A DNA stretch of 64,000 bases from Mucilaginibacter empetricola (GTDB lineage: Bacteria; Bacteroidota; Bacteroidia; Sphingobacteriales; Sphingobacteriaceae): positions 1 through 64,000 of the forward strand of contig NZ_JANUBZ010000004.1 of NCBI RefSeq assembly GCF_024808665.1. Direction: 5' to 3'. Each line of letters begins with the position of its first letter. The stretch's first letter is position 1. The notes below the pieces were generated by a model. That model was not told the origin of the DNA. It did no database searches and saw only the letters and a program-made list of their open reading frames with translations. Below are positions 1 through 64,000 of this stretch, in pieces. Made by a program: the position numbers and the translations under genes.

Positions 1-2
1 AA

Positions 3-71
3 AGACATGTTGGTAAATACAGGGCTAGAATACGACCTAAAGTAACTAAAAATCAAAGAGATGCAATATGA
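3..71 (+). CDS. possible 3' end of a truncated gene (partial)
   Basis: Frame 3 is open from the window edge and ends at a TGA at 69-71. It encodes a very basic tail of 22 residues ending KNQRDAI. The composition fits the C-terminus of a DNA-binding protein such as a recombinase or transposase, but there is too little to assign a family. No other frame here stays open as long. Confidence 0.25.
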   Translation, partial: RHVGKYRARIRPKVTKNQRDAI

Positions 72-402
72 CAGTCTCTTAACTTAATGACATTGGTCGC
101 AAGCGTCCCCGGCTTGTGGCTCAGATGCTTAGTATGCGATAGCTAAGTATAGAGCATTTAGAAAATGCGAAGTGGCGCACTCACAGCAGAAGGGCAAACT
201 ATAGTAATATAATTACCTCCGGCCCTGGGCAGTATTTTTACGCTGAAAATCAATTTTTTGTACCATCTTGTTCCATCTTGTTCCATATTTGGCGTCAACT
301 AGTTGATTTACATTGGGTGTGTGTTTCAGCTGTATCAGGTTGTTTTTTATGTGTCATGTATTTGCGGGACAGCGTGATGCCAACTGCCCACTGCAAACTG
401 AG
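72..402. other. intergenic region with one arm of an imperfect direct repeat
   Basis: No credible gene is seen. From about 265 to 375 the sequence resembles 46438-46549 in the same orientation, including an identical 24-bp stretch at 340-363 around ATGTGTCATGTATTTG. A short tandem repeat of CATCTTGTTC lies at 263-283. Confidence 0.5.
265..375 (+). repeat. imperfect direct repeat, left copy
   Basis: It aligns with 46438-46549. Shared blocks are TTGATTTACA, then TGGG, then TGTTTC after a one-base gap, then a 24-bp identical run ending CATGTATTTG, then ACAGC. Upstream, both copies show two spaced TTGT-n-C elements and TGGC...AACT. Two similar copies 46 kb apart suggest an attachment-type site or a dispersed element; the sequence alone does not decide which. 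Confidence 0.6.
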
Positions 403-648
403 TCAAATAACAATATCAGCTAGTTCCGTTGTACGTGGCGTGAAATGTGGACAGCTATCGCGAGCGGAAAGGTAAAGCTGGTTATAACTGCATAAACCAT
501 CCTGGGCACGCACCGAGGCATATCCCGAACTCATGATAGAGAGTCCGGGATATGCTTCTTCAATATGTGCCGGGTCGCCCTGAAAGTATGCGCACTTTTC
601 GCAGACCTGCCCGGAATTTTTAAGTTTTAAGGATTTGAAAAATTTCAT
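403..648 (-). CDS. small four-cysteine protein of unknown function
   Basis: This is an 81-residue protein whose start lies only 2 bp after the stop of the YeiH-type exporter gene, so the two are probably translationally coupled. It has Cys16 and Cys19 in a CxxC, then Cys53 in DGLC and Cys66 in SCPHF. Four spaced cysteines suggest a metal or iron-sulfur site, which is inference. There is no signal peptide or membrane segment. I do not recognise a named family. Confidence 0.7.
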   Translation of the reverse strand: MKFFKSLKLKNSGQVCEKCAYFQGDPAHIEEAYPGLSIMSSGYASVRAQDGLCSYNQLYLSARDSCPHFTPRTTELADIVI

Positions 649-650
649 GC

Positions 651-2042
651 TTAGTGCGTTACAATAGAGGCCCAGTAATGCCCAAAAACAACAACCGACA
701 AAAAGTACCCTAAAGCCACATTTACGATAACCCCAAAAGTAAACGCCGCGAATGGTTTAATGCCTGCCGCCGCCAATTCACGAAACCGCGTGGTAAGGCC
801 AATGCTTAAGAAACTGAATGTGAATACCCATGTCCGCAATGCGGTAATCGGCAGTATGAGGGATGGTTTTACCAGTTTATTATAATCGGCCAGCGAATGT
901 GCATGAATAATTAAAGTTGTAAGTACAGAAGCAACAAGGAAGCCAATTACAAATTTGGGAAAGCGCCACCATACTTGGCCCACCTCAACCTTTGAATTAG
1001 TTTCAGAACGTTCCCAAACAGTAACCGCAATAAGCGCCAATACTAATGACCATATACCGATCCAAATATCCCGCCCAATAACTTTAATCAGGGTATAAGA
1101 AGCCAATGCCTGTTCTGCCGTTCCGGCAATGCCTAAATGTGAACCGGCTAGTCCTCCATATGATTGGGCGGCAGCCAAACCAGCCGCATCAGCAAATTCC
1201 GACGTCCCTATCCAGGCGCCGGCCACCCCTGTAGGCAGGTGAATAGCACGCGCAACCAGCGGCAACAGGAAAATAAGAATAATGGCATAAAACACCACCA
1301 GGCTTATAGCAATTGGAGGATGTTCTTTTTTTGCCCGCACGGCACCGGCAACTGCAATAGAGGCCGAAACACCGCAAACAGCACCACCTGCACCCAGCAC
1401 TGCTGCCAGCCGATGATCGAGCCCTAGCTTGCGGGCAGCGAAGAATATTACCAAAAAGGTAACTAATGAAACAATAGATGCCTGCAAAATAGCCACCGGA
1501 CCCGCCCATATAATTAAGGTAAAAGGTAAAGTTGCACCCAATAGTACAATACCGAGTTTAATATAAAACTCTACCCGGAAACCAGCATCAAGCCAGCGGG
1601 GTAGCCCTATTACATTTGAAATAAATAAGCCGAGCGCAAGTGCCACCAAAGGTGGTTCCAGGTTATACTTGTTGGCTTGATCCCAGTTGCCGGCGGCATA
1701 GATGACGGTTGAAATAATGAAGATAAAAATGAAAGACAGAATAAATGCCTTTGGTTTTTGCCCGATGAATGAAATTACAATGGTAAATAAAACCAGGAAC
1801 GCGGAGAGTAAAGCAACGTACCTGATGCCGTTTTTTGAAAATTGTGCAGCCAGTTGTGATAGGGTTGACCATTTGGCCGGACTTACCGCGATCCACGAGA
1901 TGCTGGAGCCGGAAATGTAAAAGGCATAGGCCACAATAACTATACCAAGGCCAAGCCAAACGGCCCACCAATCTTCCTTCGACCAGAATTCCTGCCAGCC
2001 GGAGGGTTTTACACCTGTTGTTTCAGTTTGAATTGTTGTCAT
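651..2042 (-). CDS. YeiH-family putative sulfate exporter
   Basis: This 463-residue integral membrane protein belongs to the YeiH/putative sulfate exporter family (Cons_hypoth698). It has about ten hydrophobic segments from residue 27 to the end. The family hallmark, a Gly/Ala-rich stretch containing AVCGVSASIAVAGAV, lies near residues 215-235, and a second conserved segment (LPRWLDAGFRVEFYIKLG) near 150. Family length is usually 330-470 residues, so it is full length. It probably moves a small anion across the inner membrane; the substrate is not proven for this family. The four-Cys protein follows in the same operon. The ATG at 2042 is the only good start. Confidence 0.85.
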   Translation of the reverse strand: MTTIQTETTGVKPSGWQEFWSKEDWWAVWLGLGIVIVAYAFYISGSSISWIAVSPAKWSTLSQLAAQFSKNGIRYVALLSAFLVLFTIVISFIGQKPKAFILSFIFIFIISTVIYAAGNWDQANKYNLEPPLVALALGLFISNVIGLPRWLDAGFRVEFYIKLGIVLLGATLPFTLIIWAGPVAILQASIVSLVTFLVIFFAARKLGLDHRLAAVLGAGGAVCGVSASIAVAGAVRAKKEHPPIAISLVVFYAIILIFLLPLVARAIHLPTGVAGAWIGTSEFADAAGLAAAQSYGGLAGSHLGIAGTAEQALASYTLIKVIGRDIWIGIWSLVLALIAVTVWERSETNSKVEVGQVWWRFPKFVIGFLVASVLTTLIIHAHSLADYNKLVKPSLILPITALRTWVFTFSFLSIGLTTRFRELAAAGIKPFAAFTFGVIVNVALGYFLSVVVFGHYWASIVTH

Positions 2043-2475
2043 TTTGAGTTGAATAGTTTTTTAGTGATTATATTAGGTTGCAAGGGAACTTAGAGTAAAA
2101 ATAGCCGGAAAGTAGGGGAGGGCAGCCGGCTTTGTTAACGCATACAACAACAGCGCAACTCACTATAACAAACTGCAGTGTGCCAGGTAATAAAAAATCT
2201 GCTTTTAAAAGCTGAACAAGTATTCATTACATTGTTTAAAGGTGATGGTAAATATATAAAAATAAAATCTATATATCCTATAGGAGTTGTATTATAAAAT
2301 TGAGAATATATTAACAATTCATTTTTTGCAAACAGAATGGCTGCTTTGCCATCAAAACTGTCCGATTCGGCGCGGTGTAAGTTCTAATATCCTTAAAATC
2401 AATGTACTTTTGTTATGTCTGAAGCGGAAAAGATCTTCAGCCTAAACAAAACGTAACAAATTAAACTTGATAGCT
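2043..2475. other. divergent intergenic region
   Basis: This separates the exporter operon (minus) from the hydrolase (plus). It is A/T-rich with no credible ORF. A -7 type box for the hydrolase is at 2405-2412. Confidence 0.5.
2405..2412 (+). promoter_or_regulatory. Bacteroidota -7 box upstream of the hydrolase
   Basis: TACTTTTG matches TAnnTTTG exactly and leaves a leader of about 55 nt before the ATG at 2476. No clear TTTG is present 17-23 bp upstream, so the promoter may be weak or activated. Confidence 0.4.
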
Positions 2476-3507
2476 ATGAAAACTAATTCAAATCTCCGCA
2501 GTCTTCGCTTATTGAGTACTACAGCCTCGACCTTTTTAATAGCATTGTTTGCTTACCTGAGTCCGGCAACGGCGGCCAGCCTGGTTGATTCCGGTGCAAA
2601 TGCTCACTTTGAACAAATTAAACAAATTAATGCCGGCTTACTTAACGTAGGGTATGCAGAGGAAGGCCCGGCAAATGGCCGCGCGGTGATTTTGCTGCAT
2701 GGCTGGCCTTATGATATTAACAGCTTTGCCCAAACATCAAAATTGCTGGCTGATAAAGGCTACCACGTTTTTGTACCTTATTTAAGAGGTTATGGTACTA
2801 CCAAATTTCTATCGACCTCAACTTTCCGTAATGGCCAGCAAGCCGCTTTCGCCCTTGATATTATCGCTTTTATGGATGCGTTAAGAATTAAATCGGCCAT
2901 TATTGGCGGGTTTGACTGGGGTGCCCGTACCGCCGATATTATTGCAGCTTTATGGCCAGAACGTTGTGAAGCATTGGTATCGGTAAGTGGTTACCTTATT
3001 GGCAGCCAGCAAGCCAACAAAGCCCCGTTGCCGCCGGCTGCAGAACTGGCATGGTGGTATCAGTATTACTTCGCAACCGAACGCGGTCGCCTGGGTTATG
3101 CAGCCAATACCAATGCCTTTGATAAATTGATTTGGCAAACTGCATCGCCACAATGGCACTTTGATGATACTACCTACCAACAATCGGCCAAAGCATTTAC
3201 CAATCCCGATCATGTGGCTATTGTGATCCACAATTATCGCTGGCGCCTAGGCCTTGCTAATGGCGAAACCAAATATGATGCGCTTGAAAAAAAGCTGGCT
3301 ACCGCACCGGTTATAACTGTACCTACCGTAACACTGGAAGGTGACGCTAATGGCGCCGCTCATCCACAACCATCGGCCTATGCATCAAAATTTACAGGTA
3401 AATACAGTCATCACACTCTTACAGGTGGTATCGGCCATAACCTACCTCAGGAAGCTCCGCAAGCCTTTGCCGATGCTATAATTGAAGCGGGCAGCTTTAC
3501 AAAATAA
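2476..3507 (+). CDS. secreted alpha/beta hydrolase, epoxide-hydrolase-like
   Basis: This is a 343-residue alpha/beta-hydrolase-fold enzyme with a signal peptide (hydrophobic core after RSLRLL, Ala-rich cleavage region ATAAS near 36), so it is exported. HGWPYD at about 75-80 supplies the oxyanion region. The nucleophile elbow reads GGFDWGAR with Asp147, as in epoxide hydrolases and haloalkane dehalogenases, where GHDWG is usual. The catalytic His is in GIGHNLPQ (about 321), and an acidic residue in LEGDANG (about 289) may complete the triad. I chose ATG 2476 over the TTG at 2467. The substrate cannot be told from sequence. Confidence 0.85.
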   Translation: MKTNSNLRSLRLLSTTASTFLIALFAYLSPATAASLVDSGANAHFEQIKQINAGLLNVGYAEEGPANGRAVILLHGWPYDINSFAQTSKLLADKGYHVFVPYLRGYGTTKFLSTSTFRNGQQAAFALDIIAFMDALRIKSAIIGGFDWGARTADIIAALWPERCEALVSVSGYLIGSQQANKAPLPPAAELAWWYQYYFATERGRLGYAANTNAFDKLIWQTASPQWHFDDTTYQQSAKAFTNPDHVAIVIHNYRWRLGLANGETKYDALEKKLATAPVITVPTVTLEGDANGAAHPQPSAYASKFTGKYSHHTLTGGIGHNLPQEAPQAFADAIIEAGSFTK

Positions 3508-3521
3508 TGGAACAATAATTT

Positions 3522-3725
3522 TTACATCAAATTTGGTACAGCAATGCCCAAAAGTTTGGCTACGCCGGGGATATAAATGAAGTGGGGTGGATAGCCCAGT
3601 TTTACGGTAATATCCCAAACAATTGGGTTTTTAATAAGCTCGCCCAATCCGCTGGCGCCAAACCATAATGAGGTAAATGCTGTGCCTATCCAGTAAATTG
3701 TTTTTGTCGTTTTCTGTGTCGTCAT
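3522..3725 (-). pseudogene. truncated DoxX-like membrane protein
   Basis: This 67-residue product starts with TIYWIGTAFTSLWFGASGLG and runs to GVAKLLGIAVPNLM, then stops. The sequence matches the first half of DoxX-like small membrane proteins (about 115-130 residues), including PPHFIYIPGVAKLLG, which normally lies in the middle. After LLGI the expected hydrophobic second half is missing, and the gene ends 14 bp from the convergent hydrolase. It looks like a 3' truncation, although a short functional form cannot be excluded. ATG 3725 is preferred to the upstream GTG at 3752. Confidence 0.65.
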
Positions 3726-3862
3726 AATAATGTTTTTTGTTGTTAATGACACAAAAATGCCTGTTCAGCGCACCCGATCTTAGCACTTTAAAGGCGAAGC
3801 AGACGAAACGGGATGTTAAGCAGACAAACAGGCTGATATTGGGGTTTGCGATGCTAATATTA

Positions 3863-4246
3863 TTAAAGGATGATATTACCAGGGTTATTCATTTTTCCAA
3901 GTTTATAAACAAACAGATCGGCCATTAACTTGGCGCGGTTTTGGGCGTCGTTTGCCATTGGGCCTTCAAAGTGTGCGTTAATGGTGGCATTAAACAGGGC
4001 CAGCCACTGGTCAAAATGCTGTTGCCCAATTTGCAGGGGAGCGTGCTTAGCAAAAGGATTTCCTTTAAAACCGGGAACGTTAAATAAAGCTGCATTCCAA
4101 AATGAATACATTCTATTTAAATGTGGCTGCCAATCGCCCTTTATTACAGTGGCGAATATTGGGCCAATGAGTTCGTCTCTGCGTACCCTGGCATAAAAAT
4201 CATCAACAAATAGCCGAATGTCTGCTATGGTTTCAATATCTTTCAT
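3863..4246 (-). CDS. group III truncated haemoglobin
   Basis: This 127-residue protein has the group III (trHb3) pattern: HLNRMYSFW near 42-50, PGFKGNPF near 58-65, His68, and IGQQHFDQW with proximal haem ligand His77. Family members bind O2 or NO in the cytoplasm and are often linked to nitrosative stress or nitrogen-oxide metabolism. The gene lies 12 bp downstream of a Crp/Fnr regulator with a four-Cys cluster and near nitrate genes, which fits NO protection. It is probably cotranscribed with that regulator. Confidence 0.9.
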   Translation of the reverse strand: MKDIETIADIRLFVDDFYARVRRDELIGPIFATVIKGDWQPHLNRMYSFWNAALFNVPGFKGNPFAKHAPLQIGQQHFDQWLALFNATINAHFEGPMANDAQNRAKLMADLFVYKLGKMNNPGNIIL

Positions 4247-4258
4247 TTCTACCTTTTG

Positions 4259-4954
4259 TTAAAGTTCACTTTTGGCAATCACCTGTAAAAGTTCATGCTC
4301 ATTTTTTATAGTTATACTCTTACCGGAAACGGTTATAATATTGTCGGCAACGAAGTCGTTAATCGTCCGGAATAATGATTCATAAGCCACGCCCGAAAAA
4401 GAGGCCAGGTCTTGCCTTGCCAGTTCAACATCAACAAAGCCCATGTTATTTATACCAAAGTGATTTTTTAGGGTGACAATAGCCTGTGCCACGCGTGCTT
4501 TAACCGGCATATGCACCAGCTCGCGCATCCGCTTTTCAGATTTTTGCAGTTCGCCGGCAAAAAAACGCATCAGCTTTATGGCAAACTCATTGTTTATTTT
4601 TAACGATGATTCAAAGAAATCCATCGGCAGGTAGCAAACGGTTGCCGTTTCCATTGCAGTTGCTGATACAGGATAAATATTATTGCCTTCTAACCCCAGA
4701 TGCCCTAAAATGTCGCCCTTTCTTGCAAACCTTATAATGAGTTCTTTCTCGTTATCCCATTTCTTATGCACCTTTACATGCCCTTCATAAACGAAGTAAA
4801 TCCCGGTTACCGGATCGCCTTCCTTAAAAATCTCCTGCCCTTTTTTTACCGTGAAATTTTGTTTATTGGTTTCAATAGCAGGTTTCCAGTCATTTAAGCA
4901 GGTTGTACACAAAAAACAAGTGTTAAGGTCGCATAGGTGTTGTTTTTTTATCAT
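4259..4954 (-). CDS. Crp/Fnr-family regulator with N-terminal four-Cys cluster
   Basis: This 231-residue transcription factor has an N-terminal C-x4-C-x2-C-x2-C cluster (Cys8, 13, 16, 19), a cyclic-nucleotide-binding-type barrel (about 35-145; GQEIFKEGDPVTGIYFVYEG) and a C-terminal helix-turn-helix (about 165-215; LARQDLASFSGVAYESLFRT). The cysteines resemble the iron-sulfur sensor of FNR proteins, though the spacing differs from E. coli FNR; an O2- or NO-sensing cluster is inference. It is a paralogue of the protein at 15930-16622 with identical Cys spacing. The haemoglobin gene follows directly. Confidence 0.9.
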   Translation of the reverse strand: MIKKQHLCDLNTCFLCTTCLNDWKPAIETNKQNFTVKKGQEIFKEGDPVTGIYFVYEGHVKVHKKWDNEKELIIRFARKGDILGHLGLEGNNIYPVSATAMETATVCYLPMDFFESSLKINNEFAIKLMRFFAGELQKSEKRMRELVHMPVKARVAQAIVTLKNHFGINNMGFVDVELARQDLASFSGVAYESLFRTINDFVADNIITVSGKSITIKNEHELLQVIAKSEL

Positions 4955-5115
4955 TTAAAAATTATTAAGCTTCATAGCCGAGTATTTGCAAAATTAACAA
5001 AACCTCCTGCCTTTTGCTGCTCCTTTAAAGCACCTTTTATTGTGCTGATGATTACAGTTTAAATTATATGGCTTATGTTGTTTGTTTTGTAATAATAAAT
5101 TAAAATTACATTAAA

Positions 5116-5135
5116 AACATTGCACATGCAATGTT
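5116..5135. promoter_or_regulatory. 20-bp palindrome, possible operator
   Basis: AACATTGCA-CA-TGCAATGTT is a perfect inverted repeat with 9-bp arms, between the divergent Crp/Fnr and ClC genes. It may be a regulator site. Confidence 0.45.
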
Positions 5136-5173
5136 AATTATAAATTTATGGTTATAAAATCTTAAATAAATCC

Positions 5174-5197
5174 TACTTTTGCAATGATTTATTGCAA
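5174..5197 (+). promoter_or_regulatory. -7 box and overlapping inverted repeat upstream of clc
   Basis: TACTTTTG at 5174-5181 matches TAnnTTTG. It overlaps TTGCAAT-N5-ATTGCAA at 5179-5197, whose half-site shares TGCAAT with the palindrome at 5116-5135. A protein bound here would cover the transcription start. Confidence 0.4.
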
Positions 5198-5230
5198 CGC
5201 ATAATTGCATTTGTACCTTAATTTAAAAAA

Positions 5231-7105
5231 ATGAAAAATTCATATCAGCAGGGCGGCATTCCCATTTCACCTTTGCTATCCGGAATGCCTAATAAGTCGG
5301 CTAATTCTTCAGAAAATAATCTTTCAAAGAAGAGACTTTTACGCATATCCGCATTATCCATTATAGTAGCAGTGGCTATAAGTTTGATTGCCAAATTCCT
5401 GATAACCCTCATTAATATAGTAACAAATATTTCTTTTTTTGGATCACTGAGTGCCGCATATCATAGCCCGGCAGGGAACCATTTAGGTTTATGGGTAATC
5501 ATCGTTCCCGCAATCGGCGGGGTGCTAGTTGGGCTAATGGCCCTATACGGTTCAAAAGCAATACGCGGACACGGCATACCGGAAGCAATGGAACAGATTT
5601 TAACTAACCAAAGCAAAATTAAACCATCTATCACCTTATTAAAACCTATATCCTCAGCCATCGCTATTGGTACAGGAGGGCCATTTGGTGCTGAAGGGCC
5701 GATTATCGCCACAGGTGGGGCACTTGGTTCAACACTCGGTCAACTATTTAAGATCACTTCAAATGAGCGAAAGATCATCCTTGCAGCAGGGGCAACAGCG
5801 GGTATGTCAGCCATATTTGGAACGCCTATTGCCGCTGTTTTTTTAGCTATAGAGCTATTGTTGTTTGAGTTTTCCCCAAGATCGATCCTTCCTGTAGCAC
5901 TAGCCTGCATCACCGGGGCAGCAGGACACCGTTTACTATTTGAAGCGGGGCCGGTATTTCCAATGCCAAATTTAGAAACACCTTCAAATGCCGCTTTGGC
6001 TATATACAGCGGCATTGGTTTAATTATTGGCTTTTTATCCTTAGGCGTAACCAAAATTGTTTATTTTATTGAAGATGTGTTTGAAAAACTGCCTATACAT
6101 TGGATGTGGTGGCCTGCTATAGGCGGGTTAGCAGTAGGCACCATCGGTTATTTTGCACCGCATACTTTAGGTGTTGGTTATGATAATATCATCAACGTGT
6201 TATCAGGTTCAGTTGCTATTTTAATTGTGCTGAGGCTTTTTTTCTTTAAATTCTTATCCTGGGCTATTGCGTTAGGAAGTGGTACATCTGGTGGAACTTT
6301 GGCTCCATTGCTTACCATTGGAGGAGCTGGCGGATCGCTTTTAGGGGCAATAATTATTTATGCATTTCCAAATGCAGGCATTAATGTTCCAATGTCTGCG
6401 TTGATAGGGATGTCTGCTATGTTTGCCGGGGCGTCAAGAGCTTATCTAACGAGTATAACTTTTGCATTGGAATCAACCGGGCAGTTTCATGCACTACTTC
6501 CGTTACTTGGAGCCTGTACTGCTTCTTATCTTGTTTCATTCTTTCTAATGGAAAACACAATTATGACAGAAAAAATTGCGCGTAGAGGGGTTTCTACACC
6601 CGATTCCTTTGAACCTGACGTGTTAGGTAAGTTGTCTGTGAGAGAAATTGTCAACACAAATGGGATTAGCCTGAACCCTGAAGTGACTATGCGCGAAATA
6701 AGGGAACTACTCAAATCTGAAAATAACAAGGCGTGCTATTTTATCGTGGCTGATCAGCATGGTAATTATGTTGGTACAGCAAACCTAGCTGACATTAATA
6801 ATCATGATATTGATCCTGGCCTTATCCTCAAAGAAATCCTGCAAACCGCCAAACTATCGGTAAAAATCGAAGATAACTTGCGGAAAGCAGTAGAATTAAT
6901 GGCGGAAGGGGGCGTTGAAGCTTTACCGGTAACAGCCGAAAATAAAGTAATCGGGGTTCTTAGTTATAAAGACATCATTAATGCCTACAAATTTTATCAC
7001 GATGAAAATGACCGGGTCAACCGTCATATTTCATTAAAAAGGGAGCGTTTAAAAGTATTGGTCCGCAGCCGTGGACTTTTTAAATCAGTTCAAAAACTTA
7101 AATAA
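5231..7105 (+). CDS. ClC-type chloride channel/antiporter with C-terminal CBS pair
   Basis: This 624-residue protein has an N-terminal ClC core (about 35-440) and two CBS domains (about 470-590). ClC signatures are visible: GHGIPEA, GPFGAEGPIIATGG with the gating Glu near 155, and GSGTSGGTLAPLL for the third anion-site segment. A retained gating Glu is usual in Cl-/H+ exchangers, though it also occurs in channels. CBS domains often bind adenine nucleotides. The gene is divergent from the Crp/Fnr regulator and next to nitrate genes; a ClC can transport nitrate in plants, so a nitrate link is possible but speculative. Confidence 0.92.
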   Translation: MKNSYQQGGIPISPLLSGMPNKSANSSENNLSKKRLLRISALSIIVAVAISLIAKFLITLINIVTNISFFGSLSAAYHSPAGNHLGLWVIIVPAIGGVLVGLMALYGSKAIRGHGIPEAMEQILTNQSKIKPSITLLKPISSAIAIGTGGPFGAEGPIIATGGALGSTLGQLFKITSNERKIILAAGATAGMSAIFGTPIAAVFLAIELLLFEFSPRSILPVALACITGAAGHRLLFEAGPVFPMPNLETPSNAALAIYSGIGLIIGFLSLGVTKIVYFIEDVFEKLPIHWMWWPAIGGLAVGTIGYFAPHTLGVGYDNIINVLSGSVAILIVLRLFFFKFLSWAIALGSGTSGGTLAPLLTIGGAGGSLLGAIIIYAFPNAGINVPMSALIGMSAMFAGASRAYLTSITFALESTGQFHALLPLLGACTASYLVSFFLMENTIMTEKIARRGVSTPDSFEPDVLGKLSVREIVNTNGISLNPEVTMREIRELLKSENNKACYFIVADQHGNYVGTANLADINNHDIDPGLILKEILQTAKLSVKIEDNLRKAVELMAEGGVEALPVTAENKVIGVLSYKDIINAYKFYHDENDRVNRHISLKRERLKVLVRSRGLFKSVQKLK

Positions 7106-7124
7106 TATGCTTAAGTAATGCACC

Positions 7125-7532
7125 ATGAAAAGTGTGATCTATTATCTAGTGGCAATATATATTGGTAGTGCTTTTTTAAGCATCTATAGTTATATCGCAG
7201 ATATCATAGCTGATCCATCCTTTTCATTACATCATTTGGGGCGTTTCTTTAACTATCTGGTGTATTTTATCTTATATAAAACCTGGTTGTTGGGTTTAAT
7301 TCTGCCATGTTATGCTTTAATTTTTTATAAAGACACAGGAATGGAACACATCTTTTATAAAATTTCCTTTATAATTGTGCTATCTGTCTGCTTAACGGCA
7401 GTATATATCAAGAAGGATTTATGTTTTGTTGAACGGCCTAAGAATATCAGGCTGTTTGCCATATATTTTTTTACCGGATTTTCTTTGTTAGGGATACATA
7501 TCCGGTATTGGCATAAAAAAATAACCGAATAG
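7125..7532 (+). CDS. small membrane protein of unknown function
   Basis: This 135-residue protein has four hydrophobic stretches (about 5-25, 43-68, 78-95, 110-128) and few charged residues between them. It begins 19 bp after the ClC gene on the same strand, so it is probably cotranscribed. I recognise no family. Confidence 0.65.
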   Translation: MKSVIYYLVAIYIGSAFLSIYSYIADIIADPSFSLHHLGRFFNYLVYFILYKTWLLGLILPCYALIFYKDTGMEHIFYKISFIIVLSVCLTAVYIKKDLCFVERPKNIRLFAIYFFTGFSLLGIHIRYWHKKITE

Positions 7533-7567
7533 TTTTTTAATATAATCTATTCAACAGTCTGTTTAGC

Positions 7568-8164
7568 TTACTGATTCCGTTTAATACTATTTAAAGCCTC
7601 ATTAATATGGGCAAAGCCTTTTTCTGAAAAATTTAAACCGAGTGCAAACTGATGTCCATGGCTATCCATTTTTAATAATGATTTCCTCAATATGTTGACC
7701 ACTTTTTCAGGCGAATGTTTGGGGTAAAAATCTTCATATTGAAATTCAAGAAACACTAAACAAAGTGCATTCTCTATAGTTTGTACATCGGCATCAATCT
7801 TTAGCTTTTGTTTCAGTATAATTTGCTTTACACGATCAATTTGCTCATCATCATACCCTACTCCCTGCATAGTTGATGATACTTTTTCGGCATGAAACAA
7901 GGCAAGGTCCTTGCGCCATTTTAAATAAGCTTCTCTCCCGTCAGGGTAAGTTACACGCGGAATCTCCCACCTACCGATATGCTGGCTGCGCGATGCTAAT
8001 AAAAGTTCTTCGCTTGCATCAGGGTTTAGTTTTAGTACCCACTCATACAGCTTAAAGGCTAAAAAATACTCCTGCGGATAGGAGAGATCACCCCATACAA
8101 ATGTATGGGGGTCTTTCTTATTATAGTTATCAAATGCTTGAAATGCCTGCGCTAACTTGGTCAT
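7568..8164 (-). CDS. DUF4202 domain protein
   Basis: This 198-residue soluble protein matches DUF4202 along its full length. The conserved SRSQHIGRWEIPR, YPDGREAYLKWR and LFHAEK are at about 58-95; His and acidic residues there resemble a metal-binding helical fold, which is inference. The function is unknown. It is transcribed away from the ClC gene and toward no obvious partner, at the edge of the nitrate block. Confidence 0.8.
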   Translation of the reverse strand: MTKLAQAFQAFDNYNKKDPHTFVWGDLSYPQEYFLAFKLYEWVLKLNPDASEELLLASRSQHIGRWEIPRVTYPDGREAYLKWRKDLALFHAEKVSSTMQGVGYDDEQIDRVKQIILKQKLKIDADVQTIENALCLVFLEFQYEDFYPKHSPEKVVNILRKSLLKMDSHGHQFALGLNFSEKGFAHINEALNSIKRNQ

Positions 8165-8243
8165 AATTGAAGGGTATTTTCAGCAATAAATTTATGAATT
8201 AATAACCTTTAATGGCCCTGCATTAATAAGCAATCTGCAATCG

Positions 8244-8873
8244 TTAATTAAATGTAAATCCAATCTGTAAGTTTAAGCCGACGGTGGCGGCTTCGCTTTC
8301 GCCAAACCTGGTTGGCAATGATAAAGCGACAAAGTAATTAACGTCTTTTGTTCGGGCATACACCTGGTTAAATACCGGGGTAAAGCCATAACGCCCTGAA
8401 GTTTCAAATGCCAACCGTGAGATAATGGTAAAGCCATGACTAAATCGAAACATAGTACCCGGGTCAAATAATAAATTGCTCATTTTGCTTGAGCCACCTG
8501 ATGCTTTTACAGTTGGCGTAATTTCATAGCTAAAACCAAACTTATCACTATATAAAACATTAATGCCTATAGGGAAGCCAATGGAACTGGTATGATCAGA
8601 AAAGTTTGGCGAAAATTTACCGGTCGATACGGTTAACGTTTCCAACGGCAGAATGAAACTTAAATAGCCAACCACTTTTGGATAGGTTGATTTTGCTTTT
8701 ATTTTTTGATAAAGTTCACCCTGATATTGAATGGAATCGGGTGGTACTACTTTTATCTGGGCTTTTGCAACATGGGGTATTAAAGAATAGGTAATGATAA
8801 TTAATGTTAATGCGATTTTTGCAATGCTGCTGATGGTGATTTTTTTTGTAAGTAAGAGTAGGTTTTTTTTCAT
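8244..8873 (-). CDS. exported outer-membrane-like protein of unknown function
   Basis: This 209-residue protein has a signal peptide (hydrophobic 18-35, cleavage near VAKAQ at 39). The rest shows alternating hydrophobic/polar segments and ends in LQIGFTFN, with a terminal aromatic residue region as in small beta-barrels. No named domain is recognised. It lies downstream of the nitrite-reductase-like gene on the same strand, 87 bp away. Confidence 0.65.
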   Translation of the reverse strand: MKKNLLLLTKKITISSIAKIALTLIIITYSLIPHVAKAQIKVVPPDSIQYQGELYQKIKAKSTYPKVVGYLSFILPLETLTVSTGKFSPNFSDHTSSIGFPIGINVLYSDKFGFSYEITPTVKASGGSSKMSNLLFDPGTMFRFSHGFTIISRLAFETSGRYGFTPVFNQVYARTKDVNYFVALSLPTRFGESEAATVGLNLQIGFTFN

Positions 8874-8960
8874 GCGAATTGTTTTTGTTTTAATAGTTGA
8901 GAGAAATTGATAGTTATATGAGTTGGTATTGTACTTATGATAAACGATTAATTTTATGTT

Positions 8961-10436
8961 TTATATATCAAATATAATGGGTTGCTTTTCAACCTTCGTA
9001 AAGCAATCTGCCGGTGACTCACAAACCGGACATATATAATGTGTTATATTTTTAAATGCTGTTCCTGCTTCAACGCCATTGAATAAGTCGCCATAATTTT
9101 TGTCGTAAATACTAAGGCAGCTTTTACATTGATAAAGCTCTGCCGCTTGAATATCACCTCCTGTTTCATCGTCTGTAGCATTGCCAGCCGTTTTTAGCAA
9201 AGCATTATCATCGGCGCTTAATAAACCATAATAAGAATCGCATAATGCTATCAACGCATCTCCCAAAGCATTGGCGGGCAGGTTGTTTTTATAGCTTACA
9301 AAATCTTTCGAATTGGGGTTAAAATCCCTGGTGTGTAAAATATCAAACAAGCCAGGCTTTATCTTTTTAATAATTATAGATGCAAGCAAACCCGTTTTGG
9401 GCTGCATTTTAATAGCAAAACAAAGGCGATAGGTGCGCAGATCATGCTCTTCAAATTCCCGCACCAATTGTTTTTTTAATTCCAGGCTTTCGGTGCACAG
9501 GTTTTCCAACTGCCAGTTGAGTTCATTGGCGGCATGCCGCACGTTTATGCGGTATTTATTGAGTATAAAGCCCCAATCTTTTCGGTCGGCATCGGTTATT
9601 CCTTTTATCAGGATTGATTTCCATGGCGTAGTATATAACTGACCTACACGGGTTTTGATGCATAAGGAACAAATATCCTTCAAAAAAGCTATCGGGAATA
9701 ACTCATTACGGCGATAAATGCCTAACCAGTATTTATCATTCAGGTATTTGTTAAAGCCTTCGTAATAGGATAGCGAAAAATCGGGCAATTTTAAAGGTTC
9801 AACTATTTGCTGATTAATGAAGGCATTACCAGCATTAACCTTTTTGTAAAATGAATCGTAATTGATTCCGGATTGGTCATAAAACAACTCTTTATTGTTT
9901 AAAATAATTTCCTGGGCGGCCTTGCAAAAGGCCGGGATGTCATCAGAATAAATAAGACAAGGCCAGCAGTGCAGATCATTGGTTTTTGGAAACCTGATGT
10001 ACAAATACCAATAGTTACTCATGTCGGCACTTATAAAATTAAAATTTCCGCTAAAAAAAGGCACAAAGGTTTGATGCCTGTCAACCAGGTTAACCTTCAG
10101 TTCGGGCGCGAAATTAAAAAGGTCAAATATGTCTTTGTAAACGCCTTCTTTGAGCCAGCTTTCGGTGTTAAAAATATTATCGGTTACATAAGAGCTAATT
10201 ACATTAGGAAACTGATCGGCATTTAACTCATATGCTATTGCCGACTGTAGCATTCCTAATTCCAGATCTTCGAGTCTGTTTGCCTCAATACAGAAATACA
10301 ACTGCTGCCGATTCCCCACGCTTATTTTATTTGCACCTGCATTTTCGGCTATCTGCAATATTTCATAAAGGTCGCCGGCCGAAATTACCCCTCCCGGCAG
10401 GTTGATTTTAACACAATAGGTTTCCGTTTTTTTCAT
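8961..10436 (-). CDS. nitrite/sulfite-reductase-like protein with C-terminal rubredoxin
   Basis: This 491-residue protein begins with a nitrite/sulfite reductase ferredoxin-like half domain (KINLPGGVISAGDLYEI, then GNRQQLYF, to about residue 65). A long middle region resembles a degenerate sirohaem reductase, but I do not see the usual paired Cys ligands (C-x5-C and C-x3-C) that NirB shows. The end (about 430-485) is a rubredoxin-type site with YQCKSCLSIYD and YICPVCESP, two CxxC pairs for one iron. It lies 3 bp after the fused nitrate reductase, clearly in one operon, so an electron-transfer role in nitrate reduction is likely but inferred. Confidence 0.75.
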   Translation of the reverse strand: MKKTETYCVKINLPGGVISAGDLYEILQIAENAGANKISVGNRQQLYFCIEANRLEDLELGMLQSAIAYELNADQFPNVISSYVTDNIFNTESWLKEGVYKDIFDLFNFAPELKVNLVDRHQTFVPFFSGNFNFISADMSNYWYLYIRFPKTNDLHCWPCLIYSDDIPAFCKAAQEIILNNKELFYDQSGINYDSFYKKVNAGNAFINQQIVEPLKLPDFSLSYYEGFNKYLNDKYWLGIYRRNELFPIAFLKDICSLCIKTRVGQLYTTPWKSILIKGITDADRKDWGFILNKYRINVRHAANELNWQLENLCTESLELKKQLVREFEEHDLRTYRLCFAIKMQPKTGLLASIIIKKIKPGLFDILHTRDFNPNSKDFVSYKNNLPANALGDALIALCDSYYGLLSADDNALLKTAGNATDDETGGDIQAAELYQCKSCLSIYDKNYGDLFNGVEAGTAFKNITHYICPVCESPADCFTKVEKQPIIFDI

Positions 10437-10439
10437 AAG

Positions 10440-13400
10440 CTAAACCGTTGTTTTTAAGCTTTCTTCCAGCAGTCGCTTTACTTCGGGCCGGCATGATCCG
10501 CAACCCGTTCCCGCGCCGGTAGTGTCGCATAATTCTTTCAATGTATGGCAGCCTGTGGCTATTTTATTGGTGATGTTTTCGCTGCCTACATTATTGCAAC
10601 TGCAAACCAGTTTACCTAATACAGGTTCGGCTTTGTTGCCGCTACGCAGCAGTTGCAGGCGCTTTTCATTCAGCTCGGTTTTACCGCCTATTAGCGCCCT
10701 GAATTCCTGAAACTCACTTTTATCGCCAATTAAAATAGTGCCAACCAGTTTATCTTCATGGATGATGCACTTTTTGTAATACCGTTTTGCCTTATCAATA
10801 AAAACAATCTCCTCATAAGCCGCATCATCCGGGCATTCGGATAAACCGATGCTGCACAGATCAAACCCGTGTATTTTGATGATATTCATAAACAGGCTGC
10901 CTTTGTAATAGCTGGCTATATCGCCATTCATATATTTGGCAACTACTTCTGCCTGTTGCTCGGCTGCTGCTGTAATACCGTATAGCGTTCCTTCAAATTC
11001 TGCTATCTCACCAATGGCGTAAATAGATGGGTCGCTGGTTTGCATCCGTTCATTTACAATAACACCGCGTTTTATGGTGAGCCCACAGGCTTTGGCAATT
11101 TCCAGGTTGGGGGTGGTGCCGATAGCCAGTATCATGGCATCGCAATTTATTTTACGACCACTCTTAAGACCGATCCCTGTTAATTTTGACCGGCCGTAAA
11201 AAAGCTGCACTTCATCGTCATAATAAATATCACAGCCCTGGTCGGCCATTTCTTCGTGCAACAGCTGGCTACCCAAAGCATCCAGTTGTCTGTTTAAAAA
11301 CCGGGAGGTACGATGAATAATGGTGATCTTAATACCTATCTCGCGTAGCGAGGCGGCCATCTCTAAACCCAGCAAACCGCCGCCCACAATAACTACATGG
11401 CCGTTTTTAGGGACATGCTTTTTAAAACTATCCGCATCATTACGGCTGCGCATGCTGAATATACCCGGCAGCGAAGGCGTGTTTTTGGGGATGGCTGCCC
11501 GGCTGCCCGTAGCAACCAGCAATACGTCATAATTGGTTTTTATTCCCCGCGAATCAACGACTTGTTTGTTTTCGCGGTCTATTTTTTCAATACTTACACC
11601 TCTCAGCAACCTAATGTTATAAGACGGTTCTTCGTCGTCTTTCATTTTTACCAGCTGCTCCCATTTTTGTTCGCCGCTGATATAATCGGGCAACATCACC
11701 CTGTTATAAAAAGGGTGGTTTTCTTTACTGAAAATGGTTATTTCATCATCAGGATTTAATTCCCTGTACGATTTTACAAAGCCATAGGCACCGGCGCCGG
11801 CTCCAATTACGACAATGCGTTGAAACGGCTTTGCAAATTTCTGCACCTTAACGGCACAGTATTTAAAATCGGGTTCTTTTGAAATAGGATCAACCAAATC
11901 ACTGGTAAGGTTGTTGGCCCGGTTGAGGTCGCTGCCTAATATTTTACCCCAATGCATAGGCAAAAACACCACGCCTTTTTTTATTTGGGTCGATATTTTT
12001 GTCTGTACCTGTACTTCGCCCCGGCGCGATGTAATAACGGCAATATCCAGCTCCTTTAACCCCAATATTTCAGCATCATGAGGATGAATCTCAAAAAAAG
12101 CCTGTTTATAATGCTGATTAAGCTTATTTACCTTGCCTGTTTTGCTCATAGTGTGCCACTGATCGCGAATGCGGCCGGTTGTAAGGACAAATGGGAAATC
12201 ATTATTTGCCAATTCGCTGGTCAGCGTATCGGGTACGGCGCTAATAAGTGCTTTTTTTGATGCCCTGTAAAAACTGTGATCGGTAAATAAGCGGGGCTTA
12301 CCGTCTATGGGGCCTTTCTTTTTGTAGGGCCATTGTACAGTTTTACGCTCTTTTAATATCTCATAACTTAGGCCGCTTATATCAATATTGGTTTTGGCTG
12401 TTAGTTTAACATGCTCGGCATAAATAGCCGCCGGGTTTTCAAACTCAAACCCTTTATAACCCATTTTGCGGGCAAAGCGACAAATAATCTCCGCATCAGG
12501 TAAAGCCTCGCCTGGCGGTTCTACAATTTTATTGAGGTAACTGATGCGCCGTTCAGAATTGGTCATGGTGCCTTCCTTTTCGGCCCAGGCAGCGGCAGGT
12601 AATATCACATCGGCATAAGCCAGCGTTTCTGGCTTATTACTTATTTCCTGTACCACTACAAATTTTGCTTTTTTTAAAGCCTCCTCGGCCAGCCTTACAT
12701 TTGGCAAACTGGTTAATGGATTGGTACACATTATCCAGATAGCTTTTAATCTGCCGTCGTTTAAAGCCTCGAACATTTCGGTAGCTGTTAGGCCTGGTTT
12801 AGGTTGGATTGTTTTACCACCCCAAAATTGCTGCACTTCCTGCCGATGCAGTGGATTGCTCAAATCGCGATGTGCCGGCAGCAGATTGGCTAAGCCGCCA
12901 ACTTCTCTTCCACCCATGGCATTGGGTTGGCCAGTAAGCGATAACGGGCCCGAACCTGGTTTGCCTATGTGCCCGGTTATAAGGTTTAAATTGATGAGAC
13001 TCAAATTTTTATTTACGCCTATGGCACTTTGGTTAAGCCCCATGGTCCACATAGTTATAAAACCTTTAGCTTCGCCAATGTATTTTGCTGCCACGCGGAT
13101 ATCACTTTCGCTCAACCCGCATGTTTTTGCAGCATCAATCAAACTGGTTTTAAAAACTATTTCACTATAATCCTCAAACCCTTCGGCATGATCTTTTATA
13201 AAATCAAAGTCGATATCGCCATTTTCAATCAACAATCTGCCTATGGCATGATTAAGCGTAATATCTGTTCCGGGATTTATTTGTAAATGCAAATCGGCAT
13301 TGGCACATGAATCGGTAACCCTTGGATCGACAATAATAATTTTTACCGCCGGGTTTACTGCTTTGTGTGCCTCTACCCGGCGCCATAATATAGGGTGGCA

Positions 13401-13949
13401 CCATGCGGGGTTACCACCCATTACAAGTATACAATCGGCAAGTTCAATGTCATCATAACAAACAGGTACGCTATCCTCGCCCAAAGCAATTTTATAAGCC
13501 GCAACCGCACTGCTCATACAAAGGCGCGAGTTAGTGTCAATATTATTGCTGCCAATAAACCCTTTCATTAGTTTATTAACTACATAATACTCTTCTGTTA
13601 AGCACTGGCCAGATGCGTAAAAAGCGACAGAATCGGGCCCGTATTTATCAATAAAGGTTTTAAATACAGCAGCAGTACGGGTTAACGCATCGTCCCAGCT
13701 AACGCGCTGCATGGGCATACTTTTGTTATACCTCATTTGCGGGTATAGCAGTCTGTCGCTTTTATCATTTACGGTGTAGTGCAGGTTGAGCCCTTTACTG
13801 CATAACATCCCCCTGTTAACAGGGTGATCCTTATTGCCGGTAAGGGTTATGCTTCCGTTTTTTTCTTTATTAACAACTACGCCGCAGCCGACACCGCAAT
13901 AGCAGCAGGTGCTGGTTAACTGATTTTCCGGTTGCTTTTTTAGGGCCAT
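10440..13949 (-). CDS. assimilatory nitrate reductase fused to FAD and BFD domains
   Basis: This 1169-residue fusion starts with a molybdopterin nitrate reductase (about 1-700). [4Fe-4S] ligands are Cys15, 18, 22 and 50, and the Mo ligand Cys144 is in NSRLCMSS. FIRST-half signatures GGNPAWCHPILW and a molydopterin-dinucleotide-binding segment (TTGRIRDQWHTMS) support NarB/NasA type. From about 712 a NirB/NasB-like FAD-NAD(P)H domain begins (VVIGAGAGAYGF; second dinucleotide motif VVIGGGLLGLEMA). A BFD-type [2Fe-2S] domain closes it near 1116-1160 (CSCNN...TGCGSC). It can thus be read as a one-chain NAD(P)H-dependent cytoplasmic nitrate reductase. Transporter upstream and rubredoxin protein downstream form one operon. 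Confidence 0.92.
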   Translation of the reverse strand: MALKKQPENQLTSTCCYCGVGCGVVVNKEKNGSITLTGNKDHPVNRGMLCSKGLNLHYTVNDKSDRLLYPQMRYNKSMPMQRVSWDDALTRTAAVFKTFIDKYGPDSVAFYASGQCLTEEYYVVNKLMKGFIGSNNIDTNSRLCMSSAVAAYKIALGEDSVPVCYDDIELADCILVMGGNPAWCHPILWRRVEAHKAVNPAVKIIIVDPRVTDSCANADLHLQINPGTDITLNHAIGRLLIENGDIDFDFIKDHAEGFEDYSEIVFKTSLIDAAKTCGLSESDIRVAAKYIGEAKGFITMWTMGLNQSAIGVNKNLSLINLNLITGHIGKPGSGPLSLTGQPNAMGGREVGGLANLLPAHRDLSNPLHRQEVQQFWGGKTIQPKPGLTATEMFEALNDGRLKAIWIMCTNPLTSLPNVRLAEEALKKAKFVVVQEISNKPETLAYADVILPAAAWAEKEGTMTNSERRISYLNKIVEPPGEALPDAEIICRFARKMGYKGFEFENPAAIYAEHVKLTAKTNIDISGLSYEILKERKTVQWPYKKKGPIDGKPRLFTDHSFYRASKKALISAVPDTLTSELANNDFPFVLTTGRIRDQWHTMSKTGKVNKLNQHYKQAFFEIHPHDAEILGLKELDIAVITSRRGEVQVQTKISTQIKKGVVFLPMHWGKILGSDLNRANNLTSDLVDPISKEPDFKYCAVKVQKFAKPFQRIVVIGAGAGAYGFVKSYRELNPDDEITIFSKENHPFYNRVMLPDYISGEQKWEQLVKMKDDEEPSYNIRLLRGVSIEKIDRENKQVVDSRGIKTNYDVLLVATGSRAAIPKNTPSLPGIFSMRSRNDADSFKKHVPKNGHVVIVGGGLLGLEMAASLREIGIKITIIHRTSRFLNRQLDALGSQLLHEEMADQGCDIYYDDEVQLFYGRSKLTGIGLKSGRKINCDAMILAIGTTPNLEIAKACGLTIKRGVIVNERMQTSDPSIYAIGEIAEFEGTLYGITAAAEQQAEVVAKYMNGDIASYYKGSLFMNIIKIHGFDLCSIGLSECPDDAAYEEIVFIDKAKRYYKKCIIHEDKLVGTILIGDKSEFQEFRALIGGKTELNEKRLQLLRSGNKAEPVLGKLVCSCNNVGSENITNKIATGCHTLKELCDTTGAGTGCGSCRPEVKRLLEESLKTTV

Positions 13950-13971
13950 AGCTTAAATTTTATAAAAGCAT

Positions 13972-15267
13972 TTATGCTACACCACTTGCCAGTGGAGCAG
14001 TAACGCCTACATCAGCTGCGCTTGTTTTTTGAAACCGGGTAATTAGTATGATTATGGATACGGCTATCACTATAAAGCCTATATAGGTAAAGGCCTGTAC
14101 GTAAGTAATAGTGTTTGATTTAAACAGAAAGCCAAACAACATGCCACCAAAATTGCCTCCGGCACCCACTATGCCGCTCACTAAACCTACATTTTTTGAG
14201 TTTACAAAAGGTACAATACCATAAGTGGCGCCGTTTGACATTTTAAGGAACAGCGCGAAGGTGAGCATGGTAATAATAGCCACCATCAGCGAACCGGCCT
14301 GCGCAAATAATATCAATCCAACACCCTCTAAAAACAGAGTGCCTGCAAGTAATAATCCTTTACCGCGCATACCAAACTTTGCCCCGGTTTTGTCTGATAC
14401 GATACCTCCCAGGGCGCGGGCAAACAAATTCATAAATCCGAATATCCCGGCCCAAAAGCCGGCCGAGCTTTGTGAAAGATGGAAAGAATCAACAAAATGA
14501 AGCGAGGCCACATTATCAAAAGTTAATTCCATGCCAAAACACATGGCGTAGCCTGCTGTTAATGCCCATATCCGCCAATCGGCTAAAACCGACCAATCTG
14601 TTTTTGTTGACTTGCCCACGTTGTAGCCTATTTCGTCATAATTGCCGTTGGGTGTATCTTTAGTATATTTCCAATATAAAAAAGCAATAACAAGCATCAT
14701 TACACCTGGCACTATCATAGCATATCGCCACGCTTCGGCCTTGGTATAGCCAAAGCCAACTATGGCGGCAAAAATTAAAGGCATTACCATGTTAGTTACA
14801 CCGCCGCCCAGGTTACCCCAACCACCAGTTACGGCATTTGCCGTTCCTTTTAGTTTTGGTGCAAACATCATAGAAGTATGAAATTGGGTGATAACAAACG
14901 ATGCACCTATTACCCCAATTGCCAGGCGAAACAACAAGAATGTGGTATAACTATGTGCCAAACCGACTAAGAAAACGGGTAGGGAGCCAATAAGCAAAAG
15001 CCTGATGGCGGTTTTACGCGGGCCCCAGGTATCACAAAGCTTACCAATAAGCAGCCTGGCAATTATTGTTGCTGATACAGAGGCGATAATACAATTACCT
15101 ACCTGGCCTTTGGTTAAATGTAGTTCGGCCCTAATGGTGGGCATTAAAGGCGCAAGACCAAACCAGCCAAAAAAACAAACAAAAAACATTAACCACGTAA
15201 TGTGAAACGTTTTCATTTGCACGCCCTTAAGCGAAAATATATTGAGTTTAGTAAGTTGATTTTCCAT
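13972..15267 (-). CDS. NarK/NasA-type nitrate/nitrite MFS transporter
   Basis: This 431-residue major-facilitator protein has 12 predicted membrane segments. The two Gly-rich nitrate signatures of the nitrate-nitrite porter family are present: GGWGNLGGGVTN near 147 and GAGGNFGGMLFG near 362. It lies 22 bp upstream of the nitrate reductase in the same direction and supplies its substrate. An in-frame ATG 17 codons downstream (MKTFHITWLMFF) is an alternative start and would drop a polar N-terminal tail. Confidence 0.92.
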   Translation of the reverse strand: MENQLTKLNIFSLKGVQMKTFHITWLMFFVCFFGWFGLAPLMPTIRAELHLTKGQVGNCIIASVSATIIARLLIGKLCDTWGPRKTAIRLLLIGSLPVFLVGLAHSYTTFLLFRLAIGVIGASFVITQFHTSMMFAPKLKGTANAVTGGWGNLGGGVTNMVMPLIFAAIVGFGYTKAEAWRYAMIVPGVMMLVIAFLYWKYTKDTPNGNYDEIGYNVGKSTKTDWSVLADWRIWALTAGYAMCFGMELTFDNVASLHFVDSFHLSQSSAGFWAGIFGFMNLFARALGGIVSDKTGAKFGMRGKGLLLAGTLFLEGVGLILFAQAGSLMVAIITMLTFALFLKMSNGATYGIVPFVNSKNVGLVSGIVGAGGNFGGMLFGFLFKSNTITYVQAFTYIGFIVIAVSIIILITRFQKTSAADVGVTAPLASGVA

Positions 15268-15472
15268 TGTATTTTAAATTGAAGGGTTATTTAAAATAGA
15301 TGGAGCCGTGGAAAATTGATTTAATGAGCGGTATTTGTTCAGATACCCATTTAACATCAACGTTAATTGGCGGGAAATGCCTTTAATAGATTGGTATTTA
15401 GTCAGAAAGAATAAATAACATGACGAAAACCATAGAAATAGCGCTACTATGCACTGATTTGATACATTTTTG

Positions 15473-15480
15473 TACATTTG
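15473..15480 (+). promoter_or_regulatory. possible -7 box upstream of the terminator
   Basis: TACATTTG matches TAnnTTTG. A TTTG lies only 11 bp upstream, too close for a normal -33 element. If used, it would make a short RNA ending at the hairpin at 15521-15558, or reading through into the crp/fnr gene. Confidence 0.3.
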
Positions 15481-15520
15481 AGTAAGTTTTTTATTTGTTA
15501 AAGCAATGAAAACTGTTTAA

Positions 15521-15558
15521 CCCTGTCTGGGAATGCGACCTCCCGGCAGGGCTTTTTT
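15521..15558 (+). terminator. rho-independent terminator or attenuator
   Basis: CCCTGTCTGGGA pairs with TCCCGGCAGGG (one bulge) across a short loop, followed by CTTTTTT. The T-run is only on the plus strand. It stands 370 bp before the crp/fnr start with a mini-ORF just ahead, so it could be an attenuator or the end of a small RNA. Confidence 0.65.
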
Positions 15559-15929
15559 ATTTAATTTTTTTGTTTTAGTTATTCACAAACATCTGATTTT
15601 TTAATTTTTCTTAGTTTTTGTTGATATAAATATAATTCATTTAATGTTTTTAAGCAATTTTTCAACTATAAAACAGTAATTTTTATGATAAAAGCAATAA
15701 GTTATATAAAACAACGTCGAAAAATAGAAAAATTGCAATGAAAAATTTATCATTTTGATATTTGATCTATTTTAAATTGATTTTATTTTTATTTTAATGA
15801 TATGTATGGTGGAAAAATATTATTTATATCACTTTTGACAGATAAATTAAGCAGATAAAATCAAATGACTTATAATTGCACAATTTGTTGTTTAAAAAAC
15901 TCACTAATTCAGAATAAAATATCTCCTAT

Positions 15930-16622
15930 ATGAAGAAAAAGCTAATTACATGTGATATGAATAGCTGTTTTTTTTGCAAAAACTGTCTTCCGGAGTGGAA
16001 AGTGGCAATCGCGGCCAATAAAAGGAACTTTTTTGTAAAAAAGAACGAGGTTATTTTTAAAGAAGGTGATCCGGTTGAGGGTATTTATTTTGTGCTTAGT
16101 GGTGTAGTTAAGGTTCATAAAAAATGGGGGAGTGACAAGGAAATAATTTTGAGACTAGCTTCGAACGGATCAATTTTCGGGCATCGGGGTTTGGATACCA
16201 AAATTTACCCTATATCAGCAACCGCACTTGAAGATGGGATTCTTTGTTATTTTGATCTGGCATTTTTTGAGGCCAGCTTAAAGGTTAATAATGAATTTAC
16301 CTATAAACTGATGATGTTTTTTGTAAAAGATTTACAGGAGTCGGAAACCAAGATGCGCAACCTGGCGCATATGCCGGTTAAAGGACGGGTAGCGCAAGCC
16401 TTGATATATTTAGAAAATCAGTTTGGATTAAAGGACGATGGTTTTATTAATATCCGTTTATCCCGGCAGGATCTGGCATCCTATATCGGCGCCACTTACG
16501 AAACCGTGTTCAGGGTAATAAACGAATTGCTGGGCGAAAAAATAGTAGCTGCTCATGATAAATATTTGAAAATTTTAGACAAAAAACAGCTGCTATTATT
16601 AACCACCGATAACGACGCATAA
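15930..16622 (+). CDS. Crp/Fnr-family regulator with N-terminal four-Cys cluster, second copy
   Basis: This 230-residue regulator shares the architecture of the one at 4259-4954: Cys8, 13, 16, 19 (C-x4-C-x2-C-x2-C), an effector barrel (KKNEVIFKEGDPVEGIYFVLSG, about 35-140) and a helix-turn-helix (LSRQDLASYIGATYETVFR, about 170-190). It lies between the transporter/reductase operon and the convergent nirBD genes, so control of nitrate assimilation is the simplest inference. An Fe-S cluster responsive to O2 or NO would fit, but only the cysteines are seen. Confidence 0.9.
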   Translation: MKKKLITCDMNSCFFCKNCLPEWKVAIAANKRNFFVKKNEVIFKEGDPVEGIYFVLSGVVKVHKKWGSDKEIILRLASNGSIFGHRGLDTKIYPISATALEDGILCYFDLAFFEASLKVNNEFTYKLMMFFVKDLQESETKMRNLAHMPVKGRVAQALIYLENQFGLKDDGFINIRLSRQDLASYIGATYETVFRVINELLGEKIVAAHDKYLKILDKKQLLLLTTDNDA

Positions 16623-16626
16623 ATGC

Positions 16627-16977
16627 CTAAACTATCCCGATATACACCTTACCGTCAATTACCTGAACGGGGTACGTTTTTATTTGCAATTCATCGCCAC
16701 TAAGGCATTCGCCGCTTAACAGCGAAAAAGTTTTTTTATGAAACGGGCAGGCTACTTTTGGTTCACAGCTATCGCCCTCGCTGCCTATCATTCCGCGGGA
16801 TAAAGCCATTTGTTGTTTGTGCGGGCAAAGGTTTTGAGTGGCATACCACTCACCACGACGGGCAAAATTATAAATGGCAATTTGCTCGTTGCCATGTTTT
16901 ATACAGGCGCCACCGTTGGCGGGTACATCATCGACATGGCAAGCCAGTATCCATTCAATGTCTAATATCGTTTCCAT
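16627..16977 (-). CDS. nirD: nitrite reductase small subunit NirD
   Basis: This 116-residue Rieske-type protein has the C-x-H and C-x2-H iron-sulfur ligand pairs in NLCPHKQQ and ACPFHKKTF. It matches NirD in length and in the surrounding RGMIG and YPVQVIDGKVYI segments. NirD is the partner of NirB in cytoplasmic NADH nitrite reductase. It lies 44 bp downstream of nirB on the same strand and runs convergent with the Crp/Fnr gene, with only 4 bp between their ends. Confidence 0.93.
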   Translation of the reverse strand: METILDIEWILACHVDDVPANGGACIKHGNEQIAIYNFARRGEWYATQNLCPHKQQMALSRGMIGSEGDSCEPKVACPFHKKTFSLLSGECLSGDELQIKTYPVQVIDGKVYIGIV

Positions 16978-17021
16978 ATCTGGTTAGTTTAATTTGGGTA
17001 ATTAAATAATTCAAAAGTTGT

Positions 17022-19511
17022 TTACCATTTGGCTTTTATTTGCTCGCGCATCGGCTCAAATTTAATGGCCGGATCTTTTTCGCCCGGTGCATTTACAAAG
17101 TGGACAAAGCGTTTGCGCAATTCATCGTTTTCTACCACTTCTTTCCATTCGCAATGGTAGGTGTTAACTAAATGCTGCATTTCTTCTTCCAGTTGGTCAT
17201 TTATATCTAAACTGTTATTGGTAATTACATTTTTAAGATAGGCAATGCCGCCATCCATCTTATTTAACCAGGTTGCCGTGCGGGTAAGCGGGTCGGCGGT
17301 TTTAATGTAAAACATCAGGAATCTATCCAAATATTTTATGCAGGTGGCGCTATCAATATCGGTAGCCAGTAACTGTGCGTGCTGTGGTTTGGAGCCGCCA
17401 TTGCCGCATACATATAAATTCCATCCTTTTTCGGTTGCTATAATGCCGAAATCCTTTGCCTGGGCCTCGGCGCATTCGCGCACGCAACCACTCACGCCAC
17501 CCTTTAATTTATGCGGCGACCGTACACCTTTATATCGCTCTTCAATTTCAATGGCGAATGATACACTATCGTGCAAGCCATATCGGCACCATGTACTGCC
17601 CACGCAACTTTTAACGGTACGTAGTGATTTGCCATAGGCATGTCCGCTTTCAAAGCCAGCTTCAATTAGTTCTTCCCAAATGTTTGGTAAATCATTCACG
17701 TGCGCGCCAAACATATCAATACGCTGGCCGCCGGTTATTTTGGTATAGAGGCCATATTTCTTTGCAACCTGCCCGATAACTATCAATTTATCCGGCGTGA
17801 TTTCACCTCCCGGAATGCGTGGTACTACCGAATAGGTGCCGCCTTTTTGAATATTAGCCAGATAACGGTCATTGCTATCCTGTATGGTATCCTGCTTTAC
17901 AATAACATCATTCCATAAGCTGGAGAGAATACTTGCAACTACCGGTTTGCATACCTCGCAGCCATCGCCATGCCCAAAATGATCCAGCACCAGGTCGTAG
18001 TTTTTTAACTTGTTGATTTTCACCATATCAAATAGCTCCTGGCGCGAATAATCAAAATGCTCGCATATTACATTTTTTACGTACTGACCATTGGCTTTCA
18101 GTGTGCCGGCAATTAAATCTTTAACCAGCGGAACGCAGCCACCGCAGCCGGTTCCGGCTTTGGTGCATTTCTTTATCTCGTCAATACCTTTGGCGCCATC
18201 ATTAACAGCCGAACATATGTCCAGTTTACTCACCGCTTCGCACGAACATATTAATGCATCATCGGGCAGGCTCATAACACCGGCACCTTCTGTGGCCTCA
18301 CCGCCTCTTGCTCCCAATATCAAATCTTCGGGGTTTGGCGGTAATAGTATTCTGTTATTAACTGTTTGTAATAAGATGTTATAAGCCTCGGCTTCGCCAA
18401 CTAAGATGCCGCCTAATAAATACTTGCCATCGTTACTTATATTAATGCGTTTGTATATTCCTTTATGGGTATCTTCAAAAACAATGGTTCTGCAGTCGGG
18501 CTCGGTAATAAAGGCATCGCCAAAACTTGCCACATCTACACCAATGAGTTTTAGCTTGGTGCTCATGTCATAACCGTAAAAAGATTTATCGCCTCCGGTT
18601 AAATAGGTAACTACAATATCGGCCATTTCATAACCCGGCGCAACCAATCCGTATATCATGCTGTTATAAAGAGCGCATTCGCCAATGGCGAATATGTGCT
18701 CATCGCTGGTTTGCATTTTTTCATTAACAATGATGCCGCCGCGGCTACTTGTTTGTAGTCCCGCTAATTTGGCCAGCTCATCGCGCGGACGGATACCTGC
18801 CGATATCACCAGCATATCAACCGCTAAAGAAGTATCGTCATTAAATTTTAATAATTCAATTTTATCGTCCCCGGCAATTTCTGAAGTGCTTTTATTTAAG
18901 TGGATGCTTAATCCAAACTGCTTTAGTTTTGATTGCAGTATGGCGCTTCCGGCCGAGTCGATTTGCCTTGGCATAAGGCGCGGGGCAAATTCAATAACAT
19001 GCGTTTCTTTAATGCCCAGGTCAATTAGCGCTTTGGCTGCTTCGAGTCCTAATAAACCGCCACCCATTACGGCGCCTACGGTTGCATTGGCCGCGTATTC
19101 TCTGATAAGGTCGAGATCATCAATGGTGCGATAAACAAATACACCTTTTTTTTCAACACCCTCTATATTTGGAACGAAAGGAGACGAGCCTGTTGCCAAT
19201 ACCAAATAATCATATTTTATTACAGCTCCTTTTAAGGAGTGTACAGTTTTATCAATGCAATTAATTTCCTGTATAGGATCATCCAAATGAAGAGAAATGC
19301 CATTATCGGCATACCAGGATGAAGTGGAAAGCGACAAATCATTGGCAGACTTACCATTGAAATATTCGCTTAAGTGAACCCGGTCATAGGCTATGCGGGG
19401 TTCCTCGCCGAAAACGATGATGTTGAATTGATTTGATCTGGATATCAGTTTCTCACAAAACTTATATCCCACCATTCCATTTCCAACTACAACAATTGTT
19501 GGTTGAGACAT
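17022..19511 (-). CDS. nirB: NADH-dependent nitrite reductase large subunit NirB
   Basis: This 829-residue protein has the standard NirB order: FAD/NAD(P)H domain (about 1-300; VVVGNGMVGYKF and GGGLLGLEAA), BFD [2Fe-2S] domain (about 422-470; CSCEAVSK and GTGCGGC), a second BFD-like segment (about 480-535; GDGCEVCKP), the ferredoxin-like half domain (about 560-625), and the sirohaem/[4Fe-4S] domain. The cluster ligands are visible in SCVGSTWCRYG and SGCVRECAEAQ. It reduces nitrite to ammonium in the cytoplasm and needs sirohaem, whose methyltransferase is encoded divergently next door. Confidence 0.96.
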   Translation of the reverse strand: MSQPTIVVVGNGMVGYKFCEKLISRSNQFNIIVFGEEPRIAYDRVHLSEYFNGKSANDLSLSTSSWYADNGISLHLDDPIQEINCIDKTVHSLKGAVIKYDYLVLATGSSPFVPNIEGVEKKGVFVYRTIDDLDLIREYAANATVGAVMGGGLLGLEAAKALIDLGIKETHVIEFAPRLMPRQIDSAGSAILQSKLKQFGLSIHLNKSTSEIAGDDKIELLKFNDDTSLAVDMLVISAGIRPRDELAKLAGLQTSSRGGIIVNEKMQTSDEHIFAIGECALYNSMIYGLVAPGYEMADIVVTYLTGGDKSFYGYDMSTKLKLIGVDVASFGDAFITEPDCRTIVFEDTHKGIYKRINISNDGKYLLGGILVGEAEAYNILLQTVNNRILLPPNPEDLILGARGGEATEGAGVMSLPDDALICSCEAVSKLDICSAVNDGAKGIDEIKKCTKAGTGCGGCVPLVKDLIAGTLKANGQYVKNVICEHFDYSRQELFDMVKINKLKNYDLVLDHFGHGDGCEVCKPVVASILSSLWNDVIVKQDTIQDSNDRYLANIQKGGTYSVVPRIPGGEITPDKLIVIGQVAKKYGLYTKITGGQRIDMFGAHVNDLPNIWEELIEAGFESGHAYGKSLRTVKSCVGSTWCRYGLHDSVSFAIEIEERYKGVRSPHKLKGGVSGCVRECAEAQAKDFGIIATEKGWNLYVCGNGGSKPQHAQLLATDIDSATCIKYLDRFLMFYIKTADPLTRTATWLNKMDGGIAYLKNVITNNSLDINDQLEEEMQHLVNTYHCEWKEVVENDELRKRFVHFVNAPGEKDPAIKFEPMREQIKAKW

Positions 19512-19709
19512 ATGTAGTTTATTTAAATGTTAAAGCAATTAATCACCATAAATGCATTTTTGTTGCGACCAAAATGTATTTATAAAACAATAATACTCAA
19601 TTATATAATTTATATCAATGTTTAAAGGGTTTATTTTTATATTTTTTAGTAATTTTTATGATTTTAGTAATATTATAACTTGTTTGTGTTTAATTTTTAT
19701 CATTTTTTC

Positions 19710-19723
19710 ATGATGTAAATCAT
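19710..19723. promoter_or_regulatory. FNR-like inverted repeat between nirB and cobA
   Basis: ATGAT-GTAA-ATCAT is a perfect inverted repeat with the 5-4-5 layout of the FNR site (TTGAT-N4-ATCAA), differing only at the outermost base of each half. It lies 200 bp from nirB and about 12 bp before the -7 box of cobA, over the expected -33 position. It is a good candidate target for the four-Cys Crp/Fnr proteins. Confidence 0.6.
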
Positions 19724-19734
19724 TTTATAAAGTT

Positions 19735-19742
19735 TAAATTTG
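19735..19742 (+). promoter_or_regulatory. -7 box for cobA
   Basis: TAAATTTG matches TAnnTTTG exactly. A proper -33 TTTG is missing; the FNR-like palindrome occupies that place, as expected for an activated promoter. Confidence 0.5.
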
Positions 19743-19743
19743 A

Positions 19744-19769
19744 TAAAATGAATGTGATGATTCATTTTA
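19744..19769. promoter_or_regulatory. 26-bp inverted repeat next to the cobA promoter
   Basis: TAAAATGAAT-N6-ATTCATTTTA has perfect 10-bp arms. It begins just after the cobA -7 box, where it would cover the transcription start, so it may be a repressor site or an RNA 5' hairpin. Confidence 0.5.
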
Positions 19770-19812
19770 ATTAAAATTAATGAAATTTTAAAGGCGTTTT
19801 CAATAAAAAAAT

Positions 19813-20571
19813 ATGAGTTCGGTAGAAAATGGTGAAATATTTCCTGAATTATTTGTTTTGGGAGCCGGTCCCGGCGATCCGGAGCTGATTACAATGAAAG
19901 GATACCGGATTTTAAAGGAAGCCGACGTTATACTATACGATAATTTGGCCAATAAGGAACTCTTAACTCTTGCAAAGGAAGATTGTGAGCTGATTTATGT
20001 AGGTAAACAACCCTATGGTAGCTATACGCCGCAGGAAACCATTCATGATATGATAAAACATTTTGCATTTACAAAAGGTAAAGTGGTACGGCTAAAGGGT
20101 GGCGATCCTTTTGTTTTTGGAAGAGGGTTTGAAGAGATTATTTATGCGCGGGAGCATGGCATTAAAACCCATTTTATACCAGGCATCACCAGTATGCAGG
20201 CATCTGGTTTGGAAGATATCCCACTTACTCATCGTGCCATTAGCGAGGGTATATGGATGATAACCGGCACCAAAAAAGACGGTACACTATCGTCCGATTT
20301 AAAACTGGCCATGCAGAGCAATGCAACGGTGGTTATTTATATGGGGATGAAACAATTGGCCGTTATTGCCGCAACTTATATTGAACAAGGCAAGGGAAAA
20401 ACACCCGCTGCCATAATTCAGCATGCCTCGCTGCCCAAGCAAAAGATAGCTTGCGGCTTTGCTGAGGATTTGCCCGCCTTGGCGGCTCAACACCAGCTAA
20501 CTTATCCTGCCTTAATAATTATTGGCGAAGTAGTCAGTTTTCATACAAAAACAGCATCATATGAAGATTAG
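19813..20571 (+). CDS. cobA: uroporphyrinogen-III C-methyltransferase
   Basis: This 252-residue enzyme methylates uroporphyrinogen III with SAM to precorrin-2, the first step to sirohaem. It has the SUMT motifs LGAGPGDPELITMKG (about 17-31), YVGKQPYG, VRLKGGDPFVFGRG (about 95-108) and the GITSMQAS and PLTHR segments. It is the single-domain form without a CysG-type dehydrogenase. The divergent neighbour nirB needs sirohaem, which explains the location. Its stop overlaps the next gene by 11 bp. Confidence 0.94.
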   Translation: MSSVENGEIFPELFVLGAGPGDPELITMKGYRILKEADVILYDNLANKELLTLAKEDCELIYVGKQPYGSYTPQETIHDMIKHFAFTKGKVVRLKGGDPFVFGRGFEEIIYAREHGIKTHFIPGITSMQASGLEDIPLTHRAISEGIWMITGTKKDGTLSSDLKLAMQSNATVVIYMGMKQLAVIAATYIEQGKGKTPAAIIQHASLPKQKIACGFAEDLPALAAQHQLTYPALIIIGEVVSFHTKTASYED

Positions 20572-20911
20572 AATTAAAGGGAATTCATTACGGTACCGGC
20601 TCACCAAAACAGATATTAATTGTTTTTCGAGAGATGGTTATATTGAAGAAACAATTTATTTTGGAACTCAAAAACTAATATATGCGCTACAACGCTATCA
20701 GCAGGACGAACTAACAGCTGATTTTAAGAGTCAAAAAATTATAATGTTTGTACCGCATGATATGGCTGATGAATGGGTGAGCACCGATCGTGTGGGTTTT
20801 GAAAGCAACAACAATGCCTTATACCTACTGATTGAAAAAGATTTTAAATGTTTGGATAATGTAGCAGAAGATCAGAGCGATCATTATCCAAACCCATTGT
20901 CGAAAGTGTAA
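20561..20911 (+). CDS. small protein of unknown function, cobA-coupled
   Basis: This 116-residue soluble protein begins with IKGNSLRYRLTKTDI and has a VPHDMADEW segment near 65. It resembles the DUF7009-type small proteins, but I am not certain of that name. The gene overlaps the end of cobA by 11 bp, so the two are translated together, and a role in sirohaem or nitrite metabolism is possible. Confidence 0.7.
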   Translation: MKIRIKGNSLRYRLTKTDINCFSRDGYIEETIYFGTQKLIYALQRYQQDELTADFKSQKIIMFVPHDMADEWVSTDRVGFESNNNALYLLIEKDFKCLDNVAEDQSDHYPNPLSKV

Positions 20912-20983
20912 CCACCAATCAGTAAATGTTACAGATGGATAAACGACGCTTTATTATTATTTTTGTTTAAAGCCAATTACCTG

Positions 20984-21403
20984 ATGGAGCAATACGAGAA
21001 AATTTATTTGTATAAACGCATTGTACAGTCCAAACTTTTTATCGACAGGCACTTCGCCAATAACATCGATCTTAATAATATTGCCGATGAGGCTTGTTTT
21101 TCAAAATTTCACTTCATAAGGCTTTTTAAATCGATATACGGCAGATCACCCCACAATTACCTGGTGAGTGTTCGAATTGACAACGCGAAAAAACTGCTGA
21201 CCGAAGGCGTTTCTGTTCTTGACGCCAGCATGCGTGTTGGGTTTGACAGTGTAACCTCGTTTGCCGCGACCTTTAAAAAAATGGCGGGTAAAACGCCATC
21301 GGCCTATCGCAGTCAGGCCATAATTAAAAAACACGCTATCATCGCCAATCCATTATCTGCCGTGCCCAACTGTTTTGCCCAAACACATGGGTGGATAAAA
21401 TAG
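20984..21403 (+). CDS. AraC-type DNA-binding protein (DNA-binding domain only)
   Basis: This 139-residue protein is nearly all AraC/XylS helix-turn-helix: IDLNNIADEACFSKFHFIRLFKS is the first helix pair and VGFDSVTSFAATFKKMAGKTPSAYR the second (about 35-110). There is no effector domain. I took ATG 20984; the longer frame would begin at a TTG (20963). It is followed by a VOC and a DUF1569 gene in one direction, a set it probably controls. Confidence 0.88.
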   Translation: MEQYEKIYLYKRIVQSKLFIDRHFANNIDLNNIADEACFSKFHFIRLFKSIYGRSPHNYLVSVRIDNAKKLLTEGVSVLDASMRVGFDSVTSFAATFKKMAGKTPSAYRSQAIIKKHAIIANPLSAVPNCFAQTHGWIK

Positions 21404-21461
21404 CAATTTTCAATAGCCTGCACTAGCGGTAAAAAAACATCTTTGTAATAAAAAAAAGGGA

Positions 21462-21875
21462 ATGATTACCAAGCTGAGCCATTTGTGCATCTATGTGCTG
21501 AATCAGGATAGCGCACACGATTTTTATGTAAATAAGTTGGGTTTTTCGGTACACACAGATGCCCCGATGGGCGAAGGCGCCCGCTGGCTGACTGTTACTC
21601 CGCCCGAACAGCCTGAACTGGAGATAACGCTGTTTCTGGTGGCAGAAGGTGGCATGTTTGACAAGGAAACGGTAGCTACCATGACCAGCCTGATTAAAAA
21701 AGGCACTTTTGGTGCAGCCGTATTTACCTGTAATGATTTAATGGCTACCTATCAAGAGCTGATAGCAAAAGGCGTCGTGTTTAAAAAGCCGCCTACTAAA
21801 GAGTTTTATGGATACGAAGCTCTTTTTGTAGATGACTCGGGCAATTGGTTTTCATTGGCACAGCTTAACTCGTAA
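21462..21875 (+). CDS. VOC-superfamily (glyoxalase/dioxygenase-like) protein
   Basis: This 137-residue protein has the two beta-alpha-beta-beta-beta modules of the VOC fold: KLSHLCIYVLNQDSAHDFYVNKLGF at the start and GVVFKKPPTKEFYGYEALFVDDSGNWFSLAQ at the end. His7 and Glu54 are candidate metal ligands. The substrate is unknown. It is the middle gene of the AraC/VOC/DUF1569 operon. Confidence 0.87.
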   Translation: MITKLSHLCIYVLNQDSAHDFYVNKLGFSVHTDAPMGEGARWLTVTPPEQPELEITLFLVAEGGMFDKETVATMTSLIKKGTFGAAVFTCNDLMATYQELIAKGVVFKKPPTKEFYGYEALFVDDSGNWFSLAQLNS

Positions 21876-21878
21876 AAC

Positions 21879-22328
21879 ATGAAATCGATATTCAATAAAG
21901 CTGATCAGGTCGAAATAATAGGCCGTATAGACGCGCTTACCGAAAACAGCAAGCCCGAATGGGGTAAAATGACTGTTGAACAAATGGTGAAGCACTGTAC
22001 GCTATGCGAAGCATATTACCAGGGAAAATTTGCAGTTAAAAGAATGTTTCTGGGGCGTTTGATTGGCAAAATGGCATTAGCCAGCACACTTAAACCTGAT
22101 AGCAAGGGGATGCAAAAGAATGCACCAACGGCTGCCAGTTTTTTGGTAACCGAACCGGTTACTGACCTTGCCAACCAGAAAAGAAACTGGAAGACGCTGA
22201 TAGAAAGCTACAACTATTATCCCCATGAATATTTCCCGCATTGGTTTTTTGGGAAGATGACCAAAGAACAGCTGGGGCAGTTTGTTTATATCCATTGCAA
22301 CCATCACCTAAGCCAGTTTGGTGTTTAA
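21879..22328 (+). CDS. DUF1569 (DinB-like) protein
   Basis: This 149-residue protein matches DUF1569: WGKMTVEQMVKHCTLCEAYY near 28-48 and YIHCNHHLSQFG at the end supply the conserved His residues of a DinB/YfiT-like metal-binding helical bundle. The function is unknown. It starts 3 bp after the VOC gene. Confidence 0.82.
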   Translation: MKSIFNKADQVEIIGRIDALTENSKPEWGKMTVEQMVKHCTLCEAYYQGKFAVKRMFLGRLIGKMALASTLKPDSKGMQKNAPTAASFLVTEPVTDLANQKRNWKTLIESYNYYPHEYFPHWFFGKMTKEQLGQFVYIHCNHHLSQFGV

Positions 22329-22363
22329 ATAGCTTTGAATAAGAAGTTTTTCAATTTAAATTC

Positions 22364-22371
22364 TATCTTTG
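22364..22371 (+). promoter_or_regulatory. -7 box for the RtcB/PrfH operon
   Basis: TATCTTTG matches TAnnTTTG. A TTTG is at 22334-22337 (26-bp gap, longer than usual). A start just downstream would give a leader of about 260 nt before the first gene. Confidence 0.45.
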
Positions 22372-22413
22372 CCGCAATTCCTGATTTATTAACCTTTTAA
22401 ACATCAAGGAATC

Positions 22414-22458
22414 ATGACAGAGCAACGCTACATATCGCCCCTTTCGCTCATTGCCTAA
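22414..22458 (+). CDS. possible leader peptide upstream of the RtcB/PrfH operon
   Basis: A 14-codon ORF (MTEQRYISPLSLIA) with ATG at 22414 and TAA at 22456 is preceded by AAGGA at 22405-22410, a credible ribosome-binding site. It lies between the -7 box at 22364 and an inverted repeat that begins 3 bp after its stop. This arrangement is typical of translation-controlled leaders. No homologue is known to me. Confidence 0.4.
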   Translation: MTEQRYISPLSLIA

Positions 22459-22461
22459 CCA

Positions 22462-22533
22462 GGCAGGCAAATCCTGTATTTTATTAAATAATTGAACTGT
22501 TGCTGTGGTAACCTGTGCATTATTTTGCCTGCC
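22462..22533 (+). promoter_or_regulatory. long-range inverted repeat in the RtcB-operon leader
   Basis: GGCAGGCAAA (22462-22471) is perfectly complementary to TTTGCCTGCC (22524-22533) with a 52-nt loop that includes the palindrome GGTAACC. A GAGCGCTC palindrome follows at 22552-22559 after a T-run. It probably folds in the RNA between the leader ORF and the first gene. Confidence 0.5.
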
Positions 22534-22635
22534 CAATTTCGTTGGATTTTTTGAGCGCTCATAAAAAGGGTATATCCTTACTCAAGGACGAATTGAGATC
22601 AAAAATCAAATTCAGAAAAATTAAATGAAAGTGTG

Positions 22636-23367
22636 ATGAACACATATGAATGGCCGCGCTGTATTAAATCGGCACGGCAAAAAAGACGGCTGGTAAAAAC
22701 CGATCGGGATAAACAATTAATACAATTGGACAAACGACATCATAAGCTTTTGCAACAAAAAAAGCTTTTACCAACGGTACCATTAGAACATCCTTATCAG
22801 CGTGGCTGGAAACGTTTTTTTGTACTGCGGGATGACATAAGACGCGGTCCCAAAGGTGCATTTTATGAAACCTTACTGGTAAAGATAAATACGGTAGAAT
22901 ATCATCCCGACAGGTCATTTAAACAAAGGAGACGACGTAAGGTACGCTATAGATATGCAATAAAGCCGCAAACGCTGCGCGAATTTGATGCTTATAGCTG
23001 GCAAGTTAACAAGATGGATTTAACCGATGAAGAAAAGATCTGCTTTACTTGCGTTGAAACCTTTGATGTTAAAACAAGACAGATAGATGTAAAATATGTA
23101 CTTACAGAACCCTGGCGATATGTGTTTAAAGTTGCGCCACACATTGTTACGCACGTTAAATTGTTAGATGTGGATATTGAAAGGGAACTGTCATATATAA
23201 CGGATCATATTGATAATTACTATTTGCTACCGCGCATTAATATGTTAACCCGCGGTCGAAGTTATCGTTGGAAAGGCTGCCGTTACGAGCGTGTCAAATA
23301 TATTAACAAATTAAAAAACATACCACGGTATAGCTCAAAAGAAACATACCTGGATTTAGCATTATAA
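22636..23367 (+). CDS. basic protein of unknown function, rtcB-associated
   Basis: This 243-residue protein is rich in Lys and Arg, especially at 11-25 (KSARQKRRL), 45-65 and in the run KQRRRRKVRYRY near 96-107. It has two Cys in KICFTC near 130. No domain is recognised. ATG 22636 is preferred to the GTG one codon upstream. It sits 5 bp before rtcB and is certainly in its operon, so RNA or ribosome binding is a reasonable inference. Confidence 0.75.
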   Translation: MNTYEWPRCIKSARQKRRLVKTDRDKQLIQLDKRHHKLLQQKKLLPTVPLEHPYQRGWKRFFVLRDDIRRGPKGAFYETLLVKINTVEYHPDRSFKQRRRRKVRYRYAIKPQTLREFDAYSWQVNKMDLTDEEKICFTCVETFDVKTRQIDVKYVLTEPWRYVFKVAPHIVTHVKLLDVDIERELSYITDHIDNYYLLPRINMLTRGRSYRWKGCRYERVKYINKLKNIPRYSSKETYLDLAL

Positions 23368-23372
23368 CCCCC

Positions 23373-24773
23373 ATGGGCAATTTAAGAACAAAAGATTTAA
23401 GTAAAATAGGTTATCATAACGATCAGCTGCGAAGCCTGGTTATTGGTGTAGCCTCTAAAAATTTTAAGCACCACAGCAAGCAGCAATTGCTTGATCTGCT
23501 GGTGAATATTAAGAATAATCCGGAAGCATTTCTGGATAACGAGTTAACCGGTAAAATAGCCGAAAAGATAATTGGCAAAACAAACGAACCGCCGTTTAAA
23601 ACCTTTGAGTTAAAGGACGAACCGGTATACTATAAAACGTATGGCGGCAAGGGTATAGAAACATCGGCCAAAAAACAAATGGAGCTGGCCAGTTTGCTGC
23701 CTGTTAGCGTACAGGGTGCATTAATGCCCGATGCGCATATGGGCTTTGGTTTGCCCATTGGTGGTGTGCTGGCTACGGACAACGCGGTGATTCCTTATGC
23801 GATAGGTATGGATATTGGCTGCCGCATGGCCCTATCCATAATTGACGAAAGCGATAGTTTTTTGAAACGCTTTGAATATCAAATTAAACAAGCCCTAAAA
23901 AATCATACCCATTTTGGCATGGAAGGTGGTTTGGAGATAAGACAGGAACATGAGGTATTGGATAGTACGGTATTTAACGAGATTCCATTTTTAAAACCTT
24001 TGCGCAGTAAAGCGGTGAGGCAATTAGGTACATCCGGCAATGGTAATCACTTTGTTGAATTTGGCGAGATAGCGCTTTTGGCTGATAACAGCCTAGGCTT
24101 ACCTGCTAAAAAGTACACGGCGCTGCTAACACATTCGGGCAGCAGGGGATTGGGATCGGCAATAGCGCAGCACTATACCCAAATAGCCATGAATACCTGT
24201 AAACTGCCACGGCAGGCGCAACAATTGGCCTGGCTGGATATGAACAGCGAAGCCGGAAAGGAATACTGGCTTACCATGACTTTGGCGGGCGATTATGCCA
24301 AAGCTTGTCATGAACGGATCCATGCCAACCTATTGGGAGCTTTAGGTTTGAAGGCATTGCATGTGGTAGAGAACCATCACAACTTTGCCTGGAAAGATCA
24401 ATTAGCTGATGGGAGAGAAGTAATCATCCACCGTAAGGGAGCCACACCTGCGCACAAAGGCGAGCTGGGTATTATTCCGGGTAGTATGACTACGCCAGCG
24501 TACCTGGTTTCGGGCAGGGGAATTAGTGATGCTTTGTATTCGGCATCGCATGGTGCAGGGAGGGCCATGAGCAGGCAAAAGGCTAAGGACAGCATGACGG
24601 TTTCGGCCATGAAAAAGCTGCTAACCGGCGCCGGCGTTACCTTAATTGGCGGAACCGTTGAAGAAAATCCTTTAGCCTATAAGGATATCGAGGCAGTTAT
24701 TGCCGCACAGCGTGACCTGGTTGATATAGAAGGTAAATTTTATCCGCGTATTGTTAGAATGAATAAGGAGTAG
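23373..24773 (+). CDS. rtcB: RtcB-type RNA ligase, PrfH-associated
   Basis: This 466-residue enzyme joins RNA 2',3'-cyclic phosphate or 3'-phosphate ends to 5'-OH ends with GTP and Mn. Family signatures are PDAHMGFGLPIGG, GMDIGCRMALS, GNGNHFVEFG, HSGSRG, ENHHNFAWKD, HRKGATPA and GIIPGSM, carrying the metal-binding Cys/His/Asp and the guanylylated His. DIGCRM replaces the common DIGCGM, a variant also in line with the second RtcB clade. Two bases separate its TAG from the prfH ATG. RtcB encoded with PrfH is known from a ribosome-damage repair pair. Confidence 0.95.
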   Translation: MGNLRTKDLSKIGYHNDQLRSLVIGVASKNFKHHSKQQLLDLLVNIKNNPEAFLDNELTGKIAEKIIGKTNEPPFKTFELKDEPVYYKTYGGKGIETSAKKQMELASLLPVSVQGALMPDAHMGFGLPIGGVLATDNAVIPYAIGMDIGCRMALSIIDESDSFLKRFEYQIKQALKNHTHFGMEGGLEIRQEHEVLDSTVFNEIPFLKPLRSKAVRQLGTSGNGNHFVEFGEIALLADNSLGLPAKKYTALLTHSGSRGLGSAIAQHYTQIAMNTCKLPRQAQQLAWLDMNSEAGKEYWLTMTLAGDYAKACHERIHANLLGALGLKALHVVENHHNFAWKDQLADGREVIIHRKGATPAHKGELGIIPGSMTTPAYLVSGRGISDALYSASHGAGRAMSRQKAKDSMTVSAMKKLLTGAGVTLIGGTVEENPLAYKDIEAVIAAQRDLVDIEGKFYPRIVRMNKE

Positions 24774-24775
24774 CC

Positions 24776-25393
24776 ATGAAAAAGATGATGATACAAATTA
24801 CAGCAGGCAAGGGCCCGGCAGAATGCTGCCGGGTTGTAGCCTGTGTGCAAAGCCTGATGATAAAACAAGCTAAACAACAAGGTATACAATTGCAGGTGCT
24901 GGAAAACAAAGCCGGCGAATTAAACGGCACATTATTATCCGCTACTATGATGGCCGAAGGCGATAACCTGGATGCCTTTGTAAACGAATGGACGGGCACT
25001 ATACAATGGATAGCGCAAAGCCCGTATCGTAAATTTCATAAGCGTAAAAACTGGTTTGTGGGCGTGGCTGTTTTTGATGTGAAGGATTTGATGCAATGGA
25101 ATGCCAAAGACGTAAAGCTGGAAACCTGTCGCTCATCAGGCCCTGGCGGGCAAAATGTGAACAAAGTAGAAACAGCAGTGAGGGGAACGCATCTGCCATC
25201 GGGCATACAAGTGATGGCGATGGATACCCGATCACAACTGGAGAACAAAAAGCTTTGTTTAGCCAGGCTGGAAGCTAAAATACTGGTATGGCAAACTGAA
25301 CAGCTGATAGTGCAACAGCAAAGCCAATGGCAGGAACATAATGCTTTGGAGCGTGGTAATTCGGTTAAAACGATAAAGGCGGAGTTGCTTTAG
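24776..25393 (+). CDS. prfH: peptide chain release factor homologue PrfH
   Basis: This 205-residue class-I release-factor-like protein keeps the GGQ loop (SSGPGGQNVNKVETAVR, GGQ near 124-126) that triggers peptidyl-tRNA hydrolysis, and a basic C-terminus. It lacks the N-terminal codon-recognition region of RF1/RF2. PrfH acts on ribosomes damaged in the decoding centre so that RtcB can religate the rRNA; that role is known from other bacteria and inferred here from operon order. Confidence 0.93.
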   Translation: MKKMMIQITAGKGPAECCRVVACVQSLMIKQAKQQGIQLQVLENKAGELNGTLLSATMMAEGDNLDAFVNEWTGTIQWIAQSPYRKFHKRKNWFVGVAVFDVKDLMQWNAKDVKLETCRSSGPGGQNVNKVETAVRGTHLPSGIQVMAMDTRSQLENKKLCLARLEAKILVWQTEQLIVQQQSQWQEHNALERGNSVKTIKAELL

Positions 25394-25406
25394 TTGATAT
25401 TGTGCA

Positions 25407-25455
25407 TGTAGTCGGAGACTACAGGCATAATTAATCCGTAGACGGAGTCTACGGA
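25407..25455. repeat. pair of REP-like hairpins with GGA loops
   Basis: TGTAGTC-GGA-GACTACA (25407-25423) and TCCGTAGAC-GGA-GTCTACGGA (25435-25455) are two perfect hairpins with the same GGA loop. Related hairpins occur at 46322-46369. They lie just after prfH and look like an interspersed palindromic family. Confidence 0.7.
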
Positions 25456-25673
25456 CAGCCGTTTTAGTTAAAGATCAAGTAATTGCTGCCTTAAATTATA
25501 AAATTCCCTAAAGTCTCTTTTTGTTCGGGCGCTCTTTTGCCCTTTGAATCTTGATTTTGCCCGCTTGGGTTAGCTTTTGCTTTTAACAGGAGCCCAGTCG
25601 CTGCATCTTTGATTCAAATAACACAATCAGCCCTGAGCTGCAAACAAAAAAACACAACGAAAAAAAGAATTTT

Positions 25674-26300
25674 ATGAAAAAATTAATCTTAGCAGCACTG
25701 CTTTTAGTGTCGATAAAGGGCTTTAGCCAAACCACAACAACAGCTCCTTCGACGGGGAATCAAGGTTTTTTTAGTCAATTAGCCAGCCGCCTGGAATTTG
25801 GAATTACGGCTGGGGCAAATGGCGGTAATTTTGACAAATTCAATTTACCAACAGACCCTTTGATCGGTTTCAATGCAGGTGTTACTGTAGCCTATAAATT
25901 TACTGATCACTTTATGGTTGAGGAAGATTTTCTTTACTCACAACAGGGTGCAAAGGTGAAAGGCGGTATCCTTGGTGATCAGGATATTAAACTTTCTTAT
26001 GCACAAGTTCCTATCCTGTTTAAATACCGTACCACTTCTGGCTTTTATGTTGAAGCAGGCGCGCAGACCGGTATCTTGCTTAAATATAATATAGCTGGAT
26101 ATACCAGCGACGAGAAAGTGTTTAAGAAGATCGATGCATCAGCAGTCGGGGGCATTGGTTACCAGTCAAAAATGGGCTTAGGTATAGGCGCAAGATATGC
26201 ATATGGTCTTACTCAGGTAGGAGACTTCCCAACAAATGCGGCTATTAACAACAACTTTAAGAATACTACAATACAGGCCAATATTTTCTACGTTTTTTAG
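25674..26300 (+). CDS. outer-membrane beta-barrel (porin family) protein
   Basis: This 208-residue protein has a signal peptide ending near FSQTTT (about 20) and an eight-strand-like outer-membrane barrel domain (PF13568 type): ITAGANGGNF, NAGVTVAYKFTDHFMVEEDFLYSQQGAK, GFYVEAGAQTGILL, and a terminal NIFYVF with aromatic end. Such proteins are common in Bacteroidota; the ligand is unknown. A strong terminator follows. Confidence 0.87.
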   Translation: MKKLILAALLLVSIKGFSQTTTTAPSTGNQGFFSQLASRLEFGITAGANGGNFDKFNLPTDPLIGFNAGVTVAYKFTDHFMVEEDFLYSQQGAKVKGGILGDQDIKLSYAQVPILFKYRTTSGFYVEAGAQTGILLKYNIAGYTSDEKVFKKIDASAVGGIGYQSKMGLGIGARYAYGLTQVGDFPTNAAINNNFKNTTIQANIFYVF

Positions 26301-26325
26301 TCTCTAATTAATAATCACATATTTT

Positions 26326-26355
26326 ATCCTGGCTTCCTTTGGGCCAGGATTTTTT
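26326..26355 (+). terminator. rho-independent terminator
   Basis: ATCCTGGC pairs with GCCAGGAT (8-bp stem, 9-nt loop), followed by TTTTT. It ends the porin transcript. Confidence 0.88.
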
Positions 26356-26376
26356 GTTGAAACATATTCGCTATTT

Positions 26377-26589
26377 ATGATGATTGAAGTATTTAAAACC
26401 AATGTCGAAAACTCAAAACAAGCCGTGCCTCTGCTTCATCTTTTGCACAATCAGCTACCATCAACTGAAATTAATTTCGATCTGGAGGATTGCGACAATA
26501 TATTAAGGGTTAAAGGAGAAAGTTTTTGCCCTTTAAATGTGATTCAAATTGTGAGAGACAATGGTTTTGACTGTGCTTTGTTGGTATAA
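26377..26589 (+). CDS. small HMA-like protein without CxxC
   Basis: This 70-residue protein begins MMIEVFKTNVENSKQA and ends VIQIVRDNGFDCALLV. Length and beta-alpha-beta-beta-alpha-beta pattern resemble a heavy-metal-associated (ferredoxin-like) fold, but the metal-binding CxxC is missing. Function unknown. Confidence 0.6.
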   Translation: MMIEVFKTNVENSKQAVPLLHLLHNQLPSTEINFDLEDCDNILRVKGESFCPLNVIQIVRDNGFDCALLV

Positions 26590-26674
26590 TAAATGCTTAG
26601 TAGTAAATATCAAGATTGTCATCCAGGATTTTAAAATCCAGGAAACTGCGAATGTGAAATGAATAAACGCTGAA

Positions 26675-26707
26675 AAACTTACGAAGTTTTCAAAACTTCG
26701 TAAGTTT
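26675..26707. repeat. 33-bp perfect palindrome, likely bidirectional terminator or REP
   Basis: Two 16-bp arms, AAACTTACGAAGTTTT and its exact complement, flank a single C at 26691. It lies between convergent genes (HMA-like and LytTR). There is no long T-run, so it may be an interspersed palindrome that also stops transcription. Confidence 0.7.
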
Positions 26708-26866
26708 AATACCGCAGAAAAGCATACGTTTATTGCATATTGAAGAAGATTTTTCGCTATCGCTCAAGAGACAGTTCTTCACTCTGTTCAGAATGGCAAC
26801 AATGCTTTTTGGCATGTTTCGAACATCCTTATATTGTAACCAGTGGCATTATATCACTCTGCTGCG

Positions 26867-27637
26867 TTATCCGGATGTTTTGGCCAGCCAGCTGAGAAAT
26901 TGCGATGCTTTTCCTTTGCTAACAATAACTTTCTCTGCTAATTGTACATTCAGGTTTAAAGAAAGCTTTCTGGAAAAGAAACTGGATACGTCAGTAATGG
27001 CTTTTCGGGATACCAGGTATTGCCTGTTGGCCCGGAAGAAAGAATTACCACATAGCCGTTCCAATTCATCGAGGTTTTTATTGGGATAAAAGGTTTTGCC
27101 TGAAAATGTCAGCAAATGGGTAACTTCGTTGCTGAGGTAGCAAATGGCAATGTCATCCAGGTCTACCGGGATGATTTTATCCTGATGATATACCAGCACA
27201 GAAGCCGTTGTTTGGACGTTCCTGGCAGTCAGCATTTGCATCAATGTATCAAACTGAGGTTGCTGATCGGCAGAGAAAACCTTTTTTAACTGCCTGTATT
27301 TTTGAAGCGCCAAATCAAGTGTTTGGCTGGTAAATGGTTTTAAGATATAATCTATCCCGTTAACCTTGAAAGCATCTAACGCATATTCATCATATGCTGT
27401 GCAAAAAATCACGGGTACGGAAATAGGCTCAGCTACAAATATCTCGAAGCTAAGCCCATCACCCAGTTGGATGTCACTAAAGATCAGATCAGGGGCATCA
27501 TTTTTTTTAAAATACGCAATGCCTTCTTTCACCGATCTCAATTGCACAATATCTACGGGTTCGGTTATCAGTTTCCTGATATTCATCTCCAGGTCGTCGG
27601 CTACGACCATTTCATCCTCAATAATTACTATGTTCAT
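26867..27637 (-). CDS. LytTR response regulator
   Basis: This 256-residue regulator has an N-terminal receiver (about 1-120; acceptor Asp55 in DLIFSDIQ, Lys near 103 in ILKPF) and a C-terminal LytTR DNA-binding domain (about 150-250). Its start overlaps the end of the sensor kinase gene by 20 bp, so the two form a pair. Confidence 0.93.
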   Translation of the reverse strand: MNIVIIEDEMVVADDLEMNIRKLITEPVDIVQLRSVKEGIAYFKKNDAPDLIFSDIQLGDGLSFEIFVAEPISVPVIFCTAYDEYALDAFKVNGIDYILKPFTSQTLDLALQKYRQLKKVFSADQQPQFDTLMQMLTARNVQTTASVLVYHQDKIIPVDLDDIAICYLSNEVTHLLTFSGKTFYPNKNLDELERLCGNSFFRANRQYLVSRKAITDVSSFFSRKLSLNLNVQLAEKVIVSKGKASQFLSWLAKTSG

Positions 27638-28658
27638 AACTTAATAATTTGATACTTACCGAAAATGAGTTTTGATCTTCTGCAATAATGATATCGTCAC
27701 CAGAACAGAGGCGGTATCTTTCTGCCAGGTTAGCCAGGCCGGAATTGGTAGATTCAACCCGTATTTTTTTCTTTTGAATATTATTACTGATCACCAGCCT
27801 GTCGTTCAATTGGTAAATGCTGAAATGCAGGGGATCTTCCGGCGTAAAATTATTATGCTTAATGGCATTTTCCAGCAAAGGCTGTAATGAAAATGAAGGC
27901 AGGAAATAACTTTTCAGTACCTCGTCAGTCAGGTTTATCGTACAGTCCAGTGCCACCCCAAATCTGATCTGCTGCATAGCCAGGTAGTCCCGTAACAGTT
28001 TAATTTCATCTTCCAGTATCGATACGTTGGCTGTATGGTGTGAAATAGAGGCTCTTAAAAAATCGGCCATATGAACAATATACGTATCGGCAATGGAGTG
28101 GTCCTTATGGTAAAGCGCCTTTAGTGTGTTGAGTGCGTTGAACAGAAAGTGCGGCTGGATCTGTTGTTTCAAAACAAGGTTCATTGCTTCAGCATTTGCC
28201 GCTTTTAATTTTGAAAGCTCCAGTTCATTATACAACTTACGTTGATATAACAACACAGAATTGTGCAACACGGTGATCAACGAATTGATGACAATACCAG
28301 ATCCAACGAATGCGAAAAATGAGCCAGAATCCCAAAACGACCAGGCTTTACCTGAAATGTAAGAAAAACATGGCCTTAAAAGAAGATAAATAAGGATACT
28401 AACAGGATAGGTTAGCAGAAGCCGTAAAAGAGAAAATCTTTTTGAGCTGGTTGGATTTTTTTTAGCTATAATAATCATTAACACAATGTCCGAATAGCCA
28501 ACCAGTAAAACTCCCGACATTGTTAGCACGGTATAAACAACAGTATGTGGATCAGGCTTTTCGCTATTGGAGGCAACCAGATAGAATATAAAACCTATGA
28601 TTATAGCCTGTAACCAGGTTAGTCGGCTTAAACGTTGTAAGGGCAGTTTCTCTTCCAT
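27618..28658 (-). CDS. LytS-type sensor histidine kinase
   Basis: This 346-residue membrane kinase has four predicted N-terminal membrane segments (about 12-145), then the His_kinase domain with QQIQPHFLFNALNTLKALYHK (phosphate-acceptor His near 170) and an HATPase region with LQPLLENAIKHN. It probably signals to the LytTR regulator whose gene it overlaps. ATG 28658 is preferred to the GTG two codons upstream. Confidence 0.92.
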   Translation of the reverse strand: MEEKLPLQRLSRLTWLQAIIIGFIFYLVASNSEKPDPHTVVYTVLTMSGVLLVGYSDIVLMIIIAKKNPTSSKRFSLLRLLLTYPVSILIYLLLRPCFSYISGKAWSFWDSGSFFAFVGSGIVINSLITVLHNSVLLYQRKLYNELELSKLKAANAEAMNLVLKQQIQPHFLFNALNTLKALYHKDHSIADTYIVHMADFLRASISHHTANVSILEDEIKLLRDYLAMQQIRFGVALDCTINLTDEVLKSYFLPSFSLQPLLENAIKHNNFTPEDPLHFSIYQLNDRLVISNNIQKKKIRVESTNSGLANLAERYRLCSGDDIIIAEDQNSFSVSIKLLSYEHSNY

Positions 28659-28925
28659 TAGCACAAATGTAATTAATACCTGCCCGGCCCGCTAAAGATT
28701 GTTAACTGAAACGGGCAAAAACGGGCTTAAACCGTTTCAAGCCTGAATTGAAATGATATCAGTTACTTACAAAAATTAAGCGGATCATTTTCACCCCTTT
28801 TTTTTCAGACCGGCCATTATAATACTCAGGTGCCATTATGCCCGCTTTACCCAGTTTTTGATTTCGGGGCTTGCTGAGTGGCTATATCTTCGGCTCAACA
28901 TAAAGTCAAATTTAATTTAATAACT

Positions 28926-29372
28926 ATGAAAAAGACAATAGTACTAAGTATAAATCTATTGATGGGCTTACTGTTTATTTGCCTCGCTTCCTACATACAG
29001 GCACAGCGCGTAGCGGAGATTAAGGTAACCGATATCAGATCTGCAAAGGGGAAAATACTGCTTAACGTATTTAAAGACAATGCAAGTTATGATGATGAAA
29101 AACCTTACAAGAAACTCACCTTCGACAAAAAAGAAATCATCAATGGTACGCTCGTTTTACACTGCGATCTGGAGCCGGGAGTTTATGGTTTCACCATGGT
29201 AGATGATGAAAATGACAACGGCAAGATCGACAAAAACTTCATCGGCATACCAAAAGAAGGATTCGGGTTCTCCAACTTCTTTATGGAAAAGATGAAGAAA
29301 CCAACTTTTGACGATTTTAAAGTTGATCTGAAATCTCAGCCTAAAATTGTCATTAAAGTAAAATACATGTAA
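28926..29372 (+). CDS. DUF2141 exported protein
   Basis: This 148-residue protein has a signal peptide (cleavage near IQAQR at 24) and a DUF2141 domain: RSAKGKILLNVFKD, LEPGVYGFTMVDDENDNGKIDKN and GIPKEGFGFSN. The Asp-rich segment may bind calcium. ATG 28926 is preferred to an earlier in-frame start at 28878, because it gives a clean signal peptide. It is followed by a DUF4397 lipoprotein. Confidence 0.88.
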   Translation: MKKTIVLSINLLMGLLFICLASYIQAQRVAEIKVTDIRSAKGKILLNVFKDNASYDDEKPYKKLTFDKKEIINGTLVLHCDLEPGVYGFTMVDDENDNGKIDKNFIGIPKEGFGFSNFFMEKMKKPTFDDFKVDLKSQPKIVIKVKYM

Positions 29373-29426
29373 ACCAGATTTATTGCCATTAATTAAAACA
29401 GAACAACAATTAAAATTATCATTAAT

Positions 29427-30113
29427 ATGAAAACAACAGTAATTTATAAAAAGCTATTTACGGGCCTGGCCTTCTTTATGGCTGCAGCAGCTATTTCTTC
29501 ATGTAAGAAAAATACGATCGATCCTTCCGGTCAGTTTAATATTAAAGTAGTAAACGCCGCCGCAGCTTCTGGCGCACAGAGTTTTACGTTGGCTAATAAC
29601 GTTTTAATAAGCGGCGGCCTTAATTTCACTGATGTATCTGATTATATAAATGCGCCATCAGGAAAAAACATGACGATGGAGTTCAAAACTGTGGGAACCA
29701 ACAACGTTTATGCTTCTGGTTCACTTTATACTACCAATGGTGTAAATTTTACGGTTTACCTAGCCGGGCAAGGGTCAAATGCAAGAGTTGAAGCATTTCA
29801 GGATGACCTGGGCGCTCCAAATAATGGGCAGGTAAAAATCAAATTTATCGATTTAAGCAATAATGCGCCATCTGTTCTCACCGTTAAGAACTCCGCAGGT
29901 GATAACCTGGTTACCACTTTAGTAAGAGATGTTGCAAGCGGTTACAAATACGTAAGCCCCGGCAGCCTTTCGGTGCAGTTTACGGGTATTGCCTCGGGGA
30001 ATAACGTAGGAAGCTTCACGCTGCCAGATCTGCAGGCCGGTAAAATTTATACTTTTTACCTTACTGATGCCGCCGACGGTAGTTTGTTGCTAAACACAAT
30101 TCTTTATAATTAG
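29427..30113 (+). CDS. DUF4397 lipoprotein
   Basis: This 228-residue lipoprotein has a lipobox at AISSC (Cys26) and two DUF4397 repeats (about 38-125 and 132-225; each with a VKIKFIDLSNNAP-type opening and a YTFYLTDA-type end). Anchored in the outer or inner membrane; function unknown. A strong terminator follows. Confidence 0.88.
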   Translation: MKTTVIYKKLFTGLAFFMAAAAISSCKKNTIDPSGQFNIKVVNAAAASGAQSFTLANNVLISGGLNFTDVSDYINAPSGKNMTMEFKTVGTNNVYASGSLYTTNGVNFTVYLAGQGSNARVEAFQDDLGAPNNGQVKIKFIDLSNNAPSVLTVKNSAGDNLVTTLVRDVASGYKYVSPGSLSVQFTGIASGNNVGSFTLPDLQAGKIYTFYLTDAADGSLLLNTILYN

Positions 30114-30131
30114 CCGATCCATTTTTTTTGT

Positions 30132-30167
30132 AAAAGCCGCATTGTTATATAACAATGTGGCTTTTTT
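30132..30167 (+). terminator. rho-independent terminator
   Basis: AAAAGCCGCATTGTTA pairs with TAACAATGTGGCTTTT (one G-U), followed by TTTTTTATT. It ends the DUF2141/DUF4397 transcript. Confidence 0.85.
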
Positions 30168-30290
30168 ATTGAGAAATATTGGATATTCCCGGTTATCTAC
30201 ATTAAATTTAACTGAATAATATAAAATGTCTGTTCAATAAGTTTATCGGATGGTTGGGAAAATTAGCTTGTACATTAATCAGCAGGCGCA

Positions 30291-31217
30291 ATGAAGTTTT
30301 TCTTTTTTGCGCTTTTAATAAATGTTGTTGCGATTTATCAATGTTTGGCACAAACATCGGCAGTGGATACAGCTTATATCAGAGATTATCCTCAAAAGAT
30401 ATTAATACAAGGCTATGTGTCAACCAATGAAGTTCTGCTAACATCTGCCGGTAAAACATATCAACCTAATTATCCGCTCAATGTTGGTTTGGGAATTGAT
30501 ATAAAGAACACCGTAATTAACGCAACATTTGACTACGGCGTTTTATCTCTGAAAAGCAACGCATACGGTAAAACAAACCTCGCCGATCTTCAGGTCCACA
30601 ACTACGGCAGGAAGTTCATGCTTGATCTTTTTATACAGCAGTACAAAGGGTTTTATGACGATGGTTTGGGAACTCATCCAATTATACTATACCCAAACCT
30701 GTCCGTTTCTCAAATAGGAGCGGAGGGGTCCTATATTTTCAACGGGGATAAGTTTTCTGGTAAAGCCGCATTCGAACAAAGTGAAAAGCAGTTGATATCA
30801 GCCGGTAGTTTTATAGTTGGTGGTGGGGCTTATTTGTACACACTTAGGTTGGATAGTAATATGTTAATTAGCGGACGTAATCCCATCCGGAATTTTCAGA
30901 TAGGTATTAATTCCGGCTATGGCTATTCCTGGGTTATTAATGATCGTTGGTTATTGTCGGGTATGGCAAAAATTGGCGTTAATTCGGCAAATGAACAAGA
31001 ATTGACGGGGGCTGACAAAATAAAAATTTACCCAACGGGATTCGCAAGGGGTTCGGCTACTTATCAAAAGCCGGATTGGGCGGTGTCTTTCCTGATGTTG
31101 ATAAATAATAAATCAGTATATGCTTATCAAAATCAAGTTCAAATAACATCTGTTAACTTCCAACTATCCTATATAAGGCATCTGGACAGTATATTCAAAA
31201 AGAAAAAGCAGGCATAA
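30291..31217 (+). CDS. DUF4421 outer-membrane-like protein
   Basis: This 308-residue protein has a signal peptide (cleavage near CLAQT at 20) and a DUF4421 domain with DTAYIRDYPQKILIQGYVST near 27-47 and VGLGIDIKNTVINATFDYG. Alternating strands and a C-terminal FQLSYIRHLD suggest a beta-barrel. Function unknown. It is convergent with the hybrid kinase gene. Confidence 0.85.
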   Translation: MKFFFFALLINVVAIYQCLAQTSAVDTAYIRDYPQKILIQGYVSTNEVLLTSAGKTYQPNYPLNVGLGIDIKNTVINATFDYGVLSLKSNAYGKTNLADLQVHNYGRKFMLDLFIQQYKGFYDDGLGTHPIILYPNLSVSQIGAEGSYIFNGDKFSGKAAFEQSEKQLISAGSFIVGGGAYLYTLRLDSNMLISGRNPIRNFQIGINSGYGYSWVINDRWLLSGMAKIGVNSANEQELTGADKIKIYPTGFARGSATYQKPDWAVSFLMLINNKSVYAYQNQVQITSVNFQLSYIRHLDSIFKKKKQA

Positions 31218-31239
31218 TTTAAATTGCTCAATTTTATAT

Positions 31240-33480
31240 TTAAATGCTGATTGCGTGCCATTTTTTAAGCATATTCATCAAGTCCTCCAGCTTAACGGGC
31301 TTACTGATGTAATCATTCATTCCGGCGGTTAAGCAAGCTTCTTTGTCATCTGCCATCGCATTAGCGGTCAACGCAATAATCACCGGTTGTTTTGCAACTG
31401 TCTGCCGAATAATCTTTGTTGCCTCCAACCCGTCTATATCCGGCATTTGCATGTCCATTAATATTATTCCATAATCCTTTTGGTTTGCTGCTTCAATAGC
31501 TTCCTGTCCATTTTTAGCCAAATCTGGGTGATAGCCCATTTTTAGCAAAATATGCTTAATCACGTGCTGGTTCATATCATTGTCCTCCACTATCAGTATG
31601 GTAAACGGATACTGTTCATAAAAATCGTGGGATAACCTGTTCTGAACAACTTTTTCCTCATTACCGATAGTCTGCTTCTGTAACGCATTAAGGAGTTGCT
31701 TGCTTAACACATGTTGTTTAATCGGTTTTGACATTACGGAAACGAATAGCTGACCCTTATCCTTTTTAAATTCGGCCCCGATAGAGCTTAACAGGATAAT
31801 TGGAATATGCGGATATTGTTCCTTGATGAGTTCTGCCAGCATTATTCCATCCATATCCGGCATTTGCAGATCAGTAATTACAAGGTCGATATCTGTGTTC
31901 TTTGATAAGATAGTTAATGCTTTGGGGCCTGAGTCTGCTATTATTGGCTTTAATCTCCACTGTTCAAATTGGCGTTTCAAAATAGTCAGGTTAGTTGAAT
32001 TATCGTCTACTACCAATATCTTTTTACCTTCCTGATCGGCCATGTTATAGTATATGTAAGATTCCAATACCTTGGTTCCAGGCATGGTCATCATGGTAAA
32101 TGAAAAGGTTGATCCTTTATAGAGCTTACTTTTTACGCTGATCTCTCCACCCATTAGTTTGATCAGCTTTTTAGAGATCGCTAAGCCGAGTCCGGTACCG
32201 CCATATTTTCTTGTAGTGGATGAATCTACCTGGGAAAATGCCTTAAACAGGCGGCTTATTTTATCTTCAGGTATGCCAATACCGGTATCCCGTACATCAA
32301 ACTTTAATTCTATTTGCCCGCCCGGGCGCGTTTTTTGTAGACGGGTGATTATGCAGATTTCTCCTTTTTCGGTAAACTTCATGGCGTTGCCAATAAGGTT
32401 AATTAAAACCTGCTTAAGCCGTAATTGATCTCCAACAATCTGCAAGGGGACATTTTCCTCAATCTGGTAAACCAATTCCAATCCTATTTTTGCCGATCTG
32501 GTACCGAAAATATCAATTACATCTTCCATGCAATGCCGCAGATCAAAATCCTCGCTTTCAAGTTCTATGTTACCCGACTCAATTTTTGTGAAATCTAAAA
32601 TGTCATTAATAACATTAATCAGCGTTTCGCCGCAAGTGGTAATTGTTTCGGTAAACATCTGCTGCTCATCTGTTAAATGAGTTTCATTCAACAAGGCTGC
32701 CATCCCGATCACGCCGTTCATAGGGGTACGTATTTCATGACTCATGGTGGCCAGGAATATACTTTTTGCCTGGTTTGCCTGATCCGCATCTTTACGGGCC
32801 TTTTCCAGGTCGAGGTTTAGTTTTCTGAGTTGTTGATTAGATTGTTCAAGGGCGTCCCGTTCATGCTCTATGGACATGGTGACTTCCTCTTGCAATTCGG
32901 CCATTTGTGTGGTTTGATAGATTTGAATTTCGTTATATTTTTTTAACTGATAAGCCCACAATCCGCAGATGAAAAATATTGCTGCAGCCAGCAGGATATG
33001 GATAATAAAAGTTTGAAGGGTAAAATAATCCAATTGCGTAAAATAAACGTTTGAAAAGCCGATGTTCTGCAGGTATCCTAAAGAAGCATGATGAAGCACC
33101 ACTACTATAAGCAGCGGAATCTGGAGTCGCCATTTTTGGTAAGTAATGAGTATCGCGCTATCAATAAATGCAAAAAAGTGCATTTCAAACAGTCCATGCA
33201 TCTGGTAAATAAATTGAGCCATAAAAACACCTAACACGGCACTTAATACATATTGATATAAGTAGGAATCGGGCAAAGCTATTTTTGCAGAGTAGTAGGC
33301 CAGCAACGAAAGGCTGCCTACGCCAAACGCTATGAGCCAGGTACCATAAAAAAAGGCTAATGCCAGCCCGACTAAAAAATAGCTGATTAGGAAGTAATTC
33401 ATCAATCTATCTGATCTTTTCCTTACTTCATACTGGAAGGCCAGGGTTTGGCTATTGGAAGGATCAGGCAAGCTATTCAT
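31240..33480 (-). CDS. hybrid sensor kinase with two receiver domains
   Basis: This 746-residue protein has about six N-terminal membrane segments (about 25-190), a coiled coil (about 195-240), HisKA with [10 protein letters not shown] (His near 247), HATPase with NLIGNAMKF and GTGLGLAIS, then two receivers with acceptors Asp near 536 (VITDLQMPD) and 675 (ILMDMQMPD). No DNA-binding or Hpt domain is present. I took ATG 33480; the TTG at 33516 would overlap the upstream gene. Confidence 0.92.
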
Positions 33481-33503
33481 CGTATTAAGATTTGGTTGTT
33501 TTA

Positions 33504-34100
33504 TTATTTGGTACAATTAGGCAACTGGCATCCATACGCCCTTAATGCCAGTTGATTAAAAACTATTTTTTCATGGTCGTGTAACAGACCTTCAATGGCC
33601 ATTTTTGCATAGCTGGTTTTTTCGTCGGTACAATAGCGGCTGCTGTTATAATTTCCTCTATAATATAATTTATGATCCTGATCCAGCAGGACGGCCTGTG
33701 GGGTAGAATAAACGCCGCATAAAGTAGCAATGGATGCGTCGAATAAAACAGGTATATCCAAATCAAATTTATCCTGAATCTGCTTAGCGGTATAAAATTT
33801 ATTGTTCATCACCACAACAATAAATTTCACCCGGTGGCCATATGATTTTACCAGCGATTTGAAATTTGTAATGTTAAACCGGGAGCAGGGACAATCGGGA
33901 TTAAAGAAATGAAGAAACATGGGTTGGGTATGATTAGCCGCCAGCGCTCCGCTTAATTCAATAAACTTTCCCTGATCTACGGGTTTATAATTTTTAGGAA
34001 TAGGGGTGGGTAAATGATATACCCACTCGTTATACCAAAATAATGCCACCACAGCAGAAAGAAGAAGCGTAAGCCAACTCACCAATAGTATTTTTCTCAT
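33504..34100 (-). CDS. thioredoxin-like protein (DUF6436 type)
   Basis: This 198-residue protein has an N-terminal membrane anchor (about 4-24), then a thioredoxin-fold domain: [16 protein letters not shown] carries a CPC motif near 69-71 instead of CxxC, and [10 protein letters not shown] supplies the cis-Pro. This arrangement fits the DUF6436/AhpC-TSA-like group. It is 23 bp upstream of the hybrid kinase and may be cotranscribed. Substrate unknown. Confidence 0.8.
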
Positions 34101-34664
34101 TTTTCCTTTTGATTAAGTTAAATATAATTTTTAATTAAATTTCATACGCGAATTATTTGAAACGGTTCTGTCAGAAAATCTAAAATAAAAACGACTGCTG
34201 ATCAAGACCTAAAGCAAATTAATGTTTAGATATTCAGTAGTTTGTAATATAAATATAGAAAAATATTAAGTACAAGTATGCCACCCAAAAAAACTTTTTG
34301 CGGCGCTTGCCGGAGATGCTTAAAGACAGGATTGATAATTATTGGATAATATTATTATTAACCAATTAGAAATAATGGTAAGCTCTTTATCAGATTTAAT
34401 GAAGACCACAGCCGACGATGTTGCAGCGGTTGATTGTGCCTGTTTGGCGAATATGCAGCGCAAGCCAAAAGCCGTGTGTACCGGTGACTCTTCGCTTTTT
34501 TACTTACGCCATTATCATGGTTCATCAAGTAATTTCTATGCTTCATGTAAAATACTATATGGTGTGGGTTGCATTTAATATTTATGTAATGCCGATATCG
34601 TGATCTTAAATTTCGGGGTATTGGGCGGATTTTATCAAAACATTTATTAAAATATTATTTCAAC
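34101..34664. other. intergenic region with repeat remnant
   Basis: No credible gene is seen. At 34488-34525 a stretch GTGACTCTTCGCTTTTTTACTT-like resembles the palindromic element at 39409-39580. An ORF at 34342-34578 overlaps this remnant and has no protein-like features. Confidence 0.45.
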
Positions 34665-35819
34665 ATGAAAAAAATAAAAAACTACGCTGTTTTAATTGCG
34701 CCAGCTCTGCTTTTGCTGGTATCGTGCCGTAAAGACAAAATGACGCCGGCAAATACTGGCGGCACCACCCCCGGCAGTGGTACGGCCGCTGGCAGCGTAT
34801 ATGTACTGAACAGGGGAATCTTAAATTCTTCTTTTAACGCCAGCAACAATTTGGTTTACACTTATAGCAACGGCTCTTTGTCGTATTATAACACTGCGTC
34901 GAAAAAGCTGGTTGCCGATCAGTATAGCCAGGTTAACGGAACACAAACGCAAATAGGCGGCGGGTTGGATTTAAAACTGTATGGGTCAAAAATGTACATC
35001 CTCGGTTTTAGCGGAATTACTGTTATAGATGCACGTACGACTAAATTAATTAAACAGGTGAATGTTAGCGGGGGCGGAATAGCCTTTTATAAGGGGAGTA
35101 TATTGGTAAGCGGCTTTGAGCAGGTAACGGTACTGGATACTGCTACGTTTGCAGTAACAAAAACAATAAGTTTAGGAGGTGCCAATTATGACAATTTCGC
35201 CGACGGTGGTTTGGCTGTTGTAAACGATAAATTGTATATCGCCAATACCAGTATCTACGATAACACGGTATCGATAATTGATTTAACAACGCTAAATGTA
35301 TTAAACCCGGTATTAGAGGTTATACCACAAACAACCACCATGACCACCGATGCCAACGGTAATATTTATACCCTATCGCCTTTTGATGAAAATGCCGGTT
35401 TCCAGTATTCGGCGCAAGGCGGGTTAACGGTTTTAAATGCCAAAAGCAATTTGCCCATTTTTACCACACAAGCCCTGGCGCCATTTAATAACTTAGCATT
35501 AACAGGGGCAGGCAACTTTGTTTATTTTTTTGACAATTTAAATAACCTGCAATCTTTTAATGCCACTACACATGTAACTACCAGTTTTGTTACCGATGGC
35601 ACCTCATTTATGCACCCTACCTGTATTGCAGCAAACGCCGCAACAGGAGAGGTGTTTGTGGGCGATACCAAAAACAGCAACACAACGGGAGTAGTGTATG
35701 GTGTCGACGAAAAAGATGGCACAACTAACGGCATTGTATACGTATTTGACAAAACCGGGAAACTGGAATACACCATTGCCGCAGGCGTAAACCCCGCGCA
35801 AATTTTATTGGTGCAATAA
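34665..35819 (+). CDS. beta-propeller lipoprotein (DUF5074/YncE-like)
   Basis: This 384-residue lipoprotein has a lipobox LLVSC (Cys21), a Gly/Thr-rich linker and then repeated blades with YILGFSGITVIDARTTKLIKQ-type and VSIIDLTTLNV-type segments. Such proteins are common beside outer-membrane receptors in Bacteroidota; the ligand is unknown. A terminator follows. Confidence 0.85.
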   Translation: MKKIKNYAVLIAPALLLLVSCRKDKMTPANTGGTTPGSGTAAGSVYVLNRGILNSSFNASNNLVYTYSNGSLSYYNTASKKLVADQYSQVNGTQTQIGGGLDLKLYGSKMYILGFSGITVIDARTTKLIKQVNVSGGGIAFYKGSILVSGFEQVTVLDTATFAVTKTISLGGANYDNFADGGLAVVNDKLYIANTSIYDNTVSIIDLTTLNVLNPVLEVIPQTTTMTTDANGNIYTLSPFDENAGFQYSAQGGLTVLNAKSNLPIFTTQALAPFNNLALTGAGNFVYFFDNLNNLQSFNATTHVTTSFVTDGTSFMHPTCIAANAATGEVFVGDTKNSNTTGVVYGVDEKDGTTNGIVYVFDKTGKLEYTIAAGVNPAQILLVQ

Positions 35820-35840
35820 TTAAAATGATATTTGCATATC

Positions 35841-35885
35841 AATCAAAACAAGCCTTCAAAAACTGTGGGGGCTTGTTTGATTTGA
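35841..35885 (+). terminator. rho-independent terminator
   Basis: ATCAAAACAAGCC pairs with GGCTTGTTTGAT across a 16-nt loop, with T-rich DNA after it. It ends the propeller gene. Confidence 0.75.
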
Positions 35886-36159
35886 TATATGGCCGAAGCT
35901 GCCTTGCTTGTACGCCATCTCACACCTGCCATGCTGCATACTTGCACCAGCGAGGTTGGTCGCCTCCAGCCCCGTTGCTTTAACTACCGGAAATTTTTTC
36001 TAATTTTTTTCTAATATTATAATAATTGTTAAGTTTACAATAATTGGTAATTTTATACTAATTATATGTTTTTTCTGTTGTAATTATAATAATTTGTGCT
36101 TTTTTTTATTGCATCGGCAATTTATTGCATTTAAAAATCTATCTAAATAATTTATATTG
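35886..36159. other. intergenic region with repeat remnant
   Basis: The stretch 35900-35960 (GCTGCATACTTGCACCAG-like) resembles 39597-39690. The rest is A/T-rich leader DNA; no gene is seen. Confidence 0.4.
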
Positions 36160-37272
36160 ATGAGTGAGGATCTGCGCCTTCAGGTTGTAAAGCAATTTGA
36201 GAACTTAGCGTTAGAATACAATCAGGAGTTGCAGCAAACGGTAGAATTTGCGGCAAAGCTCTGCAATACGCCTGTTGCGTATATTACCTTAATGGGTAAT
36301 ATGCATTGGATAAAAGTAAAAAAAGGAATAGATATAGCGCCGCATACATCCCTCGACTTGTTCTTTTCTGTACATACCGTTAAGCGCAACAGCTTGTTTG
36401 TTGTTAACGATGCGCTTAAAGATGCACGTTTTAACACACATCGTTATGTTGCAGGTAAACCTGGTATAAGGTTTTATGCCGGCGCTCCGCTTATTACGCA
36501 TGCCGGGCACTACGTGGGCACAATTGGAGTTATTGACTATAAGCCCCATTTACTTACAAAGCAGCAGCAATTAACGTTAAAAATATTAGCCAAACATGCG
36601 GTTGGCGTTATGGAGTTAAAGCTGAGTTTGGAACAGCTGAATAAAAGCTTCGCCGGGTTAAAACAGGAGCAGGAAAATAACCTCAAAAATGAAATCAGGC
36701 TTCGCTCCATGTTTGAAAGCTTAACTGACGCTTATTTTTTGTTGGGTAAGGAAGGGGAGATTATCGACTTTAACAGGGCAGCATATAATTTTGTAGCAGA
36801 TAAATATGGTAAAAAGTTAACATACGGATACGGTTTTACAGGTTTGTTATCTGTTGCTTATAGAGATATTTTTATTTCAAATTATAACAGTGCTCTAAAT
36901 GGGCAAAGAGTGCAACAGGAATGGCTGGCTGATTATGGCATTAAGGGTAAGGTATGGTGGGATTGTACCTTTGAACCGGTTAGGAATAATAACGGGGAGA
37001 TAATGGGGGTTTCCTATGTAGCCCGCAATATTGATGAGCGGAAATTAAATGAGGAAAAGATCAACAAGCAGCGCATGCAATTGCTGAAAATTGCCAAAAT
37101 TCAATCGCATGATTACCGGGGGCCTGTGACTACGATTCTGGGCTTAATGAACCTGATAGAAGAAGATGATTATCTGGCTACAAAAGAACATCTGACCATG
37201 TTACAGGCAGCAGTTAAAAAGCTGGATGAAAAAATATATGAAGTAGTAAAAATCGTTGATTATCCGGAATAG
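36160..37272 (+). CDS. GAF-PAS signalling protein with H-box but no ATPase domain
   Basis: This 370-residue cytoplasmic protein has a GAF domain (about 20-155), a PAS domain (about 180-295; YFLLGKEGEIIDFNRAAY, then YVARNIDERKLNEEK) and a short helical segment with IQSHDYRGPVTTILGLMN (His near 318), like a HisKA H-box. It ends before any HATPase region. It might be phosphorylated by another kinase or be a truncated kinase. ATG 36160 is used. Confidence 0.82.
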   Translation: MSEDLRLQVVKQFENLALEYNQELQQTVEFAAKLCNTPVAYITLMGNMHWIKVKKGIDIAPHTSLDLFFSVHTVKRNSLFVVNDALKDARFNTHRYVAGKPGIRFYAGAPLITHAGHYVGTIGVIDYKPHLLTKQQQLTLKILAKHAVGVMELKLSLEQLNKSFAGLKQEQENNLKNEIRLRSMFESLTDAYFLLGKEGEIIDFNRAAYNFVADKYGKKLTYGYGFTGLLSVAYRDIFISNYNSALNGQRVQQEWLADYGIKGKVWWDCTFEPVRNNNGEIMGVSYVARNIDERKLNEEKINKQRMQLLKIAKIQSHDYRGPVTTILGLMNLIEEDDYLATKEHLTMLQAAVKKLDEKIYEVVKIVDYPE

Positions 37273-37374
37273 GATAAGGGGTTTTTTTAAGATATTTTAA
37301 TTTTAAGATAAATGCCTTGTTAATATTGGCTATTTAATCTTAATTTAACCAGACCTAATTAACACAATAACTGT

Positions 37375-39318
37375 ATGAGGAAACTTTTACTTATGCACAG
37401 GCTGTATCTTTTTGTACAGTTAATTATTATATATGGTACGGTCACTTTTGTGTGCACATCCTCCTGTTTCGCACAAATCAATCAAATAAAGCATTTCTCT
37501 GCGGATCTTAGCAAAGCAAAACAGGATACCAACCTGGTAAACACCTATTATAATCTTTCCAGGCAATATTGGAATAAAAATGCCGACAGCGCATTGCTAA
37601 TGGCCGATAAATCGCTCGAACTGGCAAAAAAAATTCATTTTGAAAAAGGCATTGCGCTGGGGTATCTTTTAAAAGGAGTAGCCCTGGGGTATAAAGGGAA
37701 CTGGCCCGAAGCGCTGGACTGTCACTTACAATGCCTGCGCATTAGCGAAAAGCTGGGTATGGAGGGATTAACCGGAAACGAATATAATAACATAGCCGGC
37801 ATGTACACTTCTTTAGAAGATTATACAAAGGCACTATATTATAACCGGCAAGCTTATAAAATAGTCCTGAAACAGCATGATCCTACCGGCTTTGCTACCT
37901 ATGCTTTATTGGTAAACATGGGCGAAATATTTAAGTACAAAGGTCAGCCGGATTCTGCCATCGCCTATAACTCCCGCGCGCTGGTTGTAGCAAAAAGAGC
38001 AAAAGATGCCAACAGCATTGCTACTGCATTATATAATATCGGCGAAAACTACGTTACCAAAAAAAACTACACACAAGCAGAGGTTTATTTTTACAAGGCA
38101 CTTGATATTGCCAAAAAAGCCGGAGACGATGAAGACGTTGCTTATTGCCATACCGGCCTGGCGCTTACCTCGTATTATACCGGCAAATACAATTCCAGCA
38201 TGCTGTATGCTGAGAAAGGGCTTGAAGAAAGCAGAAAATCTGGTATTGTTGAACTTATTCAAAAGGCTTATCACGTGCTCTATCTAACTCATCAGCAAAC
38301 GGGTAATTACCAACAGTCGCTTTATTATCGCAACCTTGAAGTTGAATTAACTGATAGTTTGAATACTGCAGCAAAGCAAAAAGCCATCAGAAATATACAG
38401 TCGACCTATGAGCTGGATAAAAAGCAAAGGCAAATTGATTTATTGAATAAAGATAAAATCATCAATCAAAAAGAGCTGGAAAAAATAAAGTTAAAATGGG
38501 ATATTTTAACGGCCGGCACGGTGTCTTTGCTCTTACTCGCCTTTATACTTTTTAGAAACTATAAAGAAAAACAGACGCTTAGCGAGCAATTGATCTTACA
38601 AAATAAAAACATATCAGAACAAAAGGAACGCCTGGAAGAATTGGTACTGGTTAAAGACCGGCTTTTCTCCATAATTGGGCACGACCTGAGAGGCCCCATT
38701 CATGCCATCAATCAAATGTTGGATATGTTAAAAGAAGGGGACTTATCTGAAGAGGAAAGCGACTTTTGGATTGAGAAAACAAGCGATCACCTTACCATGA
38801 CGGCACACCTGGTTGAAAACCTATTATACTGGGCCAAAAGCCAAATGGATGGCATCCATACCAACCCCGTTAACTTTGATGTGCAAAAGGTGATTGAACA
38901 AAATGTAATGCTGATAAAAGCACGGGCAGCCGAAAAGAAAGTAACGGTTACCAGTATGGCCGCAACCGGAGCTGAAATTGTTTATGGCGACGAAACGATG
39001 ATTGATATTGTGATAAGGAATTTGGTGGAGAATGCTGTAAAGTTTTCAAAAGAAGGTGATATAGTTACCATAAGCGCCGAGAAAAAAGAGCTGCTAACCT
39101 TGATAACCGTAAATGATAATGGGAAGGGTATCCCCGAAGAAGCACAGGCAAAGATATTTGACAAACTTTCATCCTATACAACTTATGGCACAGCAAGCGA
39201 AAAAGGAAGTGGCCTTGGTTTGTTATTATGTAAAGAACTGGTAGAAAAAAACAACGGTACTTTATGGTTTCAAAGCAAAACAGATATAGGGAGTTCTTTT
39301 TATTTTACGATACCGTAA
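37375..39318 (+). CDS. TPR sensor histidine kinase
   Basis: This 647-residue kinase has a signal peptide (about 1-32), about six TPR repeats (about 40-320), one membrane segment (about 378-398), a coiled coil, HisKA with IIGHDLRGPIHAINQM (His near 436), and HATPase with NLVENAVKFS, DNGKGIPEE and GSGLGLLL. The sensor region would be periplasmic. No response regulator gene is next to it. Confidence 0.92.
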   Translation: MRKLLLMHRLYLFVQLIIIYGTVTFVCTSSCFAQINQIKHFSADLSKAKQDTNLVNTYYNLSRQYWNKNADSALLMADKSLELAKKIHFEKGIALGYLLKGVALGYKGNWPEALDCHLQCLRISEKLGMEGLTGNEYNNIAGMYTSLEDYTKALYYNRQAYKIVLKQHDPTGFATYALLVNMGEIFKYKGQPDSAIAYNSRALVVAKRAKDANSIATALYNIGENYVTKKNYTQAEVYFYKALDIAKKAGDDEDVAYCHTGLALTSYYTGKYNSSMLYAEKGLEESRKSGIVELIQKAYHVLYLTHQQTGNYQQSLYYRNLEVELTDSLNTAAKQKAIRNIQSTYELDKKQRQIDLLNKDKIINQKELEKIKLKWDILTAGTVSLLLLAFILFRNYKEKQTLSEQLILQNKNISEQKERLEELVLVKDRLFSIIGHDLRGPIHAINQMLDMLKEGDLSEEESDFWIEKTSDHLTMTAHLVENLLYWAKSQMDGIHTNPVNFDVQKVIEQNVMLIKARAAEKKVTVTSMAATGAEIVYGDETMIDIVIRNLVENAVKFSKEGDIVTISAEKKELLTLITVNDNGKGIPEEAQAKIFDKLSSYTTYGTASEKGSGLGLLLCKELVEKNNGTLWFQSKTDIGSSFYFTIP

Positions 39319-39408
39319 TAATAGAATGGGATTGGTGAAAAAAGGATTGTAAAGGTTGAGAAAGAGGATTTGTGGTTTTTAGGGGCAGCGGGGGACTGAG
39401 GTTGGGGA

Positions 39409-39697
39409 TACTTATGACTTTTCGCTTTTTTACTTGCGTTATCTTATCCTAAAGTAAAAAATCAAGAATACCCTTTTCTGGCGCGAGTATGTAGCGCAGG
39501 CCTAAAGCTGGGCGTACTCGTGACTCTTCGCCTTTTTACTTACGCAATTTTGTCCTAAAGTAAAAAGTCACGAGTACGCCGCCTCACGTCTCCAATGCTG
39601 CATATTCGCGCCAGAGGGAGTCTTGTCTTAAAGTGAAAGGTCACGAGTACACCACCTCACGTTTCCGACGCCGCATACTCGCGCCAGAGGGGGAGCT
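39409..39697. repeat. cluster of nested palindromic repeats at the CRISPR trailer
   Basis: The centre is a hairpin at 39511-39580: GGCGTACTCGTGAC (39511-39524) with GTCACGAGTACGCC (39567-39580), and TTTTTACTT (39533-39541) with AAGTAAAAA (39558-39566). It is enclosed by CTGGCGCGAGTATG (39478-39491) and CATATTCGCGCCAG (39601-39614). A degenerate copy is at 39409-39471 and a half-copy at 39626-39694. Remnants are at 34488-34525 and 35900-35960. It looks like an interspersed palindromic family. Confidence 0.7.
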
Positions 39698-40897
39698 TGT
39701 TTGATTTGCTTTCATTCTTTGAACAACTGATATTTGCAACAACCCAGGCGCGGCCGTAGCCGTTTCGAGCATAGTTGTGATTTGCTTTCATTCTTTGAAC
39801 AACTGATATTTGCAACAACTATCGGATCCAATAATGCAAATTCATCTGCGTTGTGATTTGCTTTCATTCTTTGAACAACTGATATTTGCAACAACTGATA
39901 TTTGCAACAACAATAGGTACAGTGACCAAATCGCCGAATGTGTTGTGATTTGCTTTCATTCTTTGAACAACTGATATTTGCAACAACCCTATCACGGAAA
40001 CAAGGTAGCGCCAACGGGTTGTGATTTGCTTTCATTCTTTGAACAACTGATATTTGCAACAACGATGCAAAAATAATCTACCAAGAGGCCATAGTTGTGA
40101 TTTGCTTTCATTCTTTGAACAACTGATATTTGCAACAACATAGGTTGGTCCTGAACATTTTAAATTCATGTTGTGATTTGCTTTCATTCTTTGAACAACT
40201 GATATTTGCAACAACTTCTTAAAGAACTTTCCTAACATATCCATAGTTGTGATTTGCTTTCATTCTTTGAACAACTGATATTTGCAACAACTATCGTCAC
40301 CAGTCGCCAAAGCTTCAATATGTTGTGATTTGCTTTCATTCTTTGAACAACTGATATTTGCAACAACAAGACAGGCGTTACAGCGTAGTACAGATGAGTT
40401 GTGATTTGCTTTCATTCTTTGAACAACTGATATTTGCAACAACAGTTCCATATCGGATCCTCGGGAATTATAAGTTGTGATTTGCTTTCATTCTTTGAAC
40501 AACTGATATTTGCAACAACTTTTACCTTTATCCTCAATGGCACTCATGGGTTGTGATTTGCTTTCATTCTTTGAACAACTGATATTTGCAACAACAAACG
40601 ACATACGGTTCATGATGTTATCTCTGTTGTGATTTGCTTTCATTCTTTGAACAACTGATATTTGCAACAACAAAAATCTTTTGGGTGTATTTGCTAAAGA
40701 GTTGTGATTTGCTTTCATTCTTTGAACAACTGATATTTGCAACAACTGTCGTTGATTTGTATAAGACACCGCCCTGGTTGTGATTTGCTTTCATTCTTTG
40801 AACAACTGATATTTGCAACAACTTAGCGATATGCAGGGATGGATTGGATATGTTGTGATTTGCTTTCATTCTTTGAACAACTGATATTTGCAACAAC
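39698..40897 (+). CRISPR. type II-C CRISPR array, 16 repeats and 15 spacers
   Basis: Repeats are 46 bp, beginning GTTGTGATTTGCTTTC and ending GATATTTGCAACAAC on the plus strand; spacers are 30 bp (two of 29 bp). Repeat starts are 39698 (five degenerate 5' bases), 39774, 39850, 39942, 40018, 40094, 40170, 40246, 40322, 40398, 40474, 40550, 40626, 40701, 40777 and 40852. The third repeat has a 16-bp 3' duplication (39896-39911). The degenerate repeat marks the old end, so new spacers enter near cas2. The tracr anti-repeat at 46146-46162 pairs with the 5' part of the plus-strand repeat, so crRNAs are read from the plus strand, toward cas2, from promoters inside the repeats. Confidence 0.98.
39781..39812 (+). 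promoter_or_regulatory. repeat-embedded crRNA promoter (example in second repeat)
   Basis: Within each 46-bp repeat, TTTG at positions 8-11 is followed after 20 bp by GATATTTG at 32-39. The Bacteroidota consensus is TTTG-N19-21-TAnnTTTG, so only the first T of the -7 box differs. Transcription would start at the repeat end or first spacer base. Given here for the second repeat; all 16 repeats, including the degenerate one, keep both elements. Confidence 0.6.
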
Positions 40898-40931
40898 CTA
40901 CCAGTAGATAAAAGTTTAAATATCAGTTGTT
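40876..40931 (+). repeat. inverted copy of repeat segment in the leader
   Basis: AACAACTGATATTT (40876-40889, in the last repeat) is perfectly complementary to AAATATCAGTTGTT (40918-40931, in the leader), a 14-bp stem with a 28-nt loop. It could fold in a transcript leaving the array or mark the integration end. Confidence 0.6.
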
Positions 40932-40950
40932 TATGTTTAAATTTAGAATT

Positions 40951-40981
40951 AAAAAATCCGGTTGCATATGCTTCCGGATTT
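40951..40981 (-). terminator. terminator of the cas operon
   Basis: AAATCCGG (40954-40961) pairs with CCGGATTT (40974-40981); on the minus strand the stem is followed by a run of T. It lies 7 bp after the cas2 stop and ends cas9-cas1-cas2 transcripts before the array. Confidence 0.82.
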
Positions 40982-40987
40982 GTAATT

Positions 40988-41317
<330 letters not shown>

Positions 41318-41320
41318 TTA

Positions 41321-42355
41321 TCAAAACGGTAACTCTTCATCTTCCTCGCTGTCTGTTTTATAATATTTTTCTTCCTCTTCGGCAGCCAGGTATATAAAAT
41401 CTTCTTTCCCTTTATACGTTATATTGCGTTTGGGAATAAAATCCTTCATTATAGGGTAAGTTATCCTCCGTATCTTGCCTTCATAACACCTGGCTAAAGA
41501 AGAGGTGGTGTTTTGAACGCCAACCATTAAAGGACTTCTGCTCTTCTCAAACTGTACATCAACAGTGGCTATTCCCAATAATTGGGATTTAATTGAATTA
41601 CCTAACTCTAAAAAGTTCTCGCCATTATCAATAATCCTCAAAACAATAAGATCTACATATGGGCGGTAGGGCTCCATAATATCATCTGCCAGGCAATAAG
41701 CGTTATATTTATTACGGTGGTGAATGCCTAATGTTGGTATAAGGCCGGAGCAAACCAGTGCGCGTGCTACAACTGCTCTTAATATGGCATAACCATAATT
41801 CAGTAAATTATTAGGGGGATCGCCCTCTCGGCCACGGAAAAACTTCACTTTTTCGGGAAATACGTTTTTCCAATAGTAAGCAGCGGCCCGTCCTTCGTAA
41901 TTGTCAGGATCGCCGGAGCGTACAGACTTCGCCCAATGCAACATGTTTTCGTGTGCAATACCTCTGTCTGATAGTACCGCTGCCTGATTTAATATTTTGG
42001 CCTGGATAGTTTGTTGCCAAAGTTGCTTTTTTAATGGTTGCGAAGCATCTATCTGATCGCGAAAACGCTCGCTCTGTGTATGATGCCCGTCTATTGGCAG
42101 CATCATGCCGGTTGGGTGATGTGTATTATTACAGGTAATAATTGCAGCGTTATTATATAATAACGCTGCAATACAGCCATGTGTAATGGTAATTTGCTGA
42201 TGATCCAGCACAATAATGCCTATGTCTTCAATAGGGACTGATTTTTTACTTTCCTTTTCGCCCAATACTTTTAAGTGAGGAAGATCAATTACTAACTGAC
42301 TTTCTTTTAAACTGAGATAAGCCGGATTGCTGAAGTGAAGCGTTCGTTTTATCAT
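41321..42355 (-). CDS. cas1: CRISPR-associated integrase Cas1
   Basis: This 344-residue protein has type II Cas1 features: LLNYGYAILRAVVARALVCSGLIPTLGIHH (catalytic His region) and LADDIMEPYRPYVD (catalytic Asp region), with a catalytic Glu expected in the segment EGRAAAYYW. It integrates spacers with Cas2. It is about 40 residues longer than usual through an acidic tail ending DSEEDEELPF. Ten bases separate it from cas9. Confidence 0.95.
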   Translation of the reverse strand: MIKRTLHFSNPAYLSLKESQLVIDLPHLKVLGEKESKKSVPIEDIGIIVLDHQQITITHGCIAALLYNNAAIITCNNTHHPTGMMLPIDGHHTQSERFRDQIDASQPLKKQLWQQTIQAKILNQAAVLSDRGIAHENMLHWAKSVRSGDPDNYEGRAAAYYWKNVFPEKVKFFRGREGDPPNNLLNYGYAILRAVVARALVCSGLIPTLGIHHRNKYNAYCLADDIMEPYRPYVDLIVLRIIDNGENFLELGNSIKSQLLGIATVDVQFEKSRSPLMVGVQNTTSSLARCYEGKIRRITYPIMKDFIPKRNITYKGKEDFIYLAAEEEEKYYKTDSEEDEELPF

Positions 42356-42365
42356 AGTTAAGCAT

Positions 42366-45300
42366 TTAAAAAGATATTTCTCCTAAAATATTAATTTTCA
42401 CTTTGATGGGGTTCATCTTTTCAAAAGCACCCACACTTTTAAATCTATAATACCTTTTACTTTCTTTTGCTTCATTGATTTTTTTTAAGTCACTATTTTT
42501 TGTTTCTAAATGGTGTCTAAACCAGTAATCAGATTCGGAAATAGACCAGGCTAAATACAAAAATTTACTTATGAACTTTTTATTCTTTTCTGAAATGGCG
42601 ATCTCAATTTCTTCTTTTGATAATCCGAGTATAAACATTTCATTTTGTTGAATACTTTGCTGAAATATCCAATTGTCACGAGGTAGCTTTTCTAAAAAAG
42701 ACTCTGTATAGTTCAACTTACTGGTGAGTATGCTATCCCAAATGTTTTTTGAATCTTTTATAACTGCTGGAATATTATTTTTTTTACGTTCAACCGCATG
42801 CCAAAAGGAACAAATGTGTTCTTTCTTTTTTCCGTCGGCATCCAAATAAATGGCTATATGATGATTATTGGCAGGTTTTACGAACCCAATATTTTCCCCT
42901 TGCTCATTTTTTTTAATAGGTTCAACCGCAGACAATCCAGTGGAACAGCGTACAGTTTTTATTGGTATATTTTTAGCATGGTTAAACCAAATCGGATCAT
43001 TCTCAATATTCTTGAATGCTTCTTTGGGATTATTATTATATTGATCTAATCTATCAGAAATTATTTTTTTTATTTTTTCGTCAATTATTTTGTCCGCTTT
43101 TGTGAAATCGGTATTTAACGGATATTTAATAACGTATTCATCAATATAGCAAGTTCCAAATTGTAAAATTATAGCTTGGTCTTTATCTAAAAAAATTGGT
43201 TCTTCTTTTACCGAAGCTATTGCCTTTTTAGTGTCGCCGTTAAACCGGGATAATCTTTCTTCTACTAACGCCTTAATATATGGTTTGAAAATATTTTGTG
43301 GGTTTTCAAAAAGAAACTTCAAAGGTTGCTTCTTTACTATAGTTTTAATTTTTCCATAAACGCTTTCTTCACTTAGCGGTCCTCGCGGTACAAGGACTCC
43401 TGTTTCTTTGTTTTTTCCGGTTGCCTTATGTTTACTAATCGTGCCGATTCTTTTGCCTGGTTTAAATGAAATGAGGATATTATCAACCTTATCCTCAACT
43501 TGTTTCGTGGTAAATGGCTTTTTACTGAAGATGAAGTTTTCTAATAAGTTTTTTTTTCTGTCGTAATCTATTCCTGCATCGTCAACCTCTTTTTTCATTT
43601 CATCGCGAGTTGTACTTGCATTGAGAGTATTTATTCTTTGTACAAAACTTTGCTCTGTACAAGCAATTATTAACGCATCAATGGCATGATGCCGATGGTC
43701 ATCTCTTTTCGACCAATCTTTTATTATTTCCTGTGAGTGAAATTGTCCATTATTGGTTTGCCAGTGTTTTCGTTCAGTTAAGCCTAAATCAGCGTACTTC
43801 TGTAATTGCAAATTCATGGTAACTTCGTTCCATCCCCATACTGTCCGAAGATATTGGGTGATGTTTCCGCTTGTGCTCCAAACATTATTGCAAACTTGCT
43901 CTAAAATATTTTTTGATTTTCTGGTAATATATTGTGTTTCCCTAAGTTGCCGCGCAATAAAATTCTCCCACAGTTTTTTATCAGCTTCGGTTTCTTTCTT
44001 TTTGTTTTTTCGGTCTAAATAATCTTCATGAGAGGCTTTAAGACGCTCCATCTTTGAATACGATAAGATCCCTTGCTTGTACCATTCATCTAATCTTGTT
44101 AAATACTTTTGTAATTCAATATCTCCTTTAGCGCGAATGAAATCGTAAGCGGTTTTATTTTTTTTATCTTCGGCGTTACACTTTCTATGAACTAAAACTT
44201 TGTTTGTTTGTGAATCATCAAACAATAATGATTGTGGTATAATATGATCAACATCGAAGTTATTTCCTGATAAAGCCTCGGATAAACTAAATTGTTCACC
44301 ACAATAAATACATTGATTTTTAATTATTGCTTCTTTAAGCTTTTTGTTTCTTACAGGAAATATAAACTTGTATTTTTCTATATTTCTTCTTTTGGAGGGG
44401 AGTCCCAATTCGATTAAGCGCTTGATTACTTCGTTGTTTATAGTTTCGTTGGCTGAAATATTAAGCATGGTTTCATTTCTTTCATCTTTACTTTGTTTTA
44501 ATTCTCTTGCAAGTTCAATTCGTATTTCATCATCGTTATTGAAACTCCCATATTCTTTAATAATTTCGTTTACTACATTGATTAGTTGATTTAGTATTTT
44601 TTCAACTATTGGTTGTCTTAAGCTGTTTTTCTTCAATAATTCAATATGGCTATCAACTGACCTACCTTGCCGCTCTTCTTTCGTTAAAGAATTGGAATGG
44701 TTGTATCCAGCTATTGAACACGCAGAACTATAAACTAAACCATGCATTAGATGTGGTAAGATTTTGCGCATCGCTTTTGCCGACTTATTCCCAAAGGCGG
44801 ATTTTGTAAAGTCAAGTTTAATTAAGTGATCTGCAATCTCACTGGATAAATTGAATTTTGATTTTAAAGCATTTCTGCATTCTTCAGCATCAGATATTGA
44901 ATAAATGGTATGCCATAATTGATAGAAAGGTTGTTGCTCAAAATTCGCTGATATTTGCTCTGCCTGTTTTACCTCACCTGATTTAAAGTCAATTACTTCG
45001 GTTGCTTCAATATTTAAATCAAATTGTAATAGATGCTCGGTATGCTGTAGATGTTTTAAAATAGCAACTTTGGTGAGATTTCCTTGTAAACCTTTGCTTA
45101 TTTGTTTATTAGTGTACCAACCATCATTTTTATTTAATTCAAGTATTCCTAATAATTCAGCTTGGCTTAGCCTTTCGTTATTATCTAAATAATCAAATAT
45201 TTGTTTTTTCTTTTCATTATCAATTATCAATATTTCACCTTTGCGATTTTTGATTGAAATAGAATTAATCGTTTCCCATATTTTGCATATTTGAAATAAA

Positions 45301-46097
45301 GGGGAGCTTTTAGGTGCAACTTTAGGGCCGGTGAGTATTCCGATTCCTTTTTCATTTTTTCTTATTTTACCTTCCAATTCGCAAATTGATACCAGGGCTT
45401 TCTGCGACTTTAACTTTCTCTGATAGTAAATTATTTCATTTCTTAATTTGGCGACAATGATATCTGTTAAAACAGGATGATACTTTTTCTGTTCTCGACA
45501 AATTGCCTCGAATTCTTCAACATAGGCTTCCCGGGGAAAGACCTGTTGTTTAATTCGATAATTTGGTGTTTCTTTTAACTTTTCATAAAAATGTTGCCCG
45601 ATTGTTTGGCCTGCATTTTTGATTAGCTGATGCCGGCTTTTTACTTCAGCTACGTAATCGGTGTCTTTTTTTTCAAGTGTTGAATCACTGCGGCTACTTT
45701 TATAACCTCGTCTTTGATTTAAATGATATAAAACTCGTCCGAGTTCCCTTAATTCAATTTTCTCTTTTATTGCTTTTTCTCTTAATTCATACAATTGAAT
45801 CGATGATAGTTTAATTAACGATTCAATGGGAAACATATCATGTTGCTCTAATAACTGTTTTAGGTTTTTTTTGCGTAACTGATAGCGGTCATATCCTTTA
45901 CGTTGAGAACGTTTTTCAGTTCTATTCCTGTTTTTAGAAATAGCATTGCCTTTACTAAATTCATCATTATCGGTTGAACTTAAGGGAATTATACGGCTAC
46001 CCAGCCCTAAAATTTCTTTATGCCCATTATCGTCTTTAGATATTAATGCCCACCCAATAGAAGTAACTCCTAAATCTAAGCCTAATGTTTTATTCAT
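42366..46097 (-). CDS. cas9: type II-C CRISPR nuclease Cas9
   Basis: This 1243-residue nuclease has all active parts: RuvC-I LGLDLGVTSIGWAL (Asp8), Arg-rich bridge helix (about 57-85; NRTEKRSQRKGYDRYQLRKK region), RuvC-II IRIELAREL (Glu near 527), HNH with Zn-type CIYCGEQF and HRKCN around FDVDHIIPQSL (His near 618), and RuvC-III HHAIDALII (His near 803, Asp near 806). No csn2 or cas4 is present, so this is subtype II-C. It is within the usual size for this subtype. The tracrRNA gene is divergent from its start. Confidence 0.98.
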   Translation of the reverse strand: MNKTLGLDLGVTSIGWALISKDDNGHKEILGLGSRIIPLSSTDNDEFSKGNAISKNRNRTEKRSQRKGYDRYQLRKKNLKQLLEQHDMFPIESLIKLSSIQLYELREKAIKEKIELRELGRVLYHLNQRRGYKSSRSDSTLEKKDTDYVAEVKSRHQLIKNAGQTIGQHFYEKLKETPNYRIKQQVFPREAYVEEFEAICREQKKYHPVLTDIIVAKLRNEIIYYQRKLKSQKALVSICELEGKIRKNEKGIGILTGPKVAPKSSPLFQICKIWETINSISIKNRKGEILIIDNEKKKQIFDYLDNNERLSQAELLGILELNKNDGWYTNKQISKGLQGNLTKVAILKHLQHTEHLLQFDLNIEATEVIDFKSGEVKQAEQISANFEQQPFYQLWHTIYSISDAEECRNALKSKFNLSSEIADHLIKLDFTKSAFGNKSAKAMRKILPHLMHGLVYSSACSIAGYNHSNSLTKEERQGRSVDSHIELLKKNSLRQPIVEKILNQLINVVNEIIKEYGSFNNDDEIRIELARELKQSKDERNETMLNISANETINNEVIKRLIELGLPSKRRNIEKYKFIFPVRNKKLKEAIIKNQCIYCGEQFSLSEALSGNNFDVDHIIPQSLLFDDSQTNKVLVHRKCNAEDKKNKTAYDFIRAKGDIELQKYLTRLDEWYKQGILSYSKMERLKASHEDYLDRKNKKKETEADKKLWENFIARQLRETQYITRKSKNILEQVCNNVWSTSGNITQYLRTVWGWNEVTMNLQLQKYADLGLTERKHWQTNNGQFHSQEIIKDWSKRDDHRHHAIDALIIACTEQSFVQRINTLNASTTRDEMKKEVDDAGIDYDRKKNLLENFIFSKKPFTTKQVEDKVDNILISFKPGKRIGTISKHKATGKNKETGVLVPRGPLSEESVYGKIKTIVKKQPLKFLFENPQNIFKPYIKALVEERLSRFNGDTKKAIASVKEEPIFLDKDQAIILQFGTCYIDEYVIKYPLNTDFTKADKIIDEKIKKIISDRLDQYNNNPKEAFKNIENDPIWFNHAKNIPIKTVRCSTGLSAVEPIKKNEQGENIGFVKPANNHHIAIYLDADGKKKEHICSFWHAVERKKNNIPAVIKDSKNIWDSILTSKLNYTESFLEKLPRDNWIFQQSIQQNEMFILGLSKEEIEIAISEKNKKFISKFLYLAWSISESDYWFRHHLETKNSDLKKINEAKESKRYYRFKSVGAFEKMNPIKVKINILGEISF

Positions 46098-46107
46098 TGT
46101 TTTAAGG

Positions 46108-46136
46108 TTTGGTATTGTAAGTTAGAAATAAGTTTG
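46108..46136 (+). promoter_or_regulatory. tracrRNA promoter
   Basis: TTTG (46108-46111), 17 bp, then TAAGTTTG (46129-46136), an exact TAnnTTTG. Spacing of 17 is at the short end for Bacteroidota. Transcription should begin near 46143, just before the anti-repeat. Confidence 0.7.
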
Positions 46137-46142
46137 TAGTTT

Positions 46143-46227
46143 TACAATGAAGCAAATCACAATAAGGATTTTTCCGTTGTGAAAACATTTAAGTAGTCCT
46201 CGTCTTACAATACGGGGCATTTTTTTT
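46143..46227 (+). ncRNA. tracrRNA
   Basis: About 85 nt. The anti-repeat AATGAAGCAAATCACAA (46146-46162) is complementary to the first 19 nt or so of the plus-strand CRISPR repeat with one bulged base. It is followed by AATAAGGATTTTTCCGTTGTG, shown here in parts: the nexus stem AGGA/TCC, and GTTGTGAAAAC as in other tracrRNAs. CCTCGT (46198-46203) pairs with ACGGGG (46212-46217), then eight T form the terminator. It is divergent from cas9. Confidence 0.92.
46198..46227 (+). terminator. tracrRNA terminator
   Basis: CCTCGT/ACGGGG stem (one G-U), 8-nt loop, then CATTTTTTTT. It defines the tracrRNA 3' end. Confidence 0.85.
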
Positions 46228-46321
46228 ATAATTTTTGCAATTCAAATAATTCATGAATTTACAAATTGCAAAATAACATTGTCAACACATACTTTATGTG
46301 CTTTCTGAAGAAATTATCGCT

Positions 46322-46369
46322 GTTCGAAGCCTCCGACTTCGAACTACTATACCAGTAGACTGTGTCTAC
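46322..46369. repeat. REP-like hairpins
   Basis: GTTCGAAG (46322-46329) pairs with CTTCGAAC (46337-46344), and GTAGAC (46355-46360) pairs with GTCTAC (46364-46369). Read on the minus strand the first has GTCGGAGGC at its loop, close to the GTCGGAGAC of the hairpins at 25407-25455, which points to one repeat family. Confidence 0.6.
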
Positions 46370-46437
46370 CAGCGCGTGAGATAAGAATTTTGTCCCACCA
46401 AAACTGCCGTTTTCACCCCAAAAGCTAATTTTTTGTT

Positions 46438-46549
46438 TTTTTTGTCTCAGGTTGTCTCATAAATGGCTTTAACTTATTGATTTACAATGGGCACTGTTTC
46501 CGCCGTTCCGGGGTGTTTTTTATGTGTCATGTATTTGTGAAACAGCATC
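46438..46549 (+). repeat. imperfect direct repeat, right copy
   Basis: Direct-orientation match to 265-375, with an identical 24-bp run ending CATGTATTTG (46513-46536). It lies 156 bp before the export operon. Confidence 0.6.
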
Positions 46550-46704
46550 ACTTGCAGGCAGATGATTTCGGCAAAACTTCCGCCCGGCTTTTTTGAGGAG
46601 TTAAAGATAATTTATCCCTATACTTTGAAAAATATCTGATATATTAACTGAAAATTTATCGACGGTATTCTTTAAATCAATAAATTTATCCAAAACCTTA
46701 TTTA

Positions 46705-48291
46705 ATGAGTTTATTCAGCAGTTACAACAATATTGAAGCATCGGTCATCAAATTGCTAAAAGCATCTGCTATCCACGTAGATAGCCATACCATTATTGAT
46801 GAACTAGAAAAACATCCTGATTATCCCAGCCTGTTAACCATCAGCGATGTGCTCAATAATTTCAGCATCAAAAACAACGCTTTCAGATTAGAGCCCGGCG
46901 AGCTTCAGCAAATAGCCTGTCCGTTTATTGTCCACACCTCATCAAATGGCGGCGACTTTGTAGTAGTCAACCAAATTGATACCGACACGGTTGTGGTCTC
47001 CAGCGAGAAATGGGATAAACACAAAATAAAGCTAAGCGACTTCCAAAAAACATTTAAAGGAATAGTTTTAACCGTTGATTCGTCAGAAGTGAAGGCCCCC
47101 GAAAGAACGTTTGCAAGCACACTCAATCAAATAAAAACTCCCTTGGCAATTACCGGGCTGCTGCTCATTTTTGCAGCTGCATTAGTATATCATACCGGCT
47201 ATTTTGCCAATTATACCTGGCAGATATTATTACTCACCCTGGTTAAAACCACCGGTTTAATTACCTCTGTACTGTTGCTGGTTCAGGCTATTGACAGCGA
47301 TAATCCGCTTATTCAAAAGTTATGCACCGGGGCCAATACCAATTGTAAAGCTATTTTATCGTCAAAGGCTGCCAAGGCGTTCGACTGGCTGTCATGGAGT
47401 GAGGTGGGTTTCTTTTATTTTGCGGGTACCTGGCTGGTTCTGCTTTTTGGCGGTCATTCGGTATCGTTGCTGCAGGTATTGGCTGTGCTGAATATTGTTA
47501 GTTTACCTTATACATTTTACTCCATATATTACCAGGCACGCATAGCCAAACAATGGTGTGTATTGTGCTGCACCGTACAGGCATTGCTTTGGCTGGAGTT
47601 TATTCCGGGTATAACATCATTTAGCATTCCGTTTACTACGCCAACTAACACAGAATGGAGTACCTTATTCATCTCCCTTTTGCTGCCGGTTGTTTTATGG
47701 GTGCTGGTAAAGCCATTGCTGCTAAAAATACAGCAGCTTGATCCCCTGAAAGAGCAGCTGCGCAAATTCAAATACAACTCGGATCTTTTTAATTCTATGT
47801 TGAATAATCAGCCTAAATATACTTTACCGGCGACAGAGTGGTCTATCATATTAGGCAATGCCGAAGCCAGTAACAGTATCACCATGGTTACCAATCCTTA
47901 TTGCGCGCCGTGCTCTAAAACACACAAACTATTGGACGAATTGCTCGACCTTCGCGAAGACTTACAGGCACGTATCGTTTTTTCTGCCGAGAATAAGGAT
48001 GAAGACCTTAGAACACCTATAAGCCGCCACCTGATGGCCCTAAATGAACTGCCCGACAAAACGATAGTTAAACGGGCACTGCACGACTGGTACGCACAAA
48101 AACAAAAGGACTACGATACATGGGCGAAGGTTTACCCGATAGAATTAAATGAAGCCAATTACTATAAGCTGGATAATCAAAAGGACTGGTGCGCAATGGC
48201 CGAGGTGGTAGTTACACCTACGCTGCTGCTTAATGGCTACCGCTTGCCGGATGCATACCAGCTACCCGATTTGAAATACATGCTCGAATAA
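46705..48291 (+). CDS. C39-like/VKOR/thioredoxin fusion protein
   Basis: This 528-residue protein has an N-terminal C39-peptidase-like domain (about 1-125) lacking the catalytic Cys, and with GGDFVVV where active enzymes have a His before FVV, so it is inactive as a protease. A VKOR membrane domain follows (about 145-330) with the loop pair in CTGANTNCKAI (about 207/213) and the active CxxC in WCVLCC (about 285). A thioredoxin/DsbA-like domain with YCAPC (about 400-403) ends it. It should form disulfides in exported peptides. It is 36 bp before the peptidase-ABC gene. Confidence 0.9.
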   Translation: MSLFSSYNNIEASVIKLLKASAIHVDSHTIIDELEKHPDYPSLLTISDVLNNFSIKNNAFRLEPGELQQIACPFIVHTSSNGGDFVVVNQIDTDTVVVSSEKWDKHKIKLSDFQKTFKGIVLTVDSSEVKAPERTFASTLNQIKTPLAITGLLLIFAAALVYHTGYFANYTWQILLLTLVKTTGLITSVLLLVQAIDSDNPLIQKLCTGANTNCKAILSSKAAKAFDWLSWSEVGFFYFAGTWLVLLFGGHSVSLLQVLAVLNIVSLPYTFYSIYYQARIAKQWCVLCCTVQALLWLEFIPGITSFSIPFTTPTNTEWSTLFISLLLPVVLWVLVKPLLLKIQQLDPLKEQLRKFKYNSDLFNSMLNNQPKYTLPATEWSIILGNAEASNSITMVTNPYCAPCSKTHKLLDELLDLREDLQARIVFSAENKDEDLRTPISRHLMALNELPDKTIVKRALHDWYAQKQKDYDTWAKVYPIELNEANYYKLDNQKDWCAMAEVVVTPTLLLNGYRLPDAYQLPDLKYMLE

Positions 48292-48327
48292 GTATATCGT
48301 CCATTAAAAAAAGATATTATCCAAAAT

Positions 48328-50502
48328 ATGGCATTTCCCCATTATAAACAACCCGACCAAATGGACTGTGGCCCCACTTGCCTGCGCATAGTGGCAAAAC
48401 ATTATGGGCGCAATTTTAAGGTGCAGACTTTAAGAAAATTATGTGAGATTGATAAGGAAGGCGTATCGTTATTGGGTATCAGCAATGCTGCAGAAAAAAC
48501 AGGCTTTCGGTCACTTGGTGTAAAACTAACCGCCGGGCAATTAAAAGAGGCGGAGCTACCTTGTATTTTACACTGGCGGCAAAATCACTTTGTGGTACTG
48601 TATAAAATAAAAAAGCAACAATACTACCTGTCCGATCCGGCTGCCAGTTTAATAAAACTCAATGAAACTGAATTTAACAGGAATTGGCTCGATAAAGATA
48701 GTGGCTCGGGCATAGCTCTGCTGTTAAGCCCAACCCCGCAATTTTATGAGGAGGAGGATGAAAAAGGGAGCGAAGTGCGGTGGTCGTTTCTTTTGCGTTA
48801 TCTGGTGAGCTATCGGCGGCTGGTATTTCAGTTGCTGTTAGGCCTGGGTATAGGGAGCATTTTGCAATTAATTGTGCCTTTTTTAACGCAGTCGGTGGTT
48901 GATATTGGTATTAATACGCGCAACCTTAATTTTATTTACATCATCCTGATTGCCCAAAGTATGCTCATTGTTGGCAGGGTAAGCGTGGAGTTTATCCGCT
49001 CGTGGATACTGCTGCATATCAGCACCCGGGTCAACATTGCCATCCTCACCGACTTTTTGATTAAGCTGATGAAACTGCCGATGAGTTTCTTCGATACCAA
49101 AATGACAGGCGACATTATGCAGCGGATGAACGACCAGAAAAAGATTGAAAGCTTTTTAACCGGTTCGGCGCTTAGTACCGTTTTCTCACTATTTAACCTC
49201 GTTGTTTTTGTGGTGGTACTGGCTTACTATAACACGCTCATCTTTTTTGTTTTTGCGGCAAGCAGTACGTTGTATACCGCGTGGATCATCATGTTTTTAA
49301 AACGTCGCCGCGAACTCAATTATAAAAGCTTTGAGGTATCGGCCAAAAATCAAAGCAGCATAGTGCAACTGGTAAACGGCATGCAGGAAATAAAACTAAA
49401 TAACTGCGAACAGCAAAAACGCTGGGAATGGGAACATATACAGGCGCGATTATTTAAGTTCAACGTAAAAAACCTGGCGCTAACGCAATACCAGCAAGGC
49501 GGGTCGACATTTATAAATGAAGGAACCAACCTGCTCATCACTTTTTTAAGTGCAAAGGCGGTAATTGAGGGCAATCTTACTTTGGGTGCAATGATGGCGG
49601 TACAATATATCATCGGTCAGTTGAGTAGCCCTATACAACAGTTTTTAGGTTTTATACAGGGATACCAGGATGCCAAAATAAGCCTGGAGCGTTTAAACGA
49701 GATCCATCAAATGGATGATGAAGAGCCTGTTGATCGGGATTGGATTCATACCCTACCCGAAAACAAAAGTATCAGCCTTCAAAATCTTACTTTTAAATAT
49801 CCCGGTGCCGGCAATGATCCGGTATTGGAGAATATAGACTTACACATTCCCGAAGGTAAGACAACGGCCATAGTAGGGATGAGCGGCAGCGGCAAAACAA
49901 CCATCCTAAAGTTATTGCTCCGGTTTTATGAACCCGAAAGAGGCGAAATTAAAGTGAGTAATCAGTTATTGGAGAATATTAGTTTTAAAACCTGGCGCAG
50001 CCAATGCGGAGTGGTAATGCAGGATGGTTTTATATTTTCGGATACCATAGAACGTAACATAGCCGTAGGGGACGAATATCCTGATAAGAAAAAATTGCGG
50101 CATGCCATTAAAGTAGCCAACATACAGGATTTTATTGACGGCTTACCGTTGGGTTTAAACACCAAGATCGGTGCCGAAGGGAATGGCATTAGCCAAGGTC
50201 AGCGCCAGCGGATGCTGATTGCAAGAGCTGTTTATAAAGACCCGCAATATATTTTCTTTGACGAAGCAACCAATGCGCTTGATGCCAATAATGAACGAGT
50301 GATTATGAATAATTTGGGTGAATTTTTTGCCGGCCGCACAGTGGTTATTGTGGCGCACCGGTTAAGTACCGTTAGCAATGCCGACAACATTATTGTACTG
50401 GACAAAGGGCGTATTATTGAACAGGGCACCCACAATGAGTTAACCCGCCTTAAAGGAGATTACTATAATTTGGTTAAAAATCAGTTAGAATTAGGAATAT
50501 AG
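48328..50502 (+). CDS. peptidase-containing ABC exporter (C39 type)
   Basis: This 724-residue exporter has an active C39 peptidase domain (Cys14 in QMDCGPTC, His87 in NHFVVL, Asp103 in SDPAA), six membrane helices (about 155-450) and an ABC domain with Walker A GMSGSGKTT (near 518), signature ISQGQRQR, Walker B YIFFDEATNALD and VAHRLST. Such proteins cut a double-Gly leader and export the mature peptide. The HlyD gene follows after 2 bp. No precursor gene is visible nearby. Confidence 0.95.
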   Translation: MAFPHYKQPDQMDCGPTCLRIVAKHYGRNFKVQTLRKLCEIDKEGVSLLGISNAAEKTGFRSLGVKLTAGQLKEAELPCILHWRQNHFVVLYKIKKQQYYLSDPAASLIKLNETEFNRNWLDKDSGSGIALLLSPTPQFYEEEDEKGSEVRWSFLLRYLVSYRRLVFQLLLGLGIGSILQLIVPFLTQSVVDIGINTRNLNFIYIILIAQSMLIVGRVSVEFIRSWILLHISTRVNIAILTDFLIKLMKLPMSFFDTKMTGDIMQRMNDQKKIESFLTGSALSTVFSLFNLVVFVVVLAYYNTLIFFVFAASSTLYTAWIIMFLKRRRELNYKSFEVSAKNQSSIVQLVNGMQEIKLNNCEQQKRWEWEHIQARLFKFNVKNLALTQYQQGGSTFINEGTNLLITFLSAKAVIEGNLTLGAMMAVQYIIGQLSSPIQQFLGFIQGYQDAKISLERLNEIHQMDDEEPVDRDWIHTLPENKSISLQNLTFKYPGAGNDPVLENIDLHIPEGKTTAIVGMSGSGKTTILKLLLRFYEPERGEIKVSNQLLENISFKTWRSQCGVVMQDGFIFSDTIERNIAVGDEYPDKKKLRHAIKVANIQDFIDGLPLGLNTKIGAEGNGISQGQRQRMLIARAVYKDPQYIFFDEATNALDANNERVIMNNLGEFFAGRTVVIVAHRLSTVSNADNIIVLDKGRIIEQGTHNELTRLKGDYYNLVKNQLELGI

Positions 50503-50504
50503 AT

Positions 50505-51803
50505 ATGCCGGAAATTCACACAGATCCAGAGTCGTCGCTTCATAGCGCCGAGATACAGGATATTATCACTGTTGTTCCAACGTGGATTTTGCGCTGGGGA
50601 GTCACCTTATTTATGGGTGTATTGGTGCTGATTATTGCTCTTTCTGCTTTTATCAGATACCCTGACATTGTTAACGCTACGCTGAAGATAGATTCGCCGA
50701 ACTCTCCGAAACCGATAGTAGCGAAAGTGTCGGGCAAGCTGGTAAAGTTATTGGTGAATGAGAATGAGCAGGTTGCAGCCGATCAGCCGCTGGCTTATAT
50801 TGAAAGTACAGCGAACCACGACGAGGTGCTTGCTTTAATGAGCAAGCTTAAAGAGTTGCAAAAACTGATGCAATTAAATAAATCTGTTGGAAATGTATTT
50901 TCCGACAAAATAGGGGACCTTCAGCTTGGCGAATTGCAAGCTTCTTTTCAAACATTCTTTCAGGAATATTTGTCCTATCGGTCATCTGTTGAAAACGGTT
51001 TCTATATTAAGAAAGAAGTTTATTTGCGAAAAGATCTGATTGATTTGACCAAGCGTGAAACGCAGCTTAAGGCCCAAAGATCAATTGAGGAGAAAGACCT
51101 TAGCCTGGCTGATGAAGAATACAAAATGCACCAGAAATTGGGAAAAGAAAAAGTAGAAACATCAGCCGAATTGAGGCAGGAGGAAAGTAAATACCTGGCA
51201 AAAAAATCGCCATTAATACAAACAGATGCCTCGTTGGTTACTGCCAATACCGATTACTCGGCAAAGCAAATGGAGATACTCGAAATGGATAACCAGATAT
51301 CCGAAGAAAAATCAAAGTTTCTACAGGCACTCAATAGCCTGGTTAGCCAGGCCCAGGATTGGAAAAATAAATACGTATTGGTGTCAGCGCAATCCGGCAG
51401 GATATCGTACGCCGGTATAATACAGGAAAATCAGGTACTTACGCCAAACCAGGAAGTGTTTTATATTAACCCGGGTAATGAAAACTTTTTTGGCGAAATG
51501 GCCATTCCGCAAAATAGTATGGGCAAGGTTAAAGAAGGGCAGGAGGTTTTAATTAAAGTTAGGAGCTATCCATTTGAAGAATTTGGGATGTTGAAAGGAA
51601 AAATAAAATATATAGCCGATGTACCTTATAAAGACAGTGTTTTTATGTCGAAAGTTGATTTTAGGGTAAACAAGGTATCTGATATGAGAAAAAGCATCCA
51701 TTTAAAAACCGGCATGACCGCTGATGCCGAAATAATAACCCAGGATGCTACCATATTACAAAGAATAACCAGAAATATTTTAAAGATGGTTAATAACCAT
51801 TAA
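50505..51803 (+). CDS. HlyD-family membrane fusion protein
   Basis: This 432-residue adaptor has one N-terminal membrane segment (about 30-50), a biotinyl-lipoyl-like hybrid (IVAKVSGKLVKLLVNENEQV near 67-90), a long coiled coil (about 110-280) and a beta-barrel end (VLIKVRSYPFEEFGMLKGKI). It links the ABC exporter to the outer membrane. It begins 2 bp after the exporter gene, so the three genes form one operon. Confidence 0.93.
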   Translation: MPEIHTDPESSLHSAEIQDIITVVPTWILRWGVTLFMGVLVLIIALSAFIRYPDIVNATLKIDSPNSPKPIVAKVSGKLVKLLVNENEQVAADQPLAYIESTANHDEVLALMSKLKELQKLMQLNKSVGNVFSDKIGDLQLGELQASFQTFFQEYLSYRSSVENGFYIKKEVYLRKDLIDLTKRETQLKAQRSIEEKDLSLADEEYKMHQKLGKEKVETSAELRQEESKYLAKKSPLIQTDASLVTANTDYSAKQMEILEMDNQISEEKSKFLQALNSLVSQAQDWKNKYVLVSAQSGRISYAGIIQENQVLTPNQEVFYINPGNENFFGEMAIPQNSMGKVKEGQEVLIKVRSYPFEEFGMLKGKIKYIADVPYKDSVFMSKVDFRVNKVSDMRKSIHLKTGMTADAEIITQDATILQRITRNILKMVNNH

Positions 51804-52005
51804 GCCGGGCAATTTTGGGATTAATAATCTATTCATCGAAGATTTATAATCGATTGTAAGTGATCTTCGGTCGATGATTTTGCACCTGTCGTCGGTTAAT
51901 TAAAAAAAATAAATCTGGTAAATTTATGTTTGTTTTAAAAGGCGCTGTTTGCAGTGTACCTACGTAAATTAATCTATCAAAAAACAATTCTTAATCTTAA
52001 GTGAT

Positions 52006-53121
52006 ATGGGAAAATTAATCAATAATCAGTTTTGCTTCAATTATAAAAGAATCAAGTTAAAAGCGCTTGCAACTGGTTTTATAATGGCGCTATTGCTTGG
52101 CATCGCTGGTACAAGTTGGGCACAGTCATCGCTTTACTTGCTTGCACTTTCAAAGGCCGACCATACGCTTGCTATTGTTGACCCCGCAACATTAAAAGTA
52201 ATAGCCCGAGTGCCGGTAGGCACTGATCCGCATGAGGTTATTGCATCATCAGATGGGAAAATGGCTTATGTATCTATTTATGGAGGCGGCAGTCTTCACG
52301 AAATTGATGTAATTGACCTGGTGGCCAAAAAAGCATTGTCGCCTGTTGATACCAAACCTTTTTTCGGTCCCCACGGCTTAACTTTTGTTGCCGGGAAACT
52401 ATGGTTTACCGCAGAAGGCTCCAAAGCCGTTGGCAGGCTCGACCCCGCTACCAATACATTCGACTGGGCCATGGGCACCGGGCAAAACCGCACACATATG
52501 ATTTATGTTACGGCCGATGGCAAGAAGGTATATACCACCAATGTTAGTTCAGGCACGGTAAGTATACTGACAGATACATTGATTCAACCGGGTAACTTTG
52601 GACCGCCGCCGGGTATGTCACCTCCTCCGGGCAACGGCCCGCCACAAGGTTTCAGGCCTCAGCCACATAAAGATTGGGTTCAAACCCTTGTGTCTGTGTC
52701 CACCGGTTCTGAAGGTTTTGATGTATCGCCCGATGGTAAACAACTTTGGACAGCCTCCGCTGATGACGGAACAATAGCCGTTATTGATTTAGCCACCAAA
52801 AAAGTTGTTGAAACAATAGATGCAAAAGTGTTGGGCGCCAATCGCTTGCAATTTACACCCGATGGAAAGTATGCACTGATATCAAGCCTCAGAAACGGCG
52901 ATCTGGTTGTATACGATGTCATATCACACAAACAGATAAAGAAAATAAATATTGGTCATGGCGCAGCGGGTATCTTAGTTGCTCCCGATGGATCACGCGC
53001 TTTTATAGGATGCACTGCTGATAACTACGTAGCGGTTGTTGATTTAAAAACATGGCAGGTTGTTAACCATATTGACGTTGGCGGCGGACCCGATGGTTTA
53101 GCGTGGGCAACACAACCTTAG
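52006..53121 (+). CDS. exported beta-propeller (YncE-like) protein with Pro/Gly insert
   Basis: This 371-residue protein has a signal peptide (cleavage near SWAQS at 41) and YncE-type repeats such as HTLAIVDPATLKVIARVPVG and GTIAVIDLATKKVVE. Around residues 200-222 is a low-complexity Pro/Gly insert (GPPPGMSPPPGNGPPQG) between blades. The ligand is unknown. A strong terminator follows. Confidence 0.87.
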   Translation: MGKLINNQFCFNYKRIKLKALATGFIMALLLGIAGTSWAQSSLYLLALSKADHTLAIVDPATLKVIARVPVGTDPHEVIASSDGKMAYVSIYGGGSLHEIDVIDLVAKKALSPVDTKPFFGPHGLTFVAGKLWFTAEGSKAVGRLDPATNTFDWAMGTGQNRTHMIYVTADGKKVYTTNVSSGTVSILTDTLIQPGNFGPPPGMSPPPGNGPPQGFRPQPHKDWVQTLVSVSTGSEGFDVSPDGKQLWTASADDGTIAVIDLATKKVVETIDAKVLGANRLQFTPDGKYALISSLRNGDLVVYDVISHKQIKKINIGHGAAGILVAPDGSRAFIGCTADNYVAVVDLKTWQVVNHIDVGGGPDGLAWATQP

Positions 53122-53164
53122 CTTTTATTAACTTTACAGCACTTTTGTGTGTTTAACATTTTAT

Positions 53165-53204
53165 AAACAAGCCGCCTCTTGAAAAAGAGGCGGCTTGTTT
53201 GTTA
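53165..53204 (+). terminator. strong rho-independent terminator
   Basis: AAACAAGCCGCCTCTT and its exact complement (16-bp stem) flank a GAAA loop, followed by a T-containing tail. It works on either strand. Confidence 0.92.
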
Positions 53205-53364
53205 GTACTTACCGTGTCAATTAGTTAAATGCGGTTGCATCTTTTGAAGTGCAACAATTTGAACACTGCGTTTTGAGGCTTAAGGGCCATTAATGATTTT
53301 ACTTTGTATGGAATTTACCATGAAACGCAGCTGATTTATCTGCCCGAATTAAAATCACGCAAAT

Positions 53365-54072
53365 ATGTGCAAATCAATAAAATATATATTATTGATAATC
53401 TGCTTAACGGCGCATTGTTTACCGGCTCATAGCCAGGCCGTGCTGGCTTTGCTATTTGGTAACAAAGTCTCCAACCCAAACCTTTCACTGGGTATTCACG
53501 TGGGGCTTGAAATGTCGAATTTAACTAATACGCCAGGTGCAAATGTATTACCCGGTTTAGCGTTAGGTGCCTACACTAATATAAAATTCTCAAGCAAGTG
53601 GTCGTTGAGTAACTATTTTATTTTTAAATCACCAAGGGGAGCTGCTTCCGTTCCTCTGGCATATCAAATACAGCCTAATGTACCCGATGCAGAAGCCGCA
53701 AATTTGCGCAGAAAACTTACCTACTTAGAAATAAGTCCGTTGCCTCGGTACAATTTTACGCCGGAGTTGAGTCTTGCAGCAGGACCCCAGTTTGCTATTA
53801 AGGTTGTATCAAAAGATATATACAAATCAACACTTACTGATGGTGGCCAGGAAACGCTTGTTTATAATTTAAAAGACAATTATAACTGGTTGGATGTTGA
53901 CGCCGCGGCAGATCTGCAATATGCCTTTTATAAGGGCAATGGCGTAAGGTTAAACCTACGGTTTTCGCAGGGGCTTACCAATATTTATAATGACAAGGTT
54001 CCTTTTAACGCAAAAAATCAATATTTCCAGATAGGTGTAGGTATTCCAATTTCTACCGGCGCATCAAAATAA
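53365..54072 (+). CDS. outer-membrane beta-barrel (porin family) protein
   Basis: This 235-residue protein has a signal peptide (hydrophobic about 6-20, cleavage near AHSQA at 24) and barrel-type strands (LSLGIHVGLEMSNL, GLALGAYTNIKFS, LNLRFSQGLTNIY), ending FQIGVGIPIST. It resembles the PT-type outer-membrane barrel family. It begins a run of four exported proteins. Confidence 0.82.
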   Translation: MCKSIKYILLIICLTAHCLPAHSQAVLALLFGNKVSNPNLSLGIHVGLEMSNLTNTPGANVLPGLALGAYTNIKFSSKWSLSNYFIFKSPRGAASVPLAYQIQPNVPDAEAANLRRKLTYLEISPLPRYNFTPELSLAAGPQFAIKVVSKDIYKSTLTDGGQETLVYNLKDNYNWLDVDAAADLQYAFYKGNGVRLNLRFSQGLTNIYNDKVPFNAKNQYFQIGVGIPISTGASK

Positions 54073-54112
54073 GAAACAAATAACAAAACATAAACAATTA
54101 AAATTTATCACC

Positions 54113-54592
54113 ATGAAAAGTATCATCATTACCGTAATTGCTGTCCTTTTTGCAACTACCACGTTTGCCCAGGTAAGCAGCGAAGACCTGGCCGTTTATC
54201 AGGCTAAACTTCAAAAACAAAAAGCCGAGCTGGTTAAAAAGAATATTAAGCTAAGCCAGGCCCAGAGCCAGGTGTTTTGGCCTTTGTATGAAACCTACGA
54301 ATCAAAGGAGTTAACCATCAGCAACGCACGGGCAGCCATTATTAACGACTACTTAAAGCAATACGATACGCTTACAGATGTGGAAGCGGCAAAGTTGGCT
54401 GATCGCACATTTTCAAATGACCATGATTTTACCAATCTGCAGAAAAGCTATTTCAAAAAGTTTACAGATGCTATAGGCGGGGTAAATGCCCTTAAATTTT
54501 ACCAGCTGGAAAATTATGTCCGCGAAATTGTGAGGTTGCGTATTCAGGACGAAATTCCATTTATTGGCGAAATAAACAACAAAAAGAAATAA
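54113..54592 (+). CDS. small exported helical protein
   Basis: This 159-residue protein has a signal peptide (cleavage near TFAQV at 20). The mature part is mostly helical (QKQKAELVKKNIKLSQAQSQVFWPLYETYESKE), similar in style to periplasmic LTxxQ/Spy-like proteins but without their motif. I do not recognise a family. It is 5 bp before the next gene. Confidence 0.75.
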   Translation: MKSIIITVIAVLFATTTFAQVSSEDLAVYQAKLQKQKAELVKKNIKLSQAQSQVFWPLYETYESKELTISNARAAIINDYLKQYDTLTDVEAAKLADRTFSNDHDFTNLQKSYFKKFTDAIGGVNALKFYQLENYVREIVRLRIQDEIPFIGEINNKKK

Positions 54593-54596
54593 GAAC

Positions 54597-55610
54597 ATGG
54601 CATTGAAGGCGGTAATATTATTTATTTGTTGCATAGCACCCATAATGGTTTTTGCGCAGGCTGATACCAGTAAAACCATATTGGATAAATACAGAGATAG
54701 CATCAAGCACTCAACTTATCCGTATACTTTTCCAGCATGGGGCGAGAAGATCGTTAAAAAGGGTATCGACCTGCCTTTACCAGCAGGGGCAATGATTAAT
54801 TATTTCGCAGCATCGCAATTAATAAATATTACTGATTTGCAGGTGGGGTTTAACAATGGCCCTATGGTTCCGCTGGACTTTATAAAGTTTGGTACCGTTA
54901 AGGCAAATATACAATCTATCAGTTCGCGTTTTGATGTATGGTTATTGCCATTTGTAAACGTATACGGGATGTTTGGCGCTACGCTCGCAAATACCAGTGT
55001 TTCGGTAGTAGCGCCATTTAATTTTTCAACCACAGCAAAATTTAATGGTACTACTGCCGGCTTTGGCGTGGCCCTTGCCGGGGCATGGCACGGTATATTT
55101 GGCGATGGCGATTATAACAACACCTGGTCAACTCTTGATAATATAAAAGGATCAGTATATACCCAAACGATTGATTTAAGGCTTGGCCACCCATTTATTT
55201 TCAAATCGAGGCCCGATAGAAATATCACCCTATGGGTGGGTGGCTCAGGGATTTATATTGGCCGTACTACCGAAGGCACTATACAATTCAATAGTTTAAG
55301 GACTGATGCCACACAGGCCGAACTTCAAAATATAAAAGATGGAGCCGCCGCATGGGTTCAAACACTTACGCCGGCGCAGCAAGTGGTGGTTAAACAAATA
55401 GCCAATGCTTTTTTGGATAAAATCAGCGGATTAGATATAAAGGATGCTTCAATATCCTATTCGTTAATAAAGCGGGCAACTTCTAACTGGAGTATGCTTG
55501 CAGGAGGTCAATTTCAACTAAACAAACGTTGGCAGTTTAGATCAGAAGCTGGCTTTTTAGGTGGAAGGTCATCAGTTTTATGTTCAGCTAATTACAGGTT
55601 TGGATTTTGA
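54597..55610 (+). CDS. exported outer-membrane-like protein of unknown function
   Basis: This 337-residue protein has a signal peptide (cleavage near VFAQA at 20) and Gly/aromatic alternating strands (LPFVNVYGMFGATLA, GFGVALAGAWHG, GSGIYIGRTTEG), ending in a C-terminal Phe (NYRFGF) as in outer-membrane barrels. I recognise no named family. The next gene overlaps or abuts it. Confidence 0.75.
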   Translation: MALKAVILFICCIAPIMVFAQADTSKTILDKYRDSIKHSTYPYTFPAWGEKIVKKGIDLPLPAGAMINYFAASQLINITDLQVGFNNGPMVPLDFIKFGTVKANIQSISSRFDVWLLPFVNVYGMFGATLANTSVSVVAPFNFSTTAKFNGTTAGFGVALAGAWHGIFGDGDYNNTWSTLDNIKGSVYTQTIDLRLGHPFIFKSRPDRNITLWVGGSGIYIGRTTEGTIQFNSLRTDATQAELQNIKDGAAAWVQTLTPAQQVVVKQIANAFLDKISGLDIKDASISYSLIKRATSNWSMLAGGQFQLNKRWQFRSEAGFLGGRSSVLCSANYRFGF

Positions 55611-55612
55611 TT

Positions 55613-56785
55613 ATGCAAAAAAACACGCTACACATATTATTTATTTTCGTTTTGGTGGTGGCTAGTTTGTTTACAGGCATTGCCAACGCACAAGAAAAGC
55701 AGAAGCATAAAATAACCATGAAGGACTCGCTCGACGGCGCGTTCGACCTGAGTAATTATATGATTTATTCTAATGGATTTGTTTTGATCCCCACCATTAT
55801 TACCGAACCTGCATTGGGTGGCATTGGCGCGGCATTAGTGCCTGTTTTTATCAAAAAAAGAGCACCCATAATTGATACCGTTGATGGAAAAAGGCGGGTA
55901 AGGCAAATAAACCCAGACATGACTGCTACTTTAGGAATGTACACCGGTAATAAAAGCTGGATGATTGGCGCTTTCAGGGCTGGAACGTTTGCCAAGCCGG
56001 GTATAACTTATCGGGTTATGGCTGGCTATGGTAGCATTAATACCGGCTTTTACAAAACGTTTCCCGATATAGGGGAAAAGGAGTTTAAATTTAATTTTAA
56101 AACTGTGCCTATTTATCTGCAAACATTAAAACAGTTTGGCAATAATAAATGGAGCGCTGGCATTCAGTACCTCTTTTTAAATACCAAAATTGCCTCTCAA
56201 CGAGACTCACTGCCATCCTTTGTTACTCAAAAAGAAATAAAAAGTATTGTTAGCCAGGTAGGTGGGGTAATTCAGTATGATAGCCGCGATAATATATTTA
56301 CGCCTGATAAAGGAGTACGATTAGAATCTGACTTTTTCTGGTCGAATGGCTTTATTGGGAGCGATTATAATGCCTGGCGCATAAATTACTCGGCCATCGG
56401 TTATACTCCGATTACGCCGAAGCTTATTGGCGGCTTGCGTATAGAGGGGCAACAATCATTGGGTAATCCGCCATTTTATCTGCTGCCTTTTGTTAATTTA
56501 AGGGGTGTGCCGTCAGAACGTTACCAGGGTAATGCAACTTTACTAACAGAAGCCGAGGCACGCTGGGATTTTTACAGGCGATGGAGTATAGTGTTGTATA
56601 GCGGTGTAGGCGAAGCTTATGATAAGTGGAGCGATATGTTCGCCAATCCATTGGTGTATAGTTACGGTACAGGCTTCCGCTATCTTATTGCCCGTAAATT
56701 TAAATTAAGAATGGGGATGGATATTGCCCGTGGCCCCGAAACCTGGGCTTATTATGTGGTTTTTGGAAGCAGCTGGTTTAGGTAG
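55613..56785 (+). CDS. BamA/TamA-family (D15-like) outer-membrane barrel without POTRA
   Basis: This 390-residue protein has a signal peptide (cleavage near ANAQE at 27) and a Bac_surface_Ag barrel (about 195-390) with VIQYDSRDNIFTPDKGVRLE and VNLRGVPSERYQGN, which is the L6-type VRGF-like motif. There are no POTRA repeats, so it is the short form common in Bacteroidota. ATG 55613 is used. It probably works with the two proteins before it, perhaps in lipid or surface handling, which is inference. Confidence 0.87.
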   Translation: MQKNTLHILFIFVLVVASLFTGIANAQEKQKHKITMKDSLDGAFDLSNYMIYSNGFVLIPTIITEPALGGIGAALVPVFIKKRAPIIDTVDGKRRVRQINPDMTATLGMYTGNKSWMIGAFRAGTFAKPGITYRVMAGYGSINTGFYKTFPDIGEKEFKFNFKTVPIYLQTLKQFGNNKWSAGIQYLFLNTKIASQRDSLPSFVTQKEIKSIVSQVGGVIQYDSRDNIFTPDKGVRLESDFFWSNGFIGSDYNAWRINYSAIGYTPITPKLIGGLRIEGQQSLGNPPFYLLPFVNLRGVPSERYQGNATLLTEAEARWDFYRRWSIVLYSGVGEAYDKWSDMFANPLVYSYGTGFRYLIARKFKLRMGMDIARGPETWAYYVVFGSSWFR

Positions 56786-56924
56786 ATGCATGTGCCAAAT
56801 TGAAGCCAGTTAAAAAAAATGCAACAACTGCCCGATTAACGATAATTGACGGCAAACAAAAAAACTGTAGAATGGTTGACTATTAATTAAATAACATAAT
56901 CAACCTTATTAAAACTTCATTATC

Positions 56925-57581
56925 ATGAAAAAATCAATGTACAAAAACTTAATGCTGTTATCTGTTCTACTTATTGCAGCATGCGGTACGTCAACCTATA
57001 TCACGGGTTCGTACAAGGCACCGGGCGTAACTACGGTTTCCTATAAAAAGGTTTTTATTACGGTTCTTACTGCCAACACCGTTGTTAAACAAAAAGTGGA
57101 AACGGGTTTAGCGCAATACTTTAACAGCAAAGGCATTGCTACTGTGAAAAGTATAGATGTGTTTCCGCCCGATTTTCACACAAGTGGGAACGATAAAAAC
57201 AAGGATACTGTATTAAAGGGAATCCGCCAGGCAGGGTGTGATGGTATTTTCACCGTTGCGCTCGAAAACAAAGAAACCGATACCCACTATGTACCCGGTA
57301 CAGCTTCGATATATCCAAGTGTTGGTGTAGCTTACTACGGCACCTTTGGCACTTATTACAGATATGGCTATAGTACTTTTTATTCGCCGGGATATTACAC
57401 CACGGATAGGACCTATTATCTGGAAACAAATTTATATGATGTGGCCGATGAGAAATTAATATGGTCGGCACAATCAAAAACTTATAATCCATCATCGTTG
57501 GATAGTTTTTTGCAGGATTATGAACAAGCCATTACACAACAGGTTATAAAGGATGGTCTGGTGGCCACCGCCGCTAAATAA
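56925..57581 (+). CDS. lipoprotein (DUF4136-like)
   Basis: This 218-residue lipoprotein has a lipobox LLIAAC (Cys20) and a DUF4136-like body: TGSYKAPG, VFITVLTANTVVKQKVE and WSAQSKTYNPSS. A Tyr/Gly-rich stretch (about 132-165) is in the middle. Function unknown. Confidence 0.75.
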   Translation: MKKSMYKNLMLLSVLLIAACGTSTYITGSYKAPGVTTVSYKKVFITVLTANTVVKQKVETGLAQYFNSKGIATVKSIDVFPPDFHTSGNDKNKDTVLKGIRQAGCDGIFTVALENKETDTHYVPGTASIYPSVGVAYYGTFGTYYRYGYSTFYSPGYYTTDRTYYLETNLYDVADEKLIWSAQSKTYNPSSLDSFLQDYEQAITQQVIKDGLVATAAK

Positions 57582-57961
57582 TCAAGTCCGACCAGGATTT
57601 TTGTAACGCTGTCGGGCACCTGAAGATAAGTTTTTCGGGTGCCCGATTAATATTCGTTTCTGCTAGTTTACCATTCGGACGATAGTATTTTTGAGTGATT
57701 TTAAGCATTTTTTAAAGTAAAAGTTACAATTTGCTACAAACTAGTTACAAAATTTGTTTTTTTAATTAATTTTTATACGTAATATAGTACAAGATTTATA
57801 CAGTATTTATTTGTGTAAATTCTGTGCAGTTTCCTCATCTACCTATAAACGTCGCCATCCCCAGTTAAACGCAATTGATTAAATTGCTGCAATCCTCTTG
57901 CGCGGCTTATTACGTTTGCATAAAACCCACACCTTATAACTACATCTAAAACCTGCATCTT
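57582..57961. other. intergenic region with a terminator
   Basis: CGGGCACC (57613-57620) pairs with GGTGCCCG (57638-57645) and ends the lipoprotein gene. The rest is A/T-rich with no credible gene. Confidence 0.5.
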
Positions 57962-59155
57962 ATGGAAACCAAATTTTTACCTTTTTTTTTCTTTTCAACC
58001 GGTTTATCTGGTTTAGGAGTTTCGATCATATTAGTCTCCTCCAAAAACTTTCTACAAAATGTGTACTTAAGTTTATTTATTTTCAGTTTATCTATCTGCG
58101 CGGTTTACAATTTCTGCTACGTTGAAGAACTATTATCAAATTTCCCCTTTCTGTTTATTATAGCCAAATCGTTTATTTTCCTGGTGGCTCCATGCGGCTT
58201 CCTGTATATACGTAATGTGTTCAGACCCGAAACCGTGTTCAGAAAATACGACTGGGTACATTTTATACCCTTTTTTATAGTGATGCTCATTTTAACCAAT
58301 ATGAGTTTACGCAATCCTGAAGCTTTGCAAAGAGCTCTGGCTGATAGCGCCGTGAATTGGTATATCGACGTTACCCATGCGCAGATGTACTATTTTTTAG
58401 AGATATGTAAATGTTTGTTATGGCTGTTTTACACCATTTTGCAAAGCTGGTATATTATTGATTTTGAGCGAGGGCGCAATCCGCGATCGTTACATTTAAA
58501 CTACAGGCTGCTTAACTGGGTAAAGATTTTTAATATCACACTAATTGTACTGTTCGGCTCTTTGCTTATTCAAAGAATTATCAATGTCACCTTTATCAGT
58601 ATTGATTTTGTAAATGATACCACCATGTCATTTATTTTGTTGCTTACCCTGTTTTTCCTGGTGTTTAATCCTCATATCCTGTATAGCCTCCAACCGTTGA
58701 CGCTCGACCTGGCCGAAGACAATCAATATTATCATTTTAAAGAAGCGATTATAAACGATAAAATAATGGTTGTAAAGCCACTATTCAGCGCTAAAAAGAA
58801 AGATGAATATCTATTAATGCTGGACGATGTATTAACCCAGTAGCAGCCTTACCTGCACAAAGGAATAACAGTAAAGAATTTGGCCGAGCAAACCAAAATA
58901 CCTGCTCATCATTTATCCAGTTTAATCAGCAGTGAATTTAACCTGCATTTTCAGGATTTTATCAATTTAAAAAGAATTGAATATTTAAAAGATCATATAG
59001 AAGATATCGGCTGGAAGAAATTAACTCTCGAAGGCATTTGCTGGGAGGTAGGCTTTACATCACGGACGACATTTTTCAGGGCATTTATCAAATTCACCGG
59101 CATTTCTCCCTCCGAATATTTTAACACTTTAAAGAAGAATAACCATAGCGCGTAA
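57962..59155 (+). pseudogene. AraC-family regulator interrupted by an in-frame TAG
   Basis: The first 293 codons encode a seven-helix membrane region (about 5-240) and a cytoplasmic tail; TAG at 58841-58843 stops it. Codons after TAG stay in the same frame and encode QPYLHKGITVKNLAEQTK, then the AraC helix-turn-helix (LDDVLTQ before the stop and ISPSEYFNTL at the end), to 59155. A normal member of this membrane-AraC type would read straight through here. So one nonsense codon splits an otherwise intact gene of 397 codons. Readthrough or a sequencing error remain possible. Confidence 0.85.
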
Positions 59156-59459
59156 TTTGCATGTTGCATTCCTTCAATGGGTACTAAATTAAAAAATGCA
59201 ACAGGTTTTTACTTCAAATTAAGCACTAATTGAAAAAAAGTGCATTGCTTTGTCCATATTTTTAAGGAATTAAAAACCAATAAACCAATAAAAATGTGAA
59301 AGTGAGAGGGTACGTTCGGCGTTGCCCCGTTATAACTTGATGTTAAAAAATGTATGTGCCGATGCATACAGAATTGTTAGCACCCACAACCCCGTTTTAT
59401 TAATACCATATGGTTCCCTGTCCCTGGGGATTCACTGAATATATTGGAGATTATTAACA
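59156..59459. other. intergenic region
   Basis: A/T-rich with no palindromes of note; it leads to the possible small gene at 59460. Confidence 0.4.
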
Positions 59460-59606
59460 ATGGCATTACGGAGTTTTTATAACAAATTTACAAGGGCACT
59501 TAAACAGGCCTGGTTAACTTTGTTAATGATATTGCCCGTTAAATTGAAAGCTAAAAAGCCTGTTATGCGGGTAATATTTAAAAAGAAGGATACCGATAAG
59601 CACTAA
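59460..59606 (+). CDS. possible small basic protein
   Basis: A 48-codon ORF (begins MALRSFYNKF, ends KKKDTDKH) with a hydrophobic centre (AWLTLLMILPV, 17-27) and basic ends. GGAG at 59447-59450 could be its ribosome-binding site. It might be a small membrane protein. No homologue is known to me. Confidence 0.35.
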   Translation: MALRSFYNKFTRALKQAWLTLLMILPVKLKAKKPVMRVIFKKKDTDKH

Positions 59607-59757
59607 CCTCTTCAGTTTTATAGGTAAATACACTGCAGCTTTTTTTAAATCTTTTAGTATTGTTTCAGTTTTAAATGTGCAACCCAATAGCATTGGATAA
59701 GTAAGGTTCTTTTTACAGGAAGTGTGTTTATTTGCCTCAGAATTAGAAAATTGATTT

Positions 59758-60726
59758 ATGAAAAACAAAATTACAATCACAATAATAGCGTGCTGCTTTA
59801 TAGGCGCTATGGGTGTAAATAAAGGCTTTTCACAATTAAAAGGCGATCATTTTCTTGGAGCTGCCGGCCTTGATGCCGGATCACAGGCTCCGCCTGAAAC
59901 CTTTACACTATTGGTTCCCTTTTATTTTTACGATGCATCGTCATTAAAAGACGCCAGTGGAAATATTTCAAACCACTCTCCCAATCTCAGCATGTTTCTT
60001 ACAGCCATAGGCGGCAGCTATGTAAGCAACTTTAAAATATTGGGTGGTACCTGGGGAGCAACAGCGTTATTTCCGTTTGCCCAAAACACTATTCAAGGCA
60101 ATATAGTCAGTTCAAAAAGCTCTTTTGCCTACAGCGACACCTATATCGCACCTGTTCAGTTGGGCTGGCGTACCAAAGCTGCCGATTTTGTTTTTGATTA
60201 CTCATTGTACATCCCTACAGGTACTTATCAGGCCGGGGGCAGCAACAACAGCGGTTTAGGGATGTGGGCCAATGAGTTTTCTGCAGGCACAACTATTCGC
60301 CTTGATCCAAGGGGTACAATTGATTTTTCCTCATTGTTCTCGTACGAGATAAACGGCGATAAAAAGAATACCGATATAAAAACCGGCGATATTTTTACAG
60401 CAGAGGGCGGTTTAGGGAAAACCTGGTATACGTTTAACGGTACCAAAGTGCCATCATCAATTATTAAGGCCGGCATTGTTTATTATATGCAATTTAAAGT
60501 AACCAATGATGAAATACCTATTGGCGATACCCCTTACGTTTTTGAACCGGGCCAGGATCATATTTATTCGTTGGGTTTAGAGAGTAATGTGCTGTTAACC
60601 AAATCGCGCATGCTGTTTGGTATACGTTGGTTTGATGAGCTTGGGGCTGTTAACCGCCTGCAGGGTAATACGTTTTTCATAACCATTGCACACGTGTTTA
60701 GTACCGCTCCAAAAAAAGCACAATAG
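59758..60726 (+). CDS. outer-membrane protein, phenol-degradation meta-pathway type
   Basis: This 322-residue protein has a signal peptide (cleavage near GFSQL at 26) and a barrel like the SphA/MetA-pathway family (PF13557): LLVPFYFYDASS, FPFAQNTIQGN, APVQLGWRTKAADFVFDYSLYIPTGTY and GIRWFDELGAVNRLQGN. These form outer-membrane channels for small compounds; the substrate here is unknown. Confidence 0.85.
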   Translation: MKNKITITIIACCFIGAMGVNKGFSQLKGDHFLGAAGLDAGSQAPPETFTLLVPFYFYDASSLKDASGNISNHSPNLSMFLTAIGGSYVSNFKILGGTWGATALFPFAQNTIQGNIVSSKSSFAYSDTYIAPVQLGWRTKAADFVFDYSLYIPTGTYQAGGSNNSGLGMWANEFSAGTTIRLDPRGTIDFSSLFSYEINGDKKNTDIKTGDIFTAEGGLGKTWYTFNGTKVPSSIIKAGIVYYMQFKVTNDEIPIGDTPYVFEPGQDHIYSLGLESNVLLTKSRMLFGIRWFDELGAVNRLQGNTFFITIAHVFSTAPKKAQ

Positions 60727-60854
60727 TGAAGCTCCCCGGCTGGCTGTTGTGAAATAATTGTCTATAAAAATTGAGGCACTTTACAGTCGGTTTAGTGTCT
60801 GTTAATTCCTATTGGCATAACAATCATAATGATAAAATTTAACCTCATAGCACC

Positions 60855-61274
60855 ATGAAAAAAACGATTTGTATTTTATTGTTCATTTTTGCCATAAGCC
60901 AAATAGCTATAGCCCAGCAAGTACGATATGCTAAGGCTGCGCCCGTAGGAAGCTGGCAAATAATAGGCACAACACAGGCAAAATTTACAGCCGATCATGA
61001 CGGAATTATTGTGCAAGGACCTTTTAATAATTTCAGAAGTGTTAAGCTAAAAGTAACTGATGCACCACTGCGCCTGGTGAAAATGGTGGTAACTTATGAT
61101 AACGGAGCACCCGACAATATAGAAACGTTGTATGATATACCCCAGGGCGGCGAAAGCCGCATTATTGACCTAAGAGGCGTTGGTGAACGCAAAATAAGAA
61201 GAATAGATTTTTGGTATGATACCCGTGGAGCGGCCCGCGGGAGAGCCAATGTTACCGTTTTTGCAATGAAATAA
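60855..61274 (+). CDS. DUF2541-like exported protein
   Basis: This 139-residue protein has a signal peptide (cleavage near AIAQQ at 20) and a single beta-rich domain: GSWQIIGTTQAKFTADHDGIIV, LRLVKMVVTYDNGAPDN, GGESRIIDLRG and RKIRRIDFWYDTRG. The pattern fits DUF2541. Function unknown. A terminator lies 145 bp further. Confidence 0.75.
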   Translation: MKKTICILLFIFAISQIAIAQQVRYAKAAPVGSWQIIGTTQAKFTADHDGIIVQGPFNNFRSVKLKVTDAPLRLVKMVVTYDNGAPDNIETLYDIPQGGESRIIDLRGVGERKIRRIDFWYDTRGAARGRANVTVFAMK

Positions 61275-61739
61275 TATTGAAATGCAATTTTTGGAGTTTC
61301 AAATTTGAATTTGCTACTTTAATTAATAATAAATGTTTTGATTACAGCAAAAAAACTCCAAAATTTGTATTGTGCAAAGTTTTAGGGTGACTATGCACAC
61401 TTTTTCATAAGTGGATGTGGCCAGGTCCGGGGTTGGACCTGGCTTTTTTTCTTTATTATTAAACATTAATTAATTGTTTAAAGAAATCGAACATTAAAGG
61501 GTTTTATCAAAAAGATTAAATGTTGTTAATGATTCGCTCGTTTGTATGGCCACTGATACTTATCGAAAACGTATTTTTTTGAAAGATCTACCGTCAATAC
61601 ATCAGATGATGTTCCAATTTTAAAAGTGCAACCAATGTGTACCACTCAGGTACTAATAATTCGGCAAAACACCTTTTACTTTGATTAAATAAATAATGGC
61701 TCCCCGAATTTTGTGTTTTACATTTTAAAAATTGGTGAA
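61275..61739. other. intergenic region with inverted repeat and terminator
   Basis: TTTTGGAGTTT (61289-61299) is complementary to AAACTCCAAAA (61353-61363), and a strong terminator lies at 61420-61450. No gene is seen. Confidence 0.5.
61420..61450 (+). terminator. rho-independent terminator
   Basis: GCCAGGTCC pairs with GGACCTGGC across GGGGTT, followed by TTTTTTT. Confidence 0.92.
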
Positions 61740-62705
61740 ATGAAAAAGACTACCCATAAGTTAAAATCCATTGGCAAAAAATCAATCATATTTTTGTTAA
61801 TCCTCCTCTTTAGTAATGTTACCGTAGTATTGGCTCAGCTACGACGAGGCGGAGGCGGTGCAAGGGCTGGCCGTTCAACTCAGGCACAAAGAAACAACGC
61901 TGGCAGAAACCGAAATAATCTTTCAGGAAGCACCCGCAACACTAACCCGGGCAGCAGGAATAATGTTTCGGGTAATACCCACAATAATACTAACGGAAAC
62001 CGCACTAACGCTAATAATGGCAACCGTAATAGCAACAATAATACAAACGTTCATAACAAAACCAATAATGTTAACAGCGGCAATACGGTAAACGTAAATG
62101 TTAACAACAACAGAACTGTTGTACAGAATAATACCGTAGTAAGAAGAAACAATGTGGCCTATAGCAGGCCGCCGTATGTGTATGGGGGCAGAAGCTATTA
62201 TAGTTATCATCCTTATTATTATCACCCTTACCATCCATATGCTTGGGGCCCGGTTTACCATCCATGGGGCTTTTTTGTTGCGGCACTGGCTACAACAGCT
62301 ATTGTTGTTAGCGTGGCTAATGCGAATGCACAAGCGCAAGCAGCGGCAGCAGCACAATATCACTATGACCAGGGAGTATTTTATGCACCTTCAAACGGTG
62401 GTTATACAGTTGTAGCCGCACCGGTGGGAGCTGTAGTAACAACAGTACCAACAAATGCTCAACCTGTAGTGGTTAACCAAACTACCAACTATTATTACGG
62501 TGGTACATTTTATGAAAAATCTTCAAAAGGATATACCGTTGTAGCGCCCACAGCCGGAGCCGTTGTTGAAAACCTGCCGGATGGAGGCAAAGAAGTTAAG
62601 GTAGGCGATGTAACCTATATGAAAGTGGGCGATACTTATTATCAGCCTATTCAGCAAAACGGTAAAAATATGTATGAGGTGGTTACTGTTCAGGGGGGCT
62701 CATAA
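61740..62705 (+). CDS. DUF6515 exported protein with Asn-rich region
   Basis: This 321-residue protein has a signal peptide (cleavage near VLAQL at 32), a Gly/Arg stretch, a long Asn-rich low-complexity part (about 50-130), a Tyr/His/Pro-rich part (about 150-180), a membrane-like helix (about 185-205) and a C-terminal DUF6515 domain (NYYYGGTFYEKSSKGYTVVAP, then GDTYYQPI). ATG 61740 is used; the GTG at 61713 is less likely. Function unknown. Confidence 0.82.
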   Translation: MKKTTHKLKSIGKKSIIFLLILLFSNVTVVLAQLRRGGGGARAGRSTQAQRNNAGRNRNNLSGSTRNTNPGSRNNVSGNTHNNTNGNRTNANNGNRNSNNNTNVHNKTNNVNSGNTVNVNVNNNRTVVQNNTVVRRNNVAYSRPPYVYGGRSYYSYHPYYYHPYHPYAWGPVYHPWGFFVAALATTAIVVSVANANAQAQAAAAAQYHYDQGVFYAPSNGGYTVVAAPVGAVVTTVPTNAQPVVVNQTTNYYYGGTFYEKSSKGYTVVAPTAGAVVENLPDGGKEVKVGDVTYMKVGDTYYQPIQQNGKNMYEVVTVQGGS

Positions 62706-62739
62706 ATTGCTATGATAAACGGATTTAAATTAAAGAGCT

Positions 62740-62991
62740 ATGAAACCGAAGTATATGTTTTATCTGTTCATAATGATTTTGATACATTATGAGGTAGGCC
62801 GTATTGTAAGTATTAGCGCTACACAGGCCGCTGACGAACAACCATCAAGTAACAGAGGCATAAAGCTTGATGAGAATGAGCAGCATTTTGTTAAGCCGCT
62901 TGGTTATGACCATGAGGTACGGTTTATCAGCATAAGCAATCCTCGCCCCAAACATGTAAAGCTATATAAAGCGGTTAGCAAAAGAAGTTAA
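62740..62991 (+). CDS. small protein with N-terminal hydrophobic segment
   Basis: This 83-residue protein has a hydrophobic start (MFYLFIMILI, 6-15) and a polar rest. It follows the DUF6515 gene by 34 bp. No family is recognised. Confidence 0.6.
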   Translation: MKPKYMFYLFIMILIHYEVGRIVSISATQAADEQPSSNRGIKLDENEQHFVKPLGYDHEVRFISISNPRPKHVKLYKAVSKRS

Positions 62992-63033
62992 ATGCAACTT
63001 CAACGTAATTGAAAACGAAGGAGAAAGCCTATT

Positions 63034-64000
63034 ATGTTTAAAGAAAAATACAACGAAGGCAAGATTCTGAGAGAAATTACCCCGCGTAGCTCTCATGCTA
63101 AATTGCATCTTCCGCTAAAAAGAACGCCTGTAGAACGGATGATCAGCCAGTCAAATGAGGGCCGCCTGCCCGAGCTGGTTCCTATAAGGCATTTCCGTAT
63201 GGGCAAGTCACCTTTTACTTTTTACCGGGGTACAGCATCGTTAATGGCAAATGATCTTTCCTGTTCGCCTTCAACCGGTGTTAATATACAAGCCTGCGGC
63301 GATAGTCATTTAATGAATTTTGGCGGGTTTGCCACACCCGAGCGAACGTTGATTGTTGACATGAACGATTTTGACGAAACCAACCCCGGCCCCTGGGAAT
63401 GGGATTTGAAAAGACTGGCCGCCAGTTTTTTACTGGCCTGTCGCGAAAAAGGATATAGCGCGAGCGACGGGCATGATGTTACTATGCAACTAATGCAAAC
63501 CTATCAGCAAAAAATATACGAATACTCAACAATGAACTTTCTTGATTTGTGGTATTCAAAACTAACACTCGAAGAAATAGCACAAAATGCCAAAACCAAG
63601 GAAGGAAAGGCGTTGATAACCAAGGCCGTTAAAAAAGCCAACGAGCAAACACATGATACGGTGTTTTATAAAATTACAGCAAATACACTAGGAAAAATCG
63701 AAATAACTGACCATGCACCGTTGATCTATCACCCTATCGATGTGGAAGAGCAGATGGCAGCCATTTTGTCCTTTATGGATGACTACAAAAGTACCTTGCA
63801 AAATGACCGCAGGCAATTGCTTGACCAATATAAAGTGGTTGATGTGGCACTAAAAGTAGTTGGCGTTGGCAGTGTTGGAACACGATGCATGGTGGTTTTA
63901 TTAATGAATGATAATAAAGAGCCGCTTTTTTTGCAAGTAAAAGAAGCCGGTCAATCAGTTTTGGAACCGTTTACCGGCAAAAGTAAATTTCAACATTCGG
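63034..64000 (+). CDS. DUF2252 protein, cut by the window end
   Basis: 322 codons are visible from ATG 63034 (GAAGGAGAAAG upstream as ribosome-binding site). DUF2252 signatures are clear: QACGDSHLMNFGGFATPE, DMNDFDETNPGPWEWDLKRL and VGVGSVGTRC. The kinase-like fold is known for this family; the substrate is not. Its 3' end is outside the window; full members are about 400-450 residues. Confidence 0.9.
   Translation, partial: MFKEKYNEGKILREITPRSSHAKLHLPLKRTPVERMISQSNEGRLPELVPIRHFRMGKSPFTFYRGTASLMANDLSCSPSTGVNIQACGDSHLMNFGGFATPERTLIVDMNDFDETNPGPWEWDLKRLAASFLLACREKGYSASDGHDVTMQLMQTYQQKIYEYSTMNFLDLWYSKLTLEEIAQNAKTKEGKALITKAVKKANEQTHDTVFYKITANTLGKIEITDHAPLIYHPIDVEEQMAAILSFMDDYKSTLQNDRRQLLDQYKVVDVALKVVGVGSVGTRCMVVLLMNDNKEPLFLQVKEAGQSVLEPFTGKSKFQHS

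Follow-up and report, generated by a model that had tools for sequence, protein, structure and literature searches.

The window analysed here, a stretch of 64,000 nucleotides from Mucilaginibacter empetricola (contig NZ_JANUBZ010000004.1), contains a type II-C CRISPR-Cas locus comprising cas9, cas1, cas2, a tracrRNA with an anti-repeat, and an array whose crRNA strand runs toward cas2 and the leader. The features of the locus are as follows.

39698..40897, + strand: CRISPR array, 16 repeats of 46 nt and 15 spacers; the crRNA strand is +
39698, 39774, 39850, 39942, 40018, 40094, 40170, 40246, 40322, 40398, 40474, 40550, 40626, 40701, 40777, 40852: repeat starts of the array
39698..39743, + strand: first, leader-distal repeat, with mismatches only at positions 1, 2 and 4 and with both promoter-like elements
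39705..39708, + strand: TTTG, -33-like element of the first repeat (repeat positions 8-11; identical place in 16/16 repeats)
39729..39736, + strand: GATATTTG, -7-like element of the first repeat (positions 32-39; identical place in 16/16 repeats)
39896..39911, + strand: duplicated 3'-terminal 16 nt of the repeat (TGATATTTGCAACAAC), following the third repeat
40898..40987, strand not assigned: inferred leader of 90 bp, between the 3' end of the array and cas2
40918..40931, - strand: inverted leader copy of repeat positions 25-38 (AACAACTGATATTT), a candidate half-site for spacer integration
40954..40981, - strand: hairpin and T run, read by eye, likely the terminator of the cas operon
40988..41317, - strand: cas2, assigned by position and size
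41321..42355, - strand: cas1, its translation matching inside the annotated cas1 genes of two other loci (L216, L223)
42366..46097, - strand: cas9, an open frame of 1243 aa
46108..46136, + strand: tracrRNA promoter TTTG-N17-TAAGTTTG, with all consensus letters at spacing 17, serving as a local positive control
~46146..46163, + strand: tracrRNA anti-repeat, pairing with repeat positions 2-19 and lying beyond the cas9 start

The Cas9 of the window shared 39.6% identity over its full length with the annotated Cas9 of Persicobacter. Family evidence for cas1 consisted of one PF01867 match in genome G000, its place not listed. On the - strand, cas1 was the sole ORF of at least 80 aa between cas2 and cas9, and there was no fourth cas gene. 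Downstream of the tracrRNA anti-repeat, a hairpin followed by a T run was recognised by eye. The third unit has a start-to-start spacing of 92 instead of 76 and holds two GATATTTG boxes because the repeat 3' end is duplicated there; apart from the duplication, its spacer is 30 nt. The region upstream of the array (39387-39691) contains diverged direct repeats of 69-85 nt, inverted parts of which, judged by eye, could form large hairpins shielding the array from outside transcription.

The crRNA strand was assigned as + because the tracrRNA anti-repeat (~46146-46163) stands on the + strand. On this strand TTTG-N20-GATATTTG was found in 16/16 repeats, confirming the observation of the initial annotation, which had been made from the sequence alone and had placed this motif in every repeat, facing the same way as the crRNA. 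Against TTTG-N19-21-TAnnTTTG the repeat scored 9/10 letters on the crRNA strand and 6/10 on the opposite strand, the sole miss being at -12, with G for T. The -33-like element is a TTTG lying N20 from the box, which fits TTTG/TTG with 17-21 bases, and the -7-like box GATATTTG has five of the six letters of TAnnTTTG. If the box is placed at -12 to -5, as in PMC9723704, transcription would start at repeat position 44 (39741 in the first repeat), 3 nt before the spacer. Taken alone, the motif in the window is weak and barely beyond chance, because 4% of 300 dinucleotide shuffles of the repeat scored as high (p=0.04); the 16 repeats are copies and therefore constitute one observation rather than sixteen. 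The first repeat had been described as decayed in its five 5' bases with both elements retained; both elements are indeed kept, but the decay is at positions 1, 2 and 4, with 43/46 bases identical.

A check proposed in the initial annotation was the alignment of II-C repeats from other Bacteroidota. Cas9 relatives were sought in 395 Bacteroidota genomes, of which 52, including the window's own, had a match, and five named contigs were added, giving 58 loci with the window; nine were without an array of three or more copies, and the remaining 49 repeats formed 26 clusters. Ten of the 49 repeats had an ambiguous anti-repeat match and were oriented by likeness to the tracr-pairing half, which includes the TTTG; the order of the cas genes was consistent with the strand finally assigned, the exceptions being L063, a remnant, and L074, which is without cas1. 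A Cas9 tree was built from 50 rows, leaving out L074 as well as L090 and L094, in which Cas9 was too short. For the shuffle test, the tracr-pairing bases 1-16 were held and bases 17-end were shuffled 1000 times. In the 26 clusters TAnnTTTG was enriched on the crRNA strand (z 6.85, 0/1000 shuffles), and this enrichment stayed when the box was scored beside an exact TTG at 17-21 (z 5.51), both z scores being upper bounds that overstate the signal because clusters share ancestry. The sigma70 box TATAAT was not enriched in the same test (z -0.27). The best spacing from TTG to the -7 box was N19; N12 formed a second peak, which arises from the presence of two TTGs in the repeat at a distance of seven bases. 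Eight of nine letters were reached by 18/26 clusters on the crRNA strand vs 3/26 on the other strand. A control set of non-II-C arrays, which were short (37 arrays in 18 clusters, from 40 Cas1 loci), was not clean under TTTG-N19-21 (z 1.12, 0/1000 shuffles) and gave no signal beyond shuffles under TTG-N17-23 (z 0.08).

The box occupied two places in the repeats. In the first, it lies near positions 23-27 with TTG at 2-4, for example in L087 (TATCTTTG). In the second, it lies at 31-32 with TTTG or TTG at 8-11, as in the window, L044, L046, L089 and the 36-nt repeats ending in TACATT, TAGATT or GATATT; the repeat of L046 is a perfect TTTG-N19-TAAGTTTG. Positions 21-28 of L077, L083 and L093 read TAGATTTG, TAATTTTG and TAGTTTTG, with a short TTG spacing, and these three repeats differ mutually, as judged by eye, only at the two free box letters and base 13. 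Two other approaches were set aside. A promoter matrix trained by expectation-maximisation on upstream regions was abandoned after it had drifted to AT runs, and the first bases of spacers, considered as completing the box in the 36-nt class, showed only a weak AT bias (11/12 arrays), which was not used because long-repeat arrays show the bias too (18/24). Within the genus of the window, L063 (genome G363) carries five repeats one letter from those of the window beside a Cas9 remnant with an internal stop; no cas1 was found at this locus.

Repeats from outside the phylum were obtained from plasmids. Among 53 plasmid records with a Cas9 match, 14 were examined, yielding seven non-Bacteroidota repeats, one Bacteroidota repeat (L221, kept outside the counts) and six without a repeat. 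The seven II-C repeats derive from Pseudomonadota, Bdellovibrionota, Bacillota and Fusobacteriota, the repeats of Neisseria and Campylobacter lying outside the set, and they end in TATAAT (2), TACAAT (2), TAGACT, TATGCT and TAGGTT. Over bases 17-end they scored z 2.40 for TATAAT and z 0.29 for TAnnTTTG, the reverse of ten Bacteroidota clusters of 36-nt repeats over the same bases. TTG at 9-11 was present in 1/7 of these repeats vs 23/26 Bacteroidota clusters (Fisher p 0.0005). When only the last six bases were compared, the two codes were not separated, TATAAT and TAnnTT both being enriched in both sets, because these motifs share letters. L058, L059 and L071, which lie on separate Cas9 branches (deep forks being weakly supported), have repeats ending in TACATT, a single-letter difference from TACAAT at -8, where the two sigma codes differ from each other. 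With seven non-Bacteroidota repeats as its basis, this comparison is the best support for the idea of the initial annotation that II-C repeats of Bacteroidota carry a promoter written in the sigma code of the phylum.

The repeat family of the window was then considered with regard to its G at -12. Within the family, the sequence GTTGTGRWTTGCTTTC was present in 69/399 genomes. The family set comprised 16 distinct repeats, with L213 (short consensus) and loci of fewer than two copies left out, except for the single-copy L166. GATATTT at positions 32-38 was conserved in these 16 repeats, and positions 23-31 and 39-42 were variable; A33, A35, T36 and T37 were invariant, A35 being a free letter of the box, and G at -12 was found in 15/16. 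The best tracr box had T at -12 in 13/14 family loci, a count biased by the choice of these boxes by consensus. Before genes in the fetched Bacteroidota loci, TTG-N18-20-TAnnTTTG was seen 18 times with 3.1 expected (5.7x), and GAnnTTTG after TTG three times with 1.6 expected, which is not clearly an enrichment. In 464 kb of the window's own genome GAnnTTTG after TTG was seen three times (0.7 expected), a count matched by the highest of 30 shuffles; the sample is too small to settle the matter, because the consensus box itself gave five with 2.4 expected. These counts suggest that G at -12 is at best tolerated. Sense/antisense ratios of box variants, which were also calculated, gave no information, a likely cause being that regions are shared by divergent promoters.

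The leader of the window contains, at its positions 21-34 (40918-40931), an inverted copy of repeat positions 25-38. The pairing register was constant over 15 loci of the family, with 70-76% Watson-Crick pairs at register sum 59 and 20-41% at 15 other registers, and leader swaps paired as well in 10/2000 cases. The pair at position 28 was A-T in eight loci and T-A in five. When leaders were searched for inverted repeats, 17/72 loci reached p<=0.01, and we claim the mirror for the family of the window only, because the register varies outside it. Poly(A) and poly(T) are the leader motifs described in the accessible text of PMC8092290, which contains no mirror of the repeat 3' half. The leader copy may represent a half-site for spacer integration that overlaps the -7 box; since this copy mirrors the block ACTGATATTT, the conservation of the block may be owed to integration.

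This offers the strongest alternative to a promoter, namely that ACTGATATTT is a recognition half-site for spacer integration, bound by Cas1-Cas2 or a helper protein and paired with the inverted copy that lies 21-34 bp inside the leader, the resemblance of the block to a -7 box being coincidental within the family and the actual promoters unrecognised. We regard this as a real possibility, though one with distinctly less than an even chance. The fixed register of the pairing over the 15 loci counts in favour of such a half-site, and the mirror explains the conservation of GATATTT without a promoter. It also accounts for the conserved G at -12, since the leader copy shares G32, as the matching C, in 14/15 loci. 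As a promoter the leader copy is poor, reaching at best 4/6 letters, with a correctly spaced TTG in 1/15. However, the leader copy kept T36 in 9/15 and T38 in 8/15 loci, and the repeat conserved both letters somewhat beyond this (Fisher p 0.017 and 0.035, uncorrected over 17 columns). In L087, a single locus, the box (24-31) and the mirrored part (34-43) lie apart, which leaves the box of this locus unaccounted for by the mirror, and integration alone would leave the sigma70 pattern of other phyla unexplained. The idea of a Bacteroidota sigma code in II-C repeats is supported in part, by the direction, by the motif searches that found no external promoter, by the phylum-wide -7 signal with its spaced TTG and by the reverse pattern in the seven repeats of other phyla, but weakened in the window by the off-consensus -12 letter and by the overlap of the box with the leader-mirrored motif. 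As judged from these sequence comparisons, support for a promoter in the repeat is good at the level of the phylum and moderate for the array of the window.

The crRNA strand pointed toward the cas genes in 54/56 loci (49 Bacteroidota and 7 other) and was opposite to cas9, with the array downstream, in 52/56; in L075 and L076 it faces cas1, the array being located between that gene and cas9. Because the decayed repeat sits at the far end, new spacers are probably added at the 3' end in the direction of transcription. In the leaders of L078, L216 and L226, the crRNA strand meets hairpins and T runs right after the last repeat (read by eye), terminator-like features that would be expected of transcription running into the leader.

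A single promoter upstream of the old end of the array, or read-through from the histidine-kinase-like gene located there (37375-39318), which points the same way, could instead yield a long pre-crRNA that is cut later. We consider this improbable, as a motif search of the 400 bases from 39319 to 39720 found no promoter-like match of 8/9 letters. A motif search was also made in 38 of the 49 arrays and in 31 tracr regions, chosen for sufficient sequence and a good match to the anti-repeat; 8/9 letters were reached in 4/38 of the 120-nt 5' flanks of arrays vs 6/38 of their reverse strands and 18/31 of the 75-nt stretches upstream of tracr. Transcription from the leader at the cas2 side, although the usual rule in most other CRISPR types, is very improbable indeed, because the crRNA strand points at the cas and leader side and a leader promoter could not make these crRNAs: the anti-repeat makes the + strand the functional one, such a promoter would yield antisense RNA, the motif search found no promoter-like match facing the array from the leader of the window, and eight array reads of Flavobacterium columnare run toward the leader (PMC8092290).

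From the observed anatomy, direction, phylum-wide enrichment and leader mirror, we propose that each repeat of the window acts as a weak promoter driving + strand transcription, in a stretch that would also serve integration, a reading to which we give somewhat better than even chances. Transcription of the array would proceed along the + strand, away from the old end and in the direction of the leader and cas2, each repeat being a weak promoter for the main sigma factor of the host, with TTTG at 8-11 as the -33 element and GATATTTG at 32-39 as the -7 box. Transcription would begin at about position 44, three bases ahead of each spacer, and each transcript would consist of one spacer and the next repeat, whose 5' half would pair with the tracrRNA. 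Each repeat newly copied at the leader end would come with a promoter of its own. The stretch 28-38, mirrored in the leader, probably serves spacer integration too, and this may keep the sub-optimal G at -12.

More tentatively, and with odds that we put well short of even, the 3' half of II-C repeats could be a dual-code element, a promoter in the sigma code of the host (a -10 box outside Bacteroidota, TAnnTTTG inside) that in the family of the window overlaps the leader-mirrored integration half-site, which would hold the G at -12 and trade promoter strength for spacer uptake. Under such a dual code, arrays would have to be re-coded on crossing the Bacteroidota border, because the promoter would be in the code of the host. 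If repeats do carry promoters, the repeat would set crRNA expression in Bacteroidota Cas9 systems and each spacer would be its own gene; an array moved to a host with an ordinary sigma70 would fall silent, a barrier to transfer. For learning how Cas1-Cas2 locates the junction in such systems, the leader mirror is a concrete target.

First repeats differed from the consensus in 22/49 arrays (11/49 begin at a contig edge), and in 16 of these 22 the differences were confined to bases 1-19. The -33 element was lost in at least five first repeats of other species (L044, L054, L060, L068, L072), and a promoter in the repeat must therefore invoke a lower importance of the -33 element. Extra mutations have been found in the first repeat of II-C arrays and interpreted as blocking a useless crRNA, and it was suggested that this extra repeat must stay a promoter (PMC12080349); the window fits this picture, with its 5' bases mutated and its promoter-like elements kept. 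In 5/149 genomes of the genus of the window, a perfect hairpin of 23-24 bp with a GAA loop lies directly upstream of a repeat and joins it to an inverted copy of its tracr-pairing half (L249, L250, L251, L253, also L174/L209, L178/L210 and L187; L252, with compensating changes in the stem). This hairpin could mask the first repeat from the tracrRNA, by analogy with the II-A leader hairpin, a type of hairpin described as not identified in II-C in the available text of PMC12080349.

Promoters in II-C repeats are already known, having been established in Campylobacter jejuni (PMC3656092) and taken as general (PMC13187072), and they have been proposed for Bacteroidota (PMC8092290, PMC10309648). 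The window resembles the II-C systems of C. jejuni and Neisseria meningitidis in its cas9-cas1-cas2 order, in spacers entering at the last repeat and in a promoter-like element in the 3' part of each repeat (PMC3656092, PMC12080349). In C. jejuni the repeat contains a -10 box, and differential RNA-seq has shown that transcription starts within the spacers, whereas the window has a -33/-7-like pair of the Bacteroidota kind and a predicted start 3 nt before the spacer. With the primary sigma promoter of Bacteroidota (TTTG at -33, TAnnTTTG at -7; PMC7366714, PMC9723704) the repeat shares TTTG, the spacing and five of six -7 letters, but has G instead of T at -12. Complementarity between repeat and leader recalls the leader-repeat hairpins that act against extraneous crRNA in II-A and VI-B systems (PMC13187072); there the leader pairs with the first transcribed repeat, whereas in the window it pairs with the last repeat, downstream, through the 3' half. 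In Riemerella anatipestifer, a promoter-prediction tool was used on leaders, and the accessible text reports no promoter in the repeats (PMC5006608). Among the open-licence papers found, as far as their accessible text goes, none named a -7 box in Bacteroidota II-C repeats, and TAnnTTTG occurred together with CRISPR only in PMC10309648, where it is used for cas9. Close precedents within the phylum are the II-C systems of F. columnare, for which a TTG was proposed 33 bp upstream of each spacer (PMC8092290), and F. psychrophilum, with the same TTG motif and array transcription (PMC10309648); they share with the window the phylum, the direction and the -33 TTG in the repeat. For the repeat, the accessible text of that proposal names only the TTG, whereas the -7 box, found here at N19-20, its phylum-wide pattern and the leader mirror are new.
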